Positions 1 to 64,000 of a stretch of DNA of 64,000 bases are shown piece after piece. The stretch covers positions 2,197,501-2,261,500 of the forward strand of contig NZ_CP087715.1 of NCBI RefSeq assembly GCF_020991125.1, read 5' to 3'. The notes under the pieces are model-generated. The model searched no databases and was not told where the DNA came from. It was given only the letters and a program-made list of their open reading frames with translations. Origin of the DNA: Microbulbifer celer (GTDB lineage: Bacteria; Pseudomonadota; Gammaproteobacteria; Pseudomonadales; Cellvibrionaceae). Positions within the stretch are counted from its first letter, which is position 1, and every line of letters starts with the position of its first letter. The position numbers were made by a program, and so were the translations under genes.

Positions 1-315
1 GGGCGGCGCGATCCCGGCGTTGTTGACCGCGACATCCAGGCACCCGAACTGCTCCCTCGCCAACGCCACCATCGCTCCGCAATCCGTCTCCGAAGTCACA
101 TCACACCGAATTGCGGCTACGGACACACCGTTGCCACCCAGCTTTTCCACCAGGGTATCCAGAGGGGTTTCATTAATATCCCCCAGCACCAGACTGGCAC
201 CACGCCGCCCCAGCTCTTCTGCCAACAGGGCACCAAAGCCGCTGGCGGCGCCGGTAATCAGTACAACCTTGTCGGTAAAATCCAATAGCGGATCGCGTTG
301 AAATTTCGCAGTCAT
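1..315 (-). CDS. SDR family oxidoreductase, N-terminal part (runs off the window)
   Basis: Only the first 105 codons are present; the gene continues beyond base 1. Translation starts ATG at 315, and its A-T-G overlaps the TAA stop of the upstream SDR gene (TAATG), so the two are translationally coupled. A Rossmann dinucleotide-binding motif TGAASGFG lies at residues 21-28, an acidic residue follows the second strand (LVLGDIN), suggesting NAD preference, and the structural NNAG motif is near residue 100. The catalytic Ser-Tyr-Lys region is outside the window. It is the last visible gene of a leftward operon with a second SDR, a kinase-like protein, an acyl-CoA dehydrogenase and a phosphatase, so a 3-hydroxyacyl-CoA or alcohol oxidation step is likely; substrate cannot be read from the sequence. 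Confidence 0.85.
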   Translation of the reverse strand, partial: MTAKFQRDPLLDFTDKVVLITGAASGFGALLAEELGRRGASLVLGDINETPLDTLVEKLGGNGVSVAAIRCDVTSETDCGAMVALAREQFGCLDVAVNNAGIAPP

Positions 316-1091
316 TACAGACCTCCGCAAGACGTCAGGCCACCGTCCACCACGATGCACTCACCATTGGTGTAGCTCGAGGCATCGGATACCAGGTACA
401 GCACCGTGCCGGCCATCTCTTCCGGCTCGGCGTGTCGGTGCATCGGGATATGACCGATGGCGGCATTGTAAATTTCTTCGTGAGAAAACAGAGCGCCGGC
501 AAATTTTGTTTTGGTGAGTCCCGGCAGCAGCGCATTGACACGAATGTTGAACTGCGCACATTCCTTGGCAAAAGCCTTTGTCATATTCACCACTGCAGCT
601 TTGGTAATGGAATAAATGCCCTGACCAACTCCTGGCTGTAACGCATTAATGGAGGCGGTGTTGACGATGCAGCCACCGCCGTTTTCCCGCATCAACTTTC
701 CACCTTCGACAGAGGCGAAAAAGTATCCTCGGATATTGACATCTACCGTCTTCTGGAAAGCGCCCAGGTCCGTATCGAGAATGTGTCCAAAGTAGGGGTT
801 GGTTGCTGCATTGTTAACCAGAATGTCCAGTTTTCCGAAACGGCTGCGAATCGTGGAAAACAGCTTTTCAATTTCCTCCATATTGCCAATATGACACGGC
901 AGGGCCTCCGCCTTACCACCCGCATCGGTGATCGCGTCCGCGACTGCCTGACAGCCTTCGATCTTGCGGCTGGATACCAGAACGTGAGCGCCCTGCTCTG
1001 CCAGCAGCTTGGCAATGGCTTCTCCAATACCTCGGCTGGCACCGGTCACCAGCGCAACTTTTCCATTCAGATCAAATAATTCAGTTGCCAC
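315..1091 (-). CDS. SDR family oxidoreductase
   Basis: A full-length classical short-chain dehydrogenase/reductase of 258 residues. It shows the cofactor motif TGASRGIG (residues 16-23), an arginine-containing loop after the second strand (SSRK, about 40-43) that would favour NADPH, the NNAA motif at 93-96, catalytic Ser147 and the YSITK catalytic Tyr160/Lys164 pair. The C-terminus ends in the usual INVDGG-like segment (CIVVDGG). It lies between the kinase-like gene (51-base gap) and a second SDR that it overlaps by one base. In this operon it probably oxidises or reduces a hydroxyacyl/ketoacyl intermediate; exact substrate is unknown. Confidence 0.93.
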   Translation of the reverse strand: MATELFDLNGKVALVTGASRGIGEAIAKLLAEQGAHVLVSSRKIEGCQAVADAITDAGGKAEALPCHIGNMEEIEKLFSTIRSRFGKLDILVNNAATNPYFGHILDTDLGAFQKTVDVNIRGYFFASVEGGKLMRENGGGCIVNTASINALQPGVGQGIYSITKAAVVNMTKAFAKECAQFNIRVNALLPGLTKTKFAGALFSHEEIYNAAIGHIPMHRHAEPEEMAGTVLYLVSDASSYTNGECIVVDGGLTSCGGL

Positions 1092-1142
1092 AATCTCTCT
1101 CCAATACTTTGTTCTGTTTTGACTAATCAGTGATGGTTTCCG

Positions 1143-2198
1143 TCACGCCTCTTTGGCAATGACATCCAGTGCCAGCTGGGCGAGCGGCTCAACGAATGCG
1201 CCTAGACGAGCTGCATTTTTGCTCGACGCGTTGCCGTCGGCAGCTCGCTTGGCCACCCCCTGGATAATCGCCGCCAGGCGGAAAAAGCTGAACGCGAGAT
1301 AAAATGCCCAGTTGTCGATACGCTCGATTCCCATACGCGCACAGTAACGCGCCACATACTCCTGCTCAGAAGGGATACCCAGAGCTTTCCGATCAACGCC
1401 CATCAGGCCGGATATATTGCCGCTGTCTGCCGGCATACGCAGTTGCATACATTGATAGGCGAGATCGGCAAACGGATGACCAAGCGTAGAAAGCTCCCAG
1501 TCGAGCACCGCGATGGCACGGGGCTCAGTGGGATGAAACATGATGTTGTCGAGACGATAGTCCCCGTGGACCAGGGCAATACGACCATCATCTTCCGGCA
1601 GGTGCTGCCCCAGCCACTGGATCAGCTGATCCATGGCAGCGATGGGCTGAAGCTCCGAGGCGCGGTACTGCCCCTGCCAACGCTCGAACTGACGTTCAAA
1701 GTAATTACCGGGCTTACCGTAGTCCGTGAGCCCCGCCGCCTCGATTTCGACGCTGTGCAGGGCAGCGAGTACCCGGCTCATTTCCTCATACATGGCGGAG
1801 CGCTGGCTGTTGTCCAGTTCCGGCAATGCCGCGTCCCAGTAGATGCGGCCTTCGCAGTATTCCATCACATAGAACATAGAACCGAGTACGTCACGGTCTT
1901 CGCATAAGTGCATGACTCGCGGGACCGGGACCGCACTGTCCTGTAGTGCGCGCATTACGCGAAACTCGCGATCGACAGCGTGGGCAGATTTGAGGAGTTT
2001 ACCCGGCGGCTGGCGGCGCAGTACGTAGGTTCTTCCCGGTGTCGAAAGTTTAAAAGTGGGGTTCGACTGGCCACCGCTAAACTTGGTGGCAGAAACAGGG
2101 CCGGAAAATCCTTCTACCCGCCCTTTCAGGTAGCTTTCCAGGCGCGCAACGTCCAGTTTATCTACCGGGCTTTCTGACTTCGCGGTTGCTTCGTTCAT
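1143..2198 (-). CDS. APH-fold phosphotransferase family protein (ACAD10/11 kinase-like)
   Basis: A 351-residue aminoglycoside-phosphotransferase-fold protein. The catalytic loop HGDYRLDN and a downstream metal-binding Asp (VLDWELSTLGHP) are intact, so it should be an active small-molecule kinase. The frame can be extended to 2228, but ATG 2198 is preferred: a GGCGGAGG ribosome-binding site sits just upstream and the ATG lies one base after the stop of the acyl-CoA dehydrogenase gene. Proteins of this type are found fused to, or next to, ACAD10/11-type dehydrogenases, and the P. putida levulinate pathway uses a related LvaA kinase that phosphorylates 4-hydroxyacyl-CoA. By analogy this gene may phosphorylate a hydroxyacyl-CoA; it is not an antibiotic-resistance gene on this evidence. 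Confidence 0.88.
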   Translation of the reverse strand: MNEATAKSESPVDKLDVARLESYLKGRVEGFSGPVSATKFSGGQSNPTFKLSTPGRTYVLRRQPPGKLLKSAHAVDREFRVMRALQDSAVPVPRVMHLCEDRDVLGSMFYVMEYCEGRIYWDAALPELDNSQRSAMYEEMSRVLAALHSVEIEAAGLTDYGKPGNYFERQFERWQGQYRASELQPIAAMDQLIQWLGQHLPEDDGRIALVHGDYRLDNIMFHPTEPRAIAVLDWELSTLGHPFADLAYQCMQLRMPADSGNISGLMGVDRKALGIPSEQEYVARYCARMGIERIDNWAFYLAFSFFRLAAIIQGVAKRAADGNASSKNAARLGAFVEPLAQLALDVIAKEA

Positions 2199-2199
2199 A

Positions 2200-3423
2200 T
2201 CACGCCTCCGCCTTTTCCAGTGTGTCAAAATAGGCTGCCAGATTGCGCCCCAACTGCATCATATGTACCTGGTCTGGCCCGTCAGCAAGGCGGATGGTTC
2301 GCGCATAACTGTAGGCTTGAGCAAGGTGGAAGTCCTGCCCCAGCCCCGCAGCGCCATGAATCTGGATCGCGCGATCAATCACCGTACACGCCATTTGCGG
2401 GGCAACAATCTTGATCATGGCGATGAGGTCTCGCGCCGCTTTATTCCCGTGGCGATCCATCTTGTCTGCGGCTTTCAGGGTCAGCAGGCGCGCCTGCTCG
2501 ATCTCACAGGCAGACTTGGCGATATCCTCGCGCACCGATCCCTGCTTGCTCATGGGGCGGCCGAATACCGTCCGCTGCTCGGCACGAGCAGCCATCATTT
2601 CCAACGCCCGCTGCGCCTGGCCAATCAAACGCATACAGTGGTGGATACGGCCGGGGCCAAGACGACCCTGCGCGATTTCAAACCCGCGCCCCTCACCAAG
2701 GATCAGGTTTTCTGCGGGTACGCGGACATTGCTGAATACGACTTCCGCGTGTCCTTCCGGCGCATCGTCGTAACCGAACACGGTCATCGGGCGCTGGATC
2801 TTTACCCCGGGGGTTTTGGTGGGAACCAGAATCTGTGACTGCTGCTGATGACGGTTCGGGTTATCCGGATCAGTCTTGCCCATCACGATCATGATGTCGC
2901 AACGCTTGTTCATCAGGCCACTGATATAGAACTTGTGCCCATTGATAACGTAGTCATCACCATCGCGCACGATTGAGGTTTCAATATTGGTCGCATCGCT
3001 GGACGCCACTCTCGGTTCAGTCATCGCAAATGCGGAGCGAATCTCCCCCCGCAGCAATGGTTCCATCCATTGCTTTTTCTGCTGCTCAGAACCGTACTGG
3101 GCCAGCACCTCCATATTACCCGTATCCGGGGCGCTACAGTTGAAGACTTCCGAGGCAAAAATTGCACGCCCCATTTCCTCCGCCAGCGGGGCGTACTCCA
3201 GGTTGTTCAACCCGGCTCCGTACTTTTCATCGGGCAGAAACAGATTCCACAAACCGGCATCTCGCGCCTTCTGTTTCAGCGCTTCCATGATCGGAGGTTC
3301 CCCCCAACGATCTTCCTGTAACTGCTGGTAATACGTGGCTTCTGCGGGGTATACATGCTCTGCCATAAAGGCCTGCAACCGCGCGAGCAGGTCCTGGACT
3401 TTCTCTGAATATTCAAAGTGCAT
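2200..3423 (-). CDS. Acyl-CoA dehydrogenase family protein (ACAD10/11-like)
   Basis: A 407-residue flavin-dependent acyl-CoA dehydrogenase. N-terminal helical domain to about residue 125, then the FAD-contacting AFAMTEP segment and a beta-domain, then the C-terminal helical domain with [12 protein letters not shown] and [10 protein letters not shown]. Near the end ADGPDQVH replaces the common YEGT region, and [12 protein letters not shown] plus GRIHHCMR are features of the ACAD10/11 subgroup. The frame runs to 3528, but ATG 3423 (MHFEYSEKV) gives the normal family start. It sits 13 bases after the phosphatase gene and one base before the kinase gene. Probable role: dehydrogenation or elimination step on an acyl-CoA in the same pathway as its operon partners. 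Substrate is inferred only. Confidence 0.92.
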
Positions 3424-3436
3424 AATTGATATCGCT

Positions 3437-4108
3437 TCAGCTGTAGGTGATAAATTCTTGCCGCTCGCGGCTTTCCAGATGGGGAACGTGATTGAAGCTG
3501 TGCAGACCAATGCCACTGCGCCCGGCAAAGAACCGGCTGACCGCGGTATTCTTGATCTGCATATTGAGCTCAGTCACGGTGTGCGCAGGCGCGCCGAGAA
3601 TCTGCCGCACCATCATGGCGATGGCGCCGCCGGAACTGATCACGAGTGTTTTGCGCCCCTTGGGCTGGTTGCCGATAAGGCCGAGGGCACCTTCTACCCG
3701 CTGCTCGAATTCAGCCCAGGACTCTGCACCTACGATCTCGTTATTGGCCCAGGCGTGCATTGCCTTTTTGAGAAAGCGGTAATAGTCGGCGCGTTCGGAC
3801 TTTTTCGCCGGCACCGACTGCGGGTCTCGCTCTCCGTAGGCCTGCATCACCCGCAGGAAATCGAATTCATTCAATTGGGGGGAAACTTCCAGGCTATCCG
3901 CCGTCAGTCCGAGTCCTTCACAAATCCCCGTAGCGGTTTCCCGGTGACGCCGTAAATCGCCACACAGAATTCGGTCAAAAGTGGCGCCATCTTCTGCAAA
4001 GTGCTCCCCCAACCAACGGGCCTGACGCCAGCCCAATTCAGAGAGCTGATCGTAATTGTCACTGCCAAAAGATGCCTGGCCGTGGCGAACCACAAATATT
4101 TCCGGCAC
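3437..4108 (-). CDS. Histidine phosphatase family protein
   Basis: 223 residues of the phosphoglycerate-mutase-like (histidine phosphatase) superfamily. The phosphoacceptor motif RHGQ is at residues 8-11 (His9), followed by the typical [16 protein letters not shown] segment, and a second conserved region around SSGGAIAMM late in the protein supplies a residue normally near the active site. It is the first gene of the leftward operon and is divergent from the LysR regulator across a 232-base gap. If the kinase of the operon makes a phosphorylated acyl intermediate, this phosphatase could reverse or complete that chemistry, but the substrate is not evident. Confidence 0.88.
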
Positions 4109-4264
4109 GGATTCCCCCCCTTCTGCTAAGTCATCGGCACGCTCAGTTCGGCACTCTCGGTTTCACAACCCGGCATTACATCCCGGGTTATTCACGTATA
4201 GGCCTCTGTTAAGAGATAAAACTAACCACTGCGCATAGATCATCAAAGTTTATTATGCGAATAT

Positions 4265-4291
4265 CCAATCATTCACAGTGCGAATGATTGG
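4265..4291. promoter_or_regulatory. Inverted repeat, candidate LysR operator
   Basis: Perfect 10-base arms CCAATCATTC and GAATGATTGG separated by 7 bases. It contains an ATTC-N7-GAAT core, which fits the T-N11-A pattern of LysR-type regulator boxes, and it lies in the divergent promoter region between the LysR gene and the phosphatase/acyl-CoA dehydrogenase operon. Function is inferred from symmetry and position. Confidence 0.55.
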
Positions 4292-4340
4292 AGCCGATAG
4301 TCAGTACCGGGGCCTGGCGCCTCTCAAGTTCGGATTACTT

Positions 4341-5249
4341 ATGCAACTACAACAGATTGACATGAACCTTTTTCCGGTGCTGGACGCGATTTATGCCACC
4401 CGCAACCTCACCCGTGCCGCAGAGCGCCTGCATATCACCCAGCCGGCGGTCAGCAACGCCCTGGCGAGACTGCGTCGCTCTCTCAATGACCAGCTATTCA
4501 TCCGTACACCAGCCGGCATGAGCCCGACGCCGCTGACCGAGAGCATCATGCCGCGGGTCCAGCAGGCCCTGGCACTGCTCGATAGCAGCGTTACCGAGCA
4601 TCAGGAGTTCGAACCAGCCAGTGCTGCCAGGACCCTGCGACTGTCAATGAACGACATGGCGGAAACCCTGTTGCTGCCGCGGCTGCTGGAACATCTGCAA
4701 CACCGGGCACCGGGTATTTCTGTGGAGTCGTTCTATGTTCCGCGGGATCAGCTGGTGAAGGAGCTGGCGGCCAACAGCCTCGATTTTGGGCTGGACATCC
4801 CCATCGTTTCCGCAACCCAACTGGAACAACAGCGCCTGGTGGCGGACCGTTACCTGTGTATGCTGCGCCCGGATCACCCGCTGGCGCAGGCGGACAGCCT
4901 CAATCTGGAACAGTATCTGGCGCTCGAGCACATTCATGTCTCCAGCCGCCGCAGCGGGCCGGGGCTGGCTGATATCGCGCTGAACAAGCTCGGCCGACGA
5001 CGCAAGGTAAAACTGCGTGTCCAGCACTACCGGGTAGCCCCTCTGGTGGTAATGAAAACCGACCTGGCCCTCACCGTACCCGCCAGCCTCGCCCGCCAGT
5101 ACCCCGCCAAACTGTTCGAACTGCCATACCAGATACCACAGATGGACTGGCACCTGTTGTGGCATCGGAGCCAGCATGAAGATCCGGCAAACCGTTGGGT
5201 ACGGGAGCAGCTGGTCGAACTGTTCTGCGGGCCGGGCGCCACGAATTAA
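4341..5249 (+). CDS. LysR family transcriptional regulator
   Basis: 302 residues. The N-terminal winged helix-turn-helix reads NLFPVLDAIYATRNLTRAAE, followed by LHITQPAVSNALARLR, the classic LysR recognition region; the remainder is the periplasmic-binding-protein-like effector domain. An in-frame ATG at 4278 would add 21 residues with no family match, so ATG 4341 is chosen; 4362 is also possible. It is divergent from the phosphatase-led operon, with a 27-base palindrome between them, and upstream of fadH in the same direction. It most likely controls the divergent operon, perhaps also fadH. The effector is unknown. Confidence 0.92.
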   Translation: MQLQQIDMNLFPVLDAIYATRNLTRAAERLHITQPAVSNALARLRRSLNDQLFIRTPAGMSPTPLTESIMPRVQQALALLDSSVTEHQEFEPASAARTLRLSMNDMAETLLLPRLLEHLQHRAPGISVESFYVPRDQLVKELAANSLDFGLDIPIVSATQLEQQRLVADRYLCMLRPDHPLAQADSLNLEQYLALEHIHVSSRRSGPGLADIALNKLGRRRKVKLRVQHYRVAPLVVMKTDLALTVPASLARQYPAKLFELPYQIPQMDWHLLWHRSQHEDPANRWVREQLVELFCGPGATN

Positions 5250-5378
5250 CCCCTCCAGCCGAAGCGAAGGTGCCGCCAGTAAGCGACATATATTAGTGCT
5301 CACTGCGTTGAAGCCACCGCAATCGGTCGAATCGGTCAGTGTCCCCTTCCCCCGCCCTTTGCTATCCTCCGGCAATCT

Positions 5379-7483
<2,105 letters not shown>

Positions 7484-7536
7484 ACGAAGCCATCTGAACC
7501 GAGAGTATCTGGACCGAGAGTAATTGCTGGTCGCTC

Positions 7537-7556
7537 GCGGGGCCTCCCGGCCCCGC
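7537..7556 (+). terminator. GC-rich hairpin between convergent genes
   Basis: Arms GCGGGGCC and GGCCCCGC with a TCCC loop, followed on the plus strand by AATTGTTT, so a weak intrinsic terminator for fadH. The stem is symmetrical and also sits downstream of the leftward HlyD-like gene, but no T-run follows it on that strand. Confidence 0.6.
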
Positions 7557-7592
7557 AATTGTTTGAAGCGCGGGATTTCTCTCGCTGAACTC

Positions 7593-8921
7593 TCACCTTT
7601 CCCGAAGTGCCTCTCCCGCCTGATTGAACGGCTTGATTAAATAGTCGAAAACTGTTTTTGATCCGGTTTTGATATCCACAGTTGCCACCATCCCGGGCAC
7701 AATCGGGAACTCCTTACCCACATCATTCGTCAGTGCATGATTATCGGTAAGAATCTTTACGTGATAATAATAATCCCCGGGCTGCGTTTCGTCCTCGATG
7801 GTGTCTGGCGAGATAATCGTCACTTTTCCGTCCAGCCCACCGTAAACGGAGTAGTCATAGGCAGTAATTTTTACCTTTGCCTTTTGCCCAGGGTGGATAT
7901 AGGCAATATCTCTTGGAGAAATCTTGGCCTCAATCAAAAGCCGGTCGTCCAGAGGAACAATTTCCAATAAGCGTCCGTTTGGAGGTATAACCCCGCCAAT
8001 AGTGGTCACAGAGATGTCTTTGACAATACCCCGAACAGGTGACTTCAATGTCAACCGGGTCAATGAATCTGACCGCCCTATCACTACCGAGCTCAGCGCT
8101 TCAACTTCAGCGCTCACATTCGCCAGCTCTTCTCGGGCACTGACCATATACTGTGAACGCGTTTCTTTAATTTTAAGTTCCAGTTCAGACTTCTGGCGAC
8201 TGAGGCGCAGTACTTCCACATTACTGGCAGCACCAGACTGGACCAGCTCTCGGGTAATAGCCAGCTCACTTTCCACCAGGTCAAGAGACTCTTTAAGGCT
8301 ACCTAATGATTCACGCAGACTTGACTGCCGAGTTTGATAGAGCTTTCTCTCTTTTGAGATCAACTCCTCAAATGGCAGCAATTCCTTGGGGAAGGCTAAC
8401 GGAATACCATTCACTTCCGCTGTCAAGCGCGCAGCGCTGGCAACTGCGGCACGGTATCTTGCTTTGCCTTCCTGCACATTGGATCGGATTTTCGTCGGAT
8501 CCAATTGCGCGAGCACCTCCCCCTTCTCGACAATATCTCCTTCTATAACCCGCAACTCCTTCAGAATACCTCCTTCCAGAGACTGAATGATCTGTGCACG
8601 AGAGGTTGGAATCACCTTTCCCGCGCCGGTAGATACCTCGTCAACAATTGCGAAGTAGGACCACGTGATCAAACTCGCTATCAGCAAGAAAAAAAACCAG
8701 ACGATACGCTTCGACTTTGTTAATCGAACGTCGTCAAACTCTTCACTGAAGTGCGCACCAGCATTCTGAAAGTCGGCCTCCAGGATTGCAATACTTTCCG
8801 CAGAGTAGACATCATCCGCCACATTACTGATCGCGGATGGCCGAGACGCGCTTTCACCATTCGATTCCTCACCGGGCTTACTACTGTTGGAACTATTTTG
8901 ATATCTTTTCTCGTCTGCCAT
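7593..8921 (-). CDS. HlyD/LapC-type type I secretion periplasmic adaptor
   Basis: 442 residues. A cytoplasmic N-terminus rich in Ser/Asn/Glu precedes one transmembrane segment (about residues 73-93). Then come a lipoyl-like half (GGILKELRVIEGDIVEKGEVLAQLDPT), a long coiled-coil hairpin (about 170-290) and the C-terminal beta-barrel part (PRDIAYIHPGQKAKVKITAYDYSVYG split over the D-domain). This is the membrane-fusion component linking the inner-membrane ABC transporter with the TolC-like channel. ATG 8921 has a GGGAGAG ribosome-binding site and follows the ABC gene by 18 bases, so it is the last gene of the secretion operon. Confidence 0.94.
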   Translation of the reverse strand: MADEKRYQNSSNSSKPGEESNGESASRPSAISNVADDVYSAESIAILEADFQNAGAHFSEEFDDVRLTKSKRIVWFFFLLIASLITWSYFAIVDEVSTGAGKVIPTSRAQIIQSLEGGILKELRVIEGDIVEKGEVLAQLDPTKIRSNVQEGKARYRAAVASAARLTAEVNGIPLAFPKELLPFEELISKERKLYQTRQSSLRESLGSLKESLDLVESELAITRELVQSGAASNVEVLRLSRQKSELELKIKETRSQYMVSAREELANVSAEVEALSSVVIGRSDSLTRLTLKSPVRGIVKDISVTTIGGVIPPNGRLLEIVPLDDRLLIEAKISPRDIAYIHPGQKAKVKITAYDYSVYGGLDGKVTIISPDTIEDETQPGDYYYHVKILTDNHALTNDVGKEFPIVPGMVATVDIKTGSKTVFDYLIKPFNQAGEALRER

Positions 8922-8939
8922 ACGAACTCTCCCGGGATA

Positions 8940-11096
8940 TCAGGTTACCTTTTCGCGACTCTTCGCTTCACGGGATGACTCTGCCAACTGTCTCAGCGCG
9001 GCATCTTTGGGCGCATCCAGAATTATTCTTCCGTTATCCACCACGATAATACGGTCAACCAACTGCAGTGTGCTGCTTCTATGCGTTGCCAGAACCAGTG
9101 TTCGCCCCTCGAGCCAACGCTGTAGCTTTGCTATGAAACGCTTCTCAGTCACTTCATCCAGAGAAGCGGTAGGCTCATCCAGCAGTACAATATTGGGCTC
9201 ACGTATAAACAGCCGGGCAAGTAGCAATGACTGCCTCTGCCCACCTGACAGCCCAAGACCGCCTTCCAATATCTGATGATCGAGACCTGTAGGTAGCTTG
9301 CGGACAAACTCCAGAGCTCCTGACATGTCCAGTGCAGCTAGAATTTCACGGTCTGTCGCTCCTGGCGCACCCAGAGTTACATTTTCGCGGATGGTGCCGT
9401 GGAACAGCGCTGCATTCTGTGTCAGCAACCCGATATCCCGCCGCGTGTCCGCGGGGTCTATGTGTGCAAGACTGATACCTTCCAGGATGACTTCTCCACT
9501 GGCAGCCTCCAGCAACCCGGACAGCGCCTGAAGTAAGGTCGACTTACCGGCACCATTCCTGCCCAGTACTGCAACATTTTCCCCGGAGTTTATCCTGAGA
9601 CTAGCAACTTCGAGGGCCGTGACTTCGCTGTGTGCGTCGTGTTTGAACGTCGCCTGCCGAATAGAAAAATTGCCAGTTATATTGGGTACATGGACCCTTT
9701 TACTGCCTTCAGGGTGATCGACCGGAAGCTGCATTATTTTATCCACGCCCTCCAGCGCAACTTTCGCCTGCTGCCAGCGGCTCAGAACCTGAGTGAGTTG
9801 TGCCATGGGGGCCATCATGCGGGAGCCGAGAATGGACGCCGCTACCAAAGAGCCCGTCGTCAGATCGCCGGCCATCACGAGCGGTGCACCGAGCAAGACA
9901 ATGACAGCAAACACCGAAGATTGAACGTTGTGCGTCCACGTCACCAGTTTACCCACCAGGTTGCGAAGTTTGAGGTTGGCCTCCGCGGTTACCGCGTTGA
10001 AGTGATTCCACTGTTGCTGAAAGCGCTGCTCCGCCTGCAACCCCTTGATATCCTCCATCCCTTGTATGCTCTCGACCAACATCGCGTTACGCAGTGATGA
10101 TTCCCGCATCGATTCAGCGGCGAGTTCCGCCAGCTTCCCTTGCGCAAGCAGCCCCGGCACCAGCAGCAGTACCAGCGCGCACAGAGGCACCAGCGCCAAT
10201 GGCCCGGCGATGTACCACATGACGAAGAGAAACAGGAAGAAAAATGGCATATCCGCCATTCCCAGAACGGTGGTGGATGTCACCATTTCTCTGACACGTT
10301 CAAGTTCCCGAATCTGGGAAATAAACGTGCCGGTAGACTTTGGCTTACTGCTATTGCGCAGCCTGACCGCATGGCCGTACACCAAATCGGAAACCCGGAC
10401 ATCTGCGCGCTTGCCGAGCAGGTCCGTAATTCGCATCCGATTTACGCGCATGATGAAGTCGAATAGCACCGCGATCATCACGCCACTGAAGAGTACATAA
10501 AGCGTCGGTGTAGATTCTGCCGGTATTACCCGGTCGTATACCTGCTTGGAGAAAAGAATGCCCGCCAAAGTCAGAATATTGGCAATCGTTGTCGCGATGA
10601 TTACGTGTCCATATGGCTTCAGATCACGAAGTACAATGGCTCGAAACCAGTGCTTTTCAGGTGGTTTTACATAATCATCGACACGCAGGTCGGACACGTT
10701 TTTCGAGGGACGCAGGACAACAACCGTGCTTACCTGTTCTTCCAGAATCGCGACCGTTGTCGAACTCGACGCGCCTTCATCACCACCAAAGGTGATTGAA
10801 ACCTGCCCCTCGGCATCCACTCGCTCAAGAACACCGACCTGTCCACCCTTGAACTGAACAACGATGGGCAAACGCCAGGGACTGATCATGGAAGCATCAA
10901 ACTGGGTAAAGCGTGCAACCAGTCCCGTTTGTCTGGCAATACTTCGTATTGCCCGCTCAGAGCCTCCATCTTTTACCAGCTGCGAAGAGATCCGCACATT
11001 TTCTGCAGAGTATTCAAGGCGATAGTGGTTCGCGACCGTTAGTATAGCGGCGAGCCAGGTGTTGTATTCACTACCGCTTCGATTTTGTTTACTCAT
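8940..11096 (-). CDS. Type I secretion ABC transporter, permease/ATPase (LapB/HlyB-type)
   Basis: 718 residues. The N-terminal 125 or so residues are a C39-peptidase-like domain in which the catalytic Cys region is replaced (NTWLAAILTVANHY), so it should bind the substrate and not cleave it, as in HlyB and LapB. A six-helix ABC membrane domain follows, then the ATPase with Walker A GRNGAGKST, signature LSGGQRQ and Walker B IVLLDEPTA. The frame extends to 11168, but ATG 11096 has an AGGAGA site and the normal family start. It lies between the TolC-like and HlyD-like genes. Absence of the C39 cysteine argues against a double-glycine bacteriocin exporter and for a large adhesin or repeat-protein exporter. 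Confidence 0.94.
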   Translation of the reverse strand: MSKQNRSGSEYNTWLAAILTVANHYRLEYSAENVRISSQLVKDGGSERAIRSIARQTGLVARFTQFDASMISPWRLPIVVQFKGGQVGVLERVDAEGQVSITFGGDEGASSSTTVAILEEQVSTVVVLRPSKNVSDLRVDDYVKPPEKHWFRAIVLRDLKPYGHVIIATTIANILTLAGILFSKQVYDRVIPAESTPTLYVLFSGVMIAVLFDFIMRVNRMRITDLLGKRADVRVSDLVYGHAVRLRNSSKPKSTGTFISQIRELERVREMVTSTTVLGMADMPFFFLFLFVMWYIAGPLALVPLCALVLLLVPGLLAQGKLAELAAESMRESSLRNAMLVESIQGMEDIKGLQAEQRFQQQWNHFNAVTAEANLKLRNLVGKLVTWTHNVQSSVFAVIVLLGAPLVMAGDLTTGSLVAASILGSRMMAPMAQLTQVLSRWQQAKVALEGVDKIMQLPVDHPEGSKRVHVPNITGNFSIRQATFKHDAHSEVTALEVASLRINSGENVAVLGRNGAGKSTLLQALSGLLEAASGEVILEGISLAHIDPADTRRDIGLLTQNAALFHGTIRENVTLGAPGATDREILAALDMSGALEFVRKLPTGLDHQILEGGLGLSGGQRQSLLLARLFIREPNIVLLDEPTASLDEVTEKRFIAKLQRWLEGRTLVLATHRSSTLQLVDRIIVVDNGRIILDAPKDAALRQLAESSREAKSREKVT

Positions 11097-11184
11097 GCCT
11101 GCTCTCCTGGAATCTCTTCTAGTGGTCCAAACCGGTAACGGCCCCTGCGATACTCTGGGGTTTGCCACCGAACACTCGAGAACT

Positions 11185-12669
11185 TCATGGAAGCACCTCT
11201 ACCCCCTGAATGGGTCTACCCTCGAGATGAAAAGCGTTGCGAATTTCACCCACGGTATACAGGCAATCAACCTGCAACGTATACAGGTCAAATCGGGTAT
11301 TCAGCTTTTCCATCCGGGCCTGATGCAATTCCTGCTCAGAATTGAGAAGTTCTACCAGTGTCCGAGTGCCCAGAGAGGAGTACTGCTTCTGGTAGAGCCT
11401 CCTGGTTTCAGCGATTGCATCCAACCTGGCATCGAGAATAGAGAGGCTCCGCTGCAACCCGGAGGTCTGGCTCTGCGCGACGCGCAGCTCGCGCTCTACG
11501 GATAGCCGGGCGTTATCCTTGGCGGCGGCAGCTGAGCGCATGGCGTAACTGGCGGCATCTTTATCCGCTGAAATCCTGCCCCCCTGATAGATCGGCATAG
11601 AGAGATTCAGAAATATCGCTTTTTCATTTTCATCCAACGCGTATGTATCCACGTACTCTTGATCCAGATAACGGTTAACACTGCCGTCTAGAGACAACGT
11701 CGGCCAGGAGGCGGCGCGCGCTTCTTTCAGCTGAGCAACCGCCGCCGCCCTTTCCGCCTCAGCAACCATGACTGCTGGCGAGGCGTTGACTTGAGAAGGT
11801 TCTACCATGCAACCGCTGGTCAGATTCGGGGGCACAGTCATTGAAAGAGTTACGGGGTGCTGCACCCCCATCAGATTCTGTAAAACGCTCTGCCAACGAC
11901 TGAGTTGTGCCTGAATTTGCTGTCGTGTTGCCCGTGCAGACTCCACGCGCGCCTGAGACTGGAGAAGATCAGACCGGGAACTGACCCCCTTCTCGTTACG
12001 CATTCGCACCAGCCGCGAGATTTCCGAGACGCCCACGATCTGCTCATCAGCCGATTCCAGCTGCGCTTGGTACCGTTGAACTTCAATCGCAGCTTGCGCC
12101 GTGTCCAGCGCTACGCTATCGATCTGCTGCAGCACACGTGCCCGGGAGGCATTGGCCACAGCGGTAGCGGAATCGACACTGCCGGATATTTTTCCGAAGT
12201 CATAAATGACCTGGGAGACGTAGAGCTGCAATGCGTGTCCATCGCCATTTCCCTTCTTCTCGCTGTCGTATCCCCCGACCACATTCATGCTGAGCTGGGG
12301 GAAATACCCCGCCCGGGCAGAGCGGATATTCTGCTTTTGCTGACTCAGGACACTAACCGACTCTCCTATCGCGGGATGCCAGGACACTGCCCGCTGTACA
12401 GCTTCTGTGATATCAACTTTCCATCCGCTGCTACTGGCAGCCGCTGCGGTGACCGTTGGGCCTGAAACAACGCTGCTGTCATCTGAGGGGTCGCCCAACA
12501 ACTGATCCTGGCTGATCACCTCCAAACTCTCTGCTTCACCTTGAGCAATTGCACAAACACTGGACATCGAAAGCAGAAGAACCAGAAGTGAATTCCGGAC
12601 TGGTGTGTGTATACCTGCGGATCGCAGATGGACCTCTTTATAACTATGAATCCCGTTGAATTGGCGCAC
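11185..12669 (-). CDS. TolC family outer-membrane channel protein (LapE-like)
   Basis: 494 residues. A signal peptide (NSLLVLLLSMSSVCAIAQ, cleavage near residue 43) is preceded by an unusually long N-region. The mature part shows two repeats of the outer-membrane efflux domain with long amphipathic helices (RQQIQAQLSRWQSVLQNLMG; SMPIYQGGRISADKD), including the typical YQGGR turn. The start at 12669 is GTG and lacks a clear ribosome-binding site, so the true start is uncertain. It is the first gene of the tolC-ABC-HlyD operon, 88 bases before the ABC gene. It is inferred to form the outer-membrane duct for the export of the acidic repeat protein encoded just upstream. Confidence 0.92.
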   Translation of the reverse strand: MRQFNGIHSYKEVHLRSAGIHTPVRNSLLVLLLSMSSVCAIAQGEAESLEVISQDQLLGDPSDDSSVVSGPTVTAAAASSSGWKVDITEAVQRAVSWHPAIGESVSVLSQQKQNIRSARAGYFPQLSMNVVGGYDSEKKGNGDGHALQLYVSQVIYDFGKISGSVDSATAVANASRARVLQQIDSVALDTAQAAIEVQRYQAQLESADEQIVGVSEISRLVRMRNEKGVSSRSDLLQSQARVESARATRQQIQAQLSRWQSVLQNLMGVQHPVTLSMTVPPNLTSGCMVEPSQVNASPAVMVAEAERAAAVAQLKEARAASWPTLSLDGSVNRYLDQEYVDTYALDENEKAIFLNLSMPIYQGGRISADKDAASYAMRSAAAAKDNARLSVERELRVAQSQTSGLQRSLSILDARLDAIAETRRLYQKQYSSLGTRTLVELLNSEQELHQARMEKLNTRFDLYTLQVDCLYTVGEIRNAFHLEGRPIQGVEVLP

Positions 12670-12757
12670 TTTTTTTCACTATTTTTGGGCCTGCCTCATG
12701 GTACTGACGCGAAAATCCGAGAACAGGCGTTTTAGTTGGCGCAATTAGTTTAGTCCA

Positions 12758-12791
12758 ATAAAAAAGCACCGGACCCAATGATCCGGTGCTT
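12758..12791 (-). terminator. Intrinsic terminator of the Asp-Ala repeat gene
   Basis: Stem AAGCACCGGA / TCCGGTGCTT with an 8-base loop, followed on the minus strand by TTTTTT. It lies 38 bases past the stop codon of the repeat-protein gene and separates it from the downstream TolC-like gene, so the substrate and its secretion operon are probably separate transcripts. Confidence 0.9.
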
Positions 12792-12829
12792 CACGCGCCC
12801 ACAATGCGGGCAATTCACTCTGGAGAGCT

Positions 12830-14551
12830 TCAGATATCCTGACTACCGCTTTGTGACCAGATATCCTGCATCGGATCATTCATCTCCGGCGGCAGCACAT
12901 CGTGATGATCCTCGAGTGCTGCGACGTCAGCCTGCCCCCCATCAAGAAGATCACCCAGTCCCAAGTGTCCAAGATCATTCTCCTCAAAGTAATCTTCCAG
13001 AAGATCCTTGAGGTTGGGTAACGGATAGCCATGACCATCGCCAGGCGCCCCTTCATCATCGCAACCACACTCGCCGTGTCCATCTGAAAGCTGGATGACG
13101 CTTTCAAGGTGATCCTGGATCGCCTCTTCCAGGACCGTCTCGATCGCTTCTTCAAGCTCTGGACTCGGGCAGGTAGTCGTTCCAGAGGTATGCTCGTAGG
13201 CAATATCTATATCGACGTACAGATTGACCTCGCAATTCTCATCGCCCTGGGCCGGCTGTTTATCGATATCCGCCGCGATATCAACCTCGAACTCATGTCC
13301 CTGATAGTCGAACTCGAAACCGTACTCGAAGTCGCTATCGGAGTCTGAATCCGCGTCAGAGTCTGCATCGGCATCGCACTCAAGGTCGACATCAACTTCC
13401 ACGTTGAAATCGCACTTCTTGTCGCAGTCGGCATCGGCGTCGGCATCCGCATCGGCATCGGCATCGGCATCGGCATCAGCGTCGGCATCGGCATCGGCAT
13501 CGGCATCGGCATCGGCATCAGCGTCGGCGTCGGCATCCGCGTCGGCATCCGCGTCGGCATCGGCATCGGCGTCGGCATCTGCGTCGGCGTCGGCATCTGC
13601 GTCGGCATCGGCGTCGGCGTCGGCGTCGGCGTCGGCATCGGCATCGGCATCGGCATCTGCGTCGGCGTCAGCGTCGGCATCGGCATCGGCGTCGGCATCG
13701 GCATCTGCGTCGGCATCTGCGTCGGCATCCGCATCGGCATCGGCATCGGCATCGGCGTCGGCGTCGGCATCGGCATCGGCGTCGGCATCTGCGTCGGCGT
13801 CGGCATCTGCGTCGGCATCCGCATCGGCATCGGCATCCGCATCGGCATCCGCATCGGCATCGGCATCCGCATCGGCGTCGGCGTCGGCATCTGCGTCGGC
13901 ATCGGCATCGGCGTCGGCGTCGGCGTCGGCATCGGCATCGGCATCAGCATCGGCATCGGCATCGGCATCAGCATCGGCATCTGCGTCGGCATCTGCATCG
14001 GCATCCGAATCTGCATCCGCATCGCTATCCGATGGAGGGGTAGGAGGGGAAGAAGGTGGGGGCAGATCACCGTCCGTCGGTTCTTGCGGGTTCAGGAATA
14101 CCCTCTCACCGGGACCGGAGTCATCATCCAGGTTATGTGCCAAAATACCCAGTCCAATGGCCCCCAAGCCTCCCCAAATCCAGGGGAGCAGGCCATCATC
14201 GTCATCTTCTTCAGATGTCATATCCCCGAGATCACTAGCGGAGGTTACCTGGGCCAGCGAAAATAAGGCACCGTCCGGGCCAAGCTGTGCCAGCAAAACG
14301 TCATCTGTCCCAAGCTGCTGAAGAAACAGATTACTTTGCTTGCCATCGTCATTAAATGCGTAGAAGTTCTCTATTGTGACGACTTCTCCCGACTCCAGCG
14401 TGACAATCAAGTCTGCACCTAAGCGGGATACTGACTGAACCTCATCCTGCGCAAGCGATAACTTCACAAAGGCCGGTGAGTCGAGTACCACATTAGAGGT
14501 TTCGAACGCGGACAGTGCGCCGCTTAATTTATCTACAACCTGAGTTTGCAT
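12830..14551 (-). CDS. Acidic Asp-Ala dipeptide-repeat protein with BapA/LapA-like N-terminus, putative T1SS substrate
   Basis: 573 residues. Residues 1-110 resemble the BapA-prefix/LapA N-terminal module: a segment [20 protein letters not shown] followed by [15 protein letters not shown] and an acidic patch, then a hydrophobic Gly-rich stretch [17 protein letters not shown] (121-137). A Pro-rich hinge leads to 96 uninterrupted Asp-Ala dipeptides (residues 183-374). The C-terminal 199 residues hold further alternating Asp segments, seven cysteines (C376, C380, C392 among them), a predicted helical part ([20 protein letters not shown]) and a Gly/His/Asp stretch. No signal peptide, Ig-like repeats or GGxGxD RTX repeats are seen. 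It lies upstream of a complete T1SS in the same direction, making it the likely cargo. No known full-length family is recognised; N-terminal assignment is by motif. Confidence 0.8.
13430..14005 (-). repeat. (GAY-GCN)96 coding microsatellite for 96 Asp-Ala dipeptides
   Basis: 576 bases of uninterrupted hexamer GAY-GCN, one frame reading Asp-Ala throughout. Third positions vary (GAT/GAC; GCC, GCA, GCG, GCT), so selection keeps the amino acids and not the DNA. A 59-base stretch at 13551-13609 recurs identically at 13761-13819, offset by 210 bases (35 hexamers), a sign of segmental duplication within the array. Confidence 0.95.
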
Positions 14552-14789
14552 CCTACATACCTACTACGAATATTGATCTTCCTTGACCCCTTCAAGCTGG
14601 ACCGTGTGTCACCCATCGCAGAAGTGGCGACACACCACTCAAATTGAGCAAAAAACACACGACCTTCAGCTTTGGTATGGCCGACTTATTTCAATTTTTC
14701 AAAGAATGCCCCCAGTTTCCACGCAAAATGAGATAAGTTACCTATCCGTTTCTCATCCCACCGGTTGCAGATAAATTACCAAGCTCTGA

Positions 14790-16073
14790 TTAAACTTCTT
14801 TCGCCGTTGCTGTGTTCTGGTTCACTAACTCCCAGCTTGGACGGTTTGCTGTTTTACTCAACCGGTACAACATCAGAGCAACACCGCAAAGGAGGAAAGT
14901 CCCCCAATAAAGAACCGCGCCACTCCACCATTGCAGAACAATCCCGCCAATAAACGGCGCGGAAGACCAGCCGAGGGAGTAGAAAGACGACGCGCCAAAA
15001 TAGCTCCCGCGCAAATGATCCGGTGCCATTTCATCGACTTGAACACTCATGGTCGGGAACAACACCGCCTCTGCCAGGCTGACAACAAAAGTGACCCACA
15101 ACCAGCTCCAGTACCCTTCAACTGGCGACACCGCAAAGCCAACCTGACCAGCCGCCAACACCAACAGTCCGATCTTGATTCTCTCGGCGGTGGAGAAGCG
15201 CCGTAGAATCCGCAGCAAAGGAAACTGCAAAAAGACAATGGTTCCAGCATTAACCAGAATCATGGCGGAAATCAGCTCCACCAGCTTTGGCGCACCAGCC
15301 AAAGTCAGATATTGCACAAGGCTGGTGTCCATATGGGCGTAAATAAACAGCGTCAGCACGTTGGCCAGAATAATGATCAGAAAAACCTGATCCTGTTTGA
15401 GCACGCGTAATGTATCGCGAAAGCGATGTTCAGCTTGCCGCTTCAGCCTCAAACTCACACCGCTGGCAGTGTGAGAAAATGCCCACAAGAACCCAACCCA
15501 CAGAAAGACGTAGCTGAGAGCTGTCAATGTGAATGTTGATTGTTGTGCACTGAGCCCCAGCCAGATGCCCACAATTGGGCCGAGTGCTGCACCCGCATTG
15601 ACCAGGAAGTAGCGGAATTGCAATGCCAGTGCTCGGCGGGATCTATCAGGGATCAGATCGCCAAATAATGCACCGGCCGTGGGCTCCCAAATAGACCGCC
15701 CGATCGAGCTCAGAACGATAGGAACAATGATTTCCAGCAAGGTGTCCGCGTAAGCGAGCAGGAAGAACGACAGCGCATTGATTGCTGTACCGGTCAGCAG
15801 AATACTTCTGCGACCGTATCGATCGGACAGACTGCCCATATAAAACCCGAGCACAGCTGCCCCCATTGCGGAAGCACCGAGCACCGTACCGATTTCCGCC
15901 GGATCCAGGGAAAACTTCTGATGAAGCAGAATGGCCAGAAACGGCCACACCATATAGTAGGTGCCGCGGCCAAAGAAGCTGCCAATCAGTACCACCCACA
16001 CCAGTGGTGGCCATGAAAACTGTGACCTTACCTGCGACCTTGTATAGGCGCTCTGCCACCACTTTCTATCCAT
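14790..16073 (-). CDS. MFS transporter
   Basis: 427 residues with about twelve hydrophobic segments in two six-helix halves. The loop 2-3 motif of the major facilitator superfamily reads GSLSDRYGRRS. The start ATG 16073 has an excellent GGAGGTGA site. The family resembles MdtG/YceL-like multidrug or metabolite exporters, but no substrate can be assigned. A diverged fragment of the same gene sits at 19111-19241, beyond the hmp gene, showing that this gene and its upstream flank were once duplicated. Its upstream relation to the esterase gene is discussed there. Confidence 0.9.
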   Translation of the reverse strand: MDRKWWQSAYTRSQVRSQFSWPPLVWVVLIGSFFGRGTYYMVWPFLAILLHQKFSLDPAEIGTVLGASAMGAAVLGFYMGSLSDRYGRRSILLTGTAINALSFFLLAYADTLLEIIVPIVLSSIGRSIWEPTAGALFGDLIPDRSRRALALQFRYFLVNAGAALGPIVGIWLGLSAQQSTFTLTALSYVFLWVGFLWAFSHTASGVSLRLKRQAEHRFRDTLRVLKQDQVFLIIILANVLTLFIYAHMDTSLVQYLTLAGAPKLVELISAMILVNAGTIVFLQFPLLRILRRFSTAERIKIGLLVLAAGQVGFAVSPVEGYWSWLWVTFVVSLAEAVLFPTMSVQVDEMAPDHLRGSYFGASSFYSLGWSSAPFIGGIVLQWWSGAVLYWGTFLLCGVALMLYRLSKTANRPSWELVNQNTATAKEV

Positions 16074-16114
16074 ACATCACCTCCATTTGAGTCCCTACAC
16101 AGGATACGTGCAGG

Positions 16115-16157
16115 CAAAAAAAAACCCGGAAGGCGAACCTTCCGGGTTTTCTTCTGG
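16115..16157 (-). terminator. Intrinsic terminator, strong on the minus strand
   Basis: Stem ACCCGGAAGG / CCTTCCGGGT with a short CGAA-type loop; on the minus strand it runs into nine or more T residues, on the plus strand into TTTTCTTCT. It lies between the MFS gene and a small leftward reading frame at 16195-16380, whose transcript it would end. It may act in both directions. Confidence 0.88.
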
Positions 16158-16194
16158 AAGGTTTTCACCTTCCAGCACAAATGTGTTTCAGGTG

Positions 16195-16380
16195 TCAGGT
16201 TTTCAGTTTGCGAGCGACATAGCGAGTCTTGAGTGTACGGATAACCAGTGCAGACACAGTCAGCGCATGCAGAGCAATAGCACACCACATGATTGCACAC
16301 ACGGCAGCACGGCCCAGCAGCTGAGATTCTACACAGCGTTGCAGGGATTCGACGGTTGCGACCGGGTGGGTGAAATTCAT
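16195..16380 (-). CDS. Small membrane protein, hypothetical
   Basis: A 61-residue frame with one strongly hydrophobic segment (about residues 24-47, AAVCAIMWCAIALHALTVSA) and a basic C-terminus (RTLKTRYVARKLKT), the topology of a single-pass inner-membrane peptide. It ends 38 bases before a strong leftward intrinsic terminator that no other gene needs, which supports transcription. The ribosome-binding site is weak and no family is recognised, so it may be a noncoding transcript instead. Confidence 0.45.
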   Translation of the reverse strand: MNFTHPVATVESLQRCVESQLLGRAAVCAIMWCAIALHALTVSALVIRTLKTRYVARKLKT

Positions 16381-16761
16381 GTGAAAATTCTAATCAATCA
16401 ACTCAAACTGAAATTAAGCCATACAGAAAACGTGTGGCCCGTAATGAACCCGACTGTACCGAAACCTGTCCGGAAAGCGGATTACCTGACGAATTGCCAT
16501 AAAGCAATCTAGTAATCATATAAGAGATTGCTAACGTTGCAAGCACCGTTCGCAATATTACTGGTAATTTAAAAATGATGGAGGTGAATATACAGCAGCT
16601 ACACTGAGTCACTCTCGTCTTTACTGGGGGCACAGGTGCTCGGACAGATACATGGTCAACGAATGCCTTCAACGAAAACTGTCGCTACACCCGAATGTCT
16701 TTGCACCGCCAGCCACGCTCCGGTGGCACAGATACCAGGACTCCGCTATTTCAACGGTCAG
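16381..16761. other. Gene-free stretch holding a duplicated flank
   Basis: No intact gene. From about 16551 to 16665 the sequence matches 19242-19354 upstream of the carboxylesterase, and this is followed by a remnant of the esterase coding region (next entry). The left half (16381-16550) carries AT-rich sequence that may include the promoter of the small leftward frame; nothing else is recognised. Confidence 0.7.
16551..16665 (+). repeat. Diverged duplicate of the esterase upstream region (copy A)
   Basis: Matches 19242-19354 base for base with small gaps: shared blocks include ATATTAC, TGGAGG, ACTCTCGTC, ACAGGTGC and CAGATACATGGTCAACGAA, the last containing the conserved esterase start codon. 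The two copies are in the same orientation and flank the rnk-nsrR-hmp block. Confidence 0.8.
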
Positions 16762-16765
16762 TTAA
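16652..16765 (+). pseudogene. Carboxylesterase remnant
   Basis: Begins with the same ATGGTCAACGAA as the intact esterase at 19341, then jumps to sequence matching esterase bases 19680-19717 (AACGAAAACTGTCGCTAC... versus AACGAAGACTGTCTCTAC, then NVFAPP in frame), and ends after 37 codons at a stop that abuts the end of rnk. About 330 bases of esterase 5' coding sequence and everything 3' of the NVFAPP motif are missing. This is a deletion relic. Confidence 0.75.
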
Positions 16766-17145
16766 CGGCTCACATCCAGCAACCGCAAGCGCAGAAAATG
16801 TCCCTGATGAGGCCATTGGATCTCATCACCCACTTTCAGGCCCAGCAGGGCCGCCCCGGCAGGGGTGAGAATGGAGACGGCGTCGCTGACTGACTGTGCT
16901 TCGTGGGCGTGGGGCAGGGTCAGCACCCGTTCGTGCTCCTTGCCGGTGGCTTCATTGCGAAAACGCAGACGACTACCCAGGGTTACCACGTCTTTCGGCA
17001 TGGCATCAACTTCGACAAACTGGGCGCGGGCCAGTTCATCGTAGAGATAATCGATTTGGTCCGAGTCGCCGTTGAAGTTATCCAGCATGGCAAAAAGGCG
17101 ATCGCGGTCGGCAGTGCTGACGGTAATAGGGGGTAGTGTGTTCAC
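16762..17145 (-). CDS. rnk: Nucleoside diphosphate kinase regulator (Rnk), GreA/GreB-like
   Basis: 127 residues of the Rnk family, a paralogue of the C-terminal half of GreA. The N-terminal helical stretch (STADRDRLFAMLDNF...LYDELARAQFVEV) is followed by the FKBP-like GreA C-terminal domain (VTLGSRLRFRNEATGKE; VSILTPAGAALLGLKVGDEI). Rnk binds RNA polymerase and can influence nucleoside diphosphate kinase and alginate/energy metabolism in pseudomonads. It precedes nothing in an operon: the next leftward gene is beyond the esterase relic, and nsrR lies 221 bases upstream on the same strand. The short gap upstream also holds a 34-codon leftward frame of unknown status. Confidence 0.9.
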   Translation of the reverse strand: MNTLPPITVSTADRDRLFAMLDNFNGDSDQIDYLYDELARAQFVEVDAMPKDVVTLGSRLRFRNEATGKEHERVLTLPHAHEAQSVSDAVSILTPAGAALLGLKVGDEIQWPHQGHFLRLRLLDVSR

Positions 17146-17366
17146 GGTATTCTCCTGACGGTGTTATGAATGTGTCGCCGGGGCCGCCGAACCCCCGGTT
17201 TCTGTCGGGCGTTCGGCGTCAGGAGAGAAAGGCAGGGGTGCTCGCAACCAGGGCAGAAGCGCTGGCAGAGTGACAAGACATCAGGCCGTCATTGACGGCA
17301 ACAATGGTACGAATCGGGTTCATGGCCTGAGATTAGCAGAGCCGGTTTTTTTGTCCAGCATTCTCT

Positions 17367-17807
17367 TCAGGCCGGCTCGCCCCGGTACAGCAGGTTTTCC
17401 AGTTCCCTGTCATTTTTAATCAGGTCTTCAAGGGTGTACTCGTCCAGTACCGCCAGGAAGGCCTTCTGCGCTTTCTTCAGTACATTTTTCAGCTTGCAGC
17501 CCGGTTCGATGGGGCAGGACGAGCTCGGGCCAAAGCATTCCAGCAGTTTCAGGTTTTCTGTTTCCCGAACCAGGGCGCCGACGCTGATGGCCGCAGGGGT
17601 CTCGGCCAGTACCAGGCCGCCACCACGGCCACGCAGGCTCTTCACATAACCCAGTTGCGACAGGGTCTGGGCCACCTTGGCCATATGGTTGACAGAAATG
17701 GCGTAGTCCCGGGCGATTTCCTGCACGGTCACCGGCCGCTCTCCCTCTTTCAACGCCAGATAAATGAGGGTGCGCAGGGAATAGTCGGTATGGGTGGAGA
17801 GTTGCAT
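17367..17807 (-). CDS. nsrR: Rrf2 family NO-responsive repressor NsrR
   Basis: 146 residues. The N-terminal winged helix (MQLSTHTDYSLRTLIYLAL; VNHMAKVAQTLSQLGYVKS) is characteristic of NsrR, and the three cluster-binding cysteines are spaced ECFGPSSSCPIEPGC. NsrR uses its iron-sulphur cluster to sense nitric oxide and represses hmp. It is transcribed divergently from hmp with 78 bases between the starts, containing a palindrome that would be its own operator. No truncation is seen. Confidence 0.95.
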   Translation of the reverse strand: MQLSTHTDYSLRTLIYLALKEGERPVTVQEIARDYAISVNHMAKVAQTLSQLGYVKSLRGRGGGLVLAETPAAISVGALVRETENLKLLECFGPSSSCPIEPGCKLKNVLKKAQKAFLAVLDEYTLEDLIKNDRELENLLYRGEPA

Positions 17808-17827
17808 GGCTTGACCCGTTCAAAAGA

Positions 17828-17868
17828 GGTATCTAATATGCCTTTTAAAAACAGGCATGTAAAATACC
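17828..17868. promoter_or_regulatory. Putative NsrR operator between nsrR and hmp
   Basis: Inner palindrome ATGCCT-N9-AGGCAT (17838-17858) inside a wider GGTAT...ATACC symmetry. The AT-rich centre and ATGC half-sites resemble the NsrR consensus (ATGCATTT-type half-sites), and the location in the divergent nsrR/hmp promoter supports that role. Confidence 0.7.
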
Positions 17869-17885
17869 ACTTTAAGGAGGCAATC

Positions 17886-19109
17886 ATGCTGACAGCGGAC
17901 CAGGTGGCAGTGATCAAACAAACCGTTCCCGCACTGCAGGAAAATGGCGAGGTACTGACCCGGCACTTCTACGAGCGTATGTTCCGGGAAAACCCGGAGG
18001 TACTGGCGTTCTTCAATCCGGCCCATCAGCAGGCGGGCACCCAACAGCGGGCGCTGGCGGGGGCAATCTGTGCCTATGCGCAGCATATCGAGACCCCGGC
18101 AGCACTAGCGGATGCGGTGGAGCTGATTGCTCAGAAACACGTCTCCCTGGGGATTCAGGCCGAGCATTACCCCATCGTGGGTAAAAACCTGCTGGCCTCC
18201 ATCCAGGAAGTGCTGGGAGAGGCGGCCACCCCAGAAATCATTGATGCCTGGGCGGCAGCCTATGGCGCGCTGGCTGACATCTTCATCAACCGGGAGCAGC
18301 AGATTTACCAGAACCAGAAAACGGACTTCGGCTGGACCGGCTTCAAGCGCTTTGTGGTCAAAAAGCGTGAAGCGGCCAGCGACAATATCATGTCCCTGTA
18401 TCTGGTGCCGGAGGATGGCCAGCCGCTCCAGGCCCACCAGCCGGGGCAATACATCACCGTGCGGGTGAGCCCGGAAGGAGGCGAGCCGGTGATGCGGAAC
18501 TACAGCCTGTCCAACCGCCCGGGAGTGGATTACTACCGGATCAGTGTGAAACGGGAACTGGCTGCTATGGATGAGGCGCCGAACGGGGTCTGTTCCAACC
18601 ACCTGCACGACCGGATTGAGGAAGGGGGTATGCTGGAGCTGGCACCGCCCTGTGGCGCATTCACCCTGCAAAGCCCGGATGAAATACAACGTCCTCTGGT
18701 ACTAATGGCCGGCGGTGTGGGTATCACGCCATTGCTGTCCATGCTGTATGCAGCCTTGGACGGGCAGCAGGGTCGGGAGATAATTTTCATCCAGTGTGCG
18801 CTGAATAATGCGGTACGGCCTTTCGGGGAAGAGCTGGCGGCATTGCAGCGTGACTACTCGAATCTGACCACCCACCTGCGCTTGAGCGAGCCGTCAGACA
18901 GTGACCGCGAACGGGGAGACTACGATAGCGAAGGTTTCCTGGATGCGGCGCTGCTGAGGGAATTGCTGGGTGAGCGCAGCGCAGAGTTCTATCTGTGCGG
19001 CCCGACCCCCATGCTGAAGCACACCTGGCAGCTACTGAAAGCACGCGGTGTGGACGAAGCAGATGTCCACTTCGAGTTCTTCGGCCCCGCCGGTGATCTC
19101 GCGGGCTGA
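17886..19109 (+). CDS. hmp: NO-inducible flavohemoprotein (nitric oxide dioxygenase)
   Basis: 407 residues. Hmp oxidises nitric oxide to nitrate with oxygen and NAD(P)H in the cytoplasm. The N-terminal globin domain has the proximal His in AQKHVSLGI and a distal-side FYERMF; the central FAD-binding barrel contains RNYSLSNRPG, and the C-terminal NAD(P)H domain has GGVGITPLLSML and CGPTPMLK. ATG 17886 follows a perfect TAAGGAGG site, and a frame extension to 17655 is a shadow of nsrR. Expression is likely de-repressed when NsrR senses NO. The stop codon is directly followed by a relic of the MFS gene. Confidence 0.97.
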   Translation: MLTADQVAVIKQTVPALQENGEVLTRHFYERMFRENPEVLAFFNPAHQQAGTQQRALAGAICAYAQHIETPAALADAVELIAQKHVSLGIQAEHYPIVGKNLLASIQEVLGEAATPEIIDAWAAAYGALADIFINREQQIYQNQKTDFGWTGFKRFVVKKREAASDNIMSLYLVPEDGQPLQAHQPGQYITVRVSPEGGEPVMRNYSLSNRPGVDYYRISVKRELAAMDEAPNGVCSNHLHDRIEEGGMLELAPPCGAFTLQSPDEIQRPLVLMAGGVGITPLLSMLYAALDGQQGREIIFIQCALNNAVRPFGEELAALQRDYSNLTTHLRLSEPSDSDRERGDYDSEGFLDAALLRELLGERSAEFYLCGPTPMLKHTWQLLKARGVDEADVHFEFFGPAGDLAG

Positions 19110-19110
19110 G

Positions 19111-19241
19111 TCAGATATTGCTCGAGTCCCTATGGGCGTAAATAAACAGCTTCAGCACGTTGACCAGCATAGTGACCAGAAAAATCTGATCTCATTTGAG
19201 TACGCGCAATGTATCGAGAACGCAGCATTCAATGTGTCGCG
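19111..19241 (-). pseudogene. MFS transporter fragment (relic)
   Basis: Aligns with bases 15305-15442 of the intact MFS gene in the same orientation. Over 19131-19216 against 15332-15417 I count 75 identities in 86 bases. The similarity begins one base after the hmp stop codon (TCAGATATTGC in both). Only an internal piece of about 44 codons survives, with no start or stop; the fragment then joins the esterase upstream region, so about 1.1 kb present in the other copy is deleted. Confidence 0.8.
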
Positions 19242-19354
19242 TGTGATATTACGGTTTATTTACAAATTGTGGAGGGAAATGCAGCACCTATACTGAAGAA
19301 CTCTCGTCATGATTTGGATAACAGGTGCGGAATCAGATACATGGTCAACGAACG
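19242..19354 (+). repeat. Diverged duplicate of the esterase upstream region (copy B)
   Basis: Partner of 16551-16665, including the sequence just before and over the esterase start codon. In this copy the esterase is intact and the MFS gene is a relic; in the other copy the reverse is true. Confidence 0.8.
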
Positions 19355-20984
19355 CAACCCCAGGTTCGACGATAGGTCTTTATGTGAGAATCGCCGTCGC
19401 AGAAAACCCAATCAACCCGAACCCGCGCCACTACGGGTGCTCACCCCCGCCGGACCTATCCAGGGCAGATTCGCGCACTGCCCACACACTGAGACTCCTG
19501 TTCGCCAGTTTCTGGGGATCCCATATGCCGCCGCGCCTACCGGGGTGTTACGCTGGCAGCCGCCACAACCACTCTCCGCATGGAGCGCGCCTTTCTCTGC
19601 TTGCGAATATGGCAGACCGGCACCGCAAAGCCCTTCTCCCCTGTTTGAGGTTACTGCGGCGGATGGAACGCCACTGGATAACGAAGACTGTCTCTACCTG
19701 AATGTTTTTGCACCGCCAAATTGCAGTGACAAACCACTGCCGGTGATGCTCTGGATTCACGGTGGTTCTTTCTATCTCGGGGCTGCAAGTCAGTCCCTTT
19801 ACTCCGGAAACACACTGGCCGCTTCCGGTCGCGCGATTGTGGTGACCACCAATTACCGTCTCGGTGCACTGGGCTTTTTGCGACTGTGCGATATCTCGGA
19901 TGTCCCCGCGACCGGCAACGAAGGGCTGCACGACCAGCTCGCGGCGTTGCGATGGGTCAAAGAAAATATTAAAGCTTTTGGCGGGGACCCGGATAATATC
20001 ACCCTGTTTGGTGAGTCTGCTGGCGCCATGAGTATCACCTGCCTGCTGGCTGCGCAACCCCTTGACGGACGGAAAAAGAAGGCGCGTTTATTTCACAAGG
20101 CGATTCTGCAAAGTGGTAACCCGGAGGCCCTGCACAAAGTTGACGATGCCAACGAGATCGCCAGCACTTTTTGCGATTACCTGCAAAAACTCACGGGTAA
20201 CCGCAACCTGACGTGCGCGCCCGTCGCTGATATCCTGAAAGCGCAGGAGGCAATTATCGCCGACCCGCGCATAGAATCCCATTGGGGACAGCTGCCATTC
20301 AAACCCGTGTTGGATGGCGGCTTAGTCTCAACCTCCCCTCTTCAGGCAATACAGCAAGGAGCGGGGGCTGACATCACCCTGATGGCAGGCAGTAATCTGG
20401 AGGAGTGGAACCTGTTCAGTGCGGCGAGACCGGAAACCTTTTCTCTGGATGAGCAACAGATACGCACGCATTTGAAAAGACGCCTGCCATCGGGCCTGAT
20501 TGATCCTTTGCTATCCCACTATCATCAGCGCGCTGCCGCCATGGGTAGCAGCCCCTGGCCCTTATGGAGCAGAGCTTGGAACCAGCTGCTCACCGATATG
20601 ACATTTACCCTGCCGGGACTGAGACTGCTCAGTGCCCACCGGGGAACCTGCTATCACTACCAGTTTACTCAGCCACTCACTGCACAGCCGGTACTGGGCG
20701 CCTGCCATGCCGCAGAGCTAGGCTATGTGTTTGGCACCCATCATGAAGAGGAACTCGCGCATTTTTATGGTGCGGAATCCAACCCCCACCATCTAAGCAG
20801 TGCGATGCGCGAGGCATGGCTGAGCTTTGCTGAGACCGGCAGCCCGGGGGATGACTGGCCCTCATTTGACCGCGGTGGTAGCTGGCACTTCGGAGACCAC
20901 CCATCAGGCCACAGGGTCGATATCCATCAACTCACGGCACTCTGGCAATCACTGGAAGACGAACATTTACGCGGCTACTTGTGA
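19341..20984 (+). CDS. Type-B carboxylesterase/lipase family protein
   Basis: 547 residues of the alpha/beta-hydrolase carboxylesterase type-B family. The oxyanion-hole segment reads MLWIHGGSFYLGA, the nucleophile elbow GESAGAMS carries the catalytic Ser, and EDCLYLNVFAPP is the second family signature; a GACHAAELGYVFG region late in the protein contains the likely catalytic His. No signal peptide is visible, so it is probably cytoplasmic. ATG 19341 is chosen because the same ATG is conserved in the relic copy at 16652; the open frame extends upstream to 19209 into relic sequence. Substrate is unknown; short-chain or aryl esters are typical for the family. Confidence 0.9.
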   Translation: MVNERNPRFDDRSLCENRRRRKPNQPEPAPLRVLTPAGPIQGRFAHCPHTETPVRQFLGIPYAAAPTGVLRWQPPQPLSAWSAPFSACEYGRPAPQSPSPLFEVTAADGTPLDNEDCLYLNVFAPPNCSDKPLPVMLWIHGGSFYLGAASQSLYSGNTLAASGRAIVVTTNYRLGALGFLRLCDISDVPATGNEGLHDQLAALRWVKENIKAFGGDPDNITLFGESAGAMSITCLLAAQPLDGRKKKARLFHKAILQSGNPEALHKVDDANEIASTFCDYLQKLTGNRNLTCAPVADILKAQEAIIADPRIESHWGQLPFKPVLDGGLVSTSPLQAIQQGAGADITLMAGSNLEEWNLFSAARPETFSLDEQQIRTHLKRRLPSGLIDPLLSHYHQRAAAMGSSPWPLWSRAWNQLLTDMTFTLPGLRLLSAHRGTCYHYQFTQPLTAQPVLGACHAAELGYVFGTHHEEELAHFYGAESNPHHLSSAMREAWLSFAETGSPGDDWPSFDRGGSWHFGDHPSGHRVDIHQLTALWQSLEDEHLRGYL

Positions 20985-21056
20985 GAGGTTCCCGGCTTGC
21001 AACCCCCGGTTTACATCACGGTATACTGGTACTGAACAAGTCACGGAGCACGTATC

Positions 21057-21638
21057 TTGCACAGAATCATACTCATACGCCATGGCGAAGCCGCGAAATC
21101 CAATACGGATGCCGACCCTAGACTGACCGAGCTCGGCCAGCAACAGGCGCACGAACTGGCAAGTTGGCTTGACTCAGAATTTCCCGGCGGTAGTGGTGTA
21201 AAGCTGGTGTCCAGCCCTAAAGCCCGCGCCCTTCAGACTGCGTTCCCCACCGCGGATCGCTGGCAGTGCGAAGTACGGGAAGAGCCGGCGGTGGTAGAGG
21301 TTCCATCGCCACAGGGGGTCGGACTGGCAAAGCGCGGCCACTGGATTAAGCAATTATTGGCGGGCTCGTGGAATACTCTCGAGCCCGCGCAGCAGGTGTG
21401 GCGAGAAGGCCTGATAAATTATCTGAAATCTCACCAAGACAGCAACCACCACGTAAGCCTGGTGTTCTGCCACTTTATGGTGATCAACGCTGTTGTGGCG
21501 GCCCTGCGTAATGACGACAAGGTTGCCCAGTTTTATCCAGATTATACGTCGTGTACAGAACTTGCCCTGAAAGACGGGGATCTGGAGATTGTGAAACTGG
21601 GCCGTGAGCGTACGCAGGAAAAGAACCGGATTCAGTAA
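21057..21638 (+). CDS. Histidine phosphatase family protein (SixA-like)
   Basis: 193 residues. The N-terminus MHRIILIRHGEAAKSN has the phosphohistidine motif (His9), followed by LTELGQQQAHELASWL and KLVSSPKARALQTA. The start codon is TTG at 21057 with an ACGGAG site eight bases upstream. SixA-type enzymes dephosphorylate phosphohistidine proteins; longer relatives act on small phospho-compounds, and this one is longer than SixA, so the substrate is open. It is convergent with pepN with only 24 bases between the genes. Confidence 0.85.
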   Translation: MHRIILIRHGEAAKSNTDADPRLTELGQQQAHELASWLDSEFPGGSGVKLVSSPKARALQTAFPTADRWQCEVREEPAVVEVPSPQGVGLAKRGHWIKQLLAGSWNTLEPAQQVWREGLINYLKSHQDSNHHVSLVFCHFMVINAVVAALRNDDKVAQFYPDYTSCTELALKDGDLEIVKLGRERTQEKNRIQ

Positions 21639-21662
21639 GTCCCGCCGGTACCACGTCAGGTA

Positions 21663-24311
21663 TCAAGCACAGGCGAGGCTCTTGCTTACCACTTCATACA
21701 GATCTCTCGACAATTCGCCGGCGTCCATAATCCCCTGCAGCGCGGCGCGCATTCTTGCAGACTCGTGGTCGCAATATTTTTTCCAGTGCGTGAGTGGTAT
21801 CACCAGGCGAGCTGCGATCTGGGGATTCAGCTTATCCAGCACGCTCACCTGCTCCGCCAGAAATCTGTACCCACTGCCATCCTCGCGGTGGAACTGGGTA
21901 AAATTGCGCGAGGCAAACCCGGATATTACTGAACGCACCTTGTTGGGATTGGTGATCTCAAACGCAGGGTGCTGCATCAGTTCACGCACCCTCTCCAGGG
22001 TGCCAAAACTGGCACTGCCACTCTGCAACAGGAACCAGTTCTCCACTACCTGGGTATCCTGCTGCCATTGATCATAGAATGCCCCGAGATACTTCTCCGC
22101 TTCTTCTCTGGGCGCATATTCCACCAGAGCACCCAGAGCGGCAGCCACGTCGGTCATATTCTCATCGCGCTGCAATTGCAGGCGAGCAAGGTCCAGCGAA
22201 GATGGATCAAGCGTGGCACAGAGATAGCCCAGACACGTATTCTTCAAGCTGCGCTCCGCGATATCGTCCGCCACAGGGCGATAGGGTTTACGCTGATCCA
22301 GTTGTTGATAACGCGCCAGTAACGGCGCGCTCAATGCATTGGCCAGGCTATTCCGGGCAAATTTACGCGCAGCGATAATCGCCCCGGCATCAACCACCTC
22401 ACACTCTTCCGCCAACTCCTGGGCACTGGGTAGCGCCAGCATCATTGCCACCAGCGCCGGATCCAGTGCCGCATTTTCCAGCACCGCGGAGAGGCCTTTG
22501 ATCAATGCAGCCGGCTCGGTCATCTCCGAGCCATCGCGATACTGGGCCTGTAACGATTCCAGTGCCTTGATCGCCAAACGCCGGCTGGCATCCCAACGGT
22601 TAAACGCATCCGAGTCGTGTTGCATCAGGAACAATAATTGATCTTCCGAATAGCCGTAATGCAGTTTCACTGGCGCAGAAAAGCCGCGCAGCAGCGACGG
22701 CAGAGGCGCATGGGGAATATTTGAGAACGTAAATGTCTGTTCGGCCTCAGTCAGGTTCAACACCGTCGAGGTTTTACCGCTGTCGTCCAGCGGTAGATCC
22801 CTACCGTCTGCGCCGATCAGGCCAATCGATACCGGGATATGCAGCGGAGGCTTTTCCGTCTGCCCCGGTGTAGCCGGTGTGCGCTGGGCGATTGTGAGTC
22901 GATAAGTCGCACTGGCTTCATCATACTGGTCCGTCACCGTCAGCACCGGTGTACCGGCCTGCTCATACCAGCGGCGGAATTGCCGCAGGTCCGCATTGTT
23001 GGCATCTTCCATCGCACAGATGAAGTCTTCACAGGTCACCGCTGATCCATCGTGACGCTCAAAATAGAGGTCACTGCCACGACGGAACGCCTCTGGTCCC
23101 AGAAGCGTGTGAATCATCCGCACCACTTCAGCGCCCTTCTCGTAGATGGTCAGGGTGTAAAAATTGGAAATTTCCATGTACGAGTCCGGGCGAACCGGGT
23201 GCGCCATGGGCCCGGCGTCTTCGGAAAACTGTGCGGTGCGCAACAGGGAAACATCTTCAATACGTTTCACAGCACGAGAATTCATATCTGCGGAGAACTC
23301 CGCATCGCGGAATACGGTGAACCCTTCTTTCAGGCTCAGCTGGAACCAGTCGCGACAGGTTACCCGGTTACCAGACCAGTTGTGAAAATACTCGTGGGCA
23401 ACAATGGATTCGATGCGCTGGAAGGCGCCATCGGTCGCGGTTTCCGGGCTGGCGAGCACACAGGCGGAATTGAATATGTTCAGTCCCTTGTTCTCCATCG
23501 CCCCCATGTTGAAATGATCCACCGCAACGATCATGAAAACATCCAGATCGTACTCCCGCCCATATACTTCTTCGTCCCAACGCATCGCGTGCTTGAGTGA
23601 GATCATGGCGTGATCGCACTTTCTGATATTTTTCGGCTCGGTAAACAGCTGCAATTTCACCTCGCGGCCGCTGGCAGTGGTGAAGCTGTCTTCTACGTAC
23701 TGAAGGTCTCCGGCAACGAGAGCAAAGAGGTACGAGGGCTTGGCAAAAGGGTCCTCCCAGGTAACACGCAGCCGACCGTCTTCGGTTGTACCGCTGTCTA
23801 CTTTATTGCCATTGGCCAGTAGCACGGGATATTTGCTCGGTGCGACAATAGTGGTAGTAAACACCGACATGACATCCGGACGGTCCGGGTAGTAGGTGAT
23901 TTTGCGAAAGCCCTCTGCTTCGCACTGGGTGCAGTACATACCATTGGAAAGGTATAACCCTTCCAGGGAAGTATTTGCCTCTGGCGCAATACGCGTATGA
24001 ACCTCCAACTCGAACTCCGGAGTCTCCACATCCAGTGTGAGCCCCCCTTCTCCCTCGTGATAACGCTGCGCCGGGAGCAATTTCCCGTCGATGGCAATAG
24101 AAAGAAGCTCCAGGTCAACCCCGTCGAGCCAAAGCGGCGGCAATGTCTTTTCACCGGCGTTGATTGCCTCCGGGTTGCGCCGGACCTTCAGACGGGACTT
24201 GACCAGGGTCGCCTGCGGCTCCAGATCAAAATGGAGATCGGTGTGGTCAATCAGGTAATCCGGTGCCCGATAGTCCTTCAAGTATACAGTGCGTGCTTGT
24301 GCTTCTTTCAT
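21663..24311 (-). CDS. pepN: Aminopeptidase N
   Basis: 882 residues, the usual length of gammaproteobacterial PepN. This M1 zinc metallopeptidase releases N-terminal amino acids from peptides. The exopeptidase motif GAMENKGLN and the zinc site HEYFHNW with the downstream Glu (LSLKEGFT) are intact. The C-terminal half is the all-helical DUF3458 region ending in [10 protein letters not shown]. No signal peptide, so cytoplasmic or peripheral. It lies 46 bases downstream of ggt on the same strand, so the two may be co-transcribed for peptide and glutathione breakdown. Confidence 0.97.
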
Positions 24312-24357
24312 CCCGTAACTTCTCTTTTAAACTCTCAAACAACATCGCCTGCCGGCT

Positions 24358-26082
24358 TCAGTATCCGGCAGCCTGGCCATCCTTGCGACTTTCTGAAGCG
24401 CCGTGGTAGACACCGTTGTCTCCCCGCAGAATAGCCTGATAGCCGCCGTACGGGCCGCTCTCAAACCGGATCTGATGCCCCTTATGCACGAGCGCACGTC
24501 GGGTTTCCATGGGGAAACCATCTTCCAGACTCAGATAGCCACCATCGATCATGATTTCGTCAGTAGGCTGGCTCGAACCGCTGTGTAGAATTCGCGGCGC
24601 GTCCCCCGCTTCCTGGACATTGAGGCCGAAGTCCACCATGTTGATTACGATCTGTGCATGCATCTGCGGTTGGGTGGCGCCGCCCATTACGCCAAAGCTC
24701 ATCCAGGGTTTGTCGTTTTTCGTTACAAAGGCCGGAATAATAGTATGGAACGGACGTTTGCCCGGCTGATACTGGTTGAAGTGCCCTTCCTGGAGACTGA
24801 ACATCTCACCGCGGTCCTGCAGGATAAAGCCAAGATCCCCGGGTGTCATGCCGGAGCCCATACCGCGATAATTACTCTGAATCAACGACACCATATTACC
24901 GTCTTTGTCGGCCGTGGTGAGGTAGATGGTATCGCCGTGGCGCAGGGCGACATTACCTGCATCGTAGCGCTTGGCGGCGCGTTCGCGGTCTATCAGCTTG
25001 CGACGCTCGGCAGCGTACTGCTTCGAGATCAGCTCCTCAACCGGGATCTGATTGAAGTCCGGGTCGGCGTAATATTTGGCGCGATCTTCAAACGCGAGCT
25101 TTTTTGCTTCTGCAAACAGGTGTACGTACTCTGGGCTGGTGCGGCCCAGAGAAGCCAGGTCATAGCCCTCCAGGATGTTCAGGATCTGTAGCGCGGCAAT
25201 GCCCTGCCCGTTCGGCGGCAACTCCCAGACATCATAACCACGGTAGTTGGTAGAGACGGGTTCTATCCAATCGGACTGGTGACTGGCAAGATCCTCGTAG
25301 GACAGAAACCCGCCATTCTCCTTCATGTAACGATCAATCTCCCGGGCAATTTCCCCTTTGTAGAAGGCATCGCGGCCGCCATCGGCAATTTTCTGCAGTG
25401 TCTTGGCCAACCTTGGATTGCGGAAAAGTTCTCCCTCTTGTGGCGCGCGACCTTCCGGCATGTAGGTTTCGCGAAACCCCGGATATTTTTCCAGAATGGG
25501 GACGGACCGATTCCAGTAGTAGGCCACTAACTGAGTGACCGGAAACCCCTGGTTTGCATAGCGTATCGCAGGTGCCAGCAGGTCTTTCATCGGCAGACGA
25601 CCAAACTTCTCGTGCAGCTCGAACCAACCATCCACCGCGCCCGGTACGGATACGGGCAGCGGGCCGTGGGATGGGATGCTCTCCAGCTCCTGCTTGGCAA
25701 AGTACTCGAACGGCAAGGACTTCGGGGAGCGGCCACTGGCGTTCAGCCCGAACAGCTTCTTGTCTTTGGCGCTCCACACAATGGCGAACAAGTCACCGCC
25801 AATGCCATTACCGGTGGGCTCCATCAACCCCTGCACCGCATTGGCAGCAATGGCCGCATCAATGGCGGAACCGCCCTCCTTCAGGATATCCAGCGCCACC
25901 TGTGTCGCGAGAGGCTGACTGGTAGCCGCCATGCCCTGCGTCGCCAGTACCGGTGAGCGGCTGGCAAACCCTTCGCCATTGACGCGGTCATAAGCCTCGA
26001 CCGCAGTGACAACGGTCAGCGACATCAATACAGCCAGCGCCGCGCTCAGGCGGCTTCGCAGTGTTTTCAGGTTGGCTTTCAC
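24358..26082 (-). CDS. ggt: Gamma-glutamyltransferase
   Basis: 574 residues. A signal peptide (LSAALAVLMSLTVVTAVEA, about residues 12-30) exports it to the periplasm. The proenzyme cleaves itself before the nucleophile Thr in RHGDTIYLTTADKDGNMV (the T of the conserved T-T segment), giving large and small subunits. GGT hydrolyses glutathione and transfers gamma-glutamyl groups. Substrate-binding motifs GNGIGGDLFAIV and GGATQPQMH are present. It is divergent from ydbH across 206 bases. Confidence 0.95.
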   Translation of the reverse strand: MKANLKTLRSRLSAALAVLMSLTVVTAVEAYDRVNGEGFASRSPVLATQGMAATSQPLATQVALDILKEGGSAIDAAIAANAVQGLMEPTGNGIGGDLFAIVWSAKDKKLFGLNASGRSPKSLPFEYFAKQELESIPSHGPLPVSVPGAVDGWFELHEKFGRLPMKDLLAPAIRYANQGFPVTQLVAYYWNRSVPILEKYPGFRETYMPEGRAPQEGELFRNPRLAKTLQKIADGGRDAFYKGEIAREIDRYMKENGGFLSYEDLASHQSDWIEPVSTNYRGYDVWELPPNGQGIAALQILNILEGYDLASLGRTSPEYVHLFAEAKKLAFEDRAKYYADPDFNQIPVEELISKQYAAERRKLIDRERAAKRYDAGNVALRHGDTIYLTTADKDGNMVSLIQSNYRGMGSGMTPGDLGFILQDRGEMFSLQEGHFNQYQPGKRPFHTIIPAFVTKNDKPWMSFGVMGGATQPQMHAQIVINMVDFGLNVQEAGDAPRILHSGSSQPTDEIMIDGGYLSLEDGFPMETRRALVHKGHQIRFESGPYGGYQAILRGDNGVYHGASESRKDGQAAGY

Positions 26083-26288
26083 AATCTAAGGTCCCCTCGT
26101 TATTCTGAATGCGGTTGCCAGAGCGTTTATAGTCTCTACATTTAATACCAGCTCCACAAGCCGTCCCGCGACAGGATTGCGCCCTGCTGAGAGAATGTCG
26201 ATCAAATAGCCAGTCGTATGGGAATTTCCAGCGCGAAGAACAGTCCCTACAGCGTAACGAACAAAGTGCCCACAGCGAGAAAGACAAA

Positions 26289-29200
26289 GTGACTACAGCG
26301 GTCCTACAGACACTACATGCAATCTTGCGCTCCAGATGGACCGTTCTGACCCTGCTTTTGATCGCAATTTGTACGTTAACGTGGCAAACCCGCCATCACT
26401 GGATCCCCCCGCTGGGTAACCTCGGGTTGAACGGAGCAAAGATAGAACAGCTCTCCGGCGTCAATTTTTCTCCTGCCCAGAAGGGCAACATTGACGTGCA
26501 AAGTATGCGCCTGCGACTGGATAGTGGCGTCCAGGTCGAAATTAATGCGGCGCAGTTGCGAGGTTTGACGTCGCTACTTGGCGGCAACTCTGCACAGACG
26601 CCACTGATAGTCAACATCGGTCAGGTGCGGTTACGGAATCTGTCCAGCGCCGACAGCAACGCGAAAGAGAGCCCACCTGACCAGCAGTGGCATCATTCCG
26701 CGCCCGAATCGGCGCCCACGCCTATCACAAAGCCATCGACAGGCGGCGTTCAGAGCGCACCTCTACGTCTAAGTGAGCTGTTGCAGCGCCTTAAGAAACT
26801 GCCCAGGGCCGACCTGCGCATCCGTCAACTGACGATACCCGAGCTTTCGTCCACACCGATGCAACTGACTATTCAGAGCGGAGACGGAAAACTGGAAAGC
26901 CAACTGCACAGCAACCGCTGCCGTGACTGTGGCTTGGAATTACAACTGACAACCGGACTTGAAAGCGATCGACAATCTGCTCTTTCTGCAACGCTGCGGA
27001 GTCAGGACGCAGAAGCGGCGACACTTCAGTTGACGTCACGCCCGCACCGTTCAACCTCCAGTCAGACACCAATCAATCGCCCGGATGCCCACCTCGCTGA
27101 ACCGCGCTGGCGCATCCAAAGCGACCTGAATGTCAACCTGATTGCCATCCAGGCGTTGCTCCGTCAGCTGGGTGTCCAGCCCCCGGTTCCAGAGCTCGAA
27201 GCGTACCAAGCCAAAGGCAGTATCCGCCTGCAGTCCAGTGCAGAAGTCCCCGATGAGATTATGCAGATGCAGCGATACAAGGCATTCGATACCGAATTGC
27301 ACACTGATGCGCTCCAGTTCATGCTTCCCCCCGCCATCGCCGGCGCCCCCATGGTTGCCAGGGTGCGCAGTACTTCTGCGCTTCGCTGGTCACTCGCTAC
27401 CCTGCAACCATTACAAGCAAACACTGTCTCTGGCACGCTTGCCCTGGAACTGGATACGCTACCAGCTGCTTCAGGAACAGCAGAACCAGCGGGAGAGAGA
27501 AAAAGCGCAGAAGGATCTAAAGCGCCACTACTGGATGCCACACTGGAGCTATCCAGAGAGTCAGGACAACCCAGAGCTGATCTTTCCGGAACACTCCAAC
27601 TGGCCCGGGCCTATCCGTTGCTCGCTGTCGAACGCTGGCAGACGGCATTAGCTCCATACAATATCCGGGATCTCGAAGGGCAAATCCGGTTCGAAGGCAA
27701 TATTGATTTGCCACTATTGGCGAACTGGCAGAGTCCCGATGCATTCAACCCTATCGGGCGCAATCTTCGGTTTGAAATAAAGCCCGGCGGCAAGATCACC
27801 GCGAAGGTTGATCTACCGGACCAAAATAATCCACTGCAGGTCATCGGCTGGTCTCAGGCTCACGTAGCGGCAACGATTGAAAACAATGCTGTGTTCTCAA
27901 TGGAGCAATGGTCAACCCCCACGACTCTGACCGCAGATTCAGTGCAGCTGACGGTTACTGGCTCAGGAAAAGACGCTAAGGCGACGTTCCCCCCCATTCG
28001 TAGTGCAATCACTGACATCCATTGTGAGGATTTTTTCAGTAATCACTGCACCGCAGCGCTTGAGAGCGAGACGGGAGAACTTCAGCTCACCGACAGTAAG
28101 ACTCGTGCCGAATCTGTTGGCATCAGCCTGAACTTACGGACTTCGCCAATGCGTACGACAGCTCCCCCAAAAGAGCGGCACTGGCAGATCAGTAACCTGA
28201 ACCTTACCGCCAAAAAAGTGCTGAGTGGCGCTATCGGAATCCAGGATGCTGAATTTTTTGCCCCAGCCCTGGAGTGCAAACGCAGCACCGACAGAACGTC
28301 CTGTACATCAGACCAGTTGGCGATTGCGGTATCACCGCTCAGTATGATGGACAGCCGGATCGAGGGTGTTCTTTTCCTGGATCAGTTTTCTCTAACCACC
28401 GTACCGGACGCTGAGCCGGGCTCGCTTCCAGAAATCACGACCAGATACCGCGCGCACAACCTCGTCATGACAGCAATGGATACCTATACCGTGCGCCTGG
28501 ACCCCACTGGCGAAGCCACACTGAAGCAGGGAGTACTGGAGGGGAAAAGCACTGTGAAGGCTGGCAACATCCAGCTTGTGAGCCAGTGGCAACACAATTC
28601 GGAGAGCGGTAGTGGGCAACTGGCGTTTACCCTGCCAAGTACCGGGTTCAGCCCCCAGCAGTCCCTCAGCACGGTGATAGCGGGCATTCCGGCCGATATC
28701 GTTGAAGGCCGGATGGCAGCCTCGGGGAAAATACACTGGCCGGCTCAGTCACGCGATCGCGTTGAATTCTCACTTCAGGAGGCAGCCGCGACCTATGGCG
28801 ATATTGTCGCAGTGGGAATAGATGGCAATATCAGGCTAAACCGCAATAACAATGGCTGGCAGACGTCGGAACCCGCACCGATTCGGGTACAGCGCGTTGA
28901 TACCGGTGTCGCGGTGAACAATCTGCACTTTACCCTTGCGCTTTCCCCGCAACGGGACATTGTGCTGGATGGCTTCGCCGCCGAGCTGCTGGACGGCGTG
29001 CTTACCGCCAGTACTTTACGCTGGAACCTGGACGGAGCCCCTCGTATGTCCCAAGTGAACTTTACCGGTCTGTCTCTCAGGAAGCTGGCAGAAGAAATGG
29101 AGGCTGAGAACTTTTCCGCCAGCGGGCTGGTGGACGCAAAGATTCCGCTGGAAGTGGACAGACAGGGAATCACGGTTGAAGACGGCACCGTACAGTCCCG

Positions 29201-29507
29201 CCCGGGCGGAGGTCGACTACGCTACTACGGCGCCTTTTCCCCGCAGATGCTGACCGCCAACCCCCAGCTCAAAATGATCGCAGGTGCGCTGGAAGATTAT
29301 GAATATCGAGAGCTGAAAGGCACATTCACCTATCCCCTGAGTGGCGACCTCACACTCAACCTGAAACTGACAGGGCGCAGCGATGCGGTTGACGCCAACC
29401 GTGATCTGGTCATCAACCTGAACCTTGAGAATAATATTCCACAAATGTTGCGTTCTCTCCAGGCCAGCCGCAACCTGCAGGATGTACTGGAAAACCAGGT
29501 TCCCTAA
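26289..29507 (+). CDS. ydbH: YdbH family intermembrane lipid-transport protein
   Basis: 1072 residues, AsmA-like. A single N-terminal transmembrane helix (about residues 18-35) anchors it in the inner membrane; the rest is a long repeating beta-structure crossing the periplasm. The C-terminus (LSLRKLAEEMEAENFSASG; FSPQMLTANPQLKMIAGALE; NIPQMLRSLQASRNLQD) matches the conserved YdbH region. In E. coli YdbH works with the lipoprotein YnbE and chaperone-like YdbL, redundantly with TamB and YhdP, to move phospholipid to the outer membrane. The start is GTG at 26289 after GAGAAAG. ynbE and ydbL follow on the same strand, so the complete operon is present. Confidence 0.92.
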   Translation: MTTAVLQTLHAILRSRWTVLTLLLIAICTLTWQTRHHWIPPLGNLGLNGAKIEQLSGVNFSPAQKGNIDVQSMRLRLDSGVQVEINAAQLRGLTSLLGGNSAQTPLIVNIGQVRLRNLSSADSNAKESPPDQQWHHSAPESAPTPITKPSTGGVQSAPLRLSELLQRLKKLPRADLRIRQLTIPELSSTPMQLTIQSGDGKLESQLHSNRCRDCGLELQLTTGLESDRQSALSATLRSQDAEAATLQLTSRPHRSTSSQTPINRPDAHLAEPRWRIQSDLNVNLIAIQALLRQLGVQPPVPELEAYQAKGSIRLQSSAEVPDEIMQMQRYKAFDTELHTDALQFMLPPAIAGAPMVARVRSTSALRWSLATLQPLQANTVSGTLALELDTLPAASGTAEPAGERKSAEGSKAPLLDATLELSRESGQPRADLSGTLQLARAYPLLAVERWQTALAPYNIRDLEGQIRFEGNIDLPLLANWQSPDAFNPIGRNLRFEIKPGGKITAKVDLPDQNNPLQVIGWSQAHVAATIENNAVFSMEQWSTPTTLTADSVQLTVTGSGKDAKATFPPIRSAITDIHCEDFFSNHCTAALESETGELQLTDSKTRAESVGISLNLRTSPMRTTAPPKERHWQISNLNLTAKKVLSGAIGIQDAEFFAPALECKRSTDRTSCTSDQLAIAVSPLSMMDSRIEGVLFLDQFSLTTVPDAEPGSLPEITTRYRAHNLVMTAMDTYTVRLDPTGEATLKQGVLEGKSTVKAGNIQLVSQWQHNSESGSGQLAFTLPSTGFSPQQSLSTVIAGIPADIVEGRMAASGKIHWPAQSRDRVEFSLQEAAATYGDIVAVGIDGNIRLNRNNNGWQTSEPAPIRVQRVDTGVAVNNLHFTLALSPQRDIVLDGFAAELLDGVLTASTLRWNLDGAPRMSQVNFTGLSLRKLAEEMEAENFSASGLVDAKIPLEVDRQGITVEDGTVQSRPGGGRLRYYGAFSPQMLTANPQLKMIAGALEDYEYRELKGTFTYPLSGDLTLNLKLTGRSDAVDANRDLVINLNLENNIPQMLRSLQASRNLQDVLENQVP

Positions 29508-29669
29508 TGTGGTGTATCACACTAGTGGGCAAGCAGACGGCAAGTACAAAGTTCAGTGGAAATTTACGCAGAATCTGGTTAGCGTTCAGGCTTTGTTAAT
29601 CTGAAGCGCTCTATAGTCAATCTAACGTTCGTCGGGAGGTCACTTCCGGTGCCATTCAAGGAGTACGAT

Positions 29670-29885
29670 GTGAAAAACCATTCAGGACCACTTAAGCTGA
29701 CGCAAGTGGCCACAATACTGTTTCTTGGGGCAATCGCGCTCTCCGCCTGCACACCCACAGTGGCCGTTCAGGCGCCCAGTGAGCCTATTACCGTGAATCT
29801 GAACGTCAAAATCGAGCACGAGATTCGGGTCAAGGTCGATAAGGAACTGGACAACCTGTTCGAAGACAAAGAAGGTATCTTCTGA
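29670..29885 (+). CDS. ynbE: YnbE family outer-membrane lipoprotein
   Basis: 71 residues. A lipoprotein signal ends in the lipobox LSAC, giving a mature peptide of about 50 residues rich in beta-forming sequence (EPITVNLNVKIEHEIRVKVDKELDNLF split at the D-E). The start is GTG 29670 with AAGGAG at 29658-29663; a GTG 21 bases earlier is in frame but would place the ribosome-binding site inside the gene. YnbE stacks on the C-terminus of YdbH to link it to the outer membrane. Position between ydbH and ydbL confirms the call. Confidence 0.9.
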   Translation: MKNHSGPLKLTQVATILFLGAIALSACTPTVAVQAPSEPITVNLNVKIEHEIRVKVDKELDNLFEDKEGIF

Positions 29886-29932
29886 ATGGAAAGCGCTATC
29901 GACACTCATCGCGACGAATACAAGGAATTAGC

Positions 29933-30271
29933 ATGAACAAGATGATGCATCAGATAATTACCGCCGCCCTTTTTTCCCTGGCCCTGATTGCGCTACCGGC
30001 CAGCGCTGTCACCCTCAATGAAGCTCGAGGGCAAGGTCTCGTTGGCGAGGCAAATAGCGGCTATATCGCCGTCGTTCAGGATAGCTCTCCAGAACTTGAG
30101 CAGCTGGTTGCTGAGGTCAACGCCAAACGCAAGAGGGAATACGCCGCTATTGCCAAACGCAACAATATCGATATCTCTCAGGTCGCGGCCAGGGCCGCAG
30201 AAAAACTGGAATCCCGCCTGTCCAGAGGAGAGTACTACCAGGACAACCTCGGCCGCTGGAAACAGAAATAG
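29933..30271 (+). CDS. ydbL: YdbL family periplasmic protein (DUF1318)
   Basis: 112 residues with a cleavable signal peptide (ending LPASAVT). The mature domain begins LNEARGQGLVGEANSGYIA and continues with a charged helix ending in a segment YYQDNLGRWKQK, both characteristic of DUF1318. YdbL is thought to keep YnbE from over-multimerising. It is the last gene of the ydbH-ynbE-ydbL operon and is followed by a hairpin shared with rpoS. Confidence 0.92.
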   Translation: MNKMMHQIITAALFSLALIALPASAVTLNEARGQGLVGEANSGYIAVVQDSSPELEQLVAEVNAKRKREYAAIAKRNNIDISQVAARAAEKLESRLSRGEYYQDNLGRWKQK

Positions 30272-30301
30272 CGCTGACGGTTAAACGGTAAAATTAGCCA
30301 C

Positions 30302-30336
30302 TAAAAAACCCGCAGCCAGAGACTGACTGCGGGTTT
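30302..30336 (-). terminator. Intrinsic terminator of rpoS (also downstream of ydbL)
   Basis: Stem AAACCCGCAG / CTGCGGGTTT with an 11-base loop, followed on the minus strand by TTTTTTAG. It sits between convergent ydbL and rpoS; on the plus strand only a short T-run within the stem is available. Confidence 0.85.
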
Positions 30337-30363
30337 AACGGATAGGAGATTAAACCGGTAGAT

Positions 30364-31452
30364 TCAGAGATTGGCGAACAGCGACATGCCATCCAGCCCC
30401 TGAGCTTCCATTACCTCCCGCAGGCGCTTGAGTGCATCCACCTGAATCTGGCGCACGCGCTCGCGCGTCAGCCCGATTTCACGCCCCACCTCTTCCAGGG
30501 TGCTAGCCTCGTAGCCCCGCAGGCCAAAGCGGCGGCTCACCACTTCACACTGCTTGTCAGGCAATTCCCCGAGCCAGCGATTGATGCTGTCGAACAAATC
30601 CGTGTCCTGAAGCAATTCAGCGGGATCCGACTCGTGCTGATCCGGGATGGTATCTACCAGTGTCTTTTCTGAGGAGGGTCCGATCGGAGTATCCACCGAC
30701 GTCACGCGCTCGTTCAACCCAAGCATACGCTCGACATCTTCTACCGGCTTTTCCAACAGAGTGGCGATTTCATCAGCCGTCGGTTCGTGATCCAGCTTTT
30801 GTGCTAACTCGCGAGAAGCGCGCAGGTAAACATTCAGCTCCTTGACCACATGAATCGGCAGGCGGATGGTGCGGGTCTGATTCATAATCGCCCGTTCAAT
30901 CGTCTGTCGAATCCACCAGGTCGCGTAGGTAGAAAAACGGAACCCGCGCTCAGGATCAAACTTTTCTACCGCGCGAATCAGGCCGAGATTGCCCTCTTCA
31001 ATCAAGTCCAGTAGTGCCAGACCGCGGCTCACGTAACGACGCGCAATCTTGACGACCAGACGGAGGTTACTCTCGATCATACGCTTGCGAGCAGCCGCAT
31101 CACCACGCAGCGCTTTACGTGCGTAATACACTTCTTCTTCTGCTGTGAGCAGAGGGGAAAATCCAATTTCGTTGAGATACAGCTGCGTAGCGTCGAGATT
31201 TTTTTGCCCGTGGGCGTCATCAAGTTTGCGTGGCGCAGCTTTCTGGGAGGGTTTTTTCTGTGTAGATGACTTATCGGATATGGTTTCGGAGCTTTTTTTG
31301 GCCGCCTTGCTCCGGCTGCGGGTAGTAGTAGTGTTTTTCGCTTTACTTTGTTTTGTTGTTTCTTTGGTTATAGGTGCGTCCTGCTCGATTGGTTCGGGCG
31401 AAAGATCTGCTCTGGAACCTGCCAACAGGTGCTCTTGACGTTGTGCTTCCAT
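30364..31452 (-). CDS. rpoS: RNA polymerase sigma factor RpoS
   Basis: 362 residues. General stress/stationary-phase sigma factor. Region 1.2 starts at [17 protein letters not shown]; region 2 shows [20 protein letters not shown] and the -10 recognition helix [16 protein letters not shown]; region 4 has the helix-turn-helix [20 protein letters not shown]. The N-terminal 80 residues before region 1.2 are a low-complexity Lys/Ser/Thr stretch, longer than in P. aeruginosa RpoS. It lies downstream of nlpD, whose coding region usually contains the main rpoS promoter; the 238-base leader contains an AT-rich hairpin. Confidence 0.97.
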
Positions 31453-31631
31453 TTCCCCAACTCCTTGTACTTTGCCTGTTTCAGCCGCTTTGACAGCGAA
31501 AGATCAAGCTTGCCACTGATCCGGTTGCTGCCGCATGCGACAGTCTCCGTTCCCGGCCCCCACCTTCGTTAGTGGGTCAAGTCACTGCTAGGCAGCAAAT
31601 GCCGTTCCTGGTGACTACCTCAAGTGGTTTT

Positions 31632-31653
31632 AAATAAAAATCCATTTTTATTT
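31632..31653. repeat. AT-rich perfect hairpin in the nlpD-rpoS gap
   Basis: AAATAAAAAT-CC-ATTTTTATTT, arms of 10 bases and a 2-base loop, 37 bases past the nlpD stop and in the rpoS leader. On the minus strand its right arm gives a short T-run, so it could attenuate read-through from nlpD or act as an AT-rich promoter element. Function unproven. Confidence 0.5.
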
Positions 31654-31690
31654 CACAGCAGCGTAAAGGCTTGTCAGTTCATTGCACCGT

Positions 31691-32545
31691 TCAAGGCAAG
31701 TAAGTCAGAGGGTCTACCGGTTGACCATTTTTCCGAATCTCGAAGTGGAGCATATCGCGGTCGGTACCACTCGAACCCAGTTCCGCTATCCGTTGCCCCG
31801 CCTTCACTTTCGTGCCCTCACCGACGAGTAGACGGTGGTTATGGGCGTATGCACTGAGGAACTCCTCGCTGTGCTTAATGATCAAAAGTTTCCCGTAACC
31901 TCTTAACGCGCTACCGGCGTAAATCACTGTGCCATCCGCTGCTGCCTGAACAGATTCCCCCTTTTTACCTCCGATATCAACACCCTTTCGCAGGGGGCTG
32001 TTTGCCTGGAAGCGTGACAGAATCCTGCCCCTCACTGGCCAGTGCCAGTCAATAGCAGAATTTCGCTTGTCCGAAATTGACGATTTTTTAACGACAGCCT
32101 TACGGGAAGCTGGCGTCGGCTTCCGCACAGGTACCGGTTTCCGTTTGATGATCTTCCTGGGCGGAGATGTTTTCTTTGAGGGTTGACGCTGCGGCGTACC
32201 CGCAAGTTTCAAACGTTGCCCGGGAAAAATCCGGTAAGGCGATGGGATCCCGTTGATTGCCGCTAAGTCTTTGAAATCTCGTCCATATCTCCAGGAAATG
32301 GAGTACAGCGTTTCCCCCTTGCTAACCACGTGATGCTTGATTTTCTGACTCGGCGGTTGCTGTAAGGCGCTGGTGGGGGCTCGGTTACTGGCGCAGGAAG
32401 TGACCAGTAAAACCGTCAAAGCCACAAAAACTGCTCGACCTGCCCCACTTTTCCGGCCCAGTAATTGAGTCGTCAATTGGCGCCAAAACCTCGTTAGGTG
32501 GGGCCGGCAAAACTTGAAATTCTGAGGAAAAAAGCGCCGTTTCAT
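31691..32545 (-). CDS. nlpD: NlpD-type lipoprotein, LysM plus degenerate LytM domain
   Basis: 284 residues. A basic N-region and hydrophobic stretch end in the lipobox VTSC. A LysM module (HVVSKGETLYSISWRYGRDF...IFPGQRLKLAG) binds peptidoglycan, followed by a Lys/Arg/Pro-rich linker and a C-terminal LytM/M23-like domain. The zinc ligands are altered (GVDIGG without the preceding His; MLHFEIR where HLHFE is usual), as expected for NlpD, which activates the amidase AmiC during division instead of cutting peptidoglycan. Place next to rpoS is conserved. Confidence 0.94.
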   Translation of the reverse strand: MKRRFFPQNFKFCRPHLTRFWRQLTTQLLGRKSGAGRAVFVALTVLLVTSCASNRAPTSALQQPPSQKIKHHVVSKGETLYSISWRYGRDFKDLAAINGIPSPYRIFPGQRLKLAGTPQRQPSKKTSPPRKIIKRKPVPVRKPTPASRKAVVKKSSISDKRNSAIDWHWPVRGRILSRFQANSPLRKGVDIGGKKGESVQAAADGTVIYAGSALRGYGKLLIIKHSEEFLSAYAHNHRLLVGEGTKVKAGQRIAELGSSGTDRDMLHFEIRKNGQPVDPLTYLP

Positions 32546-32739
32546 TATTCTCTTTTTACATCAAAGGGGTACATTTATGGAAAAAGTGTCTAAAGAAAAT
32601 CACTGTTTCAAGGTTCCAGGGCAGCAAAAATCTCCAAAATTCCGGCCGGTCACAGAACGGTCATTTTTTTACCCGTCACCCCAGTCAGATAAGAGCAATT
32701 TATCACGATGAACACGCCCTTTTCCGGGTAGGAATTTGC

Positions 32740-33699
32740 TCATGAACGATGTGAGATATTGCTTACATTGCGTCCGTGCACCCACTCAATCAACAGCACT
32801 AAAAGGAACGCGAGCAGGGCAGCCCCCGCAGCGCCCAATACAAAAGACGGCTCGCCAGATACATGGGCGAACTCATCGGGCATCACGTTCGACAACGCAG
32901 GGGCGAGCTTGTCGTGATCCGCACCCGGCAATGTGTCCACACTCAGTTTCCACGGCCAGACGATTTTCAGGCTCCCCAGCAGTATCCCCACCAGGAAAGA
33001 CAACGTCACCGAGGGAAACCGGTGCATCAGCCAGGAGAGCAAACGACTGAAAAGCAGCAGTCCACAAATTGCGCCGCCCGCAAACCAGCCCAGCGCGGCC
33101 ACCTGAATCTCGTGCACCGCCTTGATCACCTGAGGATAGATGCCAATCATCAGCAAAATAAACGAGCCGGAGATCCCCGGGAGAATCATTGCGCAGATTG
33201 CCAGCGCGCCAGAGAAGAACAGGGTATAGGGTGTTGCGGCTATCTCCGTCGGTCGCATCTCACTGACCAGGATCGCCATCAGCACACCCGTAAGCAACGC
33301 CAGCCAACATCGCCAGGACCACCGGGGTACCCGTCGGACAATAGGGAATACCGACGCAAGAATAAGTCCAAAGAAGAACCCCCAGACCACGATGGGGTAG
33401 TGCTGCAGCAGATAGCCGATCAGCTTGGCAAGACTGAAAACACTGACCAGAATGCCGCCAAACAGCGCCAGCAGGAAATTACCATTCACCTGTCGCCACG
33501 CTGCAACGACGCCCTCCCCGAACAGGGTTTTAACCGATTGAGGTCCGATACGGCTCAGAGAGTCGAGCAACTCCTGATAAATACCGGTGATGAATGCGAT
33601 AGTGCCGCCGGATACACCGGGAACAACATCTGCAGCCCCCATCGCCAGACCGCGGGCAGCAATCCCCCAGTACCGGCTCTTCAACACGTCCGTTGCCAT
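32740..33699 (-). CDS. DUF368 membrane protein (PopT-type undecaprenyl phosphate translocase)
   Basis: 319 residues with about eight to ten transmembrane segments. The family signature lies near the start (GLAMGAADVVPGVSGGTIAF) and a repeated PGISGSFILLMIG segment is in the second half, the inverted-repeat pattern of DUF368. DUF368 proteins have been shown to recycle undecaprenyl phosphate across the inner membrane in other bacteria; that function here is by family. It sits between pcm and nlpD, same direction. The 194-base gap toward nlpD holds no gene. Confidence 0.9.
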   Translation of the reverse strand: MATDVLKSRYWGIAARGLAMGAADVVPGVSGGTIAFITGIYQELLDSLSRIGPQSVKTLFGEGVVAAWRQVNGNFLLALFGGILVSVFSLAKLIGYLLQHYPIVVWGFFFGLILASVFPIVRRVPRWSWRCWLALLTGVLMAILVSEMRPTEIAATPYTLFFSGALAICAMILPGISGSFILLMIGIYPQVIKAVHEIQVAALGWFAGGAICGLLLFSRLLSWLMHRFPSVTLSFLVGILLGSLKIVWPWKLSVDTLPGADHDKLAPALSNVMPDEFAHVSGEPSFVLGAAGAALLAFLLVLLIEWVHGRNVSNISHRS

Positions 33700-33780
33700 T
33701 TCTACGCCTATTTACTGATCAATTTATACTGCGCCCGGCGCATCTGAAGTCTATTTGGGAAAGGGGCTGGCCGCCAACGG

Positions 33781-34452
33781 CTAGCGCACAACGCCAGCCA
33801 GCAAAGGCACAAACCGCACTGCTTCCGCTTTTTCCACGCTGAAGCGCTCACCGTCTTCACTGCGGCTGACAATGGTCAGAAATTGCTGCTCGTTACCCAC
33901 CGGTATCACCAACACACCACCGGGCGCCAATTGCTCGCGCAACTCATCGGGCACACTGGCCGGCGCGGCGGCACACAGAATTGCATCGTATGGCCCCTTT
34001 TCGGGCCAACCGAAGCCCCCATTGCTGAGACGCATCTCGACGTTAAAGATTCCCAGCTCACGCATCCGCTGACGCGCCTTTTCTAACAGCGGAGAAACAC
34101 GCTCAACGGAATAGAGATCGTCAACCAGGCGCGCCAGGATGGCGGTCTGATACCCTGAACCGGTACCGACTTCCAGCACGCGCGCGCGGGACTTGGCCCG
34201 GCTCAGGAGCATTTCTGTCATGCGGGCGACGATATAGGGTTGGGAAATGGTCTGCCCGTAACCGATAGGCAGTGCAGTATCTTCATAGGCCCGGATGGCC
34301 AGGGCCTCATCCAGAAATAAATGCCGAGGCGTGGACGCCATGACGTCCAACACTTCCTCGTTGCGGATACCCTCATCCCGCAACCGCTGTATCAGGCGGT
34401 TGCGAGTGCGCTGGGACGTCATCCCCAGGCCTTCGTGTCTCAATCGATCCAT
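33781..34452 (-). CDS. pcm: Protein-L-isoaspartate O-methyltransferase
   Basis: 223 residues. Pcm methylates L-isoaspartyl residues in damaged proteins using S-adenosylmethionine. Conserved segments are TPRHLFLDEAL, ALPIGYGQTISQPYIVARM and the SAM-binding VLEVGTGSGYQTA. The frame starts at 34488; ATG 34452 has a CAGGGAG site and ATG 34422 (MTSQRTRN) is the start used in pseudomonads. The gene is directly downstream of truD; in most gammaproteobacteria surE lies between them, but only about 120 bases are present here. Confidence 0.93.
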   Translation of the reverse strand: MDRLRHEGLGMTSQRTRNRLIQRLRDEGIRNEEVLDVMASTPRHLFLDEALAIRAYEDTALPIGYGQTISQPYIVARMTEMLLSRAKSRARVLEVGTGSGYQTAILARLVDDLYSVERVSPLLEKARQRMRELGIFNVEMRLSNGGFGWPEKGPYDAILCAAAPASVPDELREQLAPGGVLVIPVGNEQQFLTIVSRSEDGERFSVEKAEAVRFVPLLAGVVR

Positions 34453-34575
34453 ATGGACAGTCAGTCTCCCTGCAAGCAAGATCGCCAACGCAGCGCCGTG
34501 AAGTGAATGTATACTCGTCTGCGCCGACTACTGGACCGGACAATGCCTGCGGCACCGGTCACACTTTATTGTCGT

Positions 34576-35595
34576 TTATTTTATGGTGCCAATGGACTGG
34601 TTGACCAGTTCGGCTAACTCCCCCAACACCGCCGTGGCAAAGGCGCCCGGTGGTAGCGCAAAATCCAGCCACAGGTCTGGTGCTTGCCCCTCGTCCTGCC
34701 ACACATATTGAAACGCCGCCGGCGCCAATACCAATGGCCGCCGCTCCTGGCTCAGTCCGCAGTGTTCCAGCCAATCCTGCCATCCTGCCCACAGGCTCAT
34801 GGCATCATTCTCCAGCGTGAGCTGCTCATCGCTGGCCGCATTGCGCCCCCGTCCCCACAAAGGGCCGGAAGGAAAGGCTTCCGGCTCGCCAGGCAACACT
34901 TCCTGCCAATTGCCCGTTGAGACCCTTGCACTCAGCACCTGATTGAACAGCCAACTGCGGGCCGCAGACATGGCAAAGGTCTTCTGCTTTCTGGGCAGCC
35001 GACGGCGCTCTCCCGCGTGCTCTGCGGCGACGATTCCCGCTGCAAGGTCCAGATTGCCGCCATCGCGGCCAAAGCGCTGTTCGCCAAAGTAATTGGGTAC
35101 ACCGGCCGACATCCGGGCCAAGATCTGGTCCGCGGCGTCACGGTCCCCCTGAATATTGCGCAGCCGGATGCGGAAGCGATTGCCGCTGTGCTCCCCCCGG
35201 CGCAACTTGCGCGCACCACGGTAATGTTGCACCACGGTGGTCTCATCGTTGTTTACCGCAGTCCAGTCGGGCTCCGGCTTTTGCGCCAGCCACACACTGA
35301 ACCACTGAGTGGTCACGGCATGGCGGTCCTTCAGGCCGAAAAAGCCCACGTCCTGATTGCGCACGCCCGCCAGTTCTGCCAGCTGTTGTGCAACCCAACC
35401 GGTATTGGCTCCGCGTTTGCGGATCTGCAGGTACACATGCTCACCCTCCCCTTCCTGGGGAGCGGCCAGTTCTTCTACGATGAAATCTTCCGGTTCGGTA
35501 CGAAAATCCGCACGGATAGCGGGGCCGCCGTAGGCTCGGGGCCAGTTCAGGTTCCAACCGGCATTGTCTTTACTTGTATTGTCTTTATCAGTCAC
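34576..35595 (-). CDS. truD: tRNA pseudouridine(13) synthase
   Basis: 339 residues. TruD converts U13 of tRNA-Glu to pseudouridine. The N-terminus ([23 protein letters not shown] split) and the catalytic-Asp motif [18 protein letters not shown] are present, as is the TruD-insert [18 protein letters not shown]. The start is GTG 35595, overlapping the ispF stop (GTGACTGA); the open frame upstream to 35751 is a shadow of ispF. Translation is probably coupled to ispF. Confidence 0.95.
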
Positions 35596-36085
35596 GGGCG
35601 CCACTTCCCAGAGGTTCCAGCAGCACCACTGCCTGGGCCGCGATACCTTCTTTACGGCCGGTAAAACCGAGTTTTTCGCTGGTGGTGGCCTTGATGCTGA
35701 TAGCGTCAACTTCCACCTGGCAATCCGCGGCAATATTGGTGCGCATGGCATCGATATGCGGTGCCATCTTGGGCGCCTGGGCGATCAGGGTGGCGTCGGC
35801 GTTGGCCAGTCGATAGCCGCGCGCGTGGATCAGGTTCACCACATGACACAACAACAGCCGGCTATCCGCCCCGGAATAGGCGGCGTCGGTGTCCGGGAAA
35901 TGTTTGCCGATATCCCCGAGCGCCAGCGCGCCCAGCAAGGCGTCTGTCAACGCATGTAGCAGAACGTCGCCATCTGAATGGGCGACGAGGCCCTGATCAT
36001 AAGGAATGGTGACGCCACCGAGGACCACGTGATCCCCGGGGCCGAAGGCGTGCACATCTATGCCCTGGCCGATTCTGAAGCTCAT
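35588..36085 (-). CDS. ispF: 2-C-methyl-D-erythritol 2,4-cyclodiphosphate synthase
   Basis: 165 residues. IspF catalyses the cyclisation step of the MEP isoprenoid pathway. Zinc/substrate motifs GQGIDVHAF and [18 protein letters not shown], and the C-terminal [19 protein letters not shown], are intact. It overlaps ispD by four bases (ATGA) and truD by eight, forming one tightly coupled unit. Confidence 0.97.
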
Positions 36086-36876
36086 TCATCTGTTCCTGGT
36101 TGGGATTGGGATGGCCCCTGCTGCGCCGGAGAATTTCGATGACGAAGCAGGGCTTCCGCCAATATCAGATCGGCGGGATGGGTCACTTTAAAGTTGCTGC
36201 GACAGGCGGGTACCAGTTGCGGGTGGTGGCCGGCCAGCTCGAGGGCACTGGCTTCGTCGGTAATGGCCGCGGGGTTTTCTTTCAGTCCTCGGGCCAGGCA
36301 ATCCCGCAGTCGCCCGAGCGGGGCTTTCTGCGGGGTCTGCGCCAGCCAGATCTCGGACCGGGGCAATGTCTGCCGGACGAGGCTTTGGCCACCTGCTACA
36401 GGCTCTGCCTGTTTGACGGTATCGCTGGCAGGCTGGGCGAGCAGTGCCATGGATGCAGCCTCGAGCAGACGCACTATATCTCCGTGTTCCACCAGAGGCC
36501 GGGCGGCGTCGTGGACAAGGACAGTGGTTTCTGGGGGCTGTTGCGCGCTCAGAAAGTCGAGGGCGGCCAGTACGGAGTCGGCGCGCTCGCTGCCGCCGGT
36601 AACGGTGTGCACGCGCGGATCTGCGGCTTCTGCCAGAGATTGGAATTGTCGGTCGTCGGCGGCGATGGCGACGATGATGCCGGTAACGTTCGGCCAGCCG
36701 AGGATGTTCTGCAGGGTATGGGCGATGAGGGGTTTGTCTGCGAGCGGCAGGTATTGTTTGGGTTGAGCTGTGCCCATGCGTTTGCCGGCACCGGCGGCGG
36801 GTACGATGACCCAGTATGGCGCGGTGGCGGGTTTGGGGGCATTTACCTCAGGAGGTTGGGCGTCGGAGGCGGTCAT
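36082..36876 (-). CDS. ispD: 2-C-methyl-D-erythritol 4-phosphate cytidylyltransferase
   Basis: 264 residues. IspD forms CDP-methylerythritol in the MEP pathway. The nucleotide-binding start [20 protein letters not shown] is clear, and [11 protein letters not shown] and TDEASALE are the other family motifs. About 18 extra N-terminal residues precede the usual start, and a Gln/Pro/Ser-rich tail follows. It overlaps both ftsB and ispF by four bases (ATGA). Confidence 0.96.
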
Positions 36877-37172
36877 TCTTTTTCTCGTGCATTCTGTTCT
36901 TCGGGGTCGAGAAAAATAAACAGGGTTTCGCCTTCTTTGATGAGGCCGAGGTCGTAGCGGGCTTTGGCTTCTACGCCGTCGGTGCCATGTTTGAGGCTCC
37001 GGACTTCCCGCAGGAGTTGGCGGTTTTCCCGCTCGAGGGCAGCATTTTTCTGCTGCTGGTCATTAAGCTGTCGTTCCAGTCGTGTGACTTCCGCAAAGCT
37101 GCCATCGCCCACCCAAAGTCGATATTGGGTGATCAACAGCATCACGGTAAGAATTGACAGCAGCCACTTCAT
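36873..37172 (-). CDS. ftsB: Cell division protein FtsB
   Basis: 99 residues. One N-terminal transmembrane helix (about 3-18) followed by a coiled coil (VTRLERQLNDQQQKNAALE) and the conserved GVEAKARYDLGLIKEGE segment. FtsB joins FtsL and FtsQ in the divisome. Position between eno and ispD is the standard gammaproteobacterial arrangement. Confidence 0.95.
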   Translation of the reverse strand: MKWLLSILTVMLLITQYRLWVGDGSFAEVTRLERQLNDQQQKNAALERENRQLLREVRSLKHGTDGVEAKARYDLGLIKEGETLFIFLDPEEQNAREKE

Positions 37173-37233
37173 TTCATCTGTTCTCTCTGGCTTCAGTGGT
37201 ACAGCACGGAATCAGCTCCGTGGCGGCTCCGCT

Positions 37234-37327
37234 ACCGGGTATTGTTTGCGAGACACGCCGTTAACCCATCCATGGGGGCTCTGCGAAAACATCCCTGTTT
37301 TCGAAGGTCTCGCAAACAATACCCGGT
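37234..37327. repeat. Long palindromic intergenic element between eno and ftsB
   Basis: Outer arms of 21 bases, perfectly complementary: 37234-37254 (ACCGGGTATTG then TTTGCGAGAC) and 37307-37327. Inside is a second hairpin CGAAAACA-TCCC-TGTTTTCG (37284-37303) and the string CCCATCCATGGGGG. The nested structure and the CATCCATGGGGGCT core look like dispersed palindromic elements of marine gammaproteobacteria. It would fold in mRNA between eno and ftsB. Confidence 0.8.
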
Positions 37328-37402
37328 ATCGAAGCCTTCGCTTCGGGTTCAAGCAGGTGAACCAAGAAACGAGACTAAAGCCAGTTTACCGGGCTTGCCG
37401 AA

Positions 37403-38779
<1,377 letters not shown>

Positions 38780-38799
38780 TCAGTTTTCCACGTTCTGCT

Positions 38800-38825
38800 G
38801 GTGGATGCGCTTACGCTTATCCACC
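38800..38825. repeat. REP-like hairpin downstream of kdsA
   Basis: GGTGGATGCGCTTACGCTTATCCACC: arms GGTGGAT and ATCCACC, with complementary GCG/CGC inside. This GTGGAT...ATCCAC motif is a common dispersed palindrome in gammaproteobacteria; a relative is at 39741-39776, on the other side of kdsA. Confidence 0.7.
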
Positions 38826-38840
38826 CTACCGGCTAAAGAT

Positions 38841-39716
<876 letters not shown>

Positions 39717-39740
39717 TCATCGCTCAATTCTTTTCAAGGC

Positions 39741-39776
39741 CCGGTGGTGGATTAAACGAAGCGCATCCACCACCGG
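39741..39776. repeat. REP-like hairpin between pyrG and kdsA
   Basis: Arms CCGGTGGTGGAT and ATCCACCACCGG, perfect over 12 bases with a 12-base loop (TAAACGAAGCGC). It shares the GGTGGAT/ATCCACC core with 38800-38825. No T-run follows the stem on the minus strand, so a repeat is more likely than a plain terminator. Confidence 0.75.
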
Positions 39777-39787
39777 CTCCCAATCAA

Positions 39788-41428
<1,641 letters not shown>

Positions 41429-41541
41429 TCAGTTGAATGCCCGACGAGTTCGGGCGTGCGGGACTGGCTCTGGGGGCGCGACCTCGCGCAACCCGGTGCC
41501 TTTGAGATGGGACGCCAGACTACCAGAAAGGTGCTTTCTGC

Positions 41542-42840
41542 TCAATCTGAAAAACGCCAGATTGGCGGCTTCGGCGGTCCTTCCGCGGTGACGAACAGGT
41601 CCCCCACGCCCAGCAACACCTCCCCCTGATAAATCAGCGGCACGCTGCCTCGCAGCCAGGGCTCGAGGGCAAACTCCTGCAGGAGTTTCTTCAGGGTCTG
41701 GGAATGCCGACGCTGCGCGGGCTGCGCCCGCTCGCCGCCCCGTCGAAAGCGCACCGAATAATCCCCCGCGGGCCAACAGGGACCGGGGGCCAGCTCCCAG
41801 CCGCCGGGCAATACCAGGTTTCTCACACCATCCCACTGCCACGGGGTTACCTCACCGTCTTCGGTACTTTCAGCGGTCTCCAATTGTGGTGTGAGGTACA
41901 GCCGATTGCGAAAACGTCGCACCACCAGGCCACCGAGGGCCACGGCAGGAGTGGCATCTGCTACCGCATCCAACTGTGCCAGCACTTCAGCAACCTGCGC
42001 AGATTCCGGTATCCGCCCGCCTTCCTGCTGCACCCAGTACCGCAGCAAGTTCCGTTGACGGCTCGCCGAAAGCAACCGGAACGCAGGCAACTGAACACTT
42101 TCCCCAAAGCGCTCCCGCCGATACTCGCAGCGGCCGAGATCCTCTGCGGCCACTTCCGCCATCAGCTCAGCGGCCTCGCGCAGATGTTCGCTCGCACGCG
42201 CCACCTGGGATACGACCGGCCAGCGCTCGGCGAGCCGTGGTGTAACCTGACGGCGCAAGTAATTGCGCTCAATGGACTGATCCTGATTACTGTCGTCTTC
42301 AATCCAGCACAGGCCGTGGCGATGGGCGTACTGTTCCAGCTCCCAACGCGTTGCGCCCAGCAAAGGGCGCAATACCGACTTACCGTCGCCCATCGTTCGC
42401 TGTTCGGCCATTGCGGCCAAGCCGAGTACACCGGCACCTCGCAACAACCTTAAAAAGAAGGTCTCCACCTGATCGTTGCCGTGGTGGGCCAGCAGGATCT
42501 GATCCCCCGCCGCCATACATTCGGCAAACGCCCGGTAGCGCGCGTTGCGCGCCCCCTGCTCCAGGCCACCGTCCGCCGGCTGCACGGAAACAGATCGGGT
42601 AATAAAAGGAACAGACAACCCGGCCGCACAATCCTGGCAATGTCGGCGCCAACCATCTGCACGCGGGCTCAGGCCGTGATGGATATGCACCGCTGTGAAG
42701 GGCACCCCCAGCGTGGCGAGCAAGTGCAGCAGCACCGTGGAATCCAGCCCACCGGAATAACCCAGCCACAAATGTCCGCGCGCGGGAAACCGCGCCAGCG
42801 AAGATCGCACCAGGGCTGTCAGTTTGCACTTCCCGGGCAA
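41542..42840 (-). CDS. tilS: tRNA(Ile)-lysidine synthetase
   Basis: 432 residues. TilS converts C34 of the minor tRNA-Ile to lysidine. The PP-loop ATP-binding motif is GYSGGLDSTVLLHLL (SGGLDS at residues 29-34), followed by VHIHHGLSPRADGW and EQGARNARYRAF. The TilS substrate-binding domain and the C-terminal all-beta domain follow. Frequently accA lies upstream of tilS; here the upstream neighbour is the divergent xylanase, so the conserved block ends at this gene. Confidence 0.95.
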   Translation of the reverse strand: MPGKCKLTALVRSSLARFPARGHLWLGYSGGLDSTVLLHLLATLGVPFTAVHIHHGLSPRADGWRRHCQDCAAGLSVPFITRSVSVQPADGGLEQGARNARYRAFAECMAAGDQILLAHHGNDQVETFFLRLLRGAGVLGLAAMAEQRTMGDGKSVLRPLLGATRWELEQYAHRHGLCWIEDDSNQDQSIERNYLRRQVTPRLAERWPVVSQVARASEHLREAAELMAEVAAEDLGRCEYRRERFGESVQLPAFRLLSASRQRNLLRYWVQQEGGRIPESAQVAEVLAQLDAVADATPAVALGGLVVRRFRNRLYLTPQLETAESTEDGEVTPWQWDGVRNLVLPGGWELAPGPCWPAGDYSVRFRRGGERAQPAQRRHSQTLKKLLQEFALEPWLRGSVPLIYQGEVLLGVGDLFVTAEGPPKPPIWRFSD

Positions 42841-43181
42841 GGCGGGGCTCCTATCAACGCTATCGACCGACTTTCAAGATGCCAAGTATGCCAACTCAGA
42901 TATGTCGGGATCTATCGGAAGAGGCAGTATACCGCTCTGGAACCCCCTGCGCCGTCCGGTATGTCCCAAACTCTATTCCCAGCCTCTGTCGCGCCCGCCC
43001 TCCCCCGCCGGAAAAATGACGCAAAGGTCACACTTTTTCAGTGTGACGCTTTATCCCCTTCGCCCCACTTCAATTCCTGGCTAACATCCAATTGATAGTC
43101 ATCATGACTATTAACAGCGAGGTAACGACAAGAAGTAACGACAAATAAGCGCAATAACAATCAGCGACAAGAGAGAAGAAA
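42841..43181. other. Divergent promoter region between tilS and the xylanase gene
   Basis: 341 bases without a gene. It contains two palindromes: GTCACACT-N5-AGTGTGAC (43027-43047, flanked by GCAAAG and CTTT) and ATAGTCAT-C-ATGACTAT (43095-43111). The xylanase ribosome-binding site AGAGAAG precedes ATG 43182. Confidence 0.75.
43095..43111. promoter_or_regulatory. 17-base palindrome upstream of the xylanase
   Basis: ATAGTCAT-C-ATGACTAT, perfectly symmetrical, with partial symmetry beyond it (TT...AA). It is 71-87 bases before the xylanase start codon, the usual place for an operator. The cognate regulator cannot be named from the sequence. Confidence 0.5.
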
Positions 43182-44735
43182 ATGGCAAAACCCACACTCA
43201 CTGAACCCGGATCCCGTCGGCTATTCAAGCTCCCCGGGGCTCTGGTCATCGGCCTGCTGGGCTTTACCGCACAGGGCGCTCTGGGCGCGTGCGAGTACAC
43301 TGTGACCAATGCCTGGAATTCAGGCTTTACCGCCAATGTGCAAGTTACGAATGATACCGCGTCGACGGTAGACGGTTGGCAGGTCCAGTGGCAGTTCAGC
43401 GGCGACAACCGTGTCACTAATGCCTGGAGTTCAGAGGTTTCCGGCAGCAATCCATATACGGCGAGCAACGCGCCGTGGAATGGCACCCTGCAACCGGGGC
43501 AGTCCGTGGAATTCGGCTTTCAGGGTACCTCCGGCGGCGTCACAGAAACCCCGCAGGTTACGGGAACGCTGTGTGATTCGGGCAGCTCCTCCTCCGGCGG
43601 ATCATCCAGTTCCAGCAGCTCTTCCAGTTCGTCCAGTTCTTCATCTGGCGGTACCTCGTCAAGCAGCTCTTCTTCCAGTTCAGGGGGCTCCAGTTCGGGC
43701 GGCTCGGTGGATCACCTCTACAGCCTGGCGGCCTTCCCGGTGGGTGTCGCGGTGTCTGCGGGCAATGAAAGTCGCAGCTTCCTGAACTTTCCCGAGAAGC
43801 AGACTAGCATCGCCCAGCACTTTAACCAGATGACCGCTGCCAACATCATGAAGATGAGTTATCTGCATCCAGCGGAAAATACCTATGACTTCGCCAATGC
43901 AGACCAGATGGTGGACTGGGCAGAGGCCAACGGACTCGGCGTTCACGGCCACACCTTTATCTGGCATTCGGACTATCAGGTCCCCGGGTGGATGCAGAAT
44001 TACAGTGGTGATTTCCAGGCCATGCTGGACGAGCACGTCACCACCATTGCCCAACACTACGCGGGCCGGGTGGAAAGCTGGGACGTGGTGAATGAAGCCA
44101 TCGATGAAAACCAGTCCAGCTGCTTCCGCAACTCCCTGTTCTATCAACGCCTGGGCAGCGACTATCTGGCGAATGCCTTCAGCGCCGCCGATGCCGCTGA
44201 TCCCAACGCAGACCTCTACTACAACGATTACGATACCGAGGGTGGCAACAGCAACAAGCTCAACTGCCTGCTGCAAATTGTGGATGACCTGCAGGCCGCC
44301 AATGCGCCCATCGACGGCGTCGGCTTCCAGATGCACGTACAGATCGACTGGCCTTCAACCTCCCAGATCCGCAGCGCCTTCCAGGCCATTGTGGACCGCG
44401 GGCTCAAGGTGAAGATCACTGAACTGGATGTGCCGGTGAACAACCCATACGCCTCTGCCCCCTTCCCGCAATACACCAGCTACACGCCGGAAGTGGCGGC
44501 GCTCCAGAAAGCCCGTTACAAATCCATCGTGGAAGCCTATCTGGATGTGGTGCCGGCACACCTGCGCGGCGGCATCACCGTATGGGGATTGTGGGATGGC
44601 GACAGCTGGCTGCTGGAGTTCGATGAGCGCCAGGGCGCAGACGACTGGCCACTGCTATTTGGCGGACCGGCGAACGGGCCCTATGAAGAGAAGGCTGCGT
44701 TTGACGGAGTAGCTGAAGCCTTACTGGGGCAATAA
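43182..44735 (+). CDS. Secreted endo-1,4-beta-xylanase, CBM2 plus GH10
   Basis: 517 residues. Signal peptide about 1-36 (LPGALVIGLLGFTAQGALG). Residues 37-131 are a family-2 carbohydrate-binding module closed by C37-C131 with surface tryptophans (W45, W66, W70, W82). A poly-serine linker (about 134-174) leads to the GH10 barrel: general acid/base E304 (WDVVNEA) and nucleophile E413 (ITELDV). The enzyme cuts the xylan backbone outside the cell; the CBM2 targets cellulose or xylan. Poly-Ser linkers of this kind are typical of Saccharophagus, Cellvibrio and Microbulbifer secreted enzymes. It opens a locus with a sugar transporter, AraC regulator and GH3 enzyme. Confidence 0.97.
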   Translation: MAKPTLTEPGSRRLFKLPGALVIGLLGFTAQGALGACEYTVTNAWNSGFTANVQVTNDTASTVDGWQVQWQFSGDNRVTNAWSSEVSGSNPYTASNAPWNGTLQPGQSVEFGFQGTSGGVTETPQVTGTLCDSGSSSSGGSSSSSSSSSSSSSSSGGTSSSSSSSSSGGSSSGGSVDHLYSLAAFPVGVAVSAGNESRSFLNFPEKQTSIAQHFNQMTAANIMKMSYLHPAENTYDFANADQMVDWAEANGLGVHGHTFIWHSDYQVPGWMQNYSGDFQAMLDEHVTTIAQHYAGRVESWDVVNEAIDENQSSCFRNSLFYQRLGSDYLANAFSAADAADPNADLYYNDYDTEGGNSNKLNCLLQIVDDLQAANAPIDGVGFQMHVQIDWPSTSQIRSAFQAIVDRGLKVKITELDVPVNNPYASAPFPQYTSYTPEVAALQKARYKSIVEAYLDVVPAHLRGGITVWGLWDGDSWLLEFDERQGADDWPLLFGGPANGPYEEKAAFDGVAEALLGQ

Positions 44736-44748
44736 GCCCTCTCTCCGG

Positions 44749-44774
44749 GCGGGCGGCCCAATGTGCCGCCCGCC
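44749..44774 (+). terminator. GC-rich hairpin after the xylanase gene
   Basis: GGCGGGCGGC / GCCGCCCGCC with a 6-base loop, 14 bases past the stop codon, followed by TGTTGCTC. The T-run is weak. Confidence 0.65.
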
Positions 44775-44903
44775 TGTTGCTCGCCTCCCCTCTACCACCC
44801 GCCTCCGCATTCTTGACCGCCACCGCCATACATCCATTCCCAACGAATTCCCCCCACCTTTCCCACCTATTCCGCCCATGTGCGGAAAGTGAGACGGTTT
44901 TGG

Positions 44904-44937
44904 CGTCCAACTTTGTGTGATTTCGCAAAGTAGGACG
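44904..44937. promoter_or_regulatory. Shared 34-base inverted repeat, site 1 (upstream of the sugar transporter)
   Basis: CGTCCAACTTT, ten bases, then CGCAAAGTAGGACG; the inverted-repeat arms extend to 44903-44915 and 44926-44938 with one mismatch. A further direct copy of the half-site (AAAGTGAGACG) lies at 44886-44896. The same 34-base layout recurs at 47960-47993 with 24 identical positions. It lies 74-107 bases before the transporter start codon. Confidence 0.65.
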
Positions 44938-45010
44938 CTTTTCCCCGCCTCGCTCGTCACACTCCCGGATGCGCAAAATAGTGCAAAAAATAAAAACAGG
45001 AAGTAGTTCG

Positions 45011-46459
45011 ATGCAAGCGATTGAGAGTTCACTGGATGCTCTGGAGCAGGGCAGACCAGATTCCCCGCCACTGGCCTTTGTGGTGCTGATCTGTAGCGTT
45101 GCCACCATTGGCGGTTTTTTGTTCGGCTTCGACAGTGGCGTGATCAACGGCACGGTCGGCGGTCTGCAACAGGCGTTCAATTCCGATACTGCCGGCACTG
45201 GCTTCAATGTGGCATCGATGCTGCTGGGTTGTGCTGTGGGTGCCTTCTTTGCCGGGCGCCTGGCAGACCTGTGGGGCCGTAGAACCCTGCTGATCATCTC
45301 CGCATTGCTGTTTATCGTCAGTGCCTGGGGCTCCGGCGTTGCATCCAACTCACCGGAATTCGTGTTCTACCGTATTCTGGGCGGTCTCGCGGTGGGTGTG
45401 GCCAGCGTGATGTCACCAGCGTATATCAGTGAGGTGGCGCCGGCAGCCATTCGCGGACGCCTGATCACCATCAATCAGATCGCCCTGATCTCCGGCCTGT
45501 TTATGGCCTTTGTCAGCAATTACTGGCTGGCAAAAACCGCGGGCTCTGCCGTCAATGAATGGTGGATGGGATTCAGCGCCTGGCGCTGGATGTTCTGGGT
45601 AGAAATTGCGCCGGCCACGCTGTTCTTCCTCGCCCTGCTGCTCATTCCGGAAAGTCCCCGCTACTTGATGATCTCCCAGCAGACGTCCAAGGCCACGGAC
45701 GTGCTGCGGCGCCTTTACGGTGAAGCAGAGGTCCAGCGCAAGCTGAACGCCATCCGCGAATCCGTGGCCGGCGACCGCAACCCGCGCATGGCGGACCTGC
45801 TGGAGCGCAGCGGCCGTCGCGCCGGTAAGATCCGCAAGATCGTGTGGGTCGGGATTGGGCTCGCCACCTTCCAGCAACTGGTGGGGATCAATGTGGTCTT
45901 CTACTACGGCGCGGTACTCTGGCAGGCCGTGGGCTTTTCCGAGGCAGATGCGCTGCTGATCAATATCATTTCCGGCGCCGTCAGCATTGGCGCCTGCCTG
46001 ATCACCCTGACCCTGATTGACCGCATCGGCCGCAAACCGCTGCTGCTGATTGGCTCTATCGGCATGGCAATCACCCTGGGGCTGGTGGCTTTCGCCTTTA
46101 CCAGAGCGACCATCGGCGCCGATGGCAGCCTACAGCTGTCTCAGGGAATGGGACTGTTGGCGCTGGTGGCTGCCAATGCCTATGTGTTTTTCTTCAACGG
46201 TTCCTGGGGCCCGGCGATGTGGACCATGTTGGGGGAGATGTTCCCCAACCAGATCCGCGGTTCCGGCCTGGCGATTTCCGGCCTCGCACAGTGGGTGGCC
46301 AACTTCGCCATAACCATGACATTCCCGATCCTGCTGACCGGCATCGGCCTCGCGGGGGCCTACGGTATTTACACACTGTTCGCGGTACTTTCCATCGCCT
46401 TTGTCATTTACCTGGTGCACGAAACCCGCGGACTGGAACTGGAGCAGATGCGCGGTTGA
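45011..46459 (+). CDS. Sugar porter family MFS transporter
   Basis: 482 residues, twelve transmembrane segments, sugar-porter branch of the MFS. Signatures are GFLFGFDSGVINGTVGG, GRLADLWGRRTLL, the helix-6/7 PESPRYLM, QQLVGINVVFYYG and the helix-12 loop ETRGLELEQM. It is a proton-linked or facilitated monosaccharide importer, probably xylose- or glucose-type in this xylan locus. ATG 45011 with AGGAAG upstream is chosen over 44969. The inverted repeat at 44904-44937 lies in its promoter region. Confidence 0.94.
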   Translation: MQAIESSLDALEQGRPDSPPLAFVVLICSVATIGGFLFGFDSGVINGTVGGLQQAFNSDTAGTGFNVASMLLGCAVGAFFAGRLADLWGRRTLLIISALLFIVSAWGSGVASNSPEFVFYRILGGLAVGVASVMSPAYISEVAPAAIRGRLITINQIALISGLFMAFVSNYWLAKTAGSAVNEWWMGFSAWRWMFWVEIAPATLFFLALLLIPESPRYLMISQQTSKATDVLRRLYGEAEVQRKLNAIRESVAGDRNPRMADLLERSGRRAGKIRKIVWVGIGLATFQQLVGINVVFYYGAVLWQAVGFSEADALLINIISGAVSIGACLITLTLIDRIGRKPLLLIGSIGMAITLGLVAFAFTRATIGADGSLQLSQGMGLLALVAANAYVFFFNGSWGPAMWTMLGEMFPNQIRGSGLAISGLAQWVANFAITMTFPILLTGIGLAGAYGIYTLFAVLSIAFVIYLVHETRGLELEQMRG

Positions 46460-46543
46460 TCCGCCGCAATATTTTTATCACCTTGCCCGGGGCGCCAGCC
46501 CCGGTCTTTCCTGGCACTTGTCACTCCGCACCGACACGGAAGC

Positions 46544-47782
46544 TTAGTTCTGCACGGATACTGCTGCTTCCTCCACCTTTCCCGTCACCGCTCGTCGACG
46601 ATATTCCGACGGTGTCATTCCTACCAGCTTCTTGAAAAAGCTGTTGAACGTTGCTTTGGTGTTAAAGCCACAGGCAAGCATGATCTCCATAATGGTCTGA
46701 TGTGCACTGGCGGGGGCTGTCAGCTTGCCCTTGGCCTCCTCGATCCGATAATAATTCACGAATTCGAAGAAGTTGCGCTTGAAGTGACGGTTGATGGTGT
46801 TGGATACGGTGCGTCGCGGTAAATCCAGGCGGGATGAAAGTTGCTCCAGAGTCAGGGAGGGCTCCAGGAATGGTTTCTCTTTCAGCATATAAGAAGCAAT
46901 TTTTGCTGCAATTGCAGAATCAACGGCAACCCTGATCTGCTCTTCCCGCTTATCCCCCGATTCATGCTCTGCACCGGGGTGCCCTGTCCCCTGCGGCGCC
47001 CGGCGCTCAACCCCTTCGAACATGGAGGAGTAGCTGAGACTGAAAAAGATCATCGCGCTGATCAGTAAAAACACCACATAATTACTGGTGAGCCCCATGA
47101 TGCGGTAGTCCACATCCATCCCCAGGTGGACGGAGGCCATGATCGCCAGATTCAGGAATACCGCCCACCCGCGAATCACCAGGAACCCCACGATCAACAC
47201 CTGTAGCCAGGTAAAGTCGATTTTCTCGATATTGGAGTAGCTGTCGCGGAGCTGGCGACGGGCGTTGCGGACTTCCAGCAGACACCAGACGCCGAAAGCG
47301 AAACGCAGAATCTCGCGCGTAAAGCCCAAACTGTGGGTTATCAGGGATTCCCCCAGCAGGCTGTAATCCTGCAGCATTCCGACGCGGGTGGTCTCGCCGA
47401 AACGGAAATAGACCGAGTAGGCATAGACCGCGTAAAGCAACACGGGGACCATAAACAGCAGATCCCCCCGGCGCAGGCGGTAATCCCGATAGATCAAAGA
47501 GCGTGTGTACCAGAGCAAGACCGGCCCCTCCAGCCAGTATGCGGATCCGAATACATAAAACAGGTTGGGCACCGTCTGCACTGCCCATTGGCGAAAGCCG
47601 GCACCGTAGCTGATCAGGGTATCCATGGGGATCATGGCCTGGGTAAGCAGGAACGCCGCAAGTAACAGGTTACTGGTACGTCTTTCCCGCCGTAACACCA
47701 GCAGCAACAGTGCAAATAACAAACACTGATAGCTGGTCATAAACAGCACCACGTCGTGAATATTGAACAACAGGATATCCAT
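46544..47782 (-). CDS. AraC family regulator with N-terminal membrane domain
   Basis: 412 residues. The first 230 or so residues carry about seven hydrophobic segments (from VVLFMTSYQCLLFALLLLVL), and the C-terminal 100 residues are an AraC-type DNA-binding domain with two helix-turn-helices (TLEQLSSRLDLPRRTVSNTI; ACGFNTKATFNSFFKKLVGM). This is a membrane-embedded one-component regulator found in marine polysaccharide degraders. It lies between the sugar transporter and the GH3 gene and is divergent from the latter, so it is the best candidate to bind the shared inverted repeats. Confidence 0.9.
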   Translation of the reverse strand: MDILLFNIHDVVLFMTSYQCLLFALLLLVLRRERRTSNLLLAAFLLTQAMIPMDTLISYGAGFRQWAVQTVPNLFYVFGSAYWLEGPVLLWYTRSLIYRDYRLRRGDLLFMVPVLLYAVYAYSVYFRFGETTRVGMLQDYSLLGESLITHSLGFTREILRFAFGVWCLLEVRNARRQLRDSYSNIEKIDFTWLQVLIVGFLVIRGWAVFLNLAIMASVHLGMDVDYRIMGLTSNYVVFLLISAMIFFSLSYSSMFEGVERRAPQGTGHPGAEHESGDKREEQIRVAVDSAIAAKIASYMLKEKPFLEPSLTLEQLSSRLDLPRRTVSNTINRHFKRNFFEFVNYYRIEEAKGKLTAPASAHQTIMEIMLACGFNTKATFNSFFKKLVGMTPSEYRRRAVTGKVEEAAVSVQN

Positions 47783-48350
47783 CCGTCGAACTACCCGATT
47801 TTTTCCGCCTTTGCTTCAGCCGGTTATTCTACCGCGTCTCCTGCTCTATAGACGGATCAATCCAGGCGAACGTCAGGGGGGAAAGGTCCCAGTTCTGTGC
47901 CACCCCCAAAATGGGCCCTGCCGCCAGCGAATAAAAATTCGCGACATACGGCGAATCTACGTACAACTTTAGGTTTGGTCGTAAAGCTGGACGACGAGAC
48001 TCGCCGAAACAGAGACACTGCCAAACGGCCGGAGCGGTAACCTGCCTGAAATACCCATCTGCCCCAAACCCGCCAGCGGGCAACCGGGGCGTCTGGTTTT
48101 TTCGGGACACAGGGAGTGCTTTCGCCCAGGGTATCCGTCTCAGTGGTGGGTAGAGGGACAGGCTTCTTCCCTCTTACATAAGCCGGATTCCAGGAGCATC
48201 CGTTTATCCCTTTCTCGGGTGCTTCCTTTTGAATTTGCTGGCGGTCAGTTCCCCGGAAGCTGGCCCAGCAGCAGAACCACAAACAACAATAGAACGCCAT
48301 CCCCGGGTACGAACGCCAAAACACAGGCGCCGGGGAAACAAGGAGTAATC
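47783..48350. other. 568-base divergent gap between araC-type gene and GH3 gene
   Basis: No supported gene. Open frames here (for example 47829-48110 leftward) show no family features. It holds the second copy of the shared inverted repeat (47960-47993) and the GH3 ribosome-binding site AAGGAG before ATG 48351. Confidence 0.7.
47960..47993. promoter_or_regulatory. Shared 34-base inverted repeat, site 2 (araC/GH3 intergenic)
   Basis: CGTACAACTTT, ten bases, then CGTAAAGCTGGACG. Compared with site 1 at 44904-44937 the spacing is identical and 24 of 34 bases match, concentrated in the two half-sites (CGTnCAACTTT and CGnAAAGnnGGACG). It lies 178 bases from the AraC-type start and 358 from the GH3 start. 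Confidence 0.65.
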
Positions 48351-50948
48351 ATGTCTCTCATTAAGTCATTGGCAGCCGGTCTGCTGGCTGTCGGGCTCAG
48401 CGCCTGCGGCGATCCCAACAACTCTGAGCAAAACCAACCGGTCAGCGAACGGTCTGCGGATGCCGGTCAGGGCGCTGTCACCGATTCCGGCGGCATCAAT
48501 GCCTGGCCGCAACTGGCACCCGCCCTGCCCAGGGATGAAGAGCTCGAAGCGCGTATTGCCGGCCTGCTGTCGCAAATGACACTGGAAGAGAAGGTCGGCC
48601 AGATGATTCAGGCAGAAATCAAGTACATCACCCCGGAGGAGGTGAAGCAGTATCACATCGGCTCCATCCTGAATGGCGGCGGTACTTTCCCCAACAACGA
48701 CAAATTCGCCACCCCGGACGACTGGCGCCAGATGGCAGACGATTTCTTTGCCGCCTCCATGGACACCAGCGACGGCAAAGTGGCCATTCCCATTATCTGG
48801 GGCAGCGACGCGGTCCACGGACACAACAACGTGATCGGCGCAACCCTGTTCCCCCACAATATCGGTCTCGGCGCCACACGCGACCCGGAGTTGATCCGTC
48901 GTATCGGCGAAGCTACCGCGCGCGAAGTCGCTGTAACCGGTATCGACTGGACTTTCGCCCCAACCATCGCCGTCGTGCGCGACGACCGCTGGGGCCGCAC
49001 CTTTGAGAGCTACTCGGAAGACCCGGAAATCGTCGCCGCCTACGCCCGCGAGATGATCAAGGGGATCCAGGGCGAAAAAAACAGTGATCAGTTCCTCGAC
49101 GGCCGTCATCTGGTATCCGCCGCCAAACACTTTGTAGGCGACGGCGGTACCACACGCGGTATCGACCGCGGCGACACCCGGATCAGTGAGAAAGAACTGG
49201 CCGAGATCCATGCCGCCGGCTACTTTACCGCCTTGGAATCCGGTGTACAGACGGTGATGGCATCGTTCAACAGCTGGAACGGTAAACGCCTGCACGGTCA
49301 CAAGTATCTGCTGACCGATGTGCTGAAAGAGCGCCTCGGCTTCGACGGCTTTGTGGTCGGAGACTGGAACGGCCACCGCTTTGTGGAAGGCTGCACCGTG
49401 GAGAGCTGTGCGGCTTCGGTGAACGCTGGCCTGGACATGTTTATGATCACGTCCGAATGGAAACCCCTGCTCAAGAACACCATTGCCCAGGTAAGAAGCG
49501 GCGAGATCCCCATGAGTCGGATCGACGATGCAGTAAGCCGTATTCTGCGGGTCAAAATCCGCGCGGGCCTGTTCGAACGCGACCGGCCGCTGGCGGGTAA
49601 GACCGGTATTCTGGGTAGCCCGGAGCACCGCGCCATCGCCCGAGAAGCGGTGCGCAAATCTCTGGTACTGCTGAAAAACAATGGTGGCCTGCTGCCGATA
49701 GACCCGCGCCAGAACATTCTTGTAGCCGGCGATGCTGCAGACAATATCGCCAAACAGAGCGGCGGCTGGACGATCTCCTGGCAGGGCACAGGCAATACCG
49801 CGGAAGACTTTCCCGGCGCTACCTCCATCTACACCGGGTTAAAAACTGCCGTGGAACAGGCCGGTGGCAATGTGGTGCTGAGCGAGAACGGCGACTACAC
49901 CGCAGACACCTTCACCAATGGAGAAGCCCCGGATGTGGCGATTGTGGTCTACGGTGAAAACCCCTATGCAGAATGGCATGGCGACCTGGCCAGTATTGAG
50001 TATCAGCTGGGCAGCAAGGAAGACCAGGACCTGCTGAAAAAGCTCAAGGACCAGGGCATCCCCGTAGTCAGCGTGTTTATCTCCGGCCGGCCGCTGTGGG
50101 TGAACAAGGAAATGAACCTGTCCGACGCCTTTGTCGCCGCCTGGCTTCCGGGCTCCGAAGGTGCCGGGGTGGCGGACGTGATCCTGACCGATGCCGAGGG
50201 CAACAAGCAGTACGACTTCACCGGTCGACTCTCCTTCAGCTGGCCGGAACAGGTACACCAGACCGTGATCAATCGCCACGACGAAGGCTACGCGCCCCTG
50301 TTTGGCTACGGTTATGGCCTCACCTACAACGACAACACCCAGATCGCCAACAACCTCAACGAGAACGGCGAGTCCTATGTGGATGGCAAGCTGGAAGACG
50401 CCTGGCTGATGGTTTCCCGTCCGCGCGCGCCGTGGAAGCTGTTTATCGCCGACAGTGATCGCGATCCGCTGTGGGTCAGTGGCAACCTGGCGAAAAGCGA
50501 CGATGAAAACATCACCGTGGCTTCCATCGATATGCTGTCCCAGGAAGATGCGCGCCAGATCACCTGGAAAGGCCTGCGCGCGGGCAGTGTTCTGCTGCAG
50601 AGTAAAAAGCCCCAGGACCTCACCCGCTACCTCGACGAGCACTCCGCCCTGACCCTGGATATCCGTGTCGACAACGAGCCCGACGCCCCGGTATCCCTGC
50701 AGATTGCCTGCGATGCAAATGCGGCCGATTGCGCCGGCAACCTGCCGCTGCAGCAACCGTTGACCGAACTGCCAACGGGCGAGTGGTCCGAAATATCCAT
50801 CGACCTGCAGTGCTTCGCCGACGCAGACTTCAGCCAAGTCTCCAATGGCCTAGCCCTGCGCAGTGAAGGCGCGCTCTCGCTGGCGGTAGCCAATATCAAG
50901 TTCGTACCCGGTGCTGCAGAAAGTGCCGCCATCCGCTGCGAGGGGTAA
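48351..50948 (+). CDS. GH3 beta-glucosidase/exo-beta-glucanase lipoprotein (ExoP-like)
   Basis: 865 residues. A lipoprotein signal ends at the lipobox LSAC (C19). The GH3 N-terminal barrel contains GSDAVHGHNNVIGATLFPHN and KHFVGDGGT, with nucleophile D338 in FVVGDWNGH; the (alpha/beta) sandwich has AREAVRKSLVLLKNNGG, and a C-terminal galactose-binding-like domain with Cys residues (IACDANAADCAG) matches the ExoP class. ExoP-type enzymes remove glucose from beta-1,4 and beta-1,3 glucans; some GH3s act on xylo-oligosaccharides. ATG 48351 has AAGGAG; the longer frame from 48219 is not needed. It ends eight bases before the next gene. Confidence 0.95.
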   Translation: MSLIKSLAAGLLAVGLSACGDPNNSEQNQPVSERSADAGQGAVTDSGGINAWPQLAPALPRDEELEARIAGLLSQMTLEEKVGQMIQAEIKYITPEEVKQYHIGSILNGGGTFPNNDKFATPDDWRQMADDFFAASMDTSDGKVAIPIIWGSDAVHGHNNVIGATLFPHNIGLGATRDPELIRRIGEATAREVAVTGIDWTFAPTIAVVRDDRWGRTFESYSEDPEIVAAYAREMIKGIQGEKNSDQFLDGRHLVSAAKHFVGDGGTTRGIDRGDTRISEKELAEIHAAGYFTALESGVQTVMASFNSWNGKRLHGHKYLLTDVLKERLGFDGFVVGDWNGHRFVEGCTVESCAASVNAGLDMFMITSEWKPLLKNTIAQVRSGEIPMSRIDDAVSRILRVKIRAGLFERDRPLAGKTGILGSPEHRAIAREAVRKSLVLLKNNGGLLPIDPRQNILVAGDAADNIAKQSGGWTISWQGTGNTAEDFPGATSIYTGLKTAVEQAGGNVVLSENGDYTADTFTNGEAPDVAIVVYGENPYAEWHGDLASIEYQLGSKEDQDLLKKLKDQGIPVVSVFISGRPLWVNKEMNLSDAFVAAWLPGSEGAGVADVILTDAEGNKQYDFTGRLSFSWPEQVHQTVINRHDEGYAPLFGYGYGLTYNDNTQIANNLNENGESYVDGKLEDAWLMVSRPRAPWKLFIADSDRDPLWVSGNLAKSDDENITVASIDMLSQEDARQITWKGLRAGSVLLQSKKPQDLTRYLDEHSALTLDIRVDNEPDAPVSLQIACDANAADCAGNLPLQQPLTELPTGEWSEISIDLQCFADADFSQVSNGLALRSEGALSLAVANIKFVPGAAESAAIRCEG

Positions 50949-50956
50949 TACAGTCT

Positions 50957-51925
50957 GTGAAGGAAGTACTGACCAGAAAACAGGGCGTATTGGAGAGCGT
51001 GCTAGCCGGTCTGCTGATGGCGGGCCTGCTCTCCGGCAATGTCCAGCACGCGGGGGCGGCGGAATCACGTTCCGCCGCCCCTGAAACAGAAGCTTCGCAC
51101 GAAGTGGAACCCGTTCAGCTGGTAAAAGGCCCCCTGTCCATTGCGGTATCACCACAATACGGGGGAAGAATTACCGGGTTGAGCCTGAACGGCAGGAATC
51201 TACTGACGCAAAATGCAACAGATGGCAACAACTTCGGTTCGACGTTCTGGTTAAGTCCGCAGAGCCTCTGGAACTGGCCACCAGTAGCCGCACACGATTC
51301 TGCCCCTTACCGCATCACCGCGCAGGATGCGCATACCCTCAGTATGCAAGGCCCGACCGGAGCTGGCGCGCGAGTGGGTAAATCCATCTCAATGCTGACC
51401 GGCAACCGCGCACGGGTGAAATACCGTATCGAGGCGGAACAGGACTTTGACGAGATCGCTGCCTGGGAAATCACGCGTGTACCCAGCCGCGGTCTCGCTT
51501 TTGCCCCGGTCGCAATGGACACAGTCCAGACCGTGCGTGGCAGTATGCAGTACCTGCAGGACGCCGCGGGCGTACTATGGCTACCCATGGACAACAGGGC
51601 ACAACATAAAGAGGGGAAGATTATTGCCAATGGCAGCGAAGGCTGGCTCGCCTACGCCGTGGACGGCCTGTTGTACCTCAAGGTGTACCCGAAGATAGAC
51701 GCAGAGGAAATGGCCACGGGCGAAGGTGATATCGAGTTGTACCTGAGTGGCGTCAAACCCTACCTGGAACTGGAAGTACAGAGTGCCGCACAGGCGCTGA
51801 CACAGGGTGAGGTGCTGGACTGGTCGGTTGAGTGGCTACTGTTGCCCATTCCAGGCGATGTTGAGGTTCACAGTGGATCCCGGTCGCTACTGGACTTCGC
51901 CCGAGAACAGGTTTCAGCGCTGTAA
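50957..51925 (+). CDS. DUF4380-like secreted protein, function unknown
   Basis: 322 residues with a signal peptide (about 1-36, VLAGLLMAGLLSGNVQHAGA). The mature part is beta-rich, beginning VQLVKGPLSIAVSPQYGGRI and containing LTQNATDGNNFGSTFW and SPQSLWNWPPV, which recall DUF4380 proteins with an aldose-epimerase-like beta sandwich. The start is GTG 50957, eight bases after the GH3 stop, so it is co-transcribed and may handle sugars released by GH3 in the periplasm. Family assignment is by pattern only. Confidence 0.75.
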   Translation: MKEVLTRKQGVLESVLAGLLMAGLLSGNVQHAGAAESRSAAPETEASHEVEPVQLVKGPLSIAVSPQYGGRITGLSLNGRNLLTQNATDGNNFGSTFWLSPQSLWNWPPVAAHDSAPYRITAQDAHTLSMQGPTGAGARVGKSISMLTGNRARVKYRIEAEQDFDEIAAWEITRVPSRGLAFAPVAMDTVQTVRGSMQYLQDAAGVLWLPMDNRAQHKEGKIIANGSEGWLAYAVDGLLYLKVYPKIDAEEMATGEGDIELYLSGVKPYLELEVQSAAQALTQGEVLDWSVEWLLLPIPGDVEVHSGSRSLLDFAREQVSAL

Positions 51926-52024
51926 ACATAGAAAACGGGACATCTGTCACAATTTTGTCGGGGATGGTAAATTAGCGGGAGCTTTGCACGTCATCAGCAA
52001 AACCATACAGAATAAGGGGTGCCC

Positions 52025-52915
52025 ATGGTTCAGCTCGTTGTCGACTCCGGTTGTGACCTTCCCGATGAAATTCTGCGCAAATACGCCATACCGGTCCTAC
52101 CCCTCAGTGTGAGCCTGGGTAATGACACTTTCGGCGATCAGCGCAACCCTGCGCAGATGGCGCACTTCTATTCCCTTTCACTGGCAGACCGCAGCCACCA
52201 GATCAGCTCAGGCCCTGCGTCCGTAGAAGCGATCCAGGATGTCGTACAAAAATTGCTCGATCAGGGCGCAGATGACATCGTCATCCAGACCATTAATGGC
52301 AACAACAGCCCTACCCACGCCAATGCGCGTCTCGTAGCACAACTGCTCGGCAGTGATTCGGCAAAAGTTCACGCGGTAGATTCCCATACCCTTTTCGCCG
52401 GGCAGGGACTGCTGGCGCTATACACACTGTCACTGATTCAGCGAGGACTCACCGGCGAGCAGATCCAATCTCGCGCGGAAGAGTTTGGCCGCAAAGTCGT
52501 GGGCTACGCCGCGATAAAAGATGTGTTCTATCTCCGCGAGCGCGGACGGCAGAAAAATGAAAAAAGCGTGAGCTGGCTGAAGGCCGCGATGGCGCGCTCA
52601 CTCGACCTGCATCCTATCCTTTCCATGGACTATCAGGGCTCATCGGTTGTAGATACCGTACGCGAATATGGGAATTGTTCCCAGCGACTTTTTGAGCTGG
52701 CCACGACCGCCATTCTAGAAGGCAAGCTCCAGATGCCCGCGGTGGTGGTGAGTATTGCAGGCCATGTGGATCAGCTGGAAAAAGTATCCGGTTTCGAGAC
52801 ATTTATCGAAGTCGCAAAACAGAATCAGGTTAAAGTTTTTCGGTCGGTAATGAGCCTGTCCGGGGGGATCAATCTGGGCCCCGGCACGGTATCTCTAGCG
52901 TTCGCCACCAAGTAA
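52025..52915 (+). CDS. DegV family protein
   Basis: 296 residues. DegV proteins bind fatty acids; in Gram-positives they serve fatty-acid kinase. The start MVQLVVDSGCDLPDEIL is the N-terminal DegV motif; SSGPASVEAIQ and HAVDSHTLFAGQGLLALY are further conserved segments. ATG 52025 follows TAAGGGG at five bases; an in-frame GTG is six bases earlier. No FakA-like kinase gene is adjacent, so its partner is unknown. Confidence 0.92.
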   Translation: MVQLVVDSGCDLPDEILRKYAIPVLPLSVSLGNDTFGDQRNPAQMAHFYSLSLADRSHQISSGPASVEAIQDVVQKLLDQGADDIVIQTINGNNSPTHANARLVAQLLGSDSAKVHAVDSHTLFAGQGLLALYTLSLIQRGLTGEQIQSRAEEFGRKVVGYAAIKDVFYLRERGRQKNEKSVSWLKAAMARSLDLHPILSMDYQGSSVVDTVREYGNCSQRLFELATTAILEGKLQMPAVVVSIAGHVDQLEKVSGFETFIEVAKQNQVKVFRSVMSLSGGINLGPGTVSLAFATK

Positions 52916-53327
52916 TACCAAGTCATCAACAAATTCAAACCAATAGCCACTCTGGTTTCCAGATAGCCAGGGTGGTATGTGCGCCACCTACTCCCGTGCC
53001 GTCATCTGTTTCTTTTCTGATTCCGCCCCCTGACACACTGTTCTTCTCATGCCATGTAATTTTCGTTGAGAAAAGGTAATCACCTGCCAATTCTCTCCCC
53101 CAGCCTCACGTATCCACCGTCCATGCCTATATTTTCCAGACATTTGCAATATAAAGAACTATCTCTGCGCGAGTTCTGATTGAAACGTCGTCTGTTGCAG
53201 CTGCCGAAAGGAATTTCAATAAATTCGGTGGACTTGCACAGCGCGTTTTCCCCACGAAGGGAATGGCACGATCAATAGTTTCCCCCGGAAATACGCAGAA
53301 GAGTTTCGCAATGGAAGTGCGATAGGA
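52916..53327. other. 412-base gap after degV
   Basis: No gene is supported. A weak imperfect hairpin (CCACTCTGG...CCAGGGTGG, about 52949-52975) lies just after degV and may end its transcript. The remainder must contain the promoter of the following outer-membrane protein; I see no clear operator. Confidence 0.6.
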
Positions 53328-56300
53328 ATGATGAAAAGGAAGTTTCTGGACTACACACTGCTTGGTCTGATCTCAGGCATAGCGCCACCAATGGCGATTC
53401 AAGCCAAAGCAGAGCCGGTAACGCCCCCGTCACCGAGTGCCGCTCCGGCAGTACACAATTCTCCATCTTCCAATGACAATGTCGCGGTAATCCGTCCCCA
53501 ATCGGAGGGCACCATATGGGCAACGGAAGATCCGCAGCTGGGCGTTCCGGAGCTTGCCATCAGCAGCCCCTCGGTTGTCGCTTTCGATGGCGGACGCATC
53601 ACCGAGCCGGTGCGATTCATGGTGCGCAGCAACTACACCGCCTTCATCCATAAACTGGAAGTCAGTATCTATCGCCCCGGTGACAACGACCTGGTTGATC
53701 CCATCGCCATTGTTCCCGTACCGGTGGCGGCGGTCAGCGAGGGGTACTGGGACGGTGCCCTGCCACCTGACGTGCCGCTGCAACATGGCGATCAATTGAT
53801 CTATGTGCTGCGCGCTTACGGACAGAACGATATTTACGATGAAACCTTCCCGCGCATGCTGCAGCTGGTACGCAGGGACGAAGCCCATCGTCACAGCCAG
53901 CAGATTCTCGACAGCGCCGATGGCAACCTGAAAAATCTACTCAACACAGACCAGGCGATGACGCAGAGCATGCTCAGCGAAGTGTTCTCGGAAACCGAAC
54001 TACGCCTGCAGAACATTCCGGTCTATGGCGCCCGGGTACGCATTCAGGGACGAAATCTGCCCGCCGGAACCCTGTACATCAACGGCTACAGCTATCCGGT
54101 AGATCTGGAAAACAAATTTGCGGCAGAGTTCCTGATGCCCATCGGACAACATACATTCGATATTGATCTACAGGGAGAAGAAGGCACTCGCCGGCGGCAA
54201 ATCACCGTCGATGTGACCGGTGAATACTTCTTTGGCGTCGCCATTGCCGATATCACGCTCTCGGAAAATGACATCAATGGTAACGACGCACTATTCATGG
54301 CGGATGAACGCTATGACGGCTACGCCGATGACGACATCCTCAAACAGGGGCGGTTGGCTTTCTACCTGAAAGGAAAAACCCGGGGGAAGTACCTGATTAC
54401 CGCACAAATGGATACCACCGAGCGTCAGCTGGACGACCTGTTCAGCGACTTCGGGCAGGCCTACCCCAGAGATATTTTCCGGCGCCTGGACCCGGATTAC
54501 TACTATCCCACCTACGGTGATGACTCCACCACCTACCGTGACGTCGACACTCAGGGGCGTTTCTATCTGCGCGCAGACTGGGACCAGAACCAGGCCCTGT
54601 GGGGCAACTTTGCCACGGGCATGACCGGCACCGATTACGCGCAGTATGTGCGCTCACTGTATGGAGCGGCGTTCACCTGGCGTTCGCGCAATATCAACTA
54701 CTGGGGCGACCCGCTTACCGAACTGCGAGGATTCGGCTCCGAGGCTGAAACCGCGCCAGGACACAATGAATTTCTCGGCACTGGCGGCAGTCTCTATTAC
54801 CTGAAAAACCAGGACATCCTGCCGGGGTCCGATAAAGTAGTACTGGAAATTCGCGACGTCACCACCGGGCGAGTAGAAAACCGGGTCAACCTGACCCGCG
54901 GGGTAGATTACGAAGTCGATGAAATCCAGGGGCGTATTATCCTCACCCGCGCACTGGCTCAGATCACCCGCCAGAATGTTCCCACCCTGACACGCGATGC
55001 ACCACTGGACGGTTTTGAGCAACGTCTGATCGTGGACTACGAGTGGGTACCTTCCGAGTTTGACGACGACGAAATCACCAGCGGCGGTCGCGTCAAACAG
55101 TGGCTCAACAACTATTTCGCGGTCGGCGGCACCTACGTGGATGAGAACCGTGCCGGGGAAGACTACAACCTGAAGGCGGGGGATATCACCCTGCAAGCGG
55201 GACGGGGCACGTATGTGCGGATGGAATATTCCTCCACAGAGTCATTCAGCGCCCCCACTTACTATTCGGATAACGGTGGCTTTAACTTCGCGCCATTGAA
55301 TACTCTCCAGGCCGCTACTGGTAACCACGAAGGGGACGGACAGCTAATAGAAGCGCGCGCCAATCTCCAGGAGCTTGGCGCAACGACACTACCGTGGGCC
55401 GTAGGCGGCTGGTGGCGGGAAATGGAGGCGGGCTTTTCAGTCAATCGCTACAGTCCGCTGATGAATACCACGGAACAGGGCGCGGAAATACTGGGCGATA
55501 TATTCCCCAACTTGAACCTCTTTCTGCGCTACAGCGAGATTAAGCAAGGCGTGGACAGTTTTGAACAGGGCCAGGGCACACTGCGCTGGGGTATCGATGA
55601 CTTCAATGCAGTCAGTGCTGAGCTCCGCCACGTCAATGAAGAGAGTCTCTTGAGCGACGGTGAAAGTAATCTCGCCGCACTTCAATATACACGGCGTATC
55701 GGCAGCACGCTGGAGGTCTATGGTCTCGGCCAGGTTTCATTCGACGAAAGCGAGGATTACGCTGAAAACAACCTGGTCGGCATTGGCGGGCGATACCTGC
55801 TCGGTAATTCGTCCTCTATCGGGGCGGAAGTCACCAATGGCGATCGCGGCACCGGTGCCACGGTCGATGCAGACTATCGCGTAAACGCCAATTATACGAT
55901 TTACGCGGGCTACGCCTATTCAACCGACACCACAGAATTACCGATGACCTTTGATCCCCGACGCAATAGCGGCTGGACCTTTGGCCATCGCTGGCGGCTG
56001 TCCAACCAGGTAAACCTGTTCAACGAAAGTACCTATCTTAAAGAACCCAACCAGACAGGGCTCGCTCATACCGTGGGCCTGGATTTCTACCCTTCCGGCG
56101 GTTGGAATCTGGGGCTCTCGTTACAAAGTGGCGAACTGGTGGATATCTACGATGGCGAAGTCGACCGCCGGGCGGTCAGCCTGCAGGGTGGCCGGCGCAC
56201 CCCCACCAGTGACTGGCAAAGCAAGATCGAGTGGCGGGAGGATACGGGTTTTGAACGGCGTAAGCAGTGGCTTACGACCAATCGCGTGAGTCACAAAATC

Positions 56301-56879
56301 AATGAGAGCTGGCGGATCGCAGGCCGTTTGAACTTTTCCGAAACAGATGACGAGATCTACCCGGAAGCCGGTGCCCAATTTGTGGAGAGTAATTTCGGTT
56401 TTGCCTGGCGTCCCTGGGCCAGCCCGACCTGGGGCCTGTTTGGCCGCATTACCTATTTGCGAGACCTGGCCACACTCGCACAGTGGGGGGGGAGCGAATA
56501 CGACCAGAAAACCACCATTTTTTCCTTCGAAGGTGTATACAACCTCAGTCAGCAGTGGGAGTTTGCCGGCAAACTCGCCCGACGCGAGGGCGAATACCGC
56601 ATGGGTCGCGGCAGCGGTGCCTGGTTTGATTCCGCCACCACCTTCAGTGCCATTCAGGCGCGCTATGACGTCGGCCTGTGTCACCTCACGTCAGAATACC
56701 GTTGGCTGGATGTCGATGACGGCGGCAATCGTCACGGCTACCTGTTGGGTGTAGACAGGGATGTCAGTGACCATTTCCGTGTTGGCGTAGGTTATAACTT
56801 TTCCGATTTCAGTGATGACCTTACCGATTACGATTATGACCACAAGGGCTGGTACCTGAACTTTGTCGGCTATTACTGA
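53328..56879 (+). CDS. Large outer-membrane protein, Ig-like N-terminus plus C-terminal barrel
   Basis: 1183 residues. Signal peptide about 1-28. Residues 60-320 hold Ig/PEGA-like beta domains (VYGARVRIQGRNLPAGTLYI; VTGEYFFGVAIADITL). Then comes a segment typical of a family seen with DUF11/SdrD-like surface proteins: RRLDPDYYYPTYGDDST, LWGNFATGMTGTDYAQYVRS and LGTGGSLYYLKNQDI. The last 500 residues alternate amphipathic beta strands and end in an aromatic FVGYY, as for outer-membrane barrels. The role may be a surface-protein usher or adhesin, but function is unknown. ATG 53331 is an alternative start. Confidence 0.85.
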   Translation: MMKRKFLDYTLLGLISGIAPPMAIQAKAEPVTPPSPSAAPAVHNSPSSNDNVAVIRPQSEGTIWATEDPQLGVPELAISSPSVVAFDGGRITEPVRFMVRSNYTAFIHKLEVSIYRPGDNDLVDPIAIVPVPVAAVSEGYWDGALPPDVPLQHGDQLIYVLRAYGQNDIYDETFPRMLQLVRRDEAHRHSQQILDSADGNLKNLLNTDQAMTQSMLSEVFSETELRLQNIPVYGARVRIQGRNLPAGTLYINGYSYPVDLENKFAAEFLMPIGQHTFDIDLQGEEGTRRRQITVDVTGEYFFGVAIADITLSENDINGNDALFMADERYDGYADDDILKQGRLAFYLKGKTRGKYLITAQMDTTERQLDDLFSDFGQAYPRDIFRRLDPDYYYPTYGDDSTTYRDVDTQGRFYLRADWDQNQALWGNFATGMTGTDYAQYVRSLYGAAFTWRSRNINYWGDPLTELRGFGSEAETAPGHNEFLGTGGSLYYLKNQDILPGSDKVVLEIRDVTTGRVENRVNLTRGVDYEVDEIQGRIILTRALAQITRQNVPTLTRDAPLDGFEQRLIVDYEWVPSEFDDDEITSGGRVKQWLNNYFAVGGTYVDENRAGEDYNLKAGDITLQAGRGTYVRMEYSSTESFSAPTYYSDNGGFNFAPLNTLQAATGNHEGDGQLIEARANLQELGATTLPWAVGGWWREMEAGFSVNRYSPLMNTTEQGAEILGDIFPNLNLFLRYSEIKQGVDSFEQGQGTLRWGIDDFNAVSAELRHVNEESLLSDGESNLAALQYTRRIGSTLEVYGLGQVSFDESEDYAENNLVGIGGRYLLGNSSSIGAEVTNGDRGTGATVDADYRVNANYTIYAGYAYSTDTTELPMTFDPRRNSGWTFGHRWRLSNQVNLFNESTYLKEPNQTGLAHTVGLDFYPSGGWNLGLSLQSGELVDIYDGEVDRRAVSLQGGRRTPTSDWQSKIEWREDTGFERRKQWLTTNRVSHKINESWRIAGRLNFSETDDEIYPEAGAQFVESNFGFAWRPWASPTWGLFGRITYLRDLATLAQWGGSEYDQKTTIFSFEGVYNLSQQWEFAGKLARREGEYRMGRGSGAWFDSATTFSAIQARYDVGLCHLTSEYRWLDVDDGGNRHGYLLGVDRDVSDHFRVGVGYNFSDFSDDLTDYDYDHKGWYLNFVGYY

Positions 56880-57075
56880 TCGCGCCGGTTTGAGCCATTC
56901 CATTTGCCAAATCATTCTTCCACTGCCTACAAGACGCATGAAAAGATCTACCTAAAGCGACCCAATAAAGAAAATTTTTCTTGCTGGTTTATTACTGCGA
57001 CACCGACGTCAGATTCAGCAAACTTGTATCTAGACTCAAACAAGCGACAAACTTCTGAATCTAATGGTGGGTAGT

Positions 57076-57873
57076 ATGTACCGGTTGAGCACCACTTTAC
57101 TGATCGCGGTTTCAAGCTTTTTGTTGAGCGCACTTTCCCACGCCGATGCAGACCTTGCCAAAAAACTCAGCAACCCCATTTCAGATCTGATCAGCGTACC
57201 CTTCCAGGGAAACTGGGACAATCGCGTCGGGCCCACCAAGGGCGGTCGCCGGTTCACGATGAATGTTCAGCCTGTTATTCCGGTAGGCATCAATGAGGAC
57301 TGGAACCTGATCAGCCGGACCATCCTTCCGGTAATGAATCAGGAAAATATTTTCCCGGGCAGCGGTGATCAGACCGGGCTGGGAGACACCGTTCAGAGTG
57401 TTTTTTTCTCACCCAAGGAGGCTACCGCTGGCGGTGTCACCTGGGGTGTAGGTCCTGTTTTCCTCCTCCCGACCGGGACAGAGCCTTTACTGGGTACCGA
57501 AAAGTGGGGTGCAGGACCAACGGGCGTAGTGCTCAAACAGACAGGTCCCTGGACCGTCGGCAGCCTGGTAAACCATATCTGGTCTTTCGCGGGCAAAGAC
57601 AGCCGCGCTGACGTCAACAGCACGTTTGTACAGCCTTTCCTGGCGTATAACACCCCGAATTCCTGGACATTTACCCTACAAACCGAATCCACCTACGACT
57701 GGGAAAAAGAACAGTGGAATGTTCCCGTCCATTTTCTGGTCGCCAAGGTATTTAAAGTGGGCAAGCAAACCTATCAGGTACAGGCTGGACCTCGCTATTA
57801 CGCTGAGAGCCCGGACACCGGGGCACAGGATTGGGGGTTTCGCTTGAATTGGGTCATGTTGTTCCCGAAGTAA
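57076..57873 (+). CDS. Outer-membrane protein of the transporter/neuromedin-U-like family
   Basis: 265 residues with a signal peptide (LSTTLLIAVSSFLLSALSHA). The mature sequence starts ADLAKKLSNPISDLISVPFQ and has regular amphipathic strands (FTMNVQPVIPVGINEDWNLI; GVGPVFLLPTGTEPLLG) and a final WVMLFPK, typical of the barrel family often named neuromedin U or phenol-meta-pathway transporter. ATG 57064 lies in frame four codons earlier without a ribosome-binding site. Probably helps uptake of a hydrophobic or aromatic compound; substrate unknown. Confidence 0.85.
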   Translation: MYRLSTTLLIAVSSFLLSALSHADADLAKKLSNPISDLISVPFQGNWDNRVGPTKGGRRFTMNVQPVIPVGINEDWNLISRTILPVMNQENIFPGSGDQTGLGDTVQSVFFSPKEATAGGVTWGVGPVFLLPTGTEPLLGTEKWGAGPTGVVLKQTGPWTVGSLVNHIWSFAGKDSRADVNSTFVQPFLAYNTPNSWTFTLQTESTYDWEKEQWNVPVHFLVAKVFKVGKQTYQVQAGPRYYAESPDTGAQDWGFRLNWVMLFPK

Positions 57874-57915
57874 ACCTGTCTTCGGCATTTCAGAAATACT
57901 TTAAAAGGCATCGTC

Positions 57916-59199
57916 ATGAATGTTGCGCGCAGTTCCCTGAGATTGCTCCCGCTCACCGTCGCCGTATTGGTCGCCCCGGTTTCCCACGCTGGCGGCCTGA
58001 TGCTGTGGGAGATCGGCACCCCGACGCTCGGTACCGCCGGCGCCGGGTGGGCGGCAACGCCGGAGGATGCCGCTACCGCGTTCACCAATCCCGCGGGTAC
58101 CGTCTGGCGCAACCAGACACAGGTGCGCGTCGCCGCACAGGCACTCTATGGCGACGTCGGGTTCACTGACGATGGCCAGTCGAATGTCTCCGGTAATGAC
58201 GGCGGCAATCCTATCCGATGGTTTCCCACTGCCGGCGCCTTTGCCGCGGGGAAAATTACCGAGAACATCGGTTGGGGCATGGCGATGGCGGGCAACTTCG
58301 GGCTCGGGCTCGACTACCACGATGACTGGAAAGGCCGCCGATTCGTACAGAATGTCGATCTGATCGGGATGAGCCTGCTGCCATCGCTCAGCTGGCAGGT
58401 CAATGATTGCCTGTCTGTGGGCATCGGCCTGAATGCCATGAGCACCTACTTCAGTTTTCAGTCAGCCCCGCGCGCTGGATTGATCGATGAGGATGCGTAT
58501 TTACGCTATAAAGATCTGGATACCGGGTTTGGCGGCAACTTCGGCATTATCTATCGCCCGGTTTCCGGTACCACCATCGGTCTCAGCTACACCTCTGAAG
58601 TGGATCTGGAATTTAAAGACCGATTGAAGTTGCGAGATTTCGGGCCACTGTTTGATCGCGTTGTCGGTCAGCTGGATCAGACCCGCACCACGATCGACAT
58701 GACAGTGCCGCAAACAGTTACCGCCAGCCTACAGCAGGAACTGCAGCCGGGCACGACGCTCTATGCCAATCTCGCCTGGCAGGACTGGTCTGAATTTGCC
58801 GGCGTTAGCCTGGCCCTGGACAATCCCAACCAGACCTCGGTATTTGTCAATCGCGGCTACCGGGATACCGGACATTTCGCCCTCGGTCTACGCCAGGAGT
58901 TCAAGCGCGGATTCCTGCAGGACTGGTACCTTTCTACCGGTATCGCCTACGACAGTGGTATGAGCGATGAAGTCACCATGACCGCCGACACCGTCACCAA
59001 CAAGGCCTGGCAATTTGGTCTCGGCGCCGGTACTGAGCTCTGCCCGGGGCTACAACTTGATTTTGCATACAACCTCGGTTGGCTGGGCGATGTCGATATC
59101 GATCAGACCGGGCGCCCCCCGTTCAGCCCCCGCCTGGAAGGCACCTACAAGGACACCGCGCTGCACTTTTTCGGTGGCTCCATACAGTTTGGGTTCTGA
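57916..59199 (+). CDS. FadL/TodX family outer-membrane transporter
   Basis: 427 residues. Signal peptide ending VSHA-GG, so the mature protein starts near GGLMLWEIGTPTLGTAGAGW, close to the FadL N-terminal hatch pattern with NPAG (TAFTNPAGTVW). The rest is a 14-strand barrel, ending GGSIQFGF with terminal Phe. FadL proteins carry long-chain fatty acids or hydrocarbons across the outer membrane. Only 42 bases separate it from the previous barrel gene, suggesting an operon. Confidence 0.93.
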   Translation: MNVARSSLRLLPLTVAVLVAPVSHAGGLMLWEIGTPTLGTAGAGWAATPEDAATAFTNPAGTVWRNQTQVRVAAQALYGDVGFTDDGQSNVSGNDGGNPIRWFPTAGAFAAGKITENIGWGMAMAGNFGLGLDYHDDWKGRRFVQNVDLIGMSLLPSLSWQVNDCLSVGIGLNAMSTYFSFQSAPRAGLIDEDAYLRYKDLDTGFGGNFGIIYRPVSGTTIGLSYTSEVDLEFKDRLKLRDFGPLFDRVVGQLDQTRTTIDMTVPQTVTASLQQELQPGTTLYANLAWQDWSEFAGVSLALDNPNQTSVFVNRGYRDTGHFALGLRQEFKRGFLQDWYLSTGIAYDSGMSDEVTMTADTVTNKAWQFGLGAGTELCPGLQLDFAYNLGWLGDVDIDQTGRPPFSPRLEGTYKDTALHFFGGSIQFGF

Positions 59200-59214
59200 C
59201 GGGCCACTGGTTAC

Positions 59215-60696
59215 TCAGATCTGCTCTTCAATAGGTAACCATGACAGGATTTTCGCAAGGACGCGTTGCCACCAGCGGGTTTCAGGTTCACACTCTGTCA
59301 CTCGCTTTTGACCGTCCTCACTCTCCCAGTGCCAGCGGATCCGGTCTCCATCCAGCGCTAATTGCCAGGCTGTATCCGGTGCGGTCCATTCGTCAAACAG
59401 CCGGTTTAATTGCCGGTTGATCTCCGCATTTTCGATCAATACGCCCACCTCTGTATTCTGAATGATCGAGCGGCTATCCAGATTGATCGACCCGACAAAT
59501 CCGCGATCCTCATCCAGCACAAATGTTTTCGCATGCAGGCTCGCGCGCGATTTTCCTTTGAACCAGTGCAGCCGCTGTTTCTGCTGTGCCACCGGGCGCA
59601 ATTCCCACAAATGGACACCCGCCTGTAATAACGGCTTCCGGTAACGGGAATAAGCGCCGTGCACCGCAGCCACATCGTTAGTCGCCAGCGCATTGGTCAG
59701 GATATCCACCTGAACGTCATTTTGTTGCAGGGTGGAGAACAGATCGAGACCGGGCACGCCGGGAATCAGGTATGCATTAGTGATGCGCAGGCGTTGCTTA
59801 CACTGCTTGAGCGTTTTCTCCAGCTTGTAGCCCGGGTAGTCACTGACAGGAACACTATCGCGGTCTATGGCTTTACGCGGTGGGTCCGCGAATAACACGC
59901 CCTTTCCCCATTGGAAGGGGACATCTCCGGCGATGAGCTTTTCCGCCAGGTCGGACTTTTCCAGCGCCCGACTGAACTCGGACTCCCGCTCGCCTTGCAG
60001 GTATACAGCGACGCGTTCGCGCAACTCATCGAGGGTACAGGTATCGTCATCAACCAGTGCCAATTTTGTAACCGGCACCGCCACTTCGCTATTCCAATAA
60101 TCGTCGAATATCGACGACGCATCCGGTACCACGGCTCCCACCGCGATCATGTCGACATCGAGGAATTCGGTTTCTGCTTTGGAGAAATAGCCGTCGGCTA
60201 CGTTGCGCCCGCCAGTAATCAATACATTACCGTCACAGACCAGCAGCTTGTTGTGCATCCGGTGGTTGATGCGGCCGAAATCCAACACCTGCTCGATGCC
60301 CCGTCGAATACCACTGCGCCCTTCGACCGGGTTGAACACCCGTATCTCCATATTCGGGTGGCGATCAATCGCCAGCACCCAGGGGTTGGTCACGCGGGTG
60401 CCCAGATCATCCACCAGCAGCCGTACCCGAACGCCGCGATCGGCGGCCTGTAACAACATTCCAGTGAGAATGCGGCCGGAGGCATCATCACTGTAGATGT
60501 AGTATTTGAGATCAAGGGAAACCGTGGCTTCTTCGATCATCACCGCGCGGGCGACAAACGCTGAAAGTCCATCGTGGACCAGATAAAAGCCCGACTGATC
60601 TTCGCCGCGCCCTTCAGTCTCCTTGTTCACACCCCGGGCGAGCCGGCTGCGCTCAGCGGGTTTTAGTGACCGCGCATCTTTGCTGGATGCCTTCAT
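59215..60696 (-). CDS. Phospholipase D family protein (cardiolipin-synthase-like)
   Basis: 493 residues with two HKD motifs: HNKLLVCDGNVLITGGRN and HAKTFVLDEDRGFVGSINLD. The first half begins DGLSAFVARAVMIEEATVSL and YYIYSDDASGRILTGMLLQA, typical of PLD-fold phosphatidyltransferases. No signal peptide or membrane helix is seen, unlike ClsA. It could be a ClsC-type cardiolipin synthase or other phosphodiesterase. It ends 16 bases from the convergent FadL-like gene and starts 12 bases after the cytochrome gene. Confidence 0.92.
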   Translation of the reverse strand: MKASSKDARSLKPAERSRLARGVNKETEGRGEDQSGFYLVHDGLSAFVARAVMIEEATVSLDLKYYIYSDDASGRILTGMLLQAADRGVRVRLLVDDLGTRVTNPWVLAIDRHPNMEIRVFNPVEGRSGIRRGIEQVLDFGRINHRMHNKLLVCDGNVLITGGRNVADGYFSKAETEFLDVDMIAVGAVVPDASSIFDDYWNSEVAVPVTKLALVDDDTCTLDELRERVAVYLQGERESEFSRALEKSDLAEKLIAGDVPFQWGKGVLFADPPRKAIDRDSVPVSDYPGYKLEKTLKQCKQRLRITNAYLIPGVPGLDLFSTLQQNDVQVDILTNALATNDVAAVHGAYSRYRKPLLQAGVHLWELRPVAQQKQRLHWFKGKSRASLHAKTFVLDEDRGFVGSINLDSRSIIQNTEVGVLIENAEINRQLNRLFDEWTAPDTAWQLALDGDRIRWHWESEDGQKRVTECEPETRWWQRVLAKILSWLPIEEQI

Positions 60697-60708
60697 ACTT
60701 GCTCACTG

Positions 60709-62952
60709 TTAATGCGCGAATTCGCGATTGAGGGAGGCGAGCAGTTGCAACAATTGCGGTTCCCCGGGAAAACGCAGCAACCCCTGCTCCAGTGCACGAA
60801 TCGCGGCGTCTTTCTCGCCCGACGAATTCAGTGCTACGCCGTAAACATATACATAGCGCGGTGAAGTTGTTTCACTCCGTGCCGACTCGCGCAGGTAGTG
60901 CAGAGCCTCAGGCAGACGCTGCTGACGCACCAGGCTGAGACCAAGAGCGTGCTGCAGTGAGGTCTTGTCCTCACACTCAGCCATCCCCTGCCGCAATACC
61001 GCTGCGACCTCACGCTCGCGACCGCTAGCCCGGTAAAGATCGGCCAGATTGATATAGGCGGGCGTAAAGCCGGGATCAAGATGTATCGCATCCTGGAATG
61101 CCCGCTCAGAGCGCGCCAGATCACCCTGCTGCAAATACAGTCCAGCGAGGTTGACCAGCGACTCCGGGCGGTCGGCATTAAAGCTCTCAGACGCGACGTG
61201 GTTTTGCAGGGCGCGCTTCTGGCGCATCTGAACTTTCTCTGGAAACTGCCCCATCGGCGCGCCGGCGATGGAACTTGCCGCCAGCGACGCCGTGACCTTC
61301 TCATCTTCGTACAGCAACGGAATCGCCAGTGCCGGGCGAATGCGCTCCGGCAACTGTTCCAGCGATTGCGCAATGCCCAGATGCAACAGCGCCTCGTTCC
61401 CCTGGGCAATAACCTGCAGAGCCTGTGCACTGGCCTGGGACAGATAACGTGGCAGCATCGCAACTGCGGTCGCCCGCGCAATGTCCGGCTGACTTTCGTC
61501 CATTGCCAGGCTCATCAACTGCGTCTCGGCATCAGGCGCGCCGGTGCGACCGGCAAACAGCGCCTCGCCGTAGTGAGAATCGGGTTTACCAAACTTTTCT
61601 TCCAGTACCTGTGCCGCCCAGGTATCCGGCTGCTCGGTGTGGCAGCCGGTGCAGGCGTTGGGGGAGCCGATACTGATCGACAGATCGGGCCGCGGCACGC
61701 GGAAACTGTGATCGCGGCGTGCGTCCACCTGCATATAGACTTTGTCCGTCATATGACAGTTCACACATTGTGTGCCTTCGCTACCATCGGGATGCAGGTG
61801 GTGCTCAGCGGTATTGAACTTGTCCGGCAGATGACACTGGGCGCAAAGGTTATTGCCCTCCGCGCGGACCTCAAGCGTATGCGGATTGTGGCAGTTACTG
61901 CAGGTCACCCCGGCTGCGTGCATCTTGCTCTGCAGGAAGGAGCCGTAGACATACACTTCATCGTCGATCTGCCCATCTGCATGGTACAGGCCGGCCTGCA
62001 ACAGCGACGGGTTGAAATGATCGAGAAACGGGTGATGTGGCCGCGCACCGGGAAAACTGGTGCTGCGGCGTGAATGACACTGGGCGCACACGGCAATCTC
62101 AGCCTGGGTTTGCACGCCACCCTGTATATGCGCAATGCCGGATTCGGTGTCCATCGCCCAGACTGCTTCCGTGCGATCCGCAAACGAAATGGCAAAACCC
62201 TTGTCTTCCTTGACTGCTCTTTGCTCTTCCACAAGCCCGGCCCAATCCACATGCTTGGCCCCCGGCCCATGGCAGGCCTCACACCCCACATTGATTTCCG
62301 ACCAGGTGCTGGCAAAGGTCTTAGTGTCCGGCGAATAATTTTTCTGGAAATTGGTGGAGTGGCAGTCGGCACACATGAAGTTCCAATTCTGATTCAGCCC
62401 GGTCCAGTGCAGCGGGTCACCGGCTTTGACTTCTTCGTCTGGGTATAGGTGAAACCAGCGCTGACCGCCCTCCCCCTCAGGACGCGCATCCCACGAAATA
62501 CTCAGAGCCTGCAGGCGTCCGCCGGGAAGTTCGATCAGGTACTGCTGCAGCGGATAGGTACCGAAGGTATAGGCGACGGGAAAATCCTGCAACTCTCCGT
62601 CGGCGCCGTCGGTGCGCACGAAATACTGTCCGTCGCGGCGAAAAAAGGTGGATTGGGTACCAAAGTAGGTAAAACCGGTATTGTCGAAATCGCCCCGCAC
62701 AGTATCTGCCGCGGGCTCTTTCATCGCCAGGTCGTGATGGGAATTTTTCCAGGCGCGATACTCTGCCGCGTGGCATCCAGCGCAGGCCTCTGCCCCCAGA
62801 TAACGATCTGTTTGCTGCACCCCCGAGGATTCGCCGGGTGTGACTTCTTCGGCAGCATTTGCGGCTGCGCTCGCGTGTTCCGGTACCGTCGTATTTCTGT
62901 CACATCCCGCCAGTACTAGCGCGAGCACCAGGGTTCTGAGAACTAAGCGCAT
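60709..62952 (-). CDS. Octahaem cytochrome c lipoprotein with TPR domain
   Basis: 747 residues. Start ATG 62952 has GGAGAG; the longer frame to 62970 is not needed. The lipobox LAGC anchors it in a membrane facing the periplasm. Eight CxxCH haem sites are present (CAGCH, CADCH, CEACH, CAQCH, CSNCH, CAQCH, CVNCH, CTGCH), between about residues 55 and 450. The C-terminal 170 residues are tetratricopeptide repeats (LYLQQGDLARSERAFQDAIH; YINLADLYRASGRER). Such doubled-CxxCH/TPR proteins are found in marine bacteria; electron partner and substrate are not known. Confidence 0.92.
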   Translation of the reverse strand: MRLVLRTLVLALVLAGCDRNTTVPEHASAAANAAEEVTPGESSGVQQTDRYLGAEACAGCHAAEYRAWKNSHHDLAMKEPAADTVRGDFDNTGFTYFGTQSTFFRRDGQYFVRTDGADGELQDFPVAYTFGTYPLQQYLIELPGGRLQALSISWDARPEGEGGQRWFHLYPDEEVKAGDPLHWTGLNQNWNFMCADCHSTNFQKNYSPDTKTFASTWSEINVGCEACHGPGAKHVDWAGLVEEQRAVKEDKGFAISFADRTEAVWAMDTESGIAHIQGGVQTQAEIAVCAQCHSRRSTSFPGARPHHPFLDHFNPSLLQAGLYHADGQIDDEVYVYGSFLQSKMHAAGVTCSNCHNPHTLEVRAEGNNLCAQCHLPDKFNTAEHHLHPDGSEGTQCVNCHMTDKVYMQVDARRDHSFRVPRPDLSISIGSPNACTGCHTEQPDTWAAQVLEEKFGKPDSHYGEALFAGRTGAPDAETQLMSLAMDESQPDIARATAVAMLPRYLSQASAQALQVIAQGNEALLHLGIAQSLEQLPERIRPALAIPLLYEDEKVTASLAASSIAGAPMGQFPEKVQMRQKRALQNHVASESFNADRPESLVNLAGLYLQQGDLARSERAFQDAIHLDPGFTPAYINLADLYRASGREREVAAVLRQGMAECEDKTSLQHALGLSLVRQQRLPEALHYLRESARSETTSPRYVYVYGVALNSSGEKDAAIRALEQGLLRFPGEPQLLQLLASLNREFAH

Positions 62953-63276
62953 GAACTCTCCGCAGAGCAAGTGCCAGCCGCTGCAGGGGTCTCAAACTGG
63001 CAGTTTATTATCGTTTCCTTGCCATTCCGCCTTTCCCGGTACCACGCACTGGAACAGGCAGTGGGTACCCAAACGTCCATACCCCGGCGCCTCAAGTAAA
63101 GTACATGACCCGCCATTCCGCAATGGACTACCGCCCCTACCCGCATCTCTTCAGGGGGGAGCCTTCGTCGCATATTCCGACGCGCGGCAGAAATCTGGGC
63201 TAGGGTGAATTCAGTGCCCCTAATTTTGCGCGCCACTCTCCGCTATTCAGTGTCGTTACCGGGAGAATTCCAGCCG
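62953..63276. other. Divergent gap between the cytochrome and HAD genes
   Basis: 324 bases with no supported gene; a 97-residue leftward frame here lacks family features and is very Arg/Ala-rich. Promoters for both flanking genes must lie here. GGGAGAATTC before ATG 63277 is the likely HAD ribosome-binding region. Confidence 0.6.
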
Positions 63277-64000
63277 ATGAAACGCCTGCTACCCATTTTC
63301 GCCATTCACCTTCTCCTATTGCTCGCGACTGGCGCCGCCGCACAGAGCGATCCGCTGCCATCCTGGAATGACAGCGCATCCAAGCGTGCCATTGTGGATT
63401 TCGTCGGCAGCGTTACCAAAGAGGGCTCCCCCGACTATATTCCACCGAAGGAGCGCATCGCCACCTTCGACAACGACGGTACCCTCTGGTCGGAACAGCC
63501 GGCCTATTTCCAGGTGTTCTACCTGATCGATCAGGTAAAGAGAATGGCGCCTGAGCACCCCGAGTGGAAAACCCGTGAACCCTTTGCCTCTGTGTTAAAG
63601 GGCGATATGAAAGGTGTCGCGGCATCCGGTGAGAAGGGCTTGCTGGAAATGCTCGCCGCGACGCACTCGGGCATGACCAGCGAACAGTTCGCCGACAATG
63701 TGCGGCAGTGGCTGGCTACCGCCAGGCATCCCAAAACCGGTAAGCCGTTCAATCAAATGGTGTACCAACCGATGCTGGAGCTGCTGAACTATCTGCGCGC
63801 CAACGGTTTCAAGACGTTCATCGTGTCCGGTGGTGGAGTGGATTTCATGCGTGTATTCGCCGAGCAGACCTACGGCGTACCGCCGGAGCAGACCATCGGT
63901 AGCAGCCTCAAGGCGAAGTACGAAATGCGCGACGGTAAACCGGCTATCGTCAAACTGCCCGATATCAACCTGATCGACGACAAGGACGGAAAGCCGGTGG
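63277..64000 (+). CDS. HAD family hydrolase, secreted (runs off the window)
   Basis: At least 241 codons; the 3' end lies outside the window. A signal peptide (LLPIFAIHLLLLLATGAAAQS) exports it. The HAD nucleophile motif is TFDNDGTLW, and the second motif FIVSGGGVDFM is present, so it should be a phosphatase-type HAD enzyme in the periplasm. Substrate unknown. It is divergent from the cytochrome gene. Confidence 0.88.
   Translation, partial: MKRLLPIFAIHLLLLLATGAAAQSDPLPSWNDSASKRAIVDFVGSVTKEGSPDYIPPKERIATFDNDGTLWSEQPAYFQVFYLIDQVKRMAPEHPEWKTREPFASVLKGDMKGVAASGEKGLLEMLAATHSGMTSEQFADNVRQWLATARHPKTGKPFNQMVYQPMLELLNYLRANGFKTFIVSGGGVDFMRVFAEQTYGVPPEQTIGSSLKAKYEMRDGKPAIVKLPDINLIDDKDGKPV

Follow-up and report, generated by a model that had tools for sequence, protein, structure and literature searches.

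The open reading frame with a long Asp-Ala array in Microbulbifer celer probably encodes a BapA-type adhesin or matrix protein that is exported by the adjacent type I secretion system (T1SS) and held at the envelope as a cation-binding polyanion. The gene was studied in a window of 64,000 nucleotides, by which we mean the whole stretch of DNA that was analysed (contig NZ_CP087715.1, positions 2,197,501 to 2,261,500). Judged by its sequence, the protein would be a compact variant of an already described kind of BapA with Asp-Ala repeats. Domain content, gene order, co-occurrence with the exporter and the constraint on Asp are the directly observed part of this BapA-type reading. The features are collected in Table 1.

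Table 1. Features of the repeat protein gene and its T1SS neighbours, with positions in the window.
Feature	Position	Strand	Evidence
Asp-Ala repeat BapA-type protein, 573 aa	12830..14551	-	ORF, domain matches, codon analysis
BapA_N (PF22783), residues 3-122	14186..14545	-	Pfam E 1.1e-18
Gly-rich hydrophobic segment, residues 120-138	14138..14194	-	maximum of 19-residue hydropathy scan over N-terminal part
(Asp-Ala)96, residues 183-374	13430..14005	-	repeat count
Cys-containing C-terminal module, residues 375-573	12833..13429	-	alignments of compact members
Intrinsic-terminator-like hairpin, gap between repeat gene and TolC gene	12763..12792	-	terminator scan, folding vs shuffles
TolC-family outer-membrane channel of T1SS	11185..12669	-	TIGR01844, 261 bits, cut-off 225
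T1SS ABC transporter, LssB type	8940..11168	-	TIGR03375, 794 bits, cut-off 693
T1SS HlyD-family adaptor	7593..8921	-	TIGR01843, 335 bits, cut-off 209

The layout described in the earlier note, i.e. an N-terminus resembling the BapA prefix, a hydrophobic Gly-rich segment, the array and a Cys-containing C-terminus, was recovered in full. BapA_N scored 67.5 bits against a Pfam cut-off of 27 and was the sole family listed by Pfam for this protein, while the NCBIfam model NF033677 matched with E 2.8e-16. The hydrophobic segment begins within the last residues of the BapA_N match and leads into a short linker that is acidic and rich in Pro. All seven Cys residues of the protein (376, 380, 392, 440, 461, 495 and 497) sit in the 199-residue C-terminal module. 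The polypeptide contains 188 Asp and Glu versus 9 Lys and Arg residues. Beyond this, NCBIfam gave only one weak exchanger match and hits to four staphylococcal repeat models that stayed far below the cut-off, and a sequence search of the BapA_N-side N-terminus against the PDB gave nothing at E 0.1. Membership of the RTX family (glycine-rich nonapeptide repeats) was considered and dropped, as the Pfam and NCBIfam scans gave no RTX match.

The uninterrupted run of 96 Asp-Ala units, which was the starting observation, is correct. The next-longest Asp-Ala run among the 205 stop-to-stop fragments of at least 100 amino acids in the window has 2 units, so the array is not a product of chance. An assembly artefact is unlikely because the genome is a single contig and comparable arrays occur in other Microbulbifer genomes. 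The Asp residues are encoded by 63 GAT and 33 GAC codons, and all four Ala codons are in use. Bases 1, 2, 4 and 5 of the hexamer are invariant in 96 of 96 units, base 3 is T (63) or C (33) and never A or G, and base 6 can be any of the four. Variation is limited to third codon positions, and the array is selected as protein, with Asp-Ala in the sense frame; this frame is the coding one because GAA and GAG are found in 0 of 96 positions and all four Ala codons are present. No higher-order repeat structure was found in the array: identity at lags of 1-24 units is 0.26-0.45, around the 0.37 given by composition, and an exact repeat of 9 units, the longest present, lies inside the shuffle range (mean 7.5, maximum 15). 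On/off phase variation by slippage is ruled out, since the unit comprises six bases and gain or loss preserves the frame.

The opposite strand harbors a Ser-Ala frame (+13404-14321) which is open for 305 amino acids. That this antisense frame would be the real gene, or the array a case of neutral DNA slippage, is nevertheless hardly credible. Ser-Ala on the opposite strand is an automatic product of a GCN-GAY array, and a selected Ser-Ala frame would permit the Glu codons that are absent from the sense frame. The invariance of the four hexamer positions argues against both an antisense gene and neutral slippage, and it is the sense frame that possesses BapA_N and T1SS partners.

The proposal that this BapA-type gene lies beside its own T1SS was confirmed by the downstream genes for TolC, an LssB-type ABC transporter and HlyD, all on the same strand. 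The gaps are 160 bp between the repeat gene and the TolC gene, 16 bp between the TolC and ABC genes and 18 bp between the ABC and HlyD genes. The ABC protein has a C39-like N-terminal domain without Cys (its sole Cys is residue 330), so no leader cleavage is expected. The order repeat gene(s)-TolC-ABC-HlyD was found in 18 of the 18 genomes with a T1SS-side locus examined, three of which (L039, L041 and L049) have two tandem repeat genes; another 4 of the 22 carrier genomes fall outside this count, with the repeat gene at a contig edge. Directly upstream of the repeat gene there is an MFS transporter gene (window 14790-16073, minus strand), a homologue of which is found on the same side in 11 of the 17 other T1SS-side loci.

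The gap between the repeat gene and the TolC gene contains a predicted intrinsic terminator, 40 nt past the coding end of the repeat gene, made up of a 13-bp hairpin and a trailing T tract; folding of the region is better than that of its shuffled versions (z -3.75). With a score of at least 19, a limit chosen after the first list was seen, and a start within 100 nt, such hairpins follow 24 of 25 repeat genes, versus 0 of 18 TolC genes, 0 of 18 ABC genes and 1 of 18 HlyD genes; the TolC and ABC counts make a weak comparison where the downstream gene follows almost immediately (16 and 18 bp away in the window), as the stretch is then mostly coding, and two hairpins after ABC genes lie beyond the 100-nt limit. 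This conserved putative terminator between the substrate and exporter genes is among the newer parts of the present analysis. Transcript levels of substrate and exporter may differ, and co-transcription of the repeat gene with the exporter is not assured because the terminator-like hairpin follows the repeat gene.

The likeness to LapA suggested in the earlier note does not extend beyond the type of exporter: the ABC protein belongs to the LssB family, of which LapB is also a member. It is very improbable that the protein is held back by an N-terminal plug in the manner of LapA and set free by LapG under control of LapD and c-di-GMP. No LapA retention family appeared in the Pfam and NCBIfam scans of the window protein, and the best match of the M. 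celer genome to the LapG family (PF06035) reached 20.8 bits, under the cut-off of 27. LapG was over the cut-off in 4 of 25 Microbulbifer genomes examined; of the 14 BapA_N carriers among these 25, two (G012 and G013) have such a match, a point in favour of control by LapG. Control of the LapA/LapG type was dropped on the absent retention module and the sub-threshold LapG match.

Whereas the earlier note recognised no family with pure Asp-Ala of this length, a close precedent has been published. According to Kumar and Spiro (2017, PMC5588039), BapA of Paracoccus denitrificans is a protein of 2,211 amino acids with 891 Asp-Ala repeats, and its gene directly precedes those of the T1SS, bapBCD. 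They describe that attached growth is severely deficient in bapA or bapBCD mutants, both being needed, that adhesion is stimulated by 10 mM Ca2+, and that BapA was identified in envelope fractions by mass spectrometry; the authors liken BapA to SdrC and aspein (PMC5588039). Disruption of bapA abolishes attachment, for which overproduced polysaccharide can compensate, as stated in another paper (PMC13235738).

Two contigs of P. denitrificans DSM 413 (L099 and L079) end in an Asp-Ala array and are assigned here to the two ends of bapA because, between them, they contain VDRYT and LPGSV, the motifs that flank the repeats according to PMC5588039. The N-terminal piece, L099, contains BapA_N (E 1.5e-19), its N-terminus being 36% identical to that of the window protein over 64 residues, followed in the same order by a hydrophobic Gly-rich segment and a long Asp-Ala array. 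The C-terminal piece is followed by genes for ABC, HlyD and TolC proteins that are 52%, 56% and 26% identical to those of the window; this order, ABC-HlyD-TolC, differs from TolC-ABC-HlyD in Microbulbifer. The proteins also differ in size, with 96 repeats in 573 amino acids for the window protein versus 891 in 2,211 for P. denitrificans BapA. Yoshida et al. 2017 is said to be a further study of P. denitrificans BapA/BapBCD. No similarity was detected between the C-termini of the window protein and P. denitrificans BapA, and their contact functions may therefore differ; the BapA C-terminus resembles that of the large paralog encoded in the M. celer genome (31%, E 4e-16) and also that of L040. 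Literature searches for Microbulbifer with type I secretion and aspartic acid, and for 'aspartate-alanine' with repeat, adhesin or secretion, found no papers, and a search for Asp-Ala repeats returned PMC5588039.

Adhesins of the Salmonella type share the BapA_N domain with the window protein. Salmonella BapA is exported by a T1SS, as the window protein would be by its context; the Salmonella-type BapA_N adhesins are built of Ig-like repeats, in place of which the window protein has the Asp-Ala array and the Cys module. The staphylococcal Sdr and Clf proteins resemble it in possessing a dipeptide array with alternating Asp, and the repeat region matched the NCBIfam SdrD model at 129 bits (cut-off 2500), with nothing matching beyond the repeat region and its edges. 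These proteins follow the Sec/LPXTG route and carry other adhesive domains. Mollusc aspein, which according to PMC5588039 is Asp-rich, contains Asp-Ala repeats and acts in a Ca2+ context, is a eukaryotic shell matrix protein, and the likeness would be in composition only.

A search with the N-terminus matched 22 of 58 genomes, M. celer included, all of them among the 37 Microbulbifer genomes. The assignment of the relatives to this genus is supported by a contig piece of one of them (L024), which is identical to the corresponding part of a Microbulbifer variabilis contig (L051). Comparison of the lists row by row showed that, of the 37 genomes, the 22 with the BapA_N gene are exactly those with the ABC exporter, where the exporters are 59-100% identical to that of the window. 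In the remaining 21 searched genomes of the order there was no BapA_N match, and the ABC matches had 31-36% identity; the ABC search scored 18 candidates per genome, which slightly weakens such absences. Among the 22 N-terminal matches, 19 have Asp-Ala arrays and one (G020) has Ser-Asp; the sequence of G013 turns to poly-Asp as its contig ends, and that of G026 stops short of the array. In a sample of the class, PF22783 was detected in 8 of 369 genomes at E 0.001, M. celer alone being over the cut-off, and in 0 of 14 control genomes.

Arrays of this type are widespread: at least 118 stretches of 20 or more consecutive Asp-Ala units occur in genome contigs of many bacteria. BapA_N-like sequence was found in 20 of 80 listed Asp-Ala loci (tblastn E 1e-4; including a Microbulbifer and a query's own locus), an LPXTG-like anchor at the end in 13 of the 80 (by a loose pattern) and a match to a T1SS component of the window operon in 12 of the 80, three of these 12 being weak or to TolC only; these counts are minima and not frequencies, as the loci span at most 8 kb and many are incomplete. 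Surface-type proteins belonging to two export routes thus carry poly-Asp-Ala. The Asp-Ala proteins of Paenibacillus bovis (L058) and Bacillus chungangensis (L066) represent another setting, as they end without an LPXTG-like sequence and have Lys/Arg-rich stretches close to the beginning of the open frame.

In the genus, 26 repeat ORFs were found, with longest runs of 39-324 units in 24 of them, 6 units in the Ser-Asp protein and 9 units in a tandem copy. Across 5,647 units, Ala has been replaced 124 times (79 by Thr, 33 by Ser, 10 by Gly and 2 by Cys) and Asp 3 times (2 by His and 1 by Val), as counted in 24 of the 26 ORFs over stretches of at least 20 units, with one odd unit allowed between Asp-Ala runs and Asp-Ala-Asp-Gly, Ser-Asp and short arrays left out; the changes are not independent events, as repeat slippage copies them. 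This large bias between the two sites argues that the alternate Asp is what matters in the arrays. A long array is not indispensable in every member, because the tandem compact copy of G001 (L039:12368-13684, 439 amino acids), located beside a copy with 111 units, has a longest run of only 9. The related protein of G020 (L043:2164-4329), encoded in the same operon order, has 110 Ser-Asp units in place of Asp-Ala. In the BapA_N protein of G013 (L023) poly-Asp occupies the array position up to the contig end, versus Asp-Ala in other species. L044 and L045 each have an additional array, built of 55 and 68 Asp-Ala-Asp-Gly units, respectively; these units are reminiscent of DxDG motifs, which are Ca2+-binding.

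Besides the compact proteins there are five large repeat ORFs (L003 of M. celer itself, the second ORFs of L031 and L032, L035 and L040), with longest runs of 172-324 units and long regions outside the arrays. Ig- or cadherin-like matches, some under the cut-off, were detected in the scanned parts of L003 and L040. The second Asp-Ala protein of M. celer (L003:3385-10704, minus strand) is encoded outside the window, about 21 kb from the window gene, in an open frame of 2,440 amino acids with a longest run of 179 units; its approximately nine near-identical Ig-like repeats look recently amplified. The expectation that such repeat proteins always sit by an exporter held for the co-occurrence of BapA_N and ABC genes by genome and failed for part of the large paralogs: two of the five directly follow an HlyD gene, and three have no T1SS gene in the stretch examined. 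Since the ABC search in the M. celer genome gave a single match at E 1e-100, the large paralog and the window protein probably share one exporter.

Seven compact members could be aligned over the C-terminal module (alignment A2), which consists of segments bracketed by Cys in which acidic and hydrophobic residues alternate, followed by a variable part and a terminal motif; the L041 member lacks some of the cysteines. The module of the window protein has no Pfam match, and the only Pfam hit among the seven aligned modules is a weak one to Lamprin (E 0.013) in a single member. A sequence search of the module profile against the PDB found nothing at E 0.1. The profile matched 20 of 48 Microbulbifer genomes at E 0.001, the full-length matches being only the alignment's own seven rows (six genomes) and the remainder one half or short pieces, and in the class sample it matched 1 of 369 genomes, namely that of M. 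celer, which is itself an alignment row. Within the sampled genomes the module looks confined to Microbulbifer, and it appears to be a newly seen part without a described family in the libraries searched. Cysteines are unusual in T1SS adhesins, and the Cys content of the window protein weakens its reading as such an adhesin.

Compact and large forms have a similar ending, with [LIM]W within the last 17 residues in 24 of 25 complete C-termini of the genus repeat proteins; examples are DDPTQELWVENGINVV and DDPMRDLWSQNGNHDL. This common motif is likely a secretion signal. The putative signal common to the window protein and the large paralog is, like the module, among the newer parts.

By analogy we infer that the window protein is secreted, anchored in the envelope and able to bind Ca2+. 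Translation would yield a strongly acidic and largely unfolded chain, the extreme C-terminus of which (consensus DPxxDLWxQxGxHD) would be recognised by the LssB-type ABC protein. The chain would then pass C-terminus first via HlyD and TolC, uncleaved by the Cys-less C39-like domain, with BapA_N and the Gly-rich hydrophobic segment exiting last and holding the protein at the envelope. Outside, the Asp-Ala array may form an extended flexible polyanion which binds Ca2+ or Mg2+, ions that are abundant in seawater, and could act both as a stalk and as the site of ion-bridged cohesion. The Cys-bracketed C-terminal module would be the distal contact part.

The array could instead be a passive spacer for which any soluble unstructured chain would suffice, with no role of cations, similar to the stalk model for staphylococcal Ser-Asp regions. 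The varying length of the longest uninterrupted run in the genus, the occurrence of Asp-Ala arrays before an LPXTG-like wall anchor in some of the listed loci and the Ser-Asp units at the same place in one Microbulbifer all fit such a spacer. A pure spacer would not need an Asp that is replaced about 40 times less often than its partner, although repeat homogenisation could contribute to this difference, and the stimulation of attachment by Ca2+ in P. denitrificans (PMC5588039) also speaks against it; we regard the spacer as rather unlikely. Somewhat less probable still is a secretion ratchet, in which chelation of external Ca2+ by the array stops back-sliding during T1SS export, as for RTX repeats. 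The strict Asp at every second residue would suit this role, as would the status of the window protein as a T1SS substrate by context despite having no RTX match. A ratchet is at odds with the same arrays in proteins that end in an LPXTG-like sequence and would not be expected to be T1SS substrates, and with the L039 tandem copy, which adjoins the same exporter type with so short a run. Moreover, T1SS-type BapA_N proteins without long Asp-Ala arrays exist.

Going beyond a stalked adhesin, the compact Microbulbifer proteins might be a two-zone matrix polymer that binds Ca2+ or mineral, a speculative and improbable proposal. A flexible chain with Asp at every second residue would be combined with a disulfide-locked sheet of Asp-Ile/Asp-Val strands, one face of which is all Asp, as a counterpart in bacteria of the Asp-rich biomineral proteins, and this polymer would be secreted together with a Bap-type large adhesin via one shared exporter.

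Read as a BapA-type, envelope-held polyanion, the window protein extends the single published case, P. denitrificans BapA, to a natural experiment that spans a genus. Microbulbifer offers natural variants with arrays of differing lengths, an Ala to Ser swap in one species, a tandem copy that is almost arrayless, substitutions that spare Asp, and compact and large forms which probably use one exporter. The role of dipeptide Asp arrays, whether stalk, Ca2+ glue or secretion ratchet, would hereby become testable in marine bacteria by comparison and by simple deletions.
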